A stretch of DNA of 38,020 nt, from IMG/VR virus record IMGVR_UViG_3300030109_002694, positions 1 through 38,020 of that record; one strand, 5' to 3'. The notes beneath the pieces are model-generated. The model saw nothing but the letters and a program-made list of their open reading frames with translations. It did not search any database and was not told the origin of the DNA. Source of the DNA: a virus. The translations under genes were made by a program, and so were the position numbers. Below are positions 1 through 38,020 of the stretch, one piece after another (the first letter of the stretch is position 1; every line of letters begins with the position of its first letter).

Positions 1-44
1 CCAACTACCAGACAGTAGAAGAATTGAGGATGGCTAATGATTAA
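1..44 (+). CDS. 3' end of replication initiator gene (partial)
   Basis: The first complete codon starts at position 3 and encodes the last 13 residues (ending RMAND, stop 42-44) of the same protein encoded in full at 36785-37465. It is cut by the window start, not a pseudogene. The next gene starts at 37 and overlaps it by 8 nt, exactly as in the right-hand copy. Confidence 0.85.
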   Translation, partial: NYQTVEELRMAND

Positions 45-438
45 ACTGGGTGATGCTATGCGACCACTTACAAGTAAGTTTGATATTGATTTAAGCTTAG
101 GCGAGAAGTATGAAGACTCTATTGCTCAGATATTAACCATATCCAAGATAGAAGTAAAAGCAGAAATAGATAAGTGGAGAGATACAGGCAACATAGCTAT
201 AGAGATTAGATGTAATGGAAAGCTATCTGGATTATCTGTAACCAAAGCAGACCACTGGTGTCATGTTTTATCTTACAAGAATGAAATTAAAATGGTATTA
301 ATATTCCCTATAAATGAACTTAAAAGAATAGTTAGGGAGCTAGTAGACAAAAAACAAGCTAAGGTAGTTATGGGTGGTGATAATAATAAATCACAGCTCG
401 TACTGGTACCCTTAGATAAACTGAAAGGAGTAGCATGA
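37..438 (+). CDS. PD-(D/E)XK nuclease-like protein (left copy)
   Basis: 133 aa. The central segment has the arrangement of a PD-(D/E)XK nuclease fold: a helix with acidic residues (GEKYEDSIAQIL, about residues 22-33), a strand with an E-V-K triad (IEVKAEID, about 38-45), then a TGNIAIEI strand and a GLSVTKADHW segment seen in many small phage nuclease-like proteins. I recognise the pattern rather than a named family, so the catalytic role is inferred. The gene overlaps the replication gene end by 8 nt and is coupled to the next gene through an ATGA overlap, placing it in the replication/recombination operon. A near-identical version lies at 37458-37859. Confidence 0.6.
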   Translation: MIKLGDAMRPLTSKFDIDLSLGEKYEDSIAQILTISKIEVKAEIDKWRDTGNIAIEIRCNGKLSGLSVTKADHWCHVLSYKNEIKMVLIFPINELKRIVRELVDKKQAKVVMGGDNNKSQLVLVPLDKLKGVA

Positions 439-533
439 GATATAGAGATGAATTAGAGCTAATGGTAATGATAGGAATACTAGTATTAGGAACTACTGTG
501 CTTGTAGTGTTAGTGAGGTCAGCATGGATATAA
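435..533 (+). CDS. Small single-span membrane protein (left copy)
   Basis: 32 aa. It starts in an ATGA overlap with the upstream stop and has a strong ribosome binding site (AAGGAGTAGC ending directly before ATG). The protein has a charged N-terminus (MRYRDELEL) followed by one hydrophobic segment of about 20 residues (MVMIGILVLGTTVLVVLV) and a short tail, so it is a probable inner-membrane microprotein. The other copy at 37856-37954 keeps the frame and the hydrophobic character despite seven base changes (M10I, V11I, L18V, T21I, V25M), which supports it being a real gene. Function unknown. Confidence 0.65.
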   Translation: MRYRDELELMVMIGILVLGTTVLVVLVRSAWI

Positions 534-880
534 TGAAAAAAATTGAAGAGATATATCCAGAGTGTACAGATGCCTTAATGAATAACTTTGATAGAGCATA
601 CGACCTTTGGGCGAGAAAACAGTCAGACTACGGTGACTCTAATATCCGACTTGGGCTTGACCTAAACTCCTCCTCATCCGAGCGTTCGCAAAACAATAGG
701 TTAGCCCAGTTGGGTGTAGTTATAAGGCTAAATGACAAAATAAGCAGATTAATAAACCTGTATAAGAAAAACATGGAAGATACATCTGCTGTAACAGAAT
801 CAATAGAAGACACAGCTCTTGATATAATGAACTACGCTAATATGCTGATGGTATTGCGTCAAAATAAGTGGGGTAAATAA
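524..880 (+). CDS. DUF1599/Nmad1-like nucleotide-modification associated protein
   Basis: 118 aa, starting at ATG with a GTGAGG ribosome binding site and overlapping the microprotein by 10 nt. It shows the family pattern of an aromatic/acidic first helix, a K-x-x-DYG motif (RKQSDYG, about residues 31-37), then a helix with DKISRLINLYK and a final helix with ESIEDTALDIMNYANM. These features match the DUF1599 (nucleotide modification associated domain 1) family, related to MazG-like all-alpha folds. Such proteins are proposed to act on nucleotides or modified bases, but the reaction is not established. No DNA-modifying enzyme was seen nearby, so its partner may be of host origin. Confidence 0.65.
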   Translation: MDIMKKIEEIYPECTDALMNNFDRAYDLWARKQSDYGDSNIRLGLDLNSSSSERSQNNRLAQLGVVIRLNDKISRLINLYKKNMEDTSAVTESIEDTALDIMNYANMLMVLRQNKWGK

Positions 881-881
881 A

Positions 882-1160
882 ATGACAATTAAAGACTTTA
901 GAAAACTAGATAATGGTGGCAAGGTAAAGGGTTTCATGACTATCGTAACAAGCGAGGGTTTTGAAATGAAGAACTTTAAGCTGATTGAAGGAGCTAATGG
1001 TTTATTTGTTGGTGCACCTAGCCAGAAAGGTACTGACAAAGAGGGAAACGAGAAGTGGTATGATATGGTGTGGATTCCTAAAGAACTAAATGAACAGCTT
1101 GTAGACCTTGTTGCTAATGAGGTAGACATGAACCAAGAGTCAAACCCTGTACCATTTTAA
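882..1160 (+). CDS. SpoVG-like nucleic-acid-binding protein
   Basis: 92 aa. The core (GKVKGFMTIVTSEGFEMKNFK followed by LIEGANGLFVGAPSQK) resembles the SpoVG family, whose members bind DNA or RNA; the phrase on GLFV and a P-S-x-K turn is its most characteristic stretch. The protein ends with NPVPF, which resembles the C-terminal tip (IPF) by which bacterial single-stranded DNA-binding proteins recruit partners; this second resemblance is my inference. It sits in the replication operon two nt after the Nmad1-like gene, and no other SSB candidate is visible in the genome, so a role in coating or handling single-stranded DNA is plausible. Confidence 0.6.
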   Translation: MTIKDFRKLDNGGKVKGFMTIVTSEGFEMKNFKLIEGANGLFVGAPSQKGTDKEGNEKWYDMVWIPKELNEQLVDLVANEVDMNQESNPVPF

Positions 1161-1420
1161 TGTGGACAGGGACAACCACAAGGGGTAAAGTTGTGTATGT
1201 ACAGAGAGAAGAACTAGAAAAGGCACACTCTAAAATAATGGAGCAAAATAAACAGCTCTTGAAAAAGATTAGTGAAATGTCTATATTATGGGAGCAAACA
1301 TTAAACATACTTCTGTCATATAATCCGAAACTAGCAGAACAAACCAAAGAAGAGTTGGAGAAGATTAATGAACAGACAAACGATATCAACGATAAATCCA
1401 GAAGCGATATTCCTGGATGA
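1160..1420 (+). CDS. Coiled-coil protein of unknown function
   Basis: 86 aa, starting in a TAATG overlap with the previous stop, with no clear ribosome binding site, so probably translated by coupling. After a short N-terminus (MWTGTTTRGKVVYV) the chain is almost wholly helical with heptad-like spacing (REELEKAHSKIMEQNKQLL), consistent with a coiled coil. The 3' part overlaps the next gene by 53 nt. I do not recognise a family. Confidence 0.6.
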   Translation: MWTGTTTRGKVVYVQREELEKAHSKIMEQNKQLLKKISEMSILWEQTLNILLSYNPKLAEQTKEELEKINEQTNDINDKSRSDIPG

Positions 1421-1631
1421 TGCTTTTGACCAAGCAATCCTAGGCGTAGCAAATGACGCTGATGGAGACCTTGTTGCAGTATATAGCCAGAAGCAATGTA
1501 TTAGTATTTTAAACGTAGATGGCATACAAGATGAGGACTTTGATTTTTTATGGGCTACGTTTATAGAAACATCCAGAGGTAAGGGAGCTCCAATAATATT
1601 CACAGAGCTATGGGATTTCTGTGAACACTAA
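1368..1631 (+). CDS. Small conserved phage protein, unknown function
   Basis: 87 aa; ATG preceded by GTTGGAG at good spacing although the start lies within the previous gene. The sequence contains FLDDAFDQAILGVA, followed by AVYSQKQCISIL and APIIF, a pattern I associate with small acidic proteins found in many marine and enteric phages (D-A-I-x-G-V-A ... Y-x-x-x-K-C-I-x-I-L). No biochemical role is known to me. It lies in a run of densely overlapping early genes. Confidence 0.6.
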   Translation: MNRQTISTINPEAIFLDDAFDQAILGVANDADGDLVAVYSQKQCISILNVDGIQDEDFDFLWATFIETSRGKGAPIIFTELWDFCEH

Positions 1632-1812
1632 AACATGGAAGCTAATACAATACTGGAGAAAAAAATATAACTCAACACCTAATGGCTGGGCAGTAGCATA
1701 TATGGTAGGTGAGGAGTATGTATCAGAAGTAAGTAAGCAATCACCATCAAAAAGAAATGTCAAGAGTAATAAGAAGACTAAAGAACCAGCCTTTGACTTG
1801 CAAGATGTGTAA
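1621..1812 (+). CDS. Small basic protein, unknown function
   Basis: 63 aa starting at GTG, overlapping the previous stop by 11 nt. The N-terminal half is aromatic (WKLIQYWRKKY), the C-terminal half rich in Lys and Ser. No family recognised. The 56-nt overlap with the next frame means one of the two starts may be misplaced. Confidence 0.45.
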   Translation: MNTKTWKLIQYWRKKYNSTPNGWAVAYMVGEEYVSEVSKQSPSKRNVKSNKKTKEPAFDLQDV

Positions 1813-1942
1813 AGCCTACACGCTTGGTAAGCCAGTTTACGAGTATGAGTTTTGGGGTGACCCAGAGCCAATAAAAATATGCCAAAAATGTGCAAAGAGA
1901 GAGCATGGAAGTAGAAATAAAAAACCACTGCCAGAATTATAG
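1757..1942 (+). CDS. Small zinc-ribbon-like CxxC protein
   Basis: 61 aa with two CxxC pairs (CKMC near residue 15 and CQKC near residue 42) separated by about 24 residues, including an aromatic stretch (YEYEFWG). This is a typical spacing for a zinc ribbon. It is probably a metal-binding accessory factor, perhaps for nucleic acids or protein contacts; no family name can be given. It overlaps the preceding gene by 56 nt and the following 46-aa gene by 38 nt. Confidence 0.5.
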   Translation: MSRVIRRLKNQPLTCKMCKAYTLGKPVYEYEFWGDPEPIKICQKCAKREHGSRNKKPLPEL

Positions 1943-2045
1943 GGAAGCAGAGATGCTTTCAAGTCGAAAAGGAGAATCGAGGAAGGGCAAATTGTTAACA
2001 GGAGCTGTTTATAATTTGGTGCAAACCTTCCTCTTGACTCCATGA
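1905..2045 (+). CDS. 46-aa hypothetical protein
   Basis: Short frame starting MEVEIKNHCQNYREAEML and ending FLLTP. It is supported by an ATGA overlap (stop 2043-2045, next ATG 2042) and by the absence of any other frame that fills this stretch. An AGAGAG stretch precedes the ATG. The middle is basic (SSRKGESRKGK), the end hydrophobic. Function unknown; it could also be spurious. Confidence 0.45.
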   Translation: MEVEIKNHCQNYREAEMLSSRKGESRKGKLLTGAVYNLVQTFLLTP

Positions 2046-2290
2046 TAACAATGTTATCCATATACGTCCCACTGATTTTCACACTACACACAACACATGA
2101 ACTATATAATTTTAATAACCCCAGAATTGACCCCAGAGGTACTTACGTCCTACTACAATGGGAGCCAGATGATTTTTACGCAGATGTAAATAGTATTCAT
2201 AGACCATACTTAAAGGCTAAAGCAGATAACTACTTCAAACGAAAAGCAAGGATAAAATATTGGCAAAGAAAACAGCTAGGCAGAGAGTAG
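2042..2290 (+). CDS. 82-aa hypothetical protein with hydrophobic N-terminus
   Basis: Starts in the ATGA overlap with the preceding small gene. Residues 1-16 (MITMLSIYVPLIFTLH) are hydrophobic; the central part contains RGTYVLLQWEPDDFY and the C-terminus is basic (YFKRKARIKYWQRKQ). No family recognised. The end overlaps the TTG start of the NinG-like gene by 31 nt. Confidence 0.45.
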   Translation: MITMLSIYVPLIFTLHTTHELYNFNNPRIDPRGTYVLLQWEPDDFYADVNSIHRPYLKAKADNYFKRKARIKYWQRKQLGRE

Positions 2291-2658
2291 TAAAAAGACT
2301 GGATGATGTTACATCCAAATATATTAGAGAGCGTGATGCAAAGTGCGTCCAATGCCAGACCACTGAAAACCTCACTAATGGGCACGTCTTCTCCAGAAGG
2401 TCGTACTCCACACGTTGGGACATATCTAAAGATGGCAATTGTCATACTCAGTGCTGGGGTTGCAACTTTAAGCATTCTAAAGATAATTACGATTATTTTA
2501 AATGGTATGTAGATAAGTTCTCTAAGGATACGTTTGAGAACCTACGCTTTAGATACAAAGAGACTAAGAAGTATACTACAATAGAATTAGAGGAGTTGTA
2601 TGAGGAACTAACCTTAGCATATAAGGAGTTACTAAGTGAAAACCAGACTAACCAATAA
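2260..2658 (+). CDS. NinG/Rap-like HNH recombination endonuclease
   Basis: 132 aa. It has a C29-x-x-C32 pair, a G41-H42 motif in a GHVFSRR segment, an STRWD motif and a second C65-x-x-C68-N69 motif (TQCWGCN), the layout of NinG/Rap-type phage proteins with a zinc-stabilised HNH fold. Lambda Rap (NinG) cleaves D-loops and Holliday junctions during phage recombination, and its place in the replication operon fits such a role. The start is TTG at 2260 with an AGGA 7 nt upstream; no ATG in frame would keep the first zinc pair. The C-terminal third is a charged helix. Confidence 0.75.
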   Translation: MAKKTARQRVVKRLDDVTSKYIRERDAKCVQCQTTENLTNGHVFSRRSYSTRWDISKDGNCHTQCWGCNFKHSKDNYDYFKWYVDKFSKDTFENLRFRYKETKKYTTIELEELYEELTLAYKELLSENQTNQ

Positions 2659-2842
2659 AGATAGGATAATTGATTCATTAGAGGCTACCCTAAGAGACCT
2701 AGAGATAAGAGCTTGTTGGGTCGGTTTAAAGGCTACAGAGATGAACTACACGCAGAAGCTAGAGTACGTTATGGCATTCTGGACCGTTAGCAAGGAAACA
2801 GCAGAGAAGGCATTGTATAGTGACAAAACTATCAGCCAGTGA
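2636..2842 (+). CDS. 68-aa helical hypothetical protein
   Basis: Starts at GTG within the end of the NinG-like gene and overlaps the next gene by 23 nt. Predicted mostly helical (DRIIDSLEATLRDLEIR) with a conserved-looking aromatic stretch (YVMAFWTVSKETAEKAL) that could be a small helix-turn-helix, though no confident family match can be made. Function unknown. Confidence 0.5.
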   Translation: MKTRLTNKDRIIDSLEATLRDLEIRACWVGLKATEMNYTQKLEYVMAFWTVSKETAEKALYSDKTISQ

Positions 2843-3251
2843 TAAGGGCTATGTAGGAGAACTATTCTGCGTCTTTTATTTGAACTTGCACAACTACTCA
2901 GCAATGATAGTTCCAAATCGTAGACCCTACGATGTAGCGATGGAACACGATGGAAAGCTTATCAAGGTGCAAGTAAAGACCAGTACCTATAAGAACCATG
3001 AGAAGAAGGGATATGATGCTGGGTACTGCTATAGCATTAACAGACGTAGTAGGATTACCAAGAACAATAAAGTCTTTCACTACTATGAGCACTACAATGA
3101 TTTTGATTGTGATATATTTGCGTTTGTCCAGCCTAGACTTTATAAGATTGCATTCTTCCATGTTAAGCAGATTGATGTGAAGTACAGAAAAATATTAAGA
3201 CCAGAACACTTTGAGGATTATCCGATTGAGAAGGCTTTGGAGTATATGTAA
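2820..3251 (+). CDS. PD-(D/E)XK endonuclease (resolvase-like)
   Basis: 143 aa starting at GTG. The motif set is typical of small PD-(D/E)XK endonucleases of the PDDEXK_5/resolvase-like type: E14 in KGYVGELFC, D38 in RRPYDVAM, and Q51-x-K53 in IKVQVKTST. The Gln in place of the usual acidic residue of the last motif is common in this group. A DNA-junction or restriction-like nuclease role is likely, and with the NinG-like protein and the exonuclease it completes a set of recombination nucleases. It is the last gene before the terminator. Confidence 0.7.
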   Translation: MTKLSASDKGYVGELFCVFYLNLHNYSAMIVPNRRPYDVAMEHDGKLIKVQVKTSTYKNHEKKGYDAGYCYSINRRSRITKNNKVFHYYEHYNDFDCDIFAFVQPRLYKIAFFHVKQIDVKYRKILRPEHFEDYPIEKALEYM

Positions 3252-3282
3252 AAAAGGGAGCCGAAGCCCCCTTTTCTATTAA
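3250..3282. terminator. Bidirectional intrinsic terminator between convergent operons
   Basis: GGGAGC and GCCCCC pair around a CGAA loop (one A/C mismatch), flanked by AAAA on the left and TTTT on the right, so both strands give a hairpin followed by a T-run. On the minus strand the loop reads TTCG closed by C-G, an exceptionally stable tetraloop, followed by six T. It lies between the stop of the + strand operon (3251) and the stop of the minus operon (3284), exactly where a shared terminator is expected. Confidence 0.85.
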
Positions 3283-3283
3283 C

Positions 3284-3388
3284 TTACCCTCTGATGTACT
3301 TAAGTGAACATATGATAAGCCCTATATAAAGAACACACAAAAGACTATGCTCAATAATATAGATGAGGTCAAACAATGATTCAGTCAT
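3284..3388 (-). CDS. 34-aa membrane microprotein
   Basis: Reads MTESLFDLIYIIEHSLLCVLYIG and then LIICSLKYIRG. It begins inside the end of the CxxC microprotein gene (8-nt overlap) and stops just before the terminator. Most of the chain is hydrophobic, consistent with one membrane span and a basic C-terminal anchor. It is the last gene of the minus operon. The size makes the call tentative, but the overlap and position support it. Confidence 0.45.
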   Translation of the reverse strand: MTESLFDLIYIIEHSLLCVLYIGLIICSLKYIRG

Positions 3389-3533
3389 CACATCTCCTAA
3401 CGGTACACTTAACACAAAGATGTAAATCAAACCCATCATCTTCAGTTTCTAGTATAGTGTGCCATTCAACATCATCACGCCACTCTTCACAATCAAAGCA
3501 TTTCTCAAAAGCAGGTAGTATAGTTAAAGCCAT
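3381..3533 (-). CDS. 50-aa CxxC zinc-binding microprotein
   Basis: Begins MALTILPAFEKCFDCEEW and ends with LCVKCTVRRCDD. Two CxxC pairs (residues 12-15 and 40-43) with an extra Cys near the end are separated by an acidic stretch, suggesting a small zinc ribbon. The start forms a TAATG overlap with the upstream 53-aa gene. No family recognised; a transcription- or translation-modulating role would be typical for such early proteins but is inference. Confidence 0.6.
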   Translation of the reverse strand: MALTILPAFEKCFDCEEWRDDVEWHTILETEDDGFDLHLCVKCTVRRCDD

Positions 3534-3694
3534 TACTCACCCCCTTGCACTATGATGTAGTAAGTATGGTTTTGTAGGTCATTTAGCTCAAGACCTACAA
3601 TAATGCATCTCATTTGCTCTAGGTCATAGCTCCCATCTATTGCTATCTTTTGAGCTTTACCAAATTCATCTATTTGTAATATTTCATATTTCAT
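3533..3694 (-). CDS. 53-aa hypothetical early protein
   Basis: Begins MKYEILQIDEFGKAQKIAID and continues with an alternation of strand-like and helical segments, ending YYIIVQGGE. The ribosome binding site is the operon's typical AAAGGAGTAGC. Its ATG overlaps the RHH gene stop (TAATG) and its own stop overlaps the next start. It is probably a compact alpha/beta microprotein of unknown function. Confidence 0.6.
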   Translation of the reverse strand: MKYEILQIDEFGKAQKIAIDGSYDLEQMRCIIVGLELNDLQNHTYYIIVQGGE

Positions 3695-3828
3695 TATGCT
3701 ACTCCTTTTAAGTAATTATCTATTATAAAGTTAATATGTTTACCTACACTGCGATGGTTCTTTTTAGCATCTTTATCAAGAGCTTTTTTAATTTCTAAGT
3801 CCATCATTACATTTACATTTTTTTTCAT
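3694..3828 (-). CDS. Ribbon-helix-helix (Arc/MetJ-type) DNA-binding protein
   Basis: 44 aa. The pattern is a short strand (KNVNVMMD), helix A (LEIKKALDKDAKKN), a turn with HRSVG, and helix B (KHINFIIDNYLK), the classic layout of ribbon-helix-helix repressors, which bind DNA as dimers through the N-terminal strand. The start at 3828 is preferred over an in-frame ATG 12 nt upstream because a GGAG sits 7 nt before it. It overlaps the TM microprotein gene by 4 nt (ATGA). It is the only clear transcription-factor candidate in the genome and may control its own operon. Confidence 0.7.
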   Translation of the reverse strand: MKKNVNVMMDLEIKKALDKDAKKNHRSVGKHINFIIDNYLKGVA

Positions 3829-3923
3829 AGTATACTCCATTTTATAAGTTTAATTAAGTAGTACCAGATGACTAGACTTGAAACAATCAAGCCTAGCCAT
3901 ACCCAACCTCTGGGGCTAATCAT
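3825..3923 (-). CDS. 32-aa single-span membrane microprotein
   Basis: Begins MISPRGWVWLGLIVSSLVIW and ends with a basic segment (LIKLIKWSIL). One membrane span of about 20 residues is flanked by polar and basic ends. It overlaps the preceding gene by 8 nt and the RHH gene by 4 nt. Function unknown. Confidence 0.5.
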   Translation of the reverse strand: MISPRGWVWLGLIVSSLVIWYYLIKLIKWSIL

Positions 3924-4113
3924 TTTTACCCCTTGTTAGTTTGATAAATTCAATGTGGCACTCTCTTAATGTGTAGTCTCTATAGTAGTCTGCCTTGAAC
4001 CTATCTCTTATTATCCAGCTCATATGTGACATCTCTGGTAAGAACCTCATAGTATAACCAAGCTCATAACCACCATCTAGTAACCATTCTTGTGCATAGT
4101 CTTTAACGTCCAT
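3916..4113 (-). CDS. 65-aa hypothetical early protein
   Basis: Starts MDVKDYAQEWLLDGGYELGY and has a perfect operon-type ribosome binding site (AAAGGAGTAGCAAATA before ATG). Aromatic and charged, likely a compact soluble protein (RFLPEMSHMSWIIRDRF, then YTLRECHIEFIKL). No family recognised. It is expressed with the ArdC operon. Confidence 0.65.
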   Translation of the reverse strand: MDVKDYAQEWLLDGGYELGYTMRFLPEMSHMSWIIRDRFKADYYRDYTLRECHIEFIKLTRGKND

Positions 4114-4127
4114 TATTTGCTACTCCT

Positions 4128-4430
4128 TTATTTAGTTAATTTTTTTGCTAGTTCTTCAATATGGCAATATGCTTGGTCGTATGTTTCATACTCAGCTCCA
4201 TAAAAGTCATCCTCATCTTCATTATAACAAAGAATCCCCTCATAAACTATCCAATCACCCTCGCCATCTGGATATCCACTTCCACATTCTCCATTGTCTA
4301 CCAATCCATTCTTTTTAATCCATTCTAAAGCTTTTTCTTTGGTGTCAAAATCCTCTTCTAAAACTGTACCTTTAGCATAGTAATTATCGCCTAGCTTTAT
4401 ATGAACTCTGTATATATCTTGATATTTCAT
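4128..4430 (-). CDS. 100-aa acidic hypothetical early protein
   Basis: The protein combines a strand-rich N-terminus (YRVHIKLGDNYYAKGTVL), a helix (TKEKALEWIKKNG) and a very acidic central part (YNEDEDDFYGAEYE), ending in a helix (EELAKKL). Strongly acidic early proteins are sometimes DNA mimics, but nothing here proves it. Ribosome binding site AAGGAGTAGCAA immediately precedes ATG. Confidence 0.65.
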   Translation of the reverse strand: MKYQDIYRVHIKLGDNYYAKGTVLEEDFDTKEKALEWIKKNGLVDNGECGSGYPDGEGDWIVYEGILCYNEDEDDFYGAEYETYDQAYCHIEELAKKLTK

Positions 4431-4451
4431 TTGCTACTCCTTTTCTGTTAA

Positions 4452-4766
4452 TTAAAATGTAAATTCGCTACCTGTTACTTCTTCAAAAGTGTAGCCTTTT
4501 TTATAATTGAATTGTTCGTTTAAAGATGCAGCTACTTTTTGTAACTCTTTTATACCCTTAACGAAATTGTGAAAATTATAAATAACTACGTAATACCTGC
4601 CCTGGCTCATATTGTTAGTGATTCCGTTGCCGTAATATTCCTGGCCATCTTTACGCTCTGCTAGAACATCGTAAGTTTTGATGCCCTGGCTGATTAGTGT
4701 TTTACATTGAATTAGCTGTCTTGCTTGTTCTTCTGTTATTCTTGTTTTTCTTTTTGCTTTAGTCAT
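4452..4766 (-). CDS. 104-aa hypothetical early protein
   Basis: I place the start at 4766 (MTKAKRKTRI) because GGAGATAGCA precedes it, matching the operon's ribosome-binding pattern; an in-frame ATG 12 nt upstream is possible. Basic N-terminus, then a helix (TEEQARQLIQCKTLIS), strands around GRYYVVIYNFHNF, and a hydrophobic-aromatic end. No family recognised. Confidence 0.6.
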   Translation of the reverse strand: MTKAKRKTRITEEQARQLIQCKTLISQGIKTYDVLAERKDGQEYYGNGITNNMSQGRYYVVIYNFHNFVKGIKELQKVAASLNEQFNYKKGYTFEEVTGSEFTF

Positions 4767-4811
4767 TGCTATCTCCATTTTAGTTAATTTTTCCTAGACC
4801 TCTCGGTTTCT

Positions 4812-4833
4812 GCACCCCCATTGTAGGAGGTGC
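4812..4833 (-). promoter_or_regulatory. RNA hairpin downstream of ardC
   Basis: On the minus strand an 8-bp stem (GCACCTCC paired with GGGGGTGC, one T-G wobble) encloses a 6-nt loop. It lies in the 81-nt space between the ardC stop and the next gene, the longest gap in the operon, and is not followed by a T-run, so it is more likely an mRNA processing or attenuation element than a terminator. The 5' arm includes CACCTCCT, identical to the anti-Shine-Dalgarno core. Confidence 0.45.
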
Positions 4834-4847
4834 TTCATCAGTAGGAT

Positions 4848-5798
4848 TTATTTTAGTATGAAATCACTAGCTTTTTCAGCTCTGCCACCAGCCCATATAA
4901 TCCAGCTAGGTTCGCTCTTTAACTTCTTAGCCCAGCCCTTGCAATAGGCAGATGTATTTTCCATAACTCTCTCAGATTCTAATCCAGCTTTATAGCATAG
5001 TATTGCACTACCAATTTCAGCAACAAGCTCTTCCTTAGAATACTCATGACTACCAAAGTAATTACTCTTTGTTAAGGTGTCTCTATTCAATCTGCTTTCA
5101 TGCCCAGTGCTGTGAACCATTTCATGAAACATGGTGCTATAAAAATGCTGTTTGCCATCCTCTTCAGTTTGACCAACTTGCAATGCTTTGTCAACAGATT
5201 GCTCGATAGTAGGAACCACAATCATGTCATCAGCTGGAGCATAGTAAGCTCTATTACCAGGCTTTTCAGTAATCTTAAGAGTTTTGTTTTTAGATTTATA
5301 GTTAGAAACTATATCATCTGCAACCTTGATTCTATCAACTGGCTCTGGCTTTTCTGGAGCTTCTGGCATCTCAATACCCTCGCATTGCTCGATATTGAAT
5401 ACAGTAAAGGTTTTAAGGATAGGTCTATTGTCGGTTACTGGAACCCCATCATCATCTAATATCACATTACCAGTAGAGTCTTTAACCTCATACTCAAAGA
5501 ACTTCCAGAATACAACTGGAGTACCCTTCTCACCACGCTTAACTGAACCACCTAGCTGTTTAGCTCCATTGTAGGTAACCCATGAATTGAACTGATAACC
5601 CTTAGACATCATAACCATAGTCAAGATGATTGTGTTAGAACCATGATAATCTTTTTTTGAATTGTAGTTATGAGGGGCACCACCAATCTCTGAACTAGCC
5701 CAAGGCTTAATCCAAGGACAGATATCTTTGTTAAGACCATCGACAATGATGTCGGTTACTTTCTTACAGATGTCTTGTGTTGTTTGTCTCTTTTTCAT
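4848..5798 (-). CDS. ArdC-type antirestriction protein with zinc metallopeptidase domain
   Basis: 316 aa. The N-terminal half (about residues 7-140, including PWIKPW, SWVTYNGAKQLGG and VKRGEKGTPVVFW) is the ssDNA-binding ArdC N-terminal domain. The C-terminal half is a zincin-like peptidase with HEMVH at 225-229, H233 and a downstream EELVAEIGSA helix (E257/E261) supplying the third ligand. ArdC proteins of plasmids and phages protect incoming DNA from host restriction. The start has an operon-type ribosome binding site with the G-rich variant GGGGGTAGC. Early position in the minus operon fits action soon after infection. Confidence 0.85.
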   Translation of the reverse strand: MKKRQTTQDICKKVTDIIVDGLNKDICPWIKPWASSEIGGAPHNYNSKKDYHGSNTIILTMVMMSKGYQFNSWVTYNGAKQLGGSVKRGEKGTPVVFWKFFEYEVKDSTGNVILDDDGVPVTDNRPILKTFTVFNIEQCEGIEMPEAPEKPEPVDRIKVADDIVSNYKSKNKTLKITEKPGNRAYYAPADDMIVVPTIEQSVDKALQVGQTEEDGKQHFYSTMFHEMVHSTGHESRLNRDTLTKSNYFGSHEYSKEELVAEIGSAILCYKAGLESERVMENTSAYCKGWAKKLKSEPSWIIWAGGRAEKASDFILK

Positions 5799-5929
5799 TA
5801 TTTGCTACCCCCTTCATCTATTTCTATTATGTCTTGTAGTTCAGTCCACAATTCGTGGTCCAGCTGATTAAGCTTCAATAAGATTGTGGCTAGCTCTTGT
5901 TCGTTGTGTTCTTTGATAATATATTTCAT
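5798..5929 (-). CDS. 43-aa hypothetical protein, first gene of minus operon
   Basis: Reads MKYIIKEHNEQELATILLKL and then NQLDHELWTELQDIIEIDEGGSK. Mostly helical and acidic. It has a strong operon-type ribosome binding site (AAGGAGTAGCAAATA) and its stop overlaps the ardC ATG (TAATG). A short strand followed by helices would suit a small protein-binding factor; function unknown. Confidence 0.6.
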   Translation of the reverse strand: MKYIIKEHNEQELATILLKLNQLDHELWTELQDIIEIDEGGSK

Positions 5930-6001
5930 TATTTGCTACTCCTTACTTTGTTAATGTTGAACGCTTCACTAAGTTAAAACACTTTAAATATTAGATGCAA
6001 G

Positions 6002-6027
6002 AAAAATCTTTAAAAAGTTTTAAAAAA
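6002..6027. promoter_or_regulatory. Three phased A-tracts (predicted bent DNA)
   Basis: Runs of A begin at 6002 (5 nt), 6012 (5 nt) and 6022 (6 nt), exactly 10 bp apart, each followed by a T-rich step. A-tracts repeated at the helical period cause static DNA curvature. This lies mid-way in the divergent control region. Confidence 0.6.
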
Positions 6028-6086
6028 TATTTAATTCTGGACGACAAAATGCATAAAAAAAAATTATTTACTTACTTTTAAATAAG

Positions 6087-6100
6087 GTGATTTGTATCAC
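6087..6100. promoter_or_regulatory. Palindromic operator candidate
   Basis: GTGATTTGTATCAC is a perfect 5-bp inverted repeat with a 4-nt centre, directly upstream of a TATTATACT sequence that resembles a -10 box. The placement over the -35 area would suit a repressor operator, for example for the RHH protein. As RNA it would also form a weak hairpin followed by six T, so a small terminator for upstream transcription is an alternative. Confidence 0.45.
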
Positions 6101-6121
6101 TTTTTTGTATTATACTATGCT

Positions 6122-6397
6122 ATGATAGAAGTATGTTTATTTGCACTGGGCGTTGGTACTGGCTATGGCTTGTCCACGCTCTCTATTTATATGGGTAACA
6201 AAATGGCTGACAATATGGTCCAGAAATTCACAGCACCAATCCAGACCGAAGAGGAGCCTTCTATCGACACAGAAGTGAACCCCATATATGACTTCTCTGC
6301 CTATGAAGAAACACTAAACAACTACACTAATATAGAACCATTACAAGACAAAGAAAACACCAACCCAGATGATGATGATTTTAAGCCACTTAACTAG
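6122..6397 (+). CDS. 91-aa membrane-anchored acidic protein
   Basis: I choose ATG at 6122 (MIEVCLFALGVGTGYGLSTL); a TTG 30 nt upstream lies in the palindrome and is unlikely. One hydrophobic segment at residues 3-23, rich in Gly, is followed by an acidic, probably disordered tail (EEEPSIDTEV, DDDDF). No ribosome binding site is visible and the candidate -10 box lies only about 8 nt upstream, so the mRNA may be leaderless. Function unknown. Confidence 0.55.
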   Translation: MIEVCLFALGVGTGYGLSTLSIYMGNKMADNMVQKFTAPIQTEEEPSIDTEVNPIYDFSAYEETLNNYTNIEPLQDKENTNPDDDDFKPLN

Positions 6398-6398
6398 C

Positions 6399-6503
6399 AT
6401 GAAATACAAGCTAAAGCAAAGAATAATTGATAGCATCGCATGGGGTACTACATTACTTGTAAACCTTGTAATAACTGGTAGAAATACAAGCATAAAGGAT
6501 TGA
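6399..6503 (+). CDS. 34-aa small membrane protein
   Basis: Begins MKYKLKQRIIDSIAW, continues with a hydrophobic segment (GTTLLVNLVITG), and ends NTSIKD. Short basic N-terminus with one probable membrane span. It starts one nt after the preceding stop and ends one nt before the next gene, filling the gap exactly. Weak ribosome binding site. Function unknown. Confidence 0.45.
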   Translation: MKYKLKQRIIDSIAWGTTLLVNLVITGRNTSIKD

Positions 6504-6504
6504 T

Positions 6505-7074
6505 ATGAAACTAAGAAAAAAGCGTGGAAAGGTTAAAGGATTTGAAGTTAAGAAGGGTAAGATAAATTATACACCAGATTTCATGATTGAGAAAAAGAAG
6601 CAAGATGAATTTGAACGTGCTTATAAGGTGGACACAAATGCACTTTATAATAGTGGAGTTGTTAAAGTTATCAAGAGAAGAGGAGAGGAATACAAGCCAC
6701 GCAACATGGAACACTTAAAGAAACCACTTTCAGATAAAGCAAAACTAAGAAAAAAGCGTGGTCAAGAACGTAGGAAAATAGAAATAACTGAGAGACGTGA
6801 AAGACTAAAGCAAGATAAAAAAGCAGGCACTGGAGTTTATGCAAAAAAGACAACCAAGAAAAGCAAGATAAAGGGGGGGGATTCTACTCCACTTAAAATG
6901 CTAAAGCCAAAAACAAACTTAGAAGTATCATCAAGAAAAAAGAAATTAGAGGCAAAGGAATTAACTAGACCACAATCGAGAAAGCTTATGAAAAGAGAAG
7001 AGCTTAAAAGATTAAAAGAGAAGTATAGAGGTACTGAAAAAAAGTATCAAAACAAACTCAAGAAAGGCTACTAG
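6505..7074 (+). CDS. Highly basic Lys/Arg-rich protein
   Basis: 189 aa with about one third Lys or Arg. It contains two copies of a KLRKKRG motif (residues 2-8 and about 80-86). AAAGGAT gives the ribosome binding site. A strongly basic protein upstream of the packaging genes may bind the phage DNA or be packaged with it; this is inference. A run of eight G at 6873-6880 lies inside the frame, and loss or gain of one G would bring stops within about ten codons. Confidence 0.65.
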   Translation: MKLRKKRGKVKGFEVKKGKINYTPDFMIEKKKQDEFERAYKVDTNALYNSGVVKVIKRRGEEYKPRNMEHLKKPLSDKAKLRKKRGQERRKIEITERRERLKQDKKAGTGVYAKKTTKKSKIKGGDSTPLKMLKPKTNLEVSSRKKKLEAKELTRPQSRKLMKREELKRLKEKYRGTEKKYQNKLKKGY

Positions 7075-7271
7075 TGACAGCATCAAAGCTAGATAAGTAC
7101 CTTATTAAAGTCCTACGAGGATATAAGAGGACTAACATGATAATAGAGAATGCGTGTGGAAATGCGTATGAAATAGGCTTTAAAAATGGAATGGTAGAGG
7201 GAGCTAAAGTTAATGGAAAAAAGTATGCAAATAAGGTCGCTAAAGCCCTCAAAGGACAATACAAGCTATAA
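7074..7271 (+). CDS. 65-aa basic hypothetical protein
   Basis: GTG start sharing one base with the preceding TAG; AGAAAGG upstream. The chain is helical and basic with Gly-containing turns (GNAYEIGFKNGMVEGAKVNG). No family recognised. It is followed by a 75-bp gap with a CACTATAGTG palindrome at 7282-7291 whose role is unclear. Confidence 0.55.
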   Translation: MTASKLDKYLIKVLRGYKRTNMIIENACGNAYEIGFKNGMVEGAKVNGKKYANKVAKALKGQYKL

Positions 7272-7346
7272 GGGTAACTACCACTATAGTGAGGCTAGTG
7301 AACCTATAGCAAAGAAGATAAGACAATATTTTAAGAAGGAATGGAT

Positions 7347-7709
7347 ATGCCAAACTACACAGAAGAAGCACCAGATTATAAGCCAGAAGAAGTAAGAGCA
7401 GATGGTAGAGATGCCAAAGGTAGACTAATGAAGGGTCATACAGCTAATCCTAATGGCAGACCTAAGAAGGGAAAGTCTACAGCTGAACAGTTTAGAAGCA
7501 ATCCAAAGGCATTAGATATTTTAAACAAGGTAATACAGATAGCATCAACACTAGGCTCAGATGATGAGCATAAGGATGCAACAAGTTGTGCAAAGGTTGT
7601 AGTAGATAAGATTATACCGACACTAAAGGCACAAGATATATCAATAGAATCAGATTCAGTTACTGGTTTTGTTGTATTACCTAAAGAAGAACCATCACCG
7701 AAGGAGTAA
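7347..7709 (+). CDS. Terminase small subunit candidate (DUF5681-like)
   Basis: 120 aa. The N-terminal part has RDAKGRLMKGHTANPNGRPK, the conserved DUF5681-type signature seen in small proteins that precede large terminases in many phages. The rest is helical and may contain the oligomerisation and DNA-recognition part. The start at 7347 (MPNYTEE) is preferred over 7341 because the AGGA at 7337-7340 would abut the earlier ATG but is 6 nt from the later one. The place just before the terminase large subunit supports a packaging-recognition role. Confidence 0.6.
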   Translation: MPNYTEEAPDYKPEEVRADGRDAKGRLMKGHTANPNGRPKKGKSTAEQFRSNPKALDILNKVIQIASTLGSDDEHKDATSCAKVVVDKIIPTLKAQDISIESDSVTGFVVLPKEEPSPKE

Positions 7710-7711
7710 AG

Positions 7712-7849
7712 ATGTCTTTATATGAGAACATAAACAAACGTAAAAAGCTAGGAATAAGTAGACCTAAGAGTAAGTCTACAATCTCTAAGAAGGCGTATGC
7801 AAATATGAAGAAGGGATTTCCTAAGATTAAGCTTAGAAAGAAAAAATGA
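7712..7849 (+). CDS. 45-aa conserved basic phage protein
   Basis: Begins MSLYENINKRKKLGISRPK and ends in a Lys-rich tail (KIKLRKKK). The SLYENI and STISKKAYANMKKGFP segments form a pattern common in small genes around the packaging module of aquatic phages. Ribosome binding site AAGGAG; ATGA overlap with the terminase gene. Function unknown, perhaps a DNA-binding or packaging accessory. Confidence 0.7.
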   Translation: MSLYENINKRKKLGISRPKSKSTISKKAYANMKKGFPKIKLRKKK

Positions 7850-9243
7850 CAGATGTAATCTGGAAACCTCATGAAGGTGCCCAGACATTTGCCTTACAAG
7901 TTAGTGATGTATATGAATGCTTGTATGGTGGTGCAAGAGGTGGAGGTAAGACAGATTGTGGAATGGCGTGGCTGTTAAGAGCTACAGACAATCCAGACGC
8001 TAGAATGCTAGTAATAAGAAGAAATGCTGATGACCTTGCAGACTGGGTAGATAGAGCACATAAGATGTACCCTCATGCAAAGGTAACTGGGAAGCCAGCA
8101 ACAATAAAGTTTCCCTCTGGAGCAATAATAAGATGTGGGCATTTAAAAGATGAGAGTGCCTACACAAAGTATCAAGGGCATGAGTACCAAAGAATATTAA
8201 TAGAGGAGCTCACCCAGATACCATCAGAAGAAAGCTATTTGAAATTGATATCAAGTTGTAGAAGCACAGTAAAGGGACTAGAGCCTAAGGTGTTCTGTAC
8301 AGCAAATCCAGGTGGTAAAGGTCATCAATGGGTGAAAAGACGCTTTATACAAGGTCATAAACCAGAGGTGGCGTTTAAAGAGGGTAACTCGAGGTATAGA
8401 ATGTATATACCAGCAACAGTAGACAATAACCCTACCCTCATGGAAAATGACCCAGATTACGTTGATTTTCTAGAGAATCTACCAGAGCCACTGCGTAGTG
8501 CGTGGAGACATGGAGACTGGGATATATTTGCTGGTCAGTATTTTACTGAATGGAACCCTAAGATGCACGTCATACCAGAGGATGTAGCTAAGAAGTTCGG
8601 ATATGGTCAGAGCTTTAATAAAAAGTACATTGGTATTGACTGGGGATTTAGTGCACCATTTGCGTGTATATGGATAGAGGTGACACCAGACAACAGAGTA
8701 TTCTGCTATAGGGAGCTATATGGAACAGAAAAGCACCCTTCACAGTGGGGACAAGAGATAATGAATATGACTGGAGATGAAGAGATATTTATGAGTCTAG
8801 GTGACCCTTCGATGTGGGCAAGAAATCCAATGAGCTGGAATGCATCACATACACCCATGTACACAGACAAGTCTATAGCAACAGCATTAGGTCAGTTTGT
8901 ACCAAACCTAGTACCAGCGAATAACTCGAGGGTGATAGGGTGGAGTAATATGGCTCAGCTAATGCACTATAAGAAGGGAGTATTACCAAATTTCTTTATT
9001 ATAGATGGAACGTGTCCAAATCTAACAAGGACGCTACCAGAGATGATAAGAGATGACAAGAACCCAGAGGATATAGACACTACACTTGAAGACCATATCT
9101 GTGATGCTGTGAGGTACAGCTTAACGCATATAGATGCACCAATTAAGCCAGCACCTAAGAAGCCAGTATTACAGCAACAGATTGAGAAATTATTAGAGTT
9201 TGAAGAAAACGATGAAACAATAGATTTTAGGGGAATGAATTAA
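7846..9243 (+). CDS. terL: Terminase large subunit (ATPase-nuclease)
   Basis: 465 aa, the packaging motor. The ATPase domain has Walker A GGARGGGKT (residues 28-36), Walker B ILIEE (117-121) and a coupling motif with CTANPGG. The nuclease domain (RNase H-like) has IGIDWGF (about 263-269), GDPSMW (about 318-323) and a final DHICDAVRYSL with the third acidic residue. It cuts concatemers and pumps DNA into the prohead through the portal. No cos site or exact terminal repeat was seen, so headful packaging is a reasonable inference. Confidence 0.95.
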   Translation: MTDVIWKPHEGAQTFALQVSDVYECLYGGARGGGKTDCGMAWLLRATDNPDARMLVIRRNADDLADWVDRAHKMYPHAKVTGKPATIKFPSGAIIRCGHLKDESAYTKYQGHEYQRILIEELTQIPSEESYLKLISSCRSTVKGLEPKVFCTANPGGKGHQWVKRRFIQGHKPEVAFKEGNSRYRMYIPATVDNNPTLMENDPDYVDFLENLPEPLRSAWRHGDWDIFAGQYFTEWNPKMHVIPEDVAKKFGYGQSFNKKYIGIDWGFSAPFACIWIEVTPDNRVFCYRELYGTEKHPSQWGQEIMNMTGDEEIFMSLGDPSMWARNPMSWNASHTPMYTDKSIATALGQFVPNLVPANNSRVIGWSNMAQLMHYKKGVLPNFFIIDGTCPNLTRTLPEMIRDDKNPEDIDTTLEDHICDAVRYSLTHIDAPIKPAPKKPVLQQQIEKLLEFEENDETIDFRGMN

Positions 9244-11639
9244 TGTACACTGGTAGTCCACATATAACAAATTTTAGTGCAAGACAAGCAGTTCACGCAG
9301 AGCTCACCGAAAACATATATGGTGCGTGTCCAGTTTATATAAATGTAGAGTACGATGCAACCTCTCACAACAATATGAAACTTACAGCAACTCCTTCTTT
9401 AATGCCATCAACTGCAACTACTTATACTGGTGCGTACAGAGTATTGCAAGGTAGATGGGGAATTGTAGAGAGAAAGGCAAACGCTGGTGATATAGTAGAG
9501 GTTGTTCTGCAAGGGAGGGTAAAGTTTCCCAATTCTAATACGTCTGGTGATGTAGGGAGGTGGATTAAAGGTCTTTTACCAACCGAAGGTGTACACGTAA
9601 ACTCACCAGATGACCATGCTCGTCAATTTTGTCACGCTAATATAGGTTATTTTACCCAAGAAAAGTCTGAAAGAAGTGATATGATAAACACACTTGGGGT
9701 AGTTACTGGCTACGGAGATGATGGAGAGTTTATAATATGGCAGGGCGTACAAACCCCACAAATATCAGACTACTCGCATGGAGAATCACACAGAGTCCAA
9801 GCAAAGCTAGTAGGGACATACGATGGAGGTGATAACGCATCCATTCCAGCTGGAGTACCAGTAAGGCTTTTTATTAATTCTGATGGAGATTTAATAGCGA
9901 GGGGAGGCTTAGAAATAGGTCCCTCAAACAATGACAGCTTTGATTTTATTTCTAATGTAGGTTTTGATGGATACTGGACAAATTTTGGACACTGGGGAAT
10001 ATGTGAAACTGGAGGAAATGCAGGTGACGTAGTAGATATAGTTGTAGCTGGTCACGTACAAACAAATCAAACAGATGTAACTGAAAATTCTCTTTTGACT
10101 CATTTTGAAACAGATGGTGATTTCTTTTGCCTAGGAAAAAATATTATAAAAGCTTCAAATGACAGAGTTTTGTCAAGCGATACAGGTAACTGGGTAGGAT
10201 ACAATATAGCAGACGCAAGTGTAAATGTAGATGACACTGTTAATAATGCTATGAAAATAACAACAACTACAGACAATGAAGATGAAGGTGCACTATTACC
10301 AGTTGCCGAAATGGAAACTTTAGTAGTAGGTAAAAAATATATAATCAGTGCATTAATGAACCACTTAGGAAGTGGAGCTATTACAATGAGATACGACTTA
10401 GGTGGAGCTACATCTGGAGATTTATCAGTTAATAATAATAGATACTACAGAGCAGAAATAACGTGCACAGATGCATCTGGTCCTTTGAGGATTTATAGTG
10501 TCGCAGAAACAACAGCAAGAGAAATATCAGTAGATAGCATCTACGTATATGAAAAATATGGAAACACAGTAGATGAAAATGCACCATCTACCGACATGGA
10601 TTGGACTCCACGAACTTACGGAACTACAGTTAATACCACTGGAAAGATATGTATTTTTCCAGGAGTAAACAGAGCAAGTATAAGAGATTTTAAAGAGCAA
10701 CAAATAGTAACAGCAGAGCTCTATGGAGGCACTTCTCATGTTGATGTTGATGCTAAAAAACACGCAGTTGCACTTTGTGTAAATAAATTTGGTAAGTTAA
10801 TGGCTAAACGAGATGAGATACCAAGCAATGCAACAGACCTTCATGGTCAACATGGAGCACAAAGCAATATTTGGGGACTTGCACTAGAATCAGGAAGCCC
10901 AGGCGATGTAATTAAGGTTCTTGTGAGTGGAAAAGTTTCAGATGTAAATACACTTTCAGATGCTACCTGGGAGGCTGGAGATTTAATGAGGCAAATAAAT
11001 AGAGATGGTAAAAAAGAAAGAATTACAGGGCAGAAATATTCATTTATAATAAGCGATGACGATAAAACAATAACAGGCTCTCCTAACTGGGCAGATTACT
11101 CTCCTAACACAACCATAGGTGGCTTTAATGTAAATACATCATCAGGTAGGGTAGAGATTACAGGCTCAGGAAATGGTAACTTTGAAAACACAGGTGGCAC
11201 AGGCAAAGAAGGTGGAATACTAGCAAAAGCTAACTTGAGAGAAATGCACCTAGATAACACCACTTTTAATACAAATGTATATCTACCCTATCGTAGAACT
11301 TTTTTAATGAAGGCAGATGTATGGTCTTCAGGAGGAACAGCTCCAAATATTTGCTTTGCTGTAAATCAGACTACTACAGGTAGTCACTTAAGTTTTATTC
11401 CTCGTGACGCAGATGGCTCTCACCTTGTAACGACAACACAAAAAACTTTTTATGCTTTTGTTGTGACCACATCAAATTCTACAAGTGGTTATGATAACTA
11501 TGTCACTATTTCTCAAACTAATGACACAACAGATACATGGTACTTTACAAATGTAGAGCTATTAAATATGCCATACTCTACAGCAGAGCATTTAGCAGTA
11601 TGTTTAAACTCAAATATTAAGGAGTGGTATATCCATTGA
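9243..11639 (+). CDS. Giant modular decoration-like protein with jelly-roll insertions (1)
   Basis: 798 aa. Three repeated modules begin near residues 15 (AVHAELTENIYG), 182 (RVQAKLVG) and 486 (IVTAELYGG); each has P-V-x-L, WGI, and a GD-x-V-x-V-x-x-x-G-x-V segment like those in capsid decoration (gpD/DUF2190-type) proteins. Two probable jelly-roll carbohydrate-binding-like domains are inserted, at about residues 297-439 and 597-776, recognisable by KKYIISALMNH and DSIYVYE-type strands. It lies between terL and the portal gene, coupled to a homologue downstream. Likely a virion surface protein (head fibre/decoration) that could bind sugars; a tail fibre role is possible. Confidence 0.6.
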   Translation: MYTGSPHITNFSARQAVHAELTENIYGACPVYINVEYDATSHNNMKLTATPSLMPSTATTYTGAYRVLQGRWGIVERKANAGDIVEVVLQGRVKFPNSNTSGDVGRWIKGLLPTEGVHVNSPDDHARQFCHANIGYFTQEKSERSDMINTLGVVTGYGDDGEFIIWQGVQTPQISDYSHGESHRVQAKLVGTYDGGDNASIPAGVPVRLFINSDGDLIARGGLEIGPSNNDSFDFISNVGFDGYWTNFGHWGICETGGNAGDVVDIVVAGHVQTNQTDVTENSLLTHFETDGDFFCLGKNIIKASNDRVLSSDTGNWVGYNIADASVNVDDTVNNAMKITTTTDNEDEGALLPVAEMETLVVGKKYIISALMNHLGSGAITMRYDLGGATSGDLSVNNNRYYRAEITCTDASGPLRIYSVAETTAREISVDSIYVYEKYGNTVDENAPSTDMDWTPRTYGTTVNTTGKICIFPGVNRASIRDFKEQQIVTAELYGGTSHVDVDAKKHAVALCVNKFGKLMAKRDEIPSNATDLHGQHGAQSNIWGLALESGSPGDVIKVLVSGKVSDVNTLSDATWEAGDLMRQINRDGKKERITGQKYSFIISDDDKTITGSPNWADYSPNTTIGGFNVNTSSGRVEITGSGNGNFENTGGTGKEGGILAKANLREMHLDNTTFNTNVYLPYRRTFLMKADVWSSGGTAPNICFAVNQTTTGSHLSFIPRDADGSHLVTTTQKTFYAFVVTTSNSTSGYDNYVTISQTNDTTDTWYFTNVELLNMPYSTAEHLAVCLNSNIKEWYIH

Positions 11640-13903
11640 TAAACAATTATAAATCACAGAGAAACGTAAGAGCAGAGCTCGGAGGAGCAGTAGACCTAGG
11701 AAAGCCAGTATCCTTATACATTAAAGAGGATGAAATTAAAATAACTGGCAATAATCTAATAAATGATAATGCCTATAAAGATAGTGCAGTTACTGGTGAT
11801 GGAGGGTGGAGTAAATACGGAGATAATGTAATTACAACGACTGAAACCTCAGTGAGAATAGCATCTGATGGAAGTGGGCATGAAAATGGTGCGTATATAT
11901 ATTTTAGAAATGGTACAAAATCTTTTGTTGATAATGACTTAGTAGTGGGTAGACAGTATGTATTAAGCTGTTTTATGCTTACAGACTCTACAACTGCTCA
12001 CCTTGAAATAAGGGGTGGTAGCAATACTGCTGATGGAACTACTGGAACAGGTCAAAAAGAATTAAGATTTACAGCAGGAGCTGCAGATACTCATTATTTA
12101 AGAACAGATGACCTTGATACCCTCTCTGCTAAATTTGTAGAGCTGTCTAATATTAAGCTATTTGAAGTAACAGACCACACCTACAAGCTAATGGCAGTAA
12201 ATGACACTATCCCATCTAAAAGTATAAACACAGAGGCAGTGGGAAGTGAGCTTATTACTAATGGAGATGCAGAAGTAACAGACCCTACTACAATGACAAT
12301 AAATAGCGTAGCATTATCAGTTAGCGATGCTACTATGGATGATAGCACAGAACAAGCAAATGGAGGCAGTAAATCAATTAAAGTTACTGCTGATTCTAGC
12401 TCTAACTACCCTCATATTAAATGGGCTGATGGCAGCAATATGGGTCTTACCTCAGGAAGAACTTATATAGCAGAGTGCTATGTTTATTTACCAGCAGGTC
12501 AAGATTTAGATACAATAAAATTAAAAGCTATACCTAATTCTGGAAGTGGTGATTATATTAATAATGCAACTACCACTACAAATACTTGGGTAAAATTATC
12601 TGGAACATTTACAGACGATGATATTGATTCTTTGCAAGTTATTGGATATAAAGGAGGGGGAGGAACAGTAAATAATAATTATTACTATGTTGATGATATT
12701 AGCCTTAAAGAGGTTTATGGATACGACTACTACAACGCACCAGCATATAAATTTGGTATTATATCAAGCGTATACGACCAATCTACAGGAGCAATGAAAA
12801 CCTCAGGGGTGGCAGGTGATGAGGTAGATGTAACAGTTCAAGGTGAGTGTAATGTTATAAGTGGTTCTAATTATAGTGAAAATAAAAACTCTCTTCTTAC
12901 TAGAATAGCAGCATCTGGAGAACCTACAGATTATGCTAAGGCAGATAGTGTTTTGCCTAACGCAGTAGGAGTAGTTACAGAGCAAGTGTCTTCATCAAAA
13001 ATTCACCCTATAATTTTATTCCAAGGCGTAGAGTTTTCAGAGCATTTTGTACACAAAAACTCTCTTCAGGTAATGGCTAAGTGTGATGAGACAATAACTA
13101 GGTTCAGACCAGTGTCACTGTTCCTTGATTCAAATGGGGATTTACTGTGTAGACACGATGACATTCCAGCAGAAACTCCTGATGCCGACACAGACCATAC
13201 AGGCGTTGACCCTGGTAAATGGGGAATATCAGAACTAGGTGGCGTGAGTGGGGACATAATCCCAGTTACAGTAGCAGGAAAAACTCATTTTAATACCAAT
13301 TCAACAATGCAAGCAGGATGGGTTATAAAACAACTTAAAGAGGGTGGCGTTGTATTAAGCGATAGCTCTGGTAGCAATGATTATATTCCTAATGCTCTAG
13401 GTACAACTATGGGAAATCATACTATAAGCTCTCATACTGACATTCCAATTACAATATTCGGTGGCACTCCTATCGGAACTATTACAGACTGGAAACGGAC
13501 TATTAAGGTAACAGCAAAGGCAAATGGAGCTATAACCCAATACTGCCCAGTTTCTCTGTATTTAGACCAATATGGCAACTACAAATGCATATCTGATAAC
13601 ATTCCTAATACAAGCACAAATACAGCAAATGGAATATGGTGTGATTTTAGAAAATGGGGCATTGCTCAAGAAACTGTCGCTGATGGAGAAAATGTAGAAA
13701 TAATAGTGCAAGGACGTACAAATGTTGTTAACTCTTTATCTGGAGCTGATAGAGAAGAGTTTGTATTAAAAATATCATCTGCAGGTGGAGTGACTAGTGG
13801 TGCACATGGGAGTACAGCAGGATTTGCTCTTTCATCGCTTGGAATAGTAGAAAAAGAAGCAAGAACCTCAGATGGAAAACCAGGTGTTATAATAATATTT
13901 TAA
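11636..13903 (+). CDS. Giant modular decoration-like protein with jelly-roll insertions (2)
   Basis: 755 aa from TTG at 11636, chosen because TTGA overlaps the upstream stop and GGAG lies 11 nt before it; the GTG at 11624 would share a base with the Shine-Dalgarno. Three decoration-like modules: the first (residues 1-405) is split by two jelly-roll domains at about 40-178 and 203-361, the second begins near 476 (QVMAKCDETITRF) and the third near 622 (KVTAKANGAITQY). Each carries PVSL, IP and WGI landmarks. It is clearly related to the preceding protein and is probably part of the same surface structure. Confidence 0.6.
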   Translation: MINNYKSQRNVRAELGGAVDLGKPVSLYIKEDEIKITGNNLINDNAYKDSAVTGDGGWSKYGDNVITTTETSVRIASDGSGHENGAYIYFRNGTKSFVDNDLVVGRQYVLSCFMLTDSTTAHLEIRGGSNTADGTTGTGQKELRFTAGAADTHYLRTDDLDTLSAKFVELSNIKLFEVTDHTYKLMAVNDTIPSKSINTEAVGSELITNGDAEVTDPTTMTINSVALSVSDATMDDSTEQANGGSKSIKVTADSSSNYPHIKWADGSNMGLTSGRTYIAECYVYLPAGQDLDTIKLKAIPNSGSGDYINNATTTTNTWVKLSGTFTDDDIDSLQVIGYKGGGGTVNNNYYYVDDISLKEVYGYDYYNAPAYKFGIISSVYDQSTGAMKTSGVAGDEVDVTVQGECNVISGSNYSENKNSLLTRIAASGEPTDYAKADSVLPNAVGVVTEQVSSSKIHPIILFQGVEFSEHFVHKNSLQVMAKCDETITRFRPVSLFLDSNGDLLCRHDDIPAETPDADTDHTGVDPGKWGISELGGVSGDIIPVTVAGKTHFNTNSTMQAGWVIKQLKEGGVVLSDSSGSNDYIPNALGTTMGNHTISSHTDIPITIFGGTPIGTITDWKRTIKVTAKANGAITQYCPVSLYLDQYGNYKCISDNIPNTSTNTANGIWCDFRKWGIAQETVADGENVEIIVQGRTNVVNSLSGADREEFVLKISSAGGVTSGAHGSTAGFALSSLGIVEKEARTSDGKPGVIIIF

Positions 13904-13911
13904 GGAAAGCT

Positions 13912-14073
13912 ATGAAAAAAGAAATGAAATTAAGCAAGGTACAAGAAAGTAAGCTAAGTAAACACAAAAAGCATCACTCTAAAAAGCACATTAGGGAAAT
14001 GATAAAAGCTATGCTAAAAGGTAGGTCATTTAACGCATCTCATGGCATGGCAATGGATAAAGTAGGTAAATAA
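13912..14073 (+). CDS. 53-aa conserved basic phage protein
   Basis: Begins MKKEMKLSKVQESKLSKHKK and continues HHSKKHIREMIKAMLKGRSF, then SHGMAMDKVGK. The HHSKKHI / GxSFxxxHxxAMxKVGK pattern is found in small structural-region proteins of many phages. AAGGAAAG provides the ribosome binding site. Positive charge and His richness hint at nucleic acid or metal contact, but no function is known. Confidence 0.7.
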   Translation: MKKEMKLSKVQESKLSKHKKHHSKKHIREMIKAMLKGRSFNASHGMAMDKVGK

Positions 14074-14082
14074 GGAGCAGTT

Positions 14083-14220
14083 ATGAAAAGTAGATTCCCA
14101 TTTAAAACAAAAATAAAAGCAATGCTAAAAAGAAAGAAAAAGAAAAATGGTAGAAATGGCGATGATTATGGTCAGATACCTACAGGTAATGGAGCAGAAA
14201 ACCCAGTCGGAGGCAATTAA
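14083..14220 (+). CDS. 45-aa basic/Gly-rich small protein
   Basis: Begins MKSRFPFKTKIKAMLKRKKK and ends in a Gly/Asn-rich tail (GNGAENPVGGN). Ribosome binding site AAGGAG 6 nt upstream. The stop overlaps the portal ATG by one base (TAATG). The IKAMLK segment resembles the one in the preceding 53-aa protein (IKAMLKG), perhaps an old duplication. Function unknown. Confidence 0.65.
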   Translation: MKSRFPFKTKIKAMLKRKKKKNGRNGDDYGQIPTGNGAENPVGGN

Positions 14221-16013
14221 TGGCAACAAAAGACTACGATAAAGCAGTGCCAAACGATATGGAGCTAACCCAGGCAAAGGGTCACGTCCCTAGCGATAAG
14301 GATAAAAAGCTTCTAAAGTATATGGAGCGTATGTTTAATGCTGCTAAAAGTGCACGAGCTCATAAAGTCCCACGATGGAGACGTAATGAGGAGCTTTATA
14401 ATGGTGATTTCTTTAAACCCTTTAAGTTACCTAAGTATAAAACTAGGATTGTAGCTAACAGTGTTCACTCTATTGTTGAAACTGTGTACTCTATTTTAAC
14501 AGATAGACCTAATAAAGTAGACATAATGCCTAAAACAGAGGAACAGGTAGAGGCAGCTAGACTAGCACAAGAGGCTGTAGAGTCTGAAATGCGTACAAAT
14601 AAGGCATTAAGAGCTATAAGTGGTATGAAAAGAGATGGCTTAGTGTATGGTAATGGATTTTTAAAGCTATCCTATAACGAAAATGGTATAGAATACTCTA
14701 CTCCAGACGTATATACAGTATTTGTAGACCCTCTAGCGACCAGTATAGAAGAGGCAAAGTGTATTACATTTGCAACTCCAACATACATAAAAGACATTAG
14801 AGATAACTACGAAAACGGAGATAAGGTAGTATCAGAGGGTAAATTAGACGAATATAAGTCATTTGTACGAATGAAATCAGACGATGGGGTAGGTCAAACT
14901 ACTACAGCATCAGGTGGTGCATCAGGAACATCCTCTGAGACAGGGGTAAGCACCTCAGATGTAAGGTCAGATTTCCAAGAGGTAGGTCCAACAGACGACA
15001 TGGACGATACAGAGGTGTTTGGAGGTCAGGTTTTATTAAAAGAATGCTGGCACTACATGAATGACAAGCTATATTTAACCACATACGCAGGAAATGTACT
15101 GCTTCAGCACGTTGAATCACCTACAGACTTTATACCAGTAGTACAATTTAAGAATTATGCAGACGAACACCAATTTTGGGGCAAAGGGGAACCAGAGATT
15201 GTTGAACCTCTTGCAGTAGGGACAGCTATACTGCTTTCCCAAAGCCTCGATAACATTATTTACCATGGAAATCCAGCATGGATTATGAGTAAATCACTAT
15301 CAAAAACGCCTGGAAACCGACCAAGCGACAAACCAGGACAGGTATTTTGGACAAATGGACCTCATGAGAGCATACAAAGGCTCCCAGCAGGCAATATGTC
15401 CTCATCAAACCTGCCTTTAGCACAGTATATGATGCAGCTTACAGACTCAATTAGTGGTATCCACGATATAACACAAGGTCGTAACCCTAGTGGAGTAACA
15501 GCAGCTAAAGCAATATCAGCACTGCAAGAAGCATCACAGCAAATTATTAGAGCAAAGGAAAGAGAGATAGGATTTGACTCCATAATAGACATATATAAGC
15601 ATACTTTAAGCATATTGGCTAATAACTACGAATCAGCGATAATTATTCGTAGAAACACCCAAATGGGCTACGAATTTAAGCAGATACAGCCATATGAGCT
15701 TACTGATGACATGGACTTTAAGTATGTACCAGGCTCAAGTATGCCAGAATCTCGTGCAAGTCGTATTGACCAGGCACTAGAGTATGTTCAAATGGGACTA
15801 TTAACACCAGAGCAATTCTGGAGATGGCATGAAAAGGATATTTCTAAAGATATTCTAGAAGAAATAATTGAACAAAAGAAAATGATGCAACAAAGACAAC
15901 AGCAGCAAATGGATACATTGAATAATTCTACAGACGAGAATGAAATAATGGAGACACTGCTACAGCAACGAGCTCAAATGGGTGCAGTCCCAGAAGAGGG
16001 AGAAGGAGAGTAA
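14220..16013 (+). CDS. Portal protein
   Basis: 597 aa. A podoviral/P22-type portal: an N-terminal helical region with PRWRRNEELYNG, the clip/wing part with KRDGLVYGNGFLKLSY and TVFVDPLA, and a C-terminal part with GIHDITQGRNPSG and ALQEASQQ, then a Gln-rich tail (RQQQQMD). Twelve copies should form the vertex ring for DNA entry and tail attachment. GGAGG gives a strong ribosome binding site. A Ser/Thr/Gly-rich loop at about residues 228-246 is likely a disordered insertion. Confidence 0.9.
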   Translation: MATKDYDKAVPNDMELTQAKGHVPSDKDKKLLKYMERMFNAAKSARAHKVPRWRRNEELYNGDFFKPFKLPKYKTRIVANSVHSIVETVYSILTDRPNKVDIMPKTEEQVEAARLAQEAVESEMRTNKALRAISGMKRDGLVYGNGFLKLSYNENGIEYSTPDVYTVFVDPLATSIEEAKCITFATPTYIKDIRDNYENGDKVVSEGKLDEYKSFVRMKSDDGVGQTTTASGGASGTSSETGVSTSDVRSDFQEVGPTDDMDDTEVFGGQVLLKECWHYMNDKLYLTTYAGNVLLQHVESPTDFIPVVQFKNYADEHQFWGKGEPEIVEPLAVGTAILLSQSLDNIIYHGNPAWIMSKSLSKTPGNRPSDKPGQVFWTNGPHESIQRLPAGNMSSSNLPLAQYMMQLTDSISGIHDITQGRNPSGVTAAKAISALQEASQQIIRAKEREIGFDSIIDIYKHTLSILANNYESAIIIRRNTQMGYEFKQIQPYELTDDMDFKYVPGSSMPESRASRIDQALEYVQMGLLTPEQFWRWHEKDISKDILEEIIEQKKMMQQRQQQQMDTLNNSTDENEIMETLLQQRAQMGAVPEEGEGE

Positions 16014-16014
16014 G

Positions 16015-16335
16015 ATGGCTAAGAAGAAAAAAGAAGGAAAAAGTACAGCCAAAAGAAGAGCTGCACTTAAGGGTTTTGCAAAAGGTAAGTTCCAAAGTCC
16101 AGTACACAGCAATGGCTTTAAGCAAGATGTATTAATAGATATGTACGGTGGAGATAAAGGTTTTGAATCTGGATATTTTAATCCAGTAAAAACAGTAAGA
16201 GCACAACAGGCATTAGCTGCAGGTAAAACCCATTTTAAACATGGTGGAACAACATATAGAGCAGCAGCTGTTACATCAGGAAGAGGAACTACATATACAG
16301 CTACTCCAGACACAAGAGCTGGGAAAGTAAAATAA
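16015..16335 (+). CDS. 106-aa basic structural-region protein
   Basis: Start at ATG 16015 (MAKKKKEGKSTAKRRAALKG), preceded by GAAGGAG; a GTG 33 nt upstream lies inside the portal gene. The N-terminus is strongly basic; the central part contains QDVLIDMYGGDKGF and QQALAAGKTHFKHGGTTYRA. No family recognised. Its place between portal and scaffold suggests a head-associated role. Confidence 0.6.
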   Translation: MAKKKKEGKSTAKRRAALKGFAKGKFQSPVHSNGFKQDVLIDMYGGDKGFESGYFNPVKTVRAQQALAAGKTHFKHGGTTYRAAAVTSGRGTTYTATPDTRAGKVK

Positions 16336-16385
16336 AATTTTGAAGACCAACACCAAACAAGCGAAAGCTGAAAGGAGCGTCTACA

Positions 16386-17312
16386 ATGCCAAGTCCATAC
16401 AATGATGTGGAGTTAACGGATTCCGATAAGCAAGGAATATACGAAAACCCAGGAATGACTGAGGACCAAAGTCCTCGTGAAGCAGGGGTTGACGGACAAG
16501 AAGGCTTCGGAAGCCAACCTCATGATACCGATACTCCAGAAGAAGAAGTTGAAACGCAAGCAGAAATGCAAGCTGAGACTGAAATAAAAGGAGCAACTGA
16601 AGTATATGAGAGCGATGAGTTCAATCTAGAGGACTATGAAGTCGAGATTGATGGTGAAACTTTTGATGGAGCTGAGATTCTTAAGTGGAGAGAAGACTCT
16701 TCAAATAAAGATAATTGGCAAGCATCAAACACCCAGAAGGCTCAAGAAATCGCAAAATGGTCAAAGTTCAACAATAAAATCGCAGAAGACTCTGAGTTTC
16801 GTGACTATGTAAAAGATTTCTTTTATGAAGATAACGATGGCTTAAAGGAACTGGGATTAGATAAAGAGCTACGACCCCTAGGCTTTGAAGAAGAAATCAT
16901 GGCAGAACCTGAAAAGGGTAAAACTGACATGAAAATGGAAGAAGTCGAGGGAAGACTAAATCAAATGGAGTTTGAGAGACACGTTGATGATTTAGAATTG
17001 GAGCTCAATGCAATAGTTGATGACAACAAAGACTCATTTGAAGGTGAAGATGATGAAATTAAATTCTTAGAGTTCGCTCAAGAATCTAATATGACTGATT
17101 TGAACCAAGCATTTAAGCTTTGGAGTTACGATAAAATGCAAGATGAACTAGACCATCATAGACAGTTAGATGGAAACAAACAGCGAAACATAGGGAAAGT
17201 TGTTCATAATTCAAAAGTAGGTGCTACGGAAGTATCAACTCCAAAGAACTACAAGAATATGAAGGACATAAACATGAATGACCCTGATGTCGCAAAATAC
17301 TTTAACAAATAA
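16386..17312 (+). CDS. Scaffolding protein
   Basis: 308 aa, very acidic (for example TPEEEVE), with long helices (MEEVEGRLNQMEFERHVDDL) and a moderately basic C-terminus (KNYKNMKDINM), as expected for a scaffolding protein that binds the coat through its C-terminal end. Position directly upstream of the major capsid gene is typical. Identified by composition and gene order, not by a specific motif. Ribosome binding site AAAGGAG, 8 nt upstream. Confidence 0.75.
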   Translation: MPSPYNDVELTDSDKQGIYENPGMTEDQSPREAGVDGQEGFGSQPHDTDTPEEEVETQAEMQAETEIKGATEVYESDEFNLEDYEVEIDGETFDGAEILKWREDSSNKDNWQASNTQKAQEIAKWSKFNNKIAEDSEFRDYVKDFFYEDNDGLKELGLDKELRPLGFEEEIMAEPEKGKTDMKMEEVEGRLNQMEFERHVDDLELELNAIVDDNKDSFEGEDDEIKFLEFAQESNMTDLNQAFKLWSYDKMQDELDHHRQLDGNKQRNIGKVVHNSKVGATEVSTPKNYKNMKDINMNDPDVAKYFNK

Positions 17313-17323
17313 AGGAGTAAGAA

Positions 17324-18442
17324 ATGTCAGTAAGTTCAATGACGATTAACTGGGATGCTTTATCCTCGTTAACAAGAGACAAGTTCTTGCCTGTTTTAGT
17401 TGATAATATTTTTAACTCAAACCCTTTAGCAGTTAAGCTTCTTAAGAACGCTGAAATGCTAGACGGTGGTAGAAAGATTATTACTCCACTAGAATACGCT
17501 AAGAACACAGCTCAAGGCTTCTACTCTGGATATGATGTTTTAGATACAACTCCATCCGACCCTGTGACATCAGCAGTGTGGGATTGGAAACAGGCGTATG
17601 CTAATATATCAATTTCTGGTGAAGAAGAATTGAAAAACTCAGGTGATAGCATGGTGTTATCACTATTAAAATCAAAAATGGGAAATGCAGAGCGTTCTTT
17701 AAAGGACCTATTCGGAACTAAGTTATTTGGTTCTGGTTCTGCAGCCCCTGGAAGTAACGAAATCACAGCACTTTGTGGTCAAGGAACAGTTGCTAGTATA
17801 GATGTAACAGCCGAACCAGCTGTTATTGATGGAGTAGATTCTACTGTGTTTCACGCACCAGGTGCTATTGATAACTGTATTATTGGTTACAATAGAACTC
17901 TAGGTGGTGTTAACTCTACATCATATAGCTGGTGGGATTCTTCGTTTGCATCATTTGCAGTTGATTCTGCAGCTAATAATACTGCAGCTACATGGACAGA
18001 GTTAACTGAGACAGTAAATGGTGTTTCAGATATAGTTAAGAGAATGACTAGAATGTATGGTACTCTAACTATTGGAAGCGACCAACCAGACCTTATTATC
18101 TGCCCTCAGAACTTATACGATGCGTATGAATCTGGGCTACAAGGTAATAAGAGATTTACTGGTAGTGACGCTGGTTTAGCAGATGCTGGTTTCTCAACTC
18201 TTAAGTTTAAAGGTGCAGATATTGTTGCAGATTCACATTGCCCAGATGGTGTAATGTTATTCTTAAACACTAAGTATCTTGACTTTAAGACACACAGTAA
18301 GAGAAACTTCTCTTTCCAGGATTTCCAGAAACCAATTAACCAAGACGCTAGGACAGCCAAAATCTTCTGGATGGGTCAGTTAGTATGTACTAACCCAAGA
18401 ATGCAGGGAATGATTGTTGGTGGACCAAGCGACTACGTATAA
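17324..18442 (+). CDS. Major capsid protein (HK97 fold)
   Basis: 372 aa. The opening (SSLTRDKFLPVLVDNIFNSN), the GGRKIITPLEYAKN strand, the E-loop-like stretch and the DLIICPQNLYDAY and GADIVADSHCP segments match podoviral major capsid proteins of the HK97 fold. Codons are more optimal than in neighbouring genes (many AAC, TTC, GTT), fitting high expression. Ribosome binding site AAAGGAGTAAG. Follows the scaffold gene and precedes a decoration protein. Confidence 0.9.
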   Translation: MSVSSMTINWDALSSLTRDKFLPVLVDNIFNSNPLAVKLLKNAEMLDGGRKIITPLEYAKNTAQGFYSGYDVLDTTPSDPVTSAVWDWKQAYANISISGEEELKNSGDSMVLSLLKSKMGNAERSLKDLFGTKLFGSGSAAPGSNEITALCGQGTVASIDVTAEPAVIDGVDSTVFHAPGAIDNCIIGYNRTLGGVNSTSYSWWDSSFASFAVDSAANNTAATWTELTETVNGVSDIVKRMTRMYGTLTIGSDQPDLIICPQNLYDAYESGLQGNKRFTGSDAGLADAGFSTLKFKGADIVADSHCPDGVMLFLNTKYLDFKTHSKRNFSFQDFQKPINQDARTAKIFWMGQLVCTNPRMQGMIVGGPSDYV

Positions 18443-18454
18443 AGGGGGCATAGC

Positions 18455-18937
18455 ATGAGTTTTATAAATACTGGTGGTATACCTCCTGGTTCATTAACAG
18501 ATGTTACAACTGAAGCTAAATGGGATTTAGGTAAAGTTGTGTTTTCTGAAGATGGAAAAGGTTATAGGTATGTTCAGTTTGCAGATGCAGTAGCAGTTGC
18601 AGTAGGTCATGTTATGACTTACGATGCAGCTCAAGCAAATCACTATGTTGTAACTAATGACAGGAGTGATGATGAAGTATCTACTATATGTGCAGGAATA
18701 GCAATAGCAGCAGTAGCTACAAATACAACATCTCCTCAGTATGGCTTTGTTCAGGTATCTGGATATTGTGATACTGTTTTAGGTGATGGCTCTGTAGCAG
18801 CTGGCGAATTTGTTGTTCCTGATTCTGCAGATGGAACAGCAGATACTATGGCAGATGGAGAAGAAGAGCAGGTTTTCGGTATGTGTTTAACAAACGATGG
18901 ACCTAACTTTGACGCTATCTTAAGAGGAATACTATAG
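18455..18937 (+). CDS. Capsid decoration protein
   Basis: 160 aa. Beta-rich with RYVQFADAVAVAVGHVMTYD, then AGIAIAAVATNTTSPQYGFV and GAxxAGEF-type turns (VAAGEFVVPDSADGT), a layout of small capsid decoration proteins (gpD/DUF2190-like). It is encoded right after the capsid gene with a GGGGG-type ribosome binding site. It probably sits on the outer capsid surface and stabilises it. The same type of fold may underlie the repeated modules of the two giant proteins at 9243-13903. Confidence 0.7.
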   Translation: MSFINTGGIPPGSLTDVTTEAKWDLGKVVFSEDGKGYRYVQFADAVAVAVGHVMTYDAAQANHYVVTNDRSDDEVSTICAGIAIAAVATNTTSPQYGFVQVSGYCDTVLGDGSVAAGEFVVPDSADGTADTMADGEEEQVFGMCLTNDGPNFDAILRGIL

Positions 18938-18962
18938 ACAACTCTTAAACGAGTAACAAACT

Positions 18963-18984
18963 GGGGGCAGGGTAACTTGCCCCC
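18963..18984 (+). terminator. Hairpin after capsid/decoration genes
   Basis: Perfect 7-bp GC-rich stem (GGGGGCA paired with TGCCCCC) with an 8-nt loop, followed by ATATTT. The weak T-run suggests a partial terminator or a 3' stabilising hairpin that raises the amount of capsid mRNA relative to downstream genes. It lies in the 61-nt gap after the decoration gene. Confidence 0.7.
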
Positions 18985-18998
18985 ATATTTGGAGATAA

Positions 18999-19301
18999 AT
19001 GAAAGACAGTAAGTTAAAAAAAGCAGGGGTATCAGGATATAATAAAGCAAAGAGAACCCCAGGTCATCCTAAAAAATCACATATAGTAGTAGCTAAAAAA
19101 GGTGACAAGACTAAAACAATTAGATTTGGACAGCAAGGAGTTAAAACAAATCAAACAACAGGACAAAGAAAAGCATTTAAGAGTAGACATAAAAGAAATA
19201 TATTAAAGGGAATATTTAGTGCAGCATACTGGGCAGACAAAGTAAAGTGGAGCCCCAGTAAAACAAAGAGTCCATCTATGAAATGGAAAAAAGGAAGTTA
19301 G
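18999..19301 (+). CDS. Conserved basic phage protein, unknown function
   Basis: 100 aa. It contains AGVSGYNKAKRTPGHPKKSH, then VVAKKGDKTKTIRFGQQG and SRHKRNILKGIFSAAYWAD, a strongly conserved pattern in many podoviruses and related phages. The protein is very basic and its function is not known to me; it occurs in the head-tail region and may be a virion or head-completion component. Ribosome binding site TTGGAG. Confidence 0.75.
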   Translation: MKDSKLKKAGVSGYNKAKRTPGHPKKSHIVVAKKGDKTKTIRFGQQGVKTNQTTGQRKAFKSRHKRNILKGIFSAAYWADKVKWSPSKTKSPSMKWKKGS

Positions 19302-19302
19302 T

Positions 19303-20160
19303 ATGACAGGCAATGAAATGATAACAAGCTTAGGTTACAGACTAGAGGATACTGGTCATGTTAATTTTGCTTCAGCACAAAAAGAACAAGCACTTAATGA
19401 TGCACAGCGTCAAGCAGTATCAATGCTAACAAATGACGCACTTGTACATTTACAGACCTCAAGAACTATGGGAAGTGCAGTATCGGATACAAGTTTAGGG
19501 AATTTAACTTTTTTTAATTTACCTACAAGCTCTGTAATTATAACAGATGTCTTAGCTACAGCCCCAGGCTCTGGGGAGTCGGTATTTACACTAGCGTCAG
19601 GTGGAGCTCATGGATTAATAGATGGTGATTTTGTTAAGCTGTCAGAGTTCACACAGATGACAGACCTTAATGGAATGACAGCAAAAGTTGACCACACTAA
19701 TTCAACCGACTTTAAGCTAGAGGGAGTTTTAGGAACTCCAGCAGAAACTTCAGCAGGTGACGACTTAGGTGGTACTGTAGAAAAATTAGAAACATCAATG
19801 ACTAGAATAGTGAGCGTATATGACGATACTAACGACAGATTTGTAGAATTAACAACAATAGAAGCTATTGGAGATAACACAGCGTATAACTACGGAACTA
19901 AGGGAGCATTATTTAACAACAGACTCTACGTTTCATCTTCAACAGCTACATTAGACTGTACTTTAATATATATAACATCTCCATCAGACATAGTAGCTAC
20001 TAATACTGAGATAACACATTTTAGTGACTCAGTACAGCAGGTAATAGTAGAGCTAGCAGAGGCACTGCTTTGGAGACAAGATAATAGACAAAATAGAGCA
20101 AGTGCAGCATCAGCAAACTCAGCAGCAATGATACAAGTAATTAACGCTCAAGGAGTATAA
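19303..20160 (+). CDS. Head-tail adaptor-like protein with inserted beta domain
   Basis: 285 aa. The N-terminal helices (AQKEQALNDAQRQAVSML) and C-terminal helices (SVQQVIVELAEALLWRQDN) are like those of adaptor proteins attached to the portal (P22 gp4-type). Between them, about residues 80-170, a beta domain with GGAHGLIDGDFVKLSEF, LNGMTAKV and FKLEG resembles the E1 FCCH-like insertion found in many phage structural proteins. Stop overlaps the next ATG (TAATG). Confidence 0.65.
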   Translation: MTGNEMITSLGYRLEDTGHVNFASAQKEQALNDAQRQAVSMLTNDALVHLQTSRTMGSAVSDTSLGNLTFFNLPTSSVIITDVLATAPGSGESVFTLASGGAHGLIDGDFVKLSEFTQMTDLNGMTAKVDHTNSTDFKLEGVLGTPAETSAGDDLGGTVEKLETSMTRIVSVYDDTNDRFVELTTIEAIGDNTAYNYGTKGALFNNRLYVSSSTATLDCTLIYITSPSDIVATNTEITHFSDSVQQVIVELAEALLWRQDNRQNRASAASANSAAMIQVINAQGV

Positions 20161-23100
20161 TGCCAAGAATTGAAGCAAATTTAGATGCAGGACTAAATAC
20201 TCAAGATGACCCAAAAAGGGTAGGTTTTAATGGCTTTGTGCAGCTACAAAACATACGCCACGTTAATGGCAAGATAATAAAAAGATTTGGAACAGGTGCT
20301 CAGTCTAGTGCAATATCAGGAGATTCCAGCTGTATTATTAATAACGCAGGAATATTTGTACACAGAAAGCTAACAGGGGCTAGAATAACAAATATATCAG
20401 GTAGTAATACAATTACATTTAATGCATCAGACCAAACAATGCAGCTTTCAGGAACATCAGAATTAACTATACCAGGTCAAACAGCAGACCTTAGAAATAT
20501 ATTTAAAGCTGGAGATACAGTGGTTCTTTCTACAAATGCGACCGATGGTGGCGTAGCTTGCCAAAACAAAGATAAGGCATTAGTTATAGAATCAGTTGAT
20601 TCAGCTACACAAATAACATTTAAAACAACAATTACAAATGAGACTCTTGATGGTAGTTCAGCTACAGCACAGTTTACTTTTGTATTTGACAGAGATGACG
20701 ATGGTGCAACACCTAATAACCTTCAGATAAATGACGCAAATTCATTTGATGGTAGAGCATTAATAGTAACATACGCAGATGGAACAAACATGGAAATTGG
20801 TATGCTTAATGCAAATGACTATGGAGACTTAGATACTATTGCAACAATAGCAAATGCCTCAGATATGCACATTAGAATGAGAACATATACAGATGGTGTT
20901 AGATTTGCGTGTGGATTAGACAACTCTCCATTGTTATTTAAGTATATTAACAGACAACATTTTAATGGTATGCTAACTCATGACTATAATTCTGATGCAC
21001 ACACAATGTACCCTACATGGTTTATGGACACTGCAGTACCTGTAGAGCAAGCAAACACATACACTGTTGATTCAGTTTCATCTCCAGAATTTATAAATGG
21101 CTCACTAGATTTATCAAACAATGTCTATAATTATAAATTTATTCCTTTATACGATGGTGTACAAGAAGCACTACTTGATGATGCAGTTATAAATGAATCT
21201 AGTTCTTTAGTTAGTAATCGTAATGTAGAAAAAAGTGGCATATTAACTTTAGAGCGTTCAGGTTTCAAATTAAAAGGAAAAATAGACACACAAAAATTTA
21301 ACCCAAGAACCAGTGGATTAAATGTATACAGAAGCACAAATGGTGGAACATATTATAAGATAAAAACAATTTACATGGGTGATAACGACCCTAACCAAAA
21401 GCAACTTGATTTATACGGAGCTAAAGATATTTTATTTTTCAAAGGTAATACAGCACCTGTGGCTGCAACATTTAATAGTGTAGACTTAATAGTTGATGGA
21501 TTTAGATATCAACCTAAAGATGGTGGGACTACTCCAGATTTTGATGGAACAGGATACAACCTAGTGAATACAGATACAGGCACTGGATTTGCAAATGATT
21601 TTAATATTGTAGTAAATCCTGATAAAAATATGGGTTTTGATTATTATGGCTCAGCAAGAATAGTAAAATTTAATCATAAGTCAGAGGACACAGAGACAAT
21701 ATTTGCAGACAATGGCGAGTGTACAGGTGGAAGTGCAAATGGAGGTTGGTATTTTGCAGGAACTGAATTAATAGGAAATGTTGATTCTGAAACTGATGCT
21801 GATGGTAGTGCTTCAATAGACATGGTAGACGATGATACTACGACACCTGGTCCTTTTGCTACAGCGTTTGGAACAGGTAACTCTGGAGATGGTAGCTATT
21901 CACCACATTTAAAATTTACTCATGATGGAAGTCCAAATGAAGATATGAGAAAAATTGATATGTTTAATGGGCTTGATATAAATGCTGAGTATATAATTAG
22001 TGGATGGATACGAGCAGAAGGATTTAATAGAAGCGATGCGAGTTGGAGATTGTTTTTATCTACAAGTAACAGCTTAACAGATGCAAATGCACCAGCTGAT
22101 ATTGTAACTATTGCAGAAGGAAAAGGTGGAGAGAGAAATCAAAACATTGATAAGTGGAGGTGGTTTCAATATACAGTAGGACCTGTATCAGACATTGTGA
22201 TGTATATGTCTATGAATGTAATAGGAGACATATATAATGGTGCAAGAGTTTATGTAAAAGGATTGTCATGCAGACCAAGTGTGTCTAATTTTACATTAAA
22301 TGATAATTGTACAGCATTTTTAGGAAAACAAATTGGAATGTCTTCACATTTATCTGACCTTGGACTTCCTAATGGAGTATTAAAAGGAAATTCAATACAA
22401 GAGCATGATAATAACAGTAAATACCCTACTAATTTAACTGCAGACAGAGGTGAGGTAGTAGATAATTTTGATAGCTTTTTAAGGTCAGAAAATTCACTGC
22501 CAGATGTAGGGTTTACTGATTCTGATGGAACTCCAGAAGAGGATAATTTTTTCTTAGGCACATCTAACTATCAATTCTATTCTAATGGGACAGGAGCTAC
22601 AGCAGCAACCAACAGATATGTATTATTTGATTTTTATGACCCAGGGCTACCAGATGGAGCTAGACATCCCAATGAAGGAATTACATCGCTAGATGTTAAA
22701 TTTAAATACTCTACAATGTTAAATGGTAGGCAGTTTGTAGCTAATGTAAAAATTACAGGAGATGAGGATACTGAAGAGTACCCCAACTTTGTTATGTACT
22801 CTAATCCAGGCTCACCAGATTCTATACCTACAAGTAACTTTATTAAGCTAGATGACCTCCAGGGTGGAGAGATAGTAGGAATAGAAACCCTAATGAGTGA
22901 CATAGTTGTATTTATGACTAAGGGAATATTTAGAATTAATGTACCTAGTGGAGACCCAACTAACTGGAGCTTAGTAGAGGCTCATCCAAACATAGGATGT
23001 ATAAATGATAAGGGTATAACTAAAGCACCAAATGGAATATTTTTCTTATCAAATGAAGATGTTATATATTTAGACTCAGGATTCCAAGCAACACCAATAA

Positions 23101-23681
23101 CATATCCTATAAGAGATGATTACCAGTCTACAGTAGCAAGTAACTCAAGTATAATGAAGACACATTATGATGCAAAATATAATAAGCTATATATAACAAA
23201 AAGCGTATCAACAAATACAGAATTTTACATATACGATATATTTAGACAGGTGTGGTATACAGAAAAACACGCAAGTGTAGAATATGATGAATTTTCTTTT
23301 GATAACAATAACAATACATTATTAATAGAGAGTGCAACTAATAGCAACGTAAGAAAAGCAGTAAACACATCAGAATACAGAGATAAAGGGAGTGTTGCAA
23401 TAGAGATGATAGCACAGACTGGTGAACAGGAGTTAACCCCTTATGACCAAAACGCTTACATAAGAAGAGTAAATACAAACACAAATGCAGATACCAGTGG
23501 AACACTATTAGATTTAGAGGTTATAGCTGGGTCAACAGAAAATAAAGCAAATTACTTAAATGGGGTTCAGTCAACTCGTACCAGTCAAAGAGGTAAAAGT
23601 GTACAGGTGAAAATATCAGACGATAGCTCGGCAGAAAATAAAATAAAAGAAATATCAAGACTTGAGGTAGAGTATGAGTAG
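20160..23681 (+). CDS. Tail nozzle / stabilisation protein with inserted modules
   Basis: 1173 aa. The C-terminal third has blades typical of the podoviral tail-tube/stabilisation beta-propeller (IVVFMTKGIFRINV, GIFFLSNEDVIYLDS, YNKLYITKS, FYIYDIFRQVWYTE), like P22 gp10 or T7 gp12. The N-terminus (NLDAGLNTQDDP) is also typical. Two insertions are visible: a beta domain at about residues 70-165 and a jelly-roll, carbohydrate-binding-like domain at about 516-700. It probably forms the lower part of the short tail and may contact the host surface through the inserted domain. Confidence 0.75.
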   Translation: MPRIEANLDAGLNTQDDPKRVGFNGFVQLQNIRHVNGKIIKRFGTGAQSSAISGDSSCIINNAGIFVHRKLTGARITNISGSNTITFNASDQTMQLSGTSELTIPGQTADLRNIFKAGDTVVLSTNATDGGVACQNKDKALVIESVDSATQITFKTTITNETLDGSSATAQFTFVFDRDDDGATPNNLQINDANSFDGRALIVTYADGTNMEIGMLNANDYGDLDTIATIANASDMHIRMRTYTDGVRFACGLDNSPLLFKYINRQHFNGMLTHDYNSDAHTMYPTWFMDTAVPVEQANTYTVDSVSSPEFINGSLDLSNNVYNYKFIPLYDGVQEALLDDAVINESSSLVSNRNVEKSGILTLERSGFKLKGKIDTQKFNPRTSGLNVYRSTNGGTYYKIKTIYMGDNDPNQKQLDLYGAKDILFFKGNTAPVAATFNSVDLIVDGFRYQPKDGGTTPDFDGTGYNLVNTDTGTGFANDFNIVVNPDKNMGFDYYGSARIVKFNHKSEDTETIFADNGECTGGSANGGWYFAGTELIGNVDSETDADGSASIDMVDDDTTTPGPFATAFGTGNSGDGSYSPHLKFTHDGSPNEDMRKIDMFNGLDINAEYIISGWIRAEGFNRSDASWRLFLSTSNSLTDANAPADIVTIAEGKGGERNQNIDKWRWFQYTVGPVSDIVMYMSMNVIGDIYNGARVYVKGLSCRPSVSNFTLNDNCTAFLGKQIGMSSHLSDLGLPNGVLKGNSIQEHDNNSKYPTNLTADRGEVVDNFDSFLRSENSLPDVGFTDSDGTPEEDNFFLGTSNYQFYSNGTGATAATNRYVLFDFYDPGLPDGARHPNEGITSLDVKFKYSTMLNGRQFVANVKITGDEDTEEYPNFVMYSNPGSPDSIPTSNFIKLDDLQGGEIVGIETLMSDIVVFMTKGIFRINVPSGDPTNWSLVEAHPNIGCINDKGITKAPNGIFFLSNEDVIYLDSGFQATPITYPIRDDYQSTVASNSSIMKTHYDAKYNKLYITKSVSTNTEFYIYDIFRQVWYTEKHASVEYDEFSFDNNNNTLLIESATNSNVRKAVNTSEYRDKGSVAIEMIAQTGEQELTPYDQNAYIRRVNTNTNADTSGTLLDLEVIAGSTENKANYLNGVQSTRTSQRGKSVQVKISDDSSAENKIKEISRLEVEYE

Positions 23682-23790
23682 CATAGGATATAAATCAACA
23701 GACCCAGAAGTAAATAAATTAATAACACGACTACAACAGATAATATCTGACTTAGAGGCAAGAATAAAAAAATTAGAACAAGGAAGTTAA
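23674..23790 (+). CDS. 38-aa coiled-coil microprotein
   Basis: Begins MSSIGYKSTDPEVNKLITRL and continues with helix QQIISDLEARIKKLEQGS, with hydrophobic heptad spacing. It overlaps the nozzle gene end by 8 nt and ends 1 nt before the next gene; GAGGTAG lies upstream. A trimeric or dimeric coiled coil that plugs or caps the tail is conceivable, but unproven. Confidence 0.6.
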   Translation: MSSIGYKSTDPEVNKLITRLQQIISDLEARIKKLEQGS

Positions 23791-23791
23791 T

Positions 23792-24760
23792 ATGACATGG
23801 GATAAATTAGTAGATAGATGTTTACTCTTTACAGACGCACCAGGTGGTTTGTTAAAGGAGCTTTTAAAAGAAGCAGAATCAGAGCTATCAAATAAACTTG
23901 AACTGTATGATGCTATATATACAATAGAAGTTCCAAATACCATAAAAGGTTTAGGTGTTTATTCAGCAGACACAGGTTCTGATTCTAGTTATACTAAATT
24001 GCCAGCAGATTACCTAAAGGATATTTCTGTAATACATCGTGGCTCAAGATTAAAAAAAGTTCCTGAATTTGAAATGCATAGACAAACAGATGGAACTATG
24101 ACAGGAGGAAGCCCAACATCATACTCAATATCTGGGGACTTTATAGTATTTAACAGAGAGCCTTCTGCAGGAGAAAAATTTACATTACACTATAAAAGCT
24201 CGCTGACTGAATATACAACAGATAAGGTATTAAACGTATATCATTATGATGCAATAGGAGGCGATTCAAACGACAGAATATTTTTAGATACTCCTCTAGG
24301 AGATAAATTGAACACATATCAAATTTGGTGGGAAATAGCTAATTATACGTTATCAGCAGGGACTACTGTAGGAACAAGCGTTCCTGGCATTCCTGATATT
24401 TGGTATGGAAATAAGTCAAAAAATTTATTAAACTCTGTAAATTATGGTGAAATAGCTCATTTGTCAAGATATCAACTAAATAACGATTTTGGGTCAGAGG
24501 TAGGGACATCTTCAGCTGATGCTGACACTCAAAATTCTATAGGGTCATTAGTAAGAGTAGTGAACTATAGAAATGTTGCTCCTCTTATCCCAGATAGATT
24601 TCATACAAGCTTATGCGACTACGCAGTAGCGATAGCAAACGCTAAATCAGCACCAGATATATATAACACCTATTGGACGAAATGGACGATGAATATGGAC
24701 AATTTAATTAATGAAGCAATGGATAGAGACCTTATACATAGCATTAAGGAGGAAATCTAA
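23792..24760 (+). CDS. Head-tail adaptor (Gp6/P22 gp4-like)
   Basis: 322 aa. The pattern TWDKLVDRCLLFTDAPGG with helix LLKEAESELSN at the start, TKLPADYLKD and PSAGEKFTLHYKSS in the middle, and a C-terminal helical part (LCDYAVAIANAKSAPDIYN) matches phage adaptor proteins that bind the portal. It is the second adaptor-like gene in the cluster, so one may be the true adaptor and the other a head-closure or tail-tube A-type protein. Confidence 0.65.
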   Translation: MTWDKLVDRCLLFTDAPGGLLKELLKEAESELSNKLELYDAIYTIEVPNTIKGLGVYSADTGSDSSYTKLPADYLKDISVIHRGSRLKKVPEFEMHRQTDGTMTGGSPTSYSISGDFIVFNREPSAGEKFTLHYKSSLTEYTTDKVLNVYHYDAIGGDSNDRIFLDTPLGDKLNTYQIWWEIANYTLSAGTTVGTSVPGIPDIWYGNKSKNLLNSVNYGEIAHLSRYQLNNDFGSEVGTSSADADTQNSIGSLVRVVNYRNVAPLIPDRFHTSLCDYAVAIANAKSAPDIYNTYWTKWTMNMDNLINEAMDRDLIHSIKEEI

Positions 24761-25539
24761 TGCATTTAGCTAACAAAATAAATAAATGGGTACACAGTGG
24801 ACCCTATGCTAATTACGCAGAAATAGACCCAGTAACAGCAGGATTAATAGCAACAGCTGCAGTTAAAGCTGGAGGTTCATATATAAAAAGAAAGCAAGAA
24901 GAAAAGCTTATAAAAAAGCAAAAAAAAGAAAGACTAAAGCAATTAGATGCAATGTCTCAAATGTCAGCAGAAGAGCAGCAAGCAATGGCAAGAATGCGTA
25001 AAGGTGCAGAGCAAGGAACGATGGATGTTGCAAAGTTAAATCAGCAAATGGCACAGCCTCTATACCAGCAAGGAGAAGCTCAAGAGGCACAGGCAATGCA
25101 AAAAATTACTCAGCAAGGATTAGAGGGCTCAATAATAGCACAAGATGTTTCTCGTAAAGTTGGTTCAGATGTAAGAGCGTCTATAGCACAGCAAGCACGT
25201 CAAATAGCAATGGACAATGAGCGTACTAAAGCTGATGCAGCAAGAAGACTATCACAGGCACAAATGCAAAGAGGTCAATTACTTAGAGATATTGCAATGA
25301 AAAGGCAAGGAGCTATAAGCGATGCTGATATAGCTCAAATGAGGTCTAAGCAAGATTTTGCATCAGGGTTATATAGTGCAGGTACAGACCTTGCAACAGG
25401 TGCATTAGGAAATTACATGAATCAAAATTATATAACAGCATCAAAGGAAACTCATCCAACTAAACCAGGGCTATGGGGTACAAATGTTAAGAGAAGCAGC
25501 GTACTTGATTTTCCTACAGAAGAAAATGAGGTAAATTAA
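24760..25539 (+). CDS. Internal virion (ejection) protein
   Basis: 259 aa. A hydrophobic Ala-rich segment (ATAAVKAGGSYI, about residues 27-44) is followed by a long Gln/Ala/Met-rich helical region (SAEEQQAMARMRKGAEQG), characteristic of podoviral ejection proteins. Such proteins are packaged in the head or tail and enter the host envelope with the DNA. It is placed directly before the two other ejection-type genes. Start overlaps the previous stop (TAATG). Confidence 0.65.
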   Translation: MHLANKINKWVHSGPYANYAEIDPVTAGLIATAAVKAGGSYIKRKQEEKLIKKQKKERLKQLDAMSQMSAEEQQAMARMRKGAEQGTMDVAKLNQQMAQPLYQQGEAQEAQAMQKITQQGLEGSIIAQDVSRKVGSDVRASIAQQARQIAMDNERTKADAARRLSQAQMQRGQLLRDIAMKRQGAISDADIAQMRSKQDFASGLYSAGTDLATGALGNYMNQNYITASKETHPTKPGLWGTNVKRSSVLDFPTEENEVN

Positions 25540-25540
25540 A

Positions 25541-26392
25541 ATGACTAAAGACCAAAAAAAATTAAAAGAAAAGTTAGTAACAATGTATCAATATAAACCT
25601 AATAAAACTTATTCTTTATCTGGGATTTTAGGAGACCCAAACTATGAGGGTCAAACATTTACAACTGACAGTCGAGGAAATATTATATCGTTTAAGTCAA
25701 AGGAAGAAAAAGAAGCAGAAGAATCGAAAAAAATGTGGAATGAGGTAATAAAAGCAGACCAAAAATCTCAAATAAAAATTGCAGTTAAGCGACAAAGAGA
25801 AGAGCAAGAGCTTAAAGAAAGCCCTGAGATGCAAAGTGAAGAGTTTGCAGAAAAAAAACAAGGACTGCAAAATGCCTATGTTGATTTAATAACTACAACT
25901 AAAACAGATGCTCGTAATCGTAAAGTTTCATATAATCCAGACTCATTAATAACTACTCAGCCTAAATTTTATAAAGAGTACAATAAAGTTATAAACGCAG
26001 AAAAAGAATTAAATAAAGTAACAAAAAAACTTTCAAGACTAAGAGGAGACAGTGTATATTCAGACTCATTAAATATAGTTAGGGAATTACTTGGGGATGA
26101 TACAAATTTCTCAGCACAGCTTCCAGGTAAACCAATTCAACCAAAAGAAGTAGAAGAGGTTCCACAAGAGAGTACACCAGTAGATGCTCGGAGATATTTT
26201 AATCCATACACAAGGTCAGGAGCAACTAGCTCTATTGAAATACCTGAAACTAAATCAGTAGAACAAAGAAATACCTTAGAAACTCAACCTCAGCCATTAC
26301 CTCCTGTTTTGCAGCCAAAAAAATCTACTCAAGACGCTGATAGAAAAAAAAAGATATCTGACGAAGAACTAAAAAGAATATTAGGCTCTTAA
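25541..26392 (+). CDS. Charged virion-region protein, unknown
   Basis: 283 aa, rich in Lys, Glu and Gln. N-terminal part contains TYSLSGILGDPNYEGQTF; long helical stretch (QRKTDARNRK-like charged residues), then a Pro-rich, probably disordered C-terminal part (QPQPLPPVLQPKK). Its stop overlaps the start of the 2550-aa gene. It is probably an internal virion protein or partner of the giant protein; no family recognised. Confidence 0.6.
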   Translation: MTKDQKKLKEKLVTMYQYKPNKTYSLSGILGDPNYEGQTFTTDSRGNIISFKSKEEKEAEESKKMWNEVIKADQKSQIKIAVKRQREEQELKESPEMQSEEFAEKKQGLQNAYVDLITTTKTDARNRKVSYNPDSLITTQPKFYKEYNKVINAEKELNKVTKKLSRLRGDSVYSDSLNIVRELLGDDTNFSAQLPGKPIQPKEVEEVPQESTPVDARRYFNPYTRSGATSSIEIPETKSVEQRNTLETQPQPLPPVLQPKKSTQDADRKKKISDEELKRILGS

Positions 26393-29300
26393 TGGCAAAT
26401 CCATTTAAAGATATTTTCAAAAGAAAGTATACCCCATACTACTCAGTAGAGGGAGTAGATGATGCAACTAAGCAACAGATTAGAGAATTTGGTCAACAGC
26501 TTCAGCAGGACCCAACAAGGTTTACAGAACAGCAAGCTGAAAATATTACTACATTAAATTATCGTTTAGATAATCCTATAGACCCAGACCTAGAATTATA
26601 CGAGTCCATACAAGAAGGAACTCCAGGTAGAGGTGCGTTTGGGCAAAGACAAACTTTAGAGGATAAAAAACTTAAAGTAACTCAAATGGCTATGGGCAAA
26701 AATAAAGAAAGAACAGAGGATTTAATTGCAGGTATACAGGGCATAAGTGAACCAGAGCCAGTAAATACCTTAACTAATGTAGAAAGCGTAATACAAGAAA
26801 GCCAGGTAGATGAAAATATAGAGGACGAGCTACAACAAGCACGACAGCGTATAATAGAAACAAAAAGAGATATATACACAAGAGCATTAGGGGTAGACCC
26901 ATACAAAAACGTAGTAACAGCATTTGATAACTGGTGGAAAAAAACAAAGCAAAATGAAGAAGAGTTTGAGAAGTATGTACAAAAATATCAAACAACTACA
27001 GACTTAAAAAATGATTTTAAAAAATCTTTACAAAAAGGAACTCTAGAAAAAGATTTTGGAGTTGAGATACCTGAAGAGCAAAAACTTCCAGAGCAAAAAC
27101 TAGAAATACCAACTACAGAGGCTTTGCCAGAATCAACAGAGCAAGACATATCTGTACAAGAAGATTTTGATAAAGTTCCAGAAGCTAGCCAAGATATGTA
27201 TGCTAGAGGTATATCTGGAGTAATGCTAAAATATGAAAATGTAAATAATAGCACAGATTTAGGAAAAAACTTAATAAAGTTAAATAACTTATGGGCTATA
27301 AAGTATGGTCCAAGGGCAGCAAAGTTTGGAGCAAAAGACTCAGGTATACCAGCGTCAGACGGAGGAACCTGGGCTCAGTGGGATAATGAAGAAGAGATGC
27401 AAAAAGGCTCAAGAGCTGTAATTAATGAAATGTATTTTATTGATGCTGAAGGAAACCCACAAAGATTTGTTTTAAACTACATACTAGGTCCAAACGCTAC
27501 ACAAGAACAAATTATTGCAAATAAAGACGCAATAAATAATAGAGTAAAAGAAATAAACAATAGCATGGCAGCAATGGACCAATTTGAAGCAGCTAGGCAA
27601 GAAATAGAGTCAAGAAAAGATAAAACTGAAATAGCTCAGCTATATACAGCAGAAGACGCAGTAAAAGATATTTGGTTAAATCCTACAAAGTATATTCCTA
27701 TGGGAGACTTACTTCCATACCAGGCACAAAAAATTAATTATATTTTAGACATTGCAGAAAAGTTTGATACAGACCCCTCTACTCTAAGCATGAAAGAGCT
27801 TACAGACTTTAAAGAATACATATCAGATAAAAATTTTAAAGCAACAGCGACATGGAGTGCACAGCTAACCGAAATGATATTACAAATGCCAGCATTTTTT
27901 GGTGAAACTTACGGAGCAGGTAAAATTTTAAAGTACGGTGGCAAATTTACAAAGTCATTAAAGGGTCTAACTCCTGCTAAAGCAGCAGAAAGAATTAATA
28001 AAATACTTCCTGACAATGCTCTAGATAAGCTAAACCTTGCAATAAAAAATAAAAAATCATTACAGGTTAGTTCTGGTATAGCAAAGAATGTAACTCAAGC
28101 AGCAGTGGGTACCTATATAAGTGGAGATGTTAATACTGCTACACTAGAAAATTTTATGCCAGGCTATCAATTTAATGAAGATGGTCAGGTTATGAAAATA
28201 TATAATGGCATGGATAAACTATCAGCAGAGCGTCAAGCATTTTGGAGTACATTTATAGAGTTTGGAAGTGAGCTAACTGGTCCAGCAGGTAGAAAGTTTT
28301 GGGATATGCTTAAAAAAAGCCAACTAGGTGAGGCTGCAGCTAACACCTTTATTAAAGGCTATAAAAAATTAGGTATGCCAGAAAAAGAAGCTGTTATGAA
28401 TACAGCAGTCTACAAGGCTTTCCAAAAATTAAATCCAGGCGTTAGTGACGATGATGTTAATAGAGTGTTTCAAGAGTTTGGTTACCATGGTATTTTAGAA
28501 GAGGTGTTTGAGGAAAGAGTTGGTGATGCGTCTAGGGCTTTCCTTAAGAAGCTTACAGACCTTGGTATTGTAGAAGGATTTGATAATCCAGATTGGGATT
28601 TAAAGATGCCAACGTGGGACCAAATTAGTATGGAATTAGTTGCATTTGCAGTACCAGGTGGAGTTAAAGGAACTGTATCTGCAGGTAAAAAAATAGCTGA
28701 AACAAGAAGAATTAAAAAGGCATCTCCAGAATTTGCAAGCCAATATAAAGAAGCAGCCAGAAAAGATAAAGAAGAAAAACAAGAATTAAGTGCAATACAG
28801 AAAAAAGACACCTTAACAGAAGAAGATGTAAAAAGAGCTGATGAAATAAATCAAAACAAAATTACATTTGACGCACTTACCCAGTTTAAAGACATAATTG
28901 TAACAAATAAAGAAATAGCTAAAGAGGTAGACCTGTCAGGTGTAGACTTTACCAAAGAAGCACAAGTTACAGCTAAAGAATTGCAAGATTTAGGTGTATC
29001 AATGGAAGGTGAAGGATTAGCATCTGATACAGAGAAAAGTAATATTTTAGGCTATACTATGTTTACTAATCAAAAACTAAAACTAGGTCTTAACAAGGGT
29101 GCTACATACGACACAGTGTTAGAAGAGTATTATGGTCTAATGCGTAGAGGTGGTTTAACTCAAGAGCAAAAAAACACCTACGACCAGCACTATGAAAAGT
29201 ATGAGACAGATGCTGATTACAGACAAGGCGTTAATGAGTTTATAAATAGAATGCACGATAAAATGGGTCTGCCAACTGCTGTAGCCGATGTGAACCAAAC

Positions 29301-32300
29301 ACTTAGTAGTGATAAACTATTTGATAAAGAAGGTAAGTCTTATGAGTACAAGGCAGCACAGGAGCCTAAGAAGGATGTAGCAGATAAGGTATTTGATTAT
29401 GTAGGGAATTTATTTAATAAAGCACTAGGTAGATATGAAATAAAAGATGAAGTAAAAGACATATATAAAAAAGTACAAAAAAGAAAGTTAAAAGTATCTA
29501 CAGCTAAAGCAATAGAGCTAGATAAGAAAGAAGAAGAGCCAAAGGCAAAGCCTAAGAAAGCAGTAAAGAAAAAACCTACTGATGAAATAAGAGAGGTAAC
29601 ATCCTTAACAAAAGAGGGTAAAAGAGCAGTAGAAATCAAAATAGCAAACACATATGAAAAAGGTGTTAAACCATTACAAGCATTAAAAAATGCAGTAAGT
29701 GAAGAGCAGTTTACAGAGCTTACAGGTTTACAGACTAAAGAATTTAATAAAGTAATAAAGAATAAAAAGAAATCTGAGCAAATATTAAAGAAGATACAAA
29801 AGAAGACAGGCAAAAAAACTATAGATTTACTTAGTGGTAAAGGATTTGTGCCAAGAAAGAAGAAGCCAGATGTAAGCTACCAGCTTAGCCCTGCATCTTT
29901 ATCTAATCAAAAGTATGGAGCAATTAAAGGATTTGTTAAAGAATTAGCCAAAGAGGGTGAGCCTGCAAGATTTTGGTACGAGCAATCAGGTAAAGCTCTT
30001 TTAGATATTACAGGTGGAAACAAAGAAGAAGCTAAAAAATTATTGTCAATAATAGCAATTACCTCTCCACAGATGGATGTGTTAACTAACTTTGGACAAA
30101 TGGTAAAGGGATACTACAAAGCAATAAAAGGTGAAGAACCTTTAGCAGGAAGATTTCCATCTGCTATGTCAGAAAGAATAAAAAAAGTAATGGCAGGTGA
30201 AGAGTTTGGTGGATTAAAAACTGATAAGTTTTACAAGAATTTAATGACAGTAGTTGAAGGTGGTACCCCAGATGTTACAGTTGATATGTGGATGATGAGA
30301 GCATTTGGAATAGATAAAGATAGCCCTACAGACCTTGAATATAGAAGAATAGAAAAGCACGTTCAAGATATAGCAGATGATTTAGGTTGGGAGCCATATC
30401 AAGTACAAGCTGCAATTTGGGTATCAACAAAGGCTAGATGGGAGTCTATATATTCTCAAGAATTAAAAAATGAAAAGAACCTAGGTAGATACAAAGGTAG
30501 TGGCAAATGGTCATCTGAAAAAGTGTATAAAAATTTTAGAAAAAAAATGTTTACAAAACTAAAAAAAGTAGACTTAAAAGACAGAAGTTTGATAAAAGCA
30601 GGTTTTAACTACAAAGATGCTATTAATAAATACAAAGGAAGAATTTCTTTAGAGGTTATACCTCACCCATCAACTAATGTTTTGCCAGGTATACATACAG
30701 CAACATATAAAGAAAAATTAGAGTATCATAAGGCTATAATAGATGTATTATCAGATGAAAATGGTCAAGATATAATAGCTAAAACCTTAAAGATGCCAAC
30801 AATAACAAAGCATAATACTCCTGGATTTTATGAGGGAGAGTCTAATCCAAGTCATCACACAGAGGTTTTATTTTCTGAACAAAAAAAATATTTAAAGGCA
30901 GGTCAGCTAGATAAAGTTATAAATAAAGAAACTATTAATAATGTTGAATTATATGCAGCTGTAGAGGGTTTAGTAACAAAACAACAAGCTGTAGGATATA
31001 CAAAAGAGTTTGAAGCTCCATCAAAAAAATTAGCAAATTCAGTAGCTGTTGAAGCAAAGTTTTCTATATCTGATACAGAAATGAGAAAAATATATGATGG
31101 GATGTTAGAGCTTGGCATTGACACAGGACCCATGCCTACAGACTATGGTTTTGTAATGGTTAATTTTATGGACAATGATGCTAAGCCTTTTAGTGGGGTT
31201 GACAATAATCAATTTTATGAAAATGTTAAAAATGTTTTGGATAAAGTATTTCCAGATAGTAATTTTACATTGAGTAGGTATACAACATTAGGTGGTCTTT
31301 TAGAAAACAACTGGAAGGAAAATGAAGATGGCAAAGTTTATAGAGAAAGGATTAATCAAAGCAACAGACAAGATTCTATCAGGGAATTGGTCGATACGCT
31401 CAATGGTGAAATCGCCGAAGTCAACAAAATCTTTGAAAAAAAATATGGATGGAACAAGCCGAGTAAAAAGCCCCAAGTAAGTTATCAGCTAGCCCCAGCT
31501 GAACAATCTCTTAGTTTAGACGCAGAAACTACAATACAAGAGAAAACAAGAAAGTACATAAATTCCCTTAAAAGAATAAAGCAGGTAGTAGAAGAAATAG
31601 GTGAGGTTGATGAAATGACCAATCCATACCTACAGGCTAAAATTTATCCTGGAAGAGTAAGTTCTAGATTAGAAGATTTCAATAAATACATAGAAGGTTT
31701 TGTCCAAAGACTAGATAGAGCAAAAATATCTATTCCAGACTTTGGAGATTATTTATATGCAAGGCACGCAGAAGAGCGTAATGATGCAATAAAAGAAAGA
31801 GACCCAGAATTTGAAGGTTCAGGCTCAGGGATGACTGCTGAAGAAGCAGAAAGAATATTAGAAAAGTTAGACACAGCTAAGATAAGAAAGTTTGCTAAAG
31901 AATTTGATAAAAATGTTATAGGTGAAAGACTAAATATCCTCAAAGATGGAGGTTTAATTTCTGAGGAAACATACGAGCTTTTTACAAAGGATTCTCCATA
32001 TGAAAACTATGTACCTTTAAAAGGTGGAGAAAATAAACAAAATTTTAAGGCACCTCAAGGTGGTTTCAACATAGTAGGAAAAGATATATACAGGGCTGGA
32101 GGAAGAAACTCTAAAGCCGACAATCCATTTATAGCAGCTATTAGTGACTATGCAGACGCACAAATTAGGTCAGAGCAAAACAAAGTTGCACAGAGACTGT
32201 ACTTACTTGCGATAGAGAACCCTGCAGACTACTGGAAAGCCAGAGGGAAAAAGTATAGACCTCAATATAATAAAGAAGGTGAGTTACTATATTTAGACCC

Positions 32301-34044
32301 ACAAAAACTTCAAACAAATGAAATACAAGTATTAATAGATGGAAAATATAAAATAGTAGAAATAAATGACAAGCCACTGCTTGAGACATTTAGAAAGCTT
32401 GGAAGTGAAAAAACATATAAGTCTATGCAAGCCTTTAACCAGTATTTAAGAAGCGTATATACAACTTATAATCCAGATTTTATAGTTGGAAACTTTGTAA
32501 GAGATTTGCAAACAGCACTTGTGAACATAAAAGCATTAGCACCAGACAAGAATATAAGTAAAAAAATATTAAGAGATGTATTTGGTGGTGCTCCAATGAG
32601 AGCTATATATAGACAGGTTAGAGACAAGGATATAAAAACTCAAAGATTTAGTTTAAATAGAAAAAAATTAGATGTATATGCAAAATACTATGATGAAATG
32701 CGAGCAGCTGGTGGTACAGTAGGATGGTTTACAAATAGAAAAACTACAGAACTACTAAAACAATTAGAAAAATCTATTAAAAGGCAAAAAAATAACCCAA
32801 TGAACATGTTAAGGTCTATTGGGAAATTTGCTAATGATTTTAATATAGCTATAGAGCAAGCAACTAGATTAGCAGCATACAAAAACTTAAGAGAAAGTGG
32901 GTACACAGAAAAACAAGCAGCGTTAGCAACAAGAGACCTAACTGTAGACTTTAATCAGAAAGGTCAAGAAGGTGAATTATTTAGGGCAAGTTATCTATTT
33001 TCAAATGCAGGTATACAAGGTTCATATATTTTATTAAATTCATTGTTTGGAAAAAATGGGAAAAAAGCTAGAAGGCTTACCTATGCACTTACCATGCAGT
33101 CATTTATTTTGGGATTAGTAAACGCTTTACTTATGGATGACCCAGATGCTGATGACCCTGAAGATAGATATCCATGGACAGATGGAATCCCAGATTATGA
33201 AAAAGATTCATATTTAATGTACCCTCTTCCTAATGGTCAAATGTTTAAATTGCAAGTAGGTTGGGGATTAAATGTATTTCACGCCATAGGCAATGGAATG
33301 GCTGAAATAGTCGTAGCAAAATACAGAAATAAAGAGCCTAAATATGCAAACTCAGCACTTAGGATAGCAAATTCTATTGGCTCAGCATTTAGCCCTATAG
33401 GTTTTGGTTTTAATGGAATATCAAGTTTTATGCCAACAGCATTTGGAACTAAACCATTATGGGAAATAGTAGATAATGCAAAATTTACAGGGGCACCTAT
33501 AGCAAAAATTAGGCAACAAAGAAAACCTAGAAGCCAAGAAACATTTACTGGTGTTAATCCATACACAAAAATGGCAACAGATTGGATTTCACAAGCAACT
33601 GGTGGTGGACTCAGAGAAGGTGGTCTATATAAAGGGGGTTTAATTGAAATAAACCCAGAGTATGTGGACCACATAATAGAAACTTTAGGTGGTGGTAATC
33701 TATCCTTTATTAGAAATAGTTATAGGACAGGATATGATTTACTTAAGTATGGTGAAATTAAACGCATCAAAAGCGTTCCTATAATAAGAAAGTTCATTAC
33801 AGAGCCAGGAATACAACAGGTAAATACAGATTTTTATGATATGCATAATATATCTACATATACAAGATTTAGCGATTCTAAGCTTGAAGACTTTGAAAGA
33901 TATTATGATATATTATTAAATGAAAATGAAAGACTGTATGAAGAAGCAGAAACAGATAAACAGAAAGATATTTTAGATACTAGATTAAGGGGATATGAAA
34001 GAGCTTATAAAATATTATACAACAATCAGGATAAACTAAAATGA
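26392..34044 (+). CDS. 2550-aa polyvalent internal virion protein (LPD38-type)
   Basis: One fifth of the genome. Visible parts in order: disordered charged N-terminus (1-260); a region at about 270-390 with NNLWAIKYG and TWAQW followed by a G-x-RA helix, weakly resembling phage muralytic domains of the NNPGN type; helical/hydrophobic parts (500-800); Lys-rich linker (about 1040-1150); a domain with GKALLDITGG and AITSPQMDV (about 1165-1500) of a kind seen in phage polyvalent proteins; and a C-terminal LPD38-like domain (about 2020-2300) with NPDFIVGNFVRDLQ, EQATRLAAY, ATRDLTVDFNQKG and ALLMDDPDADDP. Polyvalent proteins are injected with DNA and combine pore, wall-cutting and counter-defence functions. 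Exact activities are not shown. Confidence 0.75.
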   Translation: MANPFKDIFKRKYTPYYSVEGVDDATKQQIREFGQQLQQDPTRFTEQQAENITTLNYRLDNPIDPDLELYESIQEGTPGRGAFGQRQTLEDKKLKVTQMAMGKNKERTEDLIAGIQGISEPEPVNTLTNVESVIQESQVDENIEDELQQARQRIIETKRDIYTRALGVDPYKNVVTAFDNWWKKTKQNEEEFEKYVQKYQTTTDLKNDFKKSLQKGTLEKDFGVEIPEEQKLPEQKLEIPTTEALPESTEQDISVQEDFDKVPEASQDMYARGISGVMLKYENVNNSTDLGKNLIKLNNLWAIKYGPRAAKFGAKDSGIPASDGGTWAQWDNEEEMQKGSRAVINEMYFIDAEGNPQRFVLNYILGPNATQEQIIANKDAINNRVKEINNSMAAMDQFEAARQEIESRKDKTEIAQLYTAEDAVKDIWLNPTKYIPMGDLLPYQAQKINYILDIAEKFDTDPSTLSMKELTDFKEYISDKNFKATATWSAQLTEMILQMPAFFGETYGAGKILKYGGKFTKSLKGLTPAKAAERINKILPDNALDKLNLAIKNKKSLQVSSGIAKNVTQAAVGTYISGDVNTATLENFMPGYQFNEDGQVMKIYNGMDKLSAERQAFWSTFIEFGSELTGPAGRKFWDMLKKSQLGEAAANTFIKGYKKLGMPEKEAVMNTAVYKAFQKLNPGVSDDDVNRVFQEFGYHGILEEVFEERVGDASRAFLKKLTDLGIVEGFDNPDWDLKMPTWDQISMELVAFAVPGGVKGTVSAGKKIAETRRIKKASPEFASQYKEAARKDKEEKQELSAIQKKDTLTEEDVKRADEINQNKITFDALTQFKDIIVTNKEIAKEVDLSGVDFTKEAQVTAKELQDLGVSMEGEGLASDTEKSNILGYTMFTNQKLKLGLNKGATYDTVLEEYYGLMRRGGLTQEQKNTYDQHYEKYETDADYRQGVNEFINRMHDKMGLPTAVADVNQTLSSDKLFDKEGKSYEYKAAQEPKKDVADKVFDYVGNLFNKALGRYEIKDEVKDIYKKVQKRKLKVSTAKAIELDKKEEEPKAKPKKAVKKKPTDEIREVTSLTKEGKRAVEIKIANTYEKGVKPLQALKNAVSEEQFTELTGLQTKEFNKVIKNKKKSEQILKKIQKKTGKKTIDLLSGKGFVPRKKKPDVSYQLSPASLSNQKYGAIKGFVKELAKEGEPARFWYEQSGKALLDITGGNKEEAKKLLSIIAITSPQMDVLTNFGQMVKGYYKAIKGEEPLAGRFPSAMSERIKKVMAGEEFGGLKTDKFYKNLMTVVEGGTPDVTVDMWMMRAFGIDKDSPTDLEYRRIEKHVQDIADDLGWEPYQVQAAIWVSTKARWESIYSQELKNEKNLGRYKGSGKWSSEKVYKNFRKKMFTKLKKVDLKDRSLIKAGFNYKDAINKYKGRISLEVIPHPSTNVLPGIHTATYKEKLEYHKAIIDVLSDENGQDIIAKTLKMPTITKHNTPGFYEGESNPSHHTEVLFSEQKKYLKAGQLDKVINKETINNVELYAAVEGLVTKQQAVGYTKEFEAPSKKLANSVAVEAKFSISDTEMRKIYDGMLELGIDTGPMPTDYGFVMVNFMDNDAKPFSGVDNNQFYENVKNVLDKVFPDSNFTLSRYTTLGGLLENNWKENEDGKVYRERINQSNRQDSIRELVDTLNGEIAEVNKIFEKKYGWNKPSKKPQVSYQLAPAEQSLSLDAETTIQEKTRKYINSLKRIKQVVEEIGEVDEMTNPYLQAKIYPGRVSSRLEDFNKYIEGFVQRLDRAKISIPDFGDYLYARHAEERNDAIKERDPEFEGSGSGMTAEEAERILEKLDTAKIRKFAKEFDKNVIGERLNILKDGGLISEETYELFTKDSPYENYVPLKGGENKQNFKAPQGGFNIVGKDIYRAGGRNSKADNPFIAAISDYADAQIRSEQNKVAQRLYLLAIENPADYWKARGKKYRPQYNKEGELLYLDPQKLQTNEIQVLIDGKYKIVEINDKPLLETFRKLGSEKTYKSMQAFNQYLRSVYTTYNPDFIVGNFVRDLQTALVNIKALAPDKNISKKILRDVFGGAPMRAIYRQVRDKDIKTQRFSLNRKKLDVYAKYYDEMRAAGGTVGWFTNRKTTELLKQLEKSIKRQKNNPMNMLRSIGKFANDFNIAIEQATRLAAYKNLRESGYTEKQAALATRDLTVDFNQKGQEGELFRASYLFSNAGIQGSYILLNSLFGKNGKKARRLTYALTMQSFILGLVNALLMDDPDADDPEDRYPWTDGIPDYEKDSYLMYPLPNGQMFKLQVGWGLNVFHAIGNGMAEIVVAKYRNKEPKYANSALRIANSIGSAFSPIGFGFNGISSFMPTAFGTKPLWEIVDNAKFTGAPIAKIRQQRKPRSQETFTGVNPYTKMATDWISQATGGGLREGGLYKGGLIEINPEYVDHIIETLGGGNLSFIRNSYRTGYDLLKYGEIKRIKSVPIIRKFITEPGIQQVNTDFYDMHNISTYTRFSDSKLEDFERYYDILLNENERLYEEAETDKQKDILDTRLRGYERAYKILYNNQDKLK

Positions 34045-34472
34045 AAAACTCAATTAAAAAAATAATAAGATATGTGCTTAAGGATTTAAATATGTATAGT
34101 GAAGATGCAGAGAATCTAGTCTACAGGACTGGTATGTCTGAGAGTAACTATAAACACCTAGAACAAGTTAAAGGTCCAGCACTAGGTTTCTTTCAGGTAG
34201 AACCAGATACCATTAATGACACTATCAATAACTACCTTAAGTACAGACCAGAAAAATTAGAGCATCTTGTTAGGCGTGGCTTAGATTTATCAGACCCAGA
34301 GAACAGCGTGCTTTGTAGTATATACCTACAGGTAGCTTTTTGCAGATATAAATACTGGAGAAGCCCAAAGCCTATACCAAGTGGTGTAGTGGCACAAGCT
34401 AAATACTGGAAAGAAATATACAATGGTCCAGGTAAAGGCACCATAGAACATTTTGTAGAGAATAATGACTGA
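34041..34472 (+). CDS. Endolysin-like muramidase/transglycosylase
   Basis: 143 aa with an N-terminal basic helix, then VYRTGMSESNYKHLEQVKGP and ALGFFQVEPDTINDTINNYL, followed by QVAFCRYKYWRSPKPIP and YWKEIYNGPGKGT. This is a lysozyme-like glycosidase family frequent in phages (catalytic Glu probably E34 in SES; GPALGxxQxEP at 45-55). It should cut peptidoglycan at lysis. No signal peptide is visible, so release through a holin is expected. ATGA overlap with the giant protein gene. Confidence 0.75.
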   Translation: MKNSIKKIIRYVLKDLNMYSEDAENLVYRTGMSESNYKHLEQVKGPALGFFQVEPDTINDTINNYLKYRPEKLEHLVRRGLDLSDPENSVLCSIYLQVAFCRYKYWRSPKPIPSGVVAQAKYWKEIYNGPGKGTIEHFVENND

Positions 34473-34758
34473 TTTTAAATGTAGTCAATGTGGTGTTTGC
34501 TGTAAACAGGCAGGTAAAATAGGGCTACCAACTAAAGAAGATGGAAGCTGTAAGTTTTTATCTGATGACAATCAGTGTACCATATACGACACTAGACCAG
34601 ATATATGTAATATTAAAACAATGTATAACAAAAGAAAGGCTAATGGCATGGATATAAGCTATAAAGAGTATTTAAAGATGTCTAGCCAGGCGTGTAACGA
34701 TATGATGGATATATACGACATTGATAAAAAATACAGACTTAACCCAGAGGACTACTAG
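34465..34758 (+). CDS. YkgJ-like cysteine-cluster protein
   Basis: 97 aa with C6-x-x-C9-G-x-C12-C13, C29, C38 and C48 in the pattern CSQCGVCC ... CKFL ... CTIYDTRPDIC, the signature of the YkgJ/UPF0153 zinc- or iron-chelating cysteine cluster. The family's biochemical role is unclear; bacterial members are longer. It overlaps the endolysin gene by 8 nt and lies within the lysis region, which does not by itself define its function. Confidence 0.75.
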   Translation: MTDFKCSQCGVCCKQAGKIGLPTKEDGSCKFLSDDNQCTIYDTRPDICNIKTMYNKRKANGMDISYKEYLKMSSQACNDMMDIYDIDKKYRLNPEDY

Positions 34759-35042
34759 TGGACTTTGTTAATTTAATTGAGACCTTTGGCTTACCAGTAG
34801 CTGGTGTTATAGCACTGGGATTCTATGTATCTAGGCAAAATAAATGGATACAGGAGACTCTTATGCAAGAGCTAGAGGAGAGTCAAAATCGTACAGAAGG
34901 GATTCTTATCAAGCTTATAGACCAGCAGAAGCGTCTACAAACAGATGAGTTCCCAGACTTACATAAAGAGCTTGCACGATTAGAAGGTAGCTACCATTCA
35001 ATCGTAAGAATAATAAGCAGTTTAAAACAAAAAAATTCATAG
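34758..35042 (+). CDS. Holin/spanin-like membrane protein with coiled coil
   Basis: 94 aa, GTG start overlapping the previous TAG by one base. One transmembrane segment (FGLPVAGVIALGFYVSR, about residues 10-26) with the rest a charged coiled coil (QETLMQELEESQNRTEGILI). The layout resembles BhlA/UviB-like holins or an i-spanin. Next to an endolysin and a second membrane protein it is likely part of the lysis cassette. Confidence 0.6.
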   Translation: MDFVNLIETFGLPVAGVIALGFYVSRQNKWIQETLMQELEESQNRTEGILIKLIDQQKRLQTDEFPDLHKELARLEGSYHSIVRIISSLKQKNS

Positions 35043-35050
35043 GAGGATAG

Positions 35051-35224
35051 ATGAAAGAAGCAGTAATAGCAGTAGTAGAAAAACCAGTAGTAGGAGCGTG
35101 TTGCTCATTTAGTGGAGCACTAATTAATCACATGGAGATGTTAAGTCCATACTTAAACTTCGCATCGGTTTGCGTTGGTTTGCTTGTGGGTCTAATGACA
35201 CTCAAAAAAATCTGGAAAGGATAA
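35051..35224 (+). CDS. 57-aa holin candidate
   Basis: Begins MKEAVIAVVEKPVVGACCSF, then SGALINHMEML, then SPYLNFASVCVGLLVGLMTL and KKIWKG. Two hydrophobic stretches and a basic C-terminus match the size and layout of small class II holins. Ribosome binding site AGGAGG, 6 nt upstream. It lies directly after the coiled-coil membrane protein and near the endolysin. Confidence 0.65.
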   Translation: MKEAVIAVVEKPVVGACCSFSGALINHMEMLSPYLNFASVCVGLLVGLMTLKKIWKG

Positions 35225-35230
35225 AATAAA

Positions 35231-35407
35231 ATGATAGCTGGACTAATAGTTAATTACCTTAAAGAAAACAAAGAAGAAATTATAAATGAAATCAACAAGA
35301 AAGTAAATATACCTCTTATATCAGAAGCAAAAGAAGAGGATATATTAAATTCATTGTTTGATGGACTAATGGAAATACTTGAAGGAATATTAGCTAAGAA
35401 AAAATAG
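35231..35407 (+). CDS. 58-aa hypothetical protein at end of late region
   Basis: Begins MIAGLIVNYLKENKEEIINE, then INKKVNIPLISEAKEEDILN and a helical end (SLFDGLMEILEGILAKKK). A small amphipathic helical protein of a type found downstream of holins in several phages. Weak ribosome binding site (AAAATAAA), so translation is probably coupled to the holin gene. Function unknown. Confidence 0.6.
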   Translation: MIAGLIVNYLKENKEEIINEINKKVNIPLISEAKEEDILNSLFDGLMEILEGILAKKK

Positions 35408-35467
35408 TTTGGAATAAATCTACAGCTGTCGTAAATTCCTATAACAATTAACTTAGGAGTAGCGACT

Positions 35468-36049
35468 ATGAGTAAGATAGATTTATCTAAACTAACGCAA
35501 CCAACACCAGAAGATAGGATTAAACACAGAACCCAAGCAGGGGTAAAGCTGTCGTACGTTGATGCACGATACTGCATGGATGTACTTGATGATGTTGTAG
35601 GTCCTGAAAACTGGAGTGATGATTATAAAGAAGTAAAGGGTTTGTTGATGTGTGGTGTATCCATCAATGTTAATGGAGTTAAAGTAACAAAGTGGGACAC
35701 TGGAACTGAAGCAAACTTTGAAGGAGAAAAGTCTATAGTTAGCGACTCATTTAAACGAGCGTGTGTTAAATGGGGTATAGCAAGAGATTTATACGATATT
35801 AAAAAGGCTGGGGGGAACGCTACTCCGAAACCTACTGGAGCCTCAACTCCGAATGGTCCCCAGCCAGTCTCTCCAACAAGTAAGCAATCAGAATACATAC
35901 TAGACTTTGGTAAACATAGTGGCAAGTTTATCTCAGACATTCCTTTAGATTATCTTAAATGGTTTCTAAATCAGAAGGATAATAAGAAGGATGAGAAGAA
36001 GTACAATGTATTTCTAAGTGAATACCACAAAAGAAAAACAAATGATTAA
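35468..36049 (+). CDS. Rad52/22-type annealing protein with DUF3820-like tail
   Basis: 193 aa. Residues 1-118 have the Rad52/22 double-strand-break repair pattern (SYVDARYCMDVLDDVVGPENWSDDYKEV; SIVSDSFKRACVKWGIARDLY). A Pro/Ser linker (119-142) leads to a small domain, DFGKHSGKFISDIPLDYLKWFL, of the DUF3820/ExoX C-terminal type. Rad52-type phage proteins anneal complementary single strands during recombination-dependent replication; the tail domain probably binds DNA or a nuclease. Ribosome binding site AGGAGTAGCG. A 60-bp gap upstream separates it from the late genes and may hold a promoter (TATAAC at 35440-35445 is a weak -10 candidate). Confidence 0.8.
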   Translation: MSKIDLSKLTQPTPEDRIKHRTQAGVKLSYVDARYCMDVLDDVVGPENWSDDYKEVKGLLMCGVSINVNGVKVTKWDTGTEANFEGEKSIVSDSFKRACVKWGIARDLYDIKKAGGNATPKPTGASTPNGPQPVSPTSKQSEYILDFGKHSGKFISDIPLDYLKWFLNQKDNKKDEKKYNVFLSEYHKRKTND

Positions 36050-36776
36050 GCACGTTGAGGGAACTCGATATGGTAGGTTCTATGACATTGGGGATGGTAT
36101 ATACGTCCCCAGTGTTACTACGGTTACTAGATATGGATGCCCTACACCTAACTACCTTCTAAAGTACATAGTGAACAACTCAAAGGGTGACTATGATAAG
36201 TACCTAGAGACCAACTCTGAAGCACTTAGAGTAGGAACTGCTGTACATGATAACTGTGAGAAGCTTTTGTTAGGTGAGGACTTACTTATTGAGAACGACC
36301 CAGAGGTACAAAAAGGTGTTATAAGTTTCTGTAAGTGGTATCAAGACTACCTACCAAAGGTAATTGCAATAGAAGAGGTATTATACTGCAAGAACCATAA
36401 GAGAGGAAAGCTTATACATCCATTTGCTGGTAGATGTGACTTAGTAGCAGAGATGAACGATGAGACGTGGATGATTGACTTAAAGACATCTAAGAGCTTA
36501 GAGGACTATACTTATGTTATCCAACTTAGTATGTATAAGATGTTATGGGATGCTAGACATCCAGAGAGACCAATAGATAGACTAGCTTTAGTACATTGTA
36601 AAAAGAACTTTATGGGTGCACAGCCTACAGCCAGAACAAAGCTTTTTAAAGAAGTTAAGTTTGATGAGAAGTCTGTAAAGTCAGCAGTAAGATTCTTTTA
36701 CAGGTACCAGGAAGCCTTTGATAGTAAAGGGAACCTAAAAACAAAAGCTAAATTACAGACTGAATTTAAACTATAG
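36042..36776 (+). CDS. PD-(D/E)XK exonuclease (Exo/RecB/Cas4-like)
   Basis: 244 aa from ATG 36042, overlapping the annealase stop by 8 nt; an in-frame GTG at 36018 is less likely. Motifs: GTAVHDNCEKLL (helix with the first metal-site residues), FAGRCDLVAEMN (acidic residue), TWMIDLKTSKS (D-x-K core), and VIQLSMYKMLW (QxxxY). This set defines RecB-like nucleases. Encoded with the Rad52-type annealase it forms a two-component exonuclease-annealase system like lambda Exo/Bet or RecE/RecT. Confidence 0.8.
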   Translation: MIKHVEGTRYGRFYDIGDGIYVPSVTTVTRYGCPTPNYLLKYIVNNSKGDYDKYLETNSEALRVGTAVHDNCEKLLLGEDLLIENDPEVQKGVISFCKWYQDYLPKVIAIEEVLYCKNHKRGKLIHPFAGRCDLVAEMNDETWMIDLKTSKSLEDYTYVIQLSMYKMLWDARHPERPIDRLALVHCKKNFMGAQPTARTKLFKEVKFDEKSVKSAVRFFYRYQEAFDSKGNLKTKAKLQTEFKL

Positions 36777-36784
36777 GAGTAGCG

Positions 36785-37465
36785 ATGAACGATTATATAG
36801 TAATACCAGGAAGTATTTTAAGGGATGATAACCTTACCTATATGCAGAAGCTTATACTGGCTAAAATCACTAATTTAGATAACGATAAGGGGTGTTTTGC
36901 AACCAACAAATACTTTGCAAGACTATTATCCACATCTATAAATAGTGTATCAAAGACAATAAACCAGTTAAAAAGTATGGGATTAATTGAAGTAGAAATA
37001 ACAAACAATACAGATAGAAGTATAACCCTAGCCAAAAAGTGTAGGGGGGATGTCGTAAAAGTGGAGGGGGGGTCGCCTAAAAGTGTAGGGTCTTCCGATA
37101 CTATTAATATAGATAGTAATATAGATAATAATAAAATATATAAAAGTTTTATTGATTGGTGGAAATTATATAACAAAAAAGTTGGCAAGGATAAGGCTCT
37201 TAAGTTCTGGACTAAGAAACTTGACCAGTCTCTAGTGGATGATATTATGAACCACACCAAGCGTTATGTAAAAGCTACCGATAAGCAGTTTAGAAAGAAT
37301 CCATATACTTACCTGTTTAATAATTCATGGGAAGATGAGATAATGAACGAGGTAGAGGAACAGCAAAGCAATCCATATGTAGATGCTCAGAAACTAAAAG
37401 CCTACAATCTAAGAATGGGAACCAACTACCAGACAGTAGAAGAATTGAGGATGGCTAATGATTAA
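36785..37465 (+). CDS. Replication initiator, lambda-O-like (winged HTH + helicase-recruiting domain)
   Basis: 226 aa. The N-terminal domain (about 1-90) is a winged helix: LTYMQKLILAKITNLDNDKG, then CFATNKYFARLLSTSINSVS and KTINQLKSMGLIEVE. The C-terminal domain (about 118-190) with FIDWWKLYNKKVGKDKALKF, YVKATDKQFRKNP and TYLFNNSWEDEI matches the C-terminal part of many phage replication proteins that recruit the host helicase or its loader. The linker is coded by DNA with three 22-bp iterons followed by an AT-rich stretch, as in lambda O. No own helicase or polymerase is present. Ribosome binding site AGGAGTAGCG. Confidence 0.8.
   Translation: MNDYIVIPGSILRDDNLTYMQKLILAKITNLDNDKGCFATNKYFARLLSTSINSVSKTINQLKSMGLIEVEITNNTDRSITLAKKCRGDVVKVEGGSPKSVGSSDTINIDSNIDNNKIYKSFIDWWKLYNKKVGKDKALKFWTKKLDQSLVDDIMNHTKRYVKATDKQFRKNPYTYLFNNSWEDEIMNEVEEQQSNPYVDAQKLKAYNLRMGTNYQTVEELRMAND
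37035..37150. other. Candidate replication origin inside the initiator gene
   Basis: Three copies of a core AAAAGTGTAGGG (second: AAAAGTGGAGGG) start at 37035, 37057 and 37079, a constant period of 22 bp. Because 22 is not a multiple of three, the three copies are read in three different frames, so the repeat is a DNA signal and not a protein repeat. Immediately downstream, 37098-37150 is extremely AT-rich (TATTAATATAGATAGTAATA type), a suitable unwinding element. The position in the linker of a lambda-O-like gene matches lambdoid origins. Confidence 0.7.
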
Positions 37466-37859
37466 ACTGGGTGATGCTATGCGACCACTTACAAGTAAAT
37501 TTGATATTGATTTAAGCTTAGGAGAGAAGTATGAAGACTCTCTTGCTCAGATATTAACCATATCCAAGATAGAAGTTAAAGCAGAAATAGATAAGTGGAG
37601 AGATACAGGTAACATAGCTATAGAGATTAGATGTAATGGAAAGCTATCTGGATTATCTGTAACTAAAGCAGACCACTGGTGTCATGTTTTATCGTACAAG
37701 AATGAAATTAAAATGATATTAATATTCCCTATAGAAGAACTTAAAAGAATAGTCAGGGAGCTAGTAGACAAAAAAGAAGCTAAGGTAGTTATGGGTGGTG
37801 ATAATAATAAATCACAGCTCGTACTGGTACCTCTAGATAAACTGAAAGGAGTAGCATGA
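37458..37859 (+). CDS. PD-(D/E)XK nuclease-like protein (right copy)
   Basis: 133 aa, same gene as 37-438 with four substitutions (I29L, V87I, N93E, Q107E). The E-V-K core and TGNIAIEI strand are unchanged. Ten further base changes are silent, showing purifying selection on the coding sequence. It overlaps the initiator gene end by 8 nt, giving the full context that is cut at the left window edge. Confidence 0.6.
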   Translation: MIKLGDAMRPLTSKFDIDLSLGEKYEDSLAQILTISKIEVKAEIDKWRDTGNIAIEIRCNGKLSGLSVTKADHWCHVLSYKNEIKMILIFPIEELKRIVRELVDKKEAKVVMGGDNNKSQLVLVPLDKLKGVA

Positions 37860-37954
37860 GATATAGAGATGAATTAGAGCTAATAATAATGATAGGAATA
37901 CTGGTAGTAGGAACTATTGCACTTGTAATGTTAGTGAGGTCAGCATGGATATAA
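37856..37954 (+). CDS. Small single-span membrane protein (right copy)
   Basis: 32 aa counterpart of 435-533. Five residues differ, all hydrophobic or small exchanges within the membrane segment (LIIMIGILVVGTIALVMLV), while the flanking residues MRYRDELE and RSAWI are identical. Same AAGGAGTAGC ribosome binding site and ATGA overlap. Confidence 0.65.
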   Translation: MRYRDELELIIMIGILVVGTIALVMLVRSAWI

Positions 37955-38020
37955 TGAAAAAAATTGAAGAGATATATCCAGAGTGTACAGATGCCTTAAT
38001 GAATAACTTTGATAGAGCAT
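37945..38020 (+). CDS. 5' end of DUF1599/Nmad1-like gene (partial)
   Basis: First 25 codons of the gene that is complete at 524-880; cut by the window end. Identical in sequence to that copy. Confidence 0.85.
   Translation, partial: MDIMKKIEEIYPECTDALMNNFDRA

Follow-up and report, generated by a model that had tools for sequence, protein, structure and literature searches.

A putative iteron origin within an HTH_36 initiator gene of a phage genome, and covariation between initiators and their repeats across the family

Embedded origins and the initiator gene

The origin of phage lambda is embedded in its initiator gene (PMC7466680), and genetics has placed that of 80alpha within the initiator gene ORF20 (PMC5499656). 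Related arrangements are found in RepA_N plasmids such as pSK41, where the Rep boxes are central in the rep gene, the N-terminal domain (NTD) binds them, and the origin codes for the linker, and in SPP1 (G38P/oriL), where direct repeats and an AT-rich unwinding element lie inside gene 38. For plasmid pPR9, a hybrid Rep has been described in which an HTH_36 domain and origin region replace RepA_N and its origin (PMC5703833). We analyzed a viral record of 38,020 bp (here called the window), in which a sequence-only reading had described a lambda-O-like initiator gene with an iteron-type origin in the linker between its two domains. The gene, the parts of its product, and its two upstream neighbors are as follows.

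35468-36049, plus strand: Rad52/Erf-type single-strand annealing protein (PF04098, phrog_1097)
36018-36776, plus strand: PD-(D/E)XK exonuclease (PF12705, phrog_298)
36785-37465, plus strand: replication initiator gene, 226 aa (P0001; PF13730 HTH_36, E=5.4e-9; phrog_270, E=6e-28)
36785-37030, plus strand: winged-helix DNA-binding domain, residues 1-82 (AlphaFold2 model; weak PDB fold matches)
36938-36976, plus strand: recognition helix, residues 52-64 (AlphaFold2 helix; covariation with iteron sequence)
36941-36943 and 36953-36955, plus strand: covarying residues N53 and K57 of the recognition helix (covariation)
37046-37123, plus strand: disordered linker, residues 88-113 (pLDDT <50)
37127-37459, plus strand: alpha-helical C-terminal domain, residues 115-225 (AlphaFold2), with a putative primosome-recruiting role

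The protein scores 36.2 bits against PF13730, for which the curated cut-off is 25, and its match to phrog_270 (replication initiation protein) spans residues 4-198. According to these profiles, the gene product is a member of the HTH_36 phage replication initiators (phrog_270). The AlphaFold2 model, which is of moderate confidence (mean pLDDT 70), places the elements H9-12, H19-31, H41-47, H52-64, E68-72, and E78-82 in the N-terminal domain, and the RepA_N plasmid initiator domains 4pql, 4pt7, and 5kbj are among its best PDB fold matches, weak as these are (E values of 3e-3 to 1e-2). For the C-terminal domain, Pfam, PDB sequence, and fold searches returned no characterized relative. The modeled winged helix, the disordered stretch, encoded by the iterons together with the first half of the AT tract, and the helical C-terminal domain together support the two-domain layout with repeats in the linker that had been proposed.

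As in lambda O/ori-lambda, iterons and an AT tract are located within the initiator gene between the DNA-binding and C-terminal parts, the iterons fall in several frames (lambda codon offsets 0,2,2,1; lambda spacing 20-24 bp), and the AT tract is a local melting minimum. The repeats had been considered unlike those of lambda, which holds for their sequence (the four lambda iterons are 18 bp long, e.g., ATCCCTCAAAACGAGGGA) but not for their plan, as both consist of an A-tract flanked by G/C runs. The lambda initiator, however, belongs to PF04492 and is accompanied by the loader P. No match to PF04492 was obtained for 21 homologues of the window protein, while lambda O itself does match; direct profile comparison with lambda O gave an hhalign probability of 0.2%, and the two proteins are linked solely via the bridging family phrog_678. 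With no PF04492 match, no direct homology, and no adjacent loader P, membership of the lambda O family was rejected, and the earlier lambda-O-like label gives way to HTH_36.

The order of winged helix, iterons, AT tract, and C-terminal domain is also that of 80alpha ORF20 and of HTH_36 phages. Direct HTH_36 homologues are found in vB_Sau_JK1, Lactobacillus PL-1, Pseudomonas Skulduggery, and Cellulophaga phi39:1; 80alpha gp20 matches HTH_36 below the curated cut-off only. All of these differ from the window in that they carry other iteron sequences and, adjoining the initiator, a DnaC-like loader or a DnaB helicase. RepA_N systems are plasmids whose NTD belongs to another Pfam family: PF06970 had no match in the 21 homologues, and the fold match of the window protein to RepA_N is weak. 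SPP1 has a second origin elsewhere, as well as its own helicase and loader, and its likeness to the window is one of description, drawn without sequence comparison. The features of the class, i.e., tandem repeats between the DNA-binding and C-terminal domains and an adjacent, easily melted AT-rich element, are present in the window. Judged from its sequence, the locus is thus very likely an initiator-embedded iteron origin of the functional class to which lambda, SPP1, 80alpha, and the RepA_N plasmids belong.

Family scans for relatives of lambda P, DnaC, and DnaB found none in the record. As the scans returned neither a phage helicase nor a loader, the helicase/primase would probably be that of the host, and helicase loading may be carried out by the host or by an unrecognized protein. 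The initiator gene sits in a recombination/replication block, behind the annealing protein and exonuclease genes. The record begins and ends with nearly the same 599 bp (1-599 and 37422-38020; 96.3% identity), ORF 37-438 is the same gene as ORF 37458-37859 (phrog_13596), and relatives continue across the end junction. The near-identical ends and the relatives spanning the junction indicate that the genome, of ~37.4 kb, is circularly permuted and essentially complete and that the overlap is imperfect. Elsewhere in the record, an ArdC-type anti-restriction protein with a zincin-like peptidase domain (PF08401, PF18818; 4848-5798, minus strand) is encoded by one of the few minus-strand genes, and matches to SU10-type portal and adaptor proteins (PF23899, PF24175) at 14220-16013 and 23792-24760 point to an SU10-like virion.

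The repeat array and the adjacent AT-rich tract

The putative origin comprises four elements.

37035-37056, plus strand: iteron 1, AAAAGTGTAGGGGGGATGTCGT (repeat search, shuffle test)
37057-37078, plus strand: iteron 2, AAAAGTGGAGGGGGGGTCGCCT (repeat search, shuffle test)
37079-37090, plus strand: iteron 3, core only, AAAAGTGTAGGG (repeat search, shuffle test)
37098-37150, no strand assigned: AT-rich element, putative DNA unwinding element (melting minimum of the record; same order in relatives)

The core AAAAGTGKAGGG is found at 37035, 37057, and 37079, in exact 22-bp steps, and is absent from the rest of the 38,020-bp record. The sequence-only reading was right about these positions and their spacing, but the middle copy, AAAAGTGGAGGG, differs by one base from the core that it gave for all three (G for T). 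The G runs, said to be 3 to 7 long, were counted as 6, 7, and 3. A 34-base two-core pattern with up to 3 mismatches was recovered in none of 100 dinucleotide shuffles. Relative to the ORF, the copies begin in frames 1, 2, and 0 and encode KKCRGDVV, KVEGGSP, and KSVGSSD; since the three peptides all differ, the copies do not form a protein repeat, in agreement with what had been read from their frames. The exact repeat was matched at 36 loci in our collection, and those beyond the close family were mostly unrelated genes or noncoding arrays, so that the repeat sequence itself is family specific. Separately, AGTGKAGGG repeats 22 bp apart were seen in other viral contigs outside any recognized initiator gene (L033:6375-6405, L038:1519-1549, L014, L017, L020, and L032).

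The stretch of about 50 bp of nearly pure A/T reported to follow the repeats was confirmed, with 86% A+T over 37095-37150. At window lengths of 30, 50, and 60 bp, stability is lowest here among the ~38,000 windows of the record, the 50-bp minimum being -43.9 versus a mean of -61.0 (sd 3.8), with -49.5 at the next best site. Applied to lambda, the same calculation recovered its AT tract as a local minimum, and applied to 80alpha, it placed the minimum inside the annotated putative origin. Among 135 relatives, the 40-mer with the lowest stability at the locus was located within 80 bp downstream of the array in 95 and upstream of it in 3. GC skew over the whole record gave no origin signal, being positive throughout except at the minus-strand genes at 3-6 kb. 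A perfect DnaA box, TTATCCACA, at 36926-36934, in the winged-helix coding part ~100 bp before iteron 1, was set aside as a chance match (1 observed versus 2.5 expected).

A binding site inside a gene could also serve mainly as an autoregulatory operator that blocks transcription of the gene itself, with the true origin located elsewhere, and the covariation described below indicates binding rather than replication. We nonetheless consider this unlikely, as the AT tract beside the array is the genome-wide melting minimum and is kept beside the arrays of relatives, as expected of an origin, and related replicons of the same layout do replicate.

Arrays and constraint in HTH_36 homologues

We then compared the window with 10 close relatives whose initiators share 77-99% protein identity. 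The 22-bp spacing is kept in all of them. Synonymous differences affect 2 of 34 codons in the iteron and AT part versus 58 of 153 in the two domains (Fisher p=1.7e-4). In addition, some array changes turn one copy into the variant of another copy, such as TGT to TTG in L041 and GTA to GGA in L048.

A wider set of 637 HTH_36 initiators was gathered from viral contigs, bacterial genomes, and annotated phages and reduced to 164 non-redundant initiators sharing at most 75% of the winged helix. Members are found not only in Staphylococcus, Lactobacillus, Pseudomonas, and Cellulophaga phages but also in Clostridia and Flavobacterium genomes and a large number of uncultured viruses. Downstream of the domain, 127 of the 164 carry a significant tandem array, and 115 of these arrays are not pure A/T; by the method used, ~30% of the 164 homologues have no significant array of this type. 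The period is 21-25 bp in 114 of the 115 non-A/T arrays, compared to 33% in a codon-shuffled null, the commonest values being 22 bp (42 arrays) and 24 bp (39 arrays). Array sequences differ between subfamilies and from the repeats of the window. Homologues lacking repeats at this place had been named beforehand as evidence against an origin; instead, 115 of the 164 carry arrays there, and the spacing of 21-25 bp is maintained while the protein residues vary.

These arrays bear on two other readings of the repeats. The linker is predicted to be disordered, and the 24-bp arrays of some relatives do yield peptide repeats, as if the repeats were a protein-level feature, namely a flexible Gly-rich or low-complexity linker. 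Yet the 22-bp period of the window produces three unlike peptides, and the period is not divisible by three in 57% of the 115 arrays, which excludes a peptide repeat as the general cause. Given also that synonymous sites are constrained and that the array DNA covaries with the recognition helix, we regard a protein-level explanation as extremely improbable. The 6-G and 7-G runs of the window could alternatively form a strand-specific structure, either a G-quadruplex or an RNA element, rather than mark protein-binding sites. Among the non-redundant arrays, however, 50 have only G in their runs of at least 3, 47 have only C, and 24 have both, so that no strand is preferred. No Rfam match was obtained, and the covarying part takes in the arms beside the G/C runs, which makes such a structure very unlikely.

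Many distant relatives have a 15-bp motif, AATAATACAAGTATT, in their AT-rich part, where it uses the same codons (peptide NNTSI). It is located downstream of the arrays in L107, L109, L116, L130, L167, L182, and others and is absent from the window. Its conservation at the DNA level suggests a separate function for the motif.

Covariation with the recognition helix and cassette exchange

The winged-helix columns were ranked by how well they predict array similarity once overall identity has been regressed out; the permutation ignores phylogeny, and the z-values therefore serve as a ranking. With 201 sequences, N53 (z=18.8) and K57 (z=16.0) came first, ahead of T18 (z=10.0) and the next column (4.5). 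These two residues are four positions apart on the recognition helix. They led again at 75% redundancy (z=16.0 and 12.0; next column, 4.9) and 65% redundancy (z=7.5 and 5.7; next, 3.1), and at 55% redundancy (19 sequences) they were still first with z-values shrunk to 3.8 and 2.9. When only pairs with <50% identity were considered, T18 was ahead, with N53 and K57 behind. For control DNA (AT tract, C-terminal codons, and the first 25 wHTH codons), N53 and K57 ranked 47 or worse. A base-by-base version weighted to ~22 effective sequences, and hence underpowered, was mixed, and N53 and K57 were not first. The residue pairs at positions 53 and 57 go with distinct array sequences: E/R with TATTGAC, H/Q with TATGTAC, V/R with TATTAAC, K/R with TAGTGAC, and S/E with CTTCGG. 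The pair N53/K57 is confined to the close family of the window, whose half-site is thus not independently decoded. T18 (36836-36838), at the start of helix 1, is the third position that tracks iteron similarity and is possibly a backbone contact. We found no description of a family-wide recognition covariation in the open-licence literature; embedded origins themselves are already known, and this covariation is the new, testable part.

The homologue arrays, the synonymous constraint, the melting minimum, and the helix covariation all support the proposal of the sequence-only reading that the initiator binds a phage origin in its own gene. In all likelihood, the repeats are the iterons of that origin and would be bound by the initiator encoded around them. 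The N-terminal winged helix would insert its recognition helix into each iteron, making contacts via residues 53 and 57. Several initiator molecules, about two helical turns apart, could form a nucleoprotein complex that would melt the adjacent AT tract (37098-37150), after which the C-terminal domain may recruit the helicase/primase machinery.

Comparison of two Staphylococcus phages, vB_Sau_JK1 and ASZ22RN, revealed an exchange of this region. Their DNA shares 96% identity in two parts, one beginning just past the AT tract and the other lying upstream and ending ~760 bp before the JK1 initiator gene, whereas their N-terminal domains are unrelated (HTH_36 and PF09681). At these loci (L107:1480-2211 and L117:964-1797), the swapped piece includes the winged helix, the iterons, and the AT tract, at whose end the joint lies. 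A comparable swap that yielded a working replicon, with the HTH_36 domain and origin, is reported for pPR9 (PMC5703833), and in PLE elements, the RepA_N domain covaries with the origin (PMC8263062).

HTH_36 initiators probably constitute a very large group of replicons, of phages and also of phage-plasmids, whose winged helix, iterons, and unwinding element move together as one self-recognizing cassette, with two helix residues largely setting the half-site. Should this hold, sequence alone could be used to predict the specificity and compatibility of origins. Most phage origins are unmapped, and in most members of this family, the origin would be readable from the initiator gene itself. With the protein and its site on the same few hundred bases and changing together, the family would provide a natural experiment on how specificity changes without breakage, one that also bears on phage compatibility and mosaic exchange. 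Through the cassette and the two-residue covariation, specificity would become directly testable for many phage origins that are unmapped.
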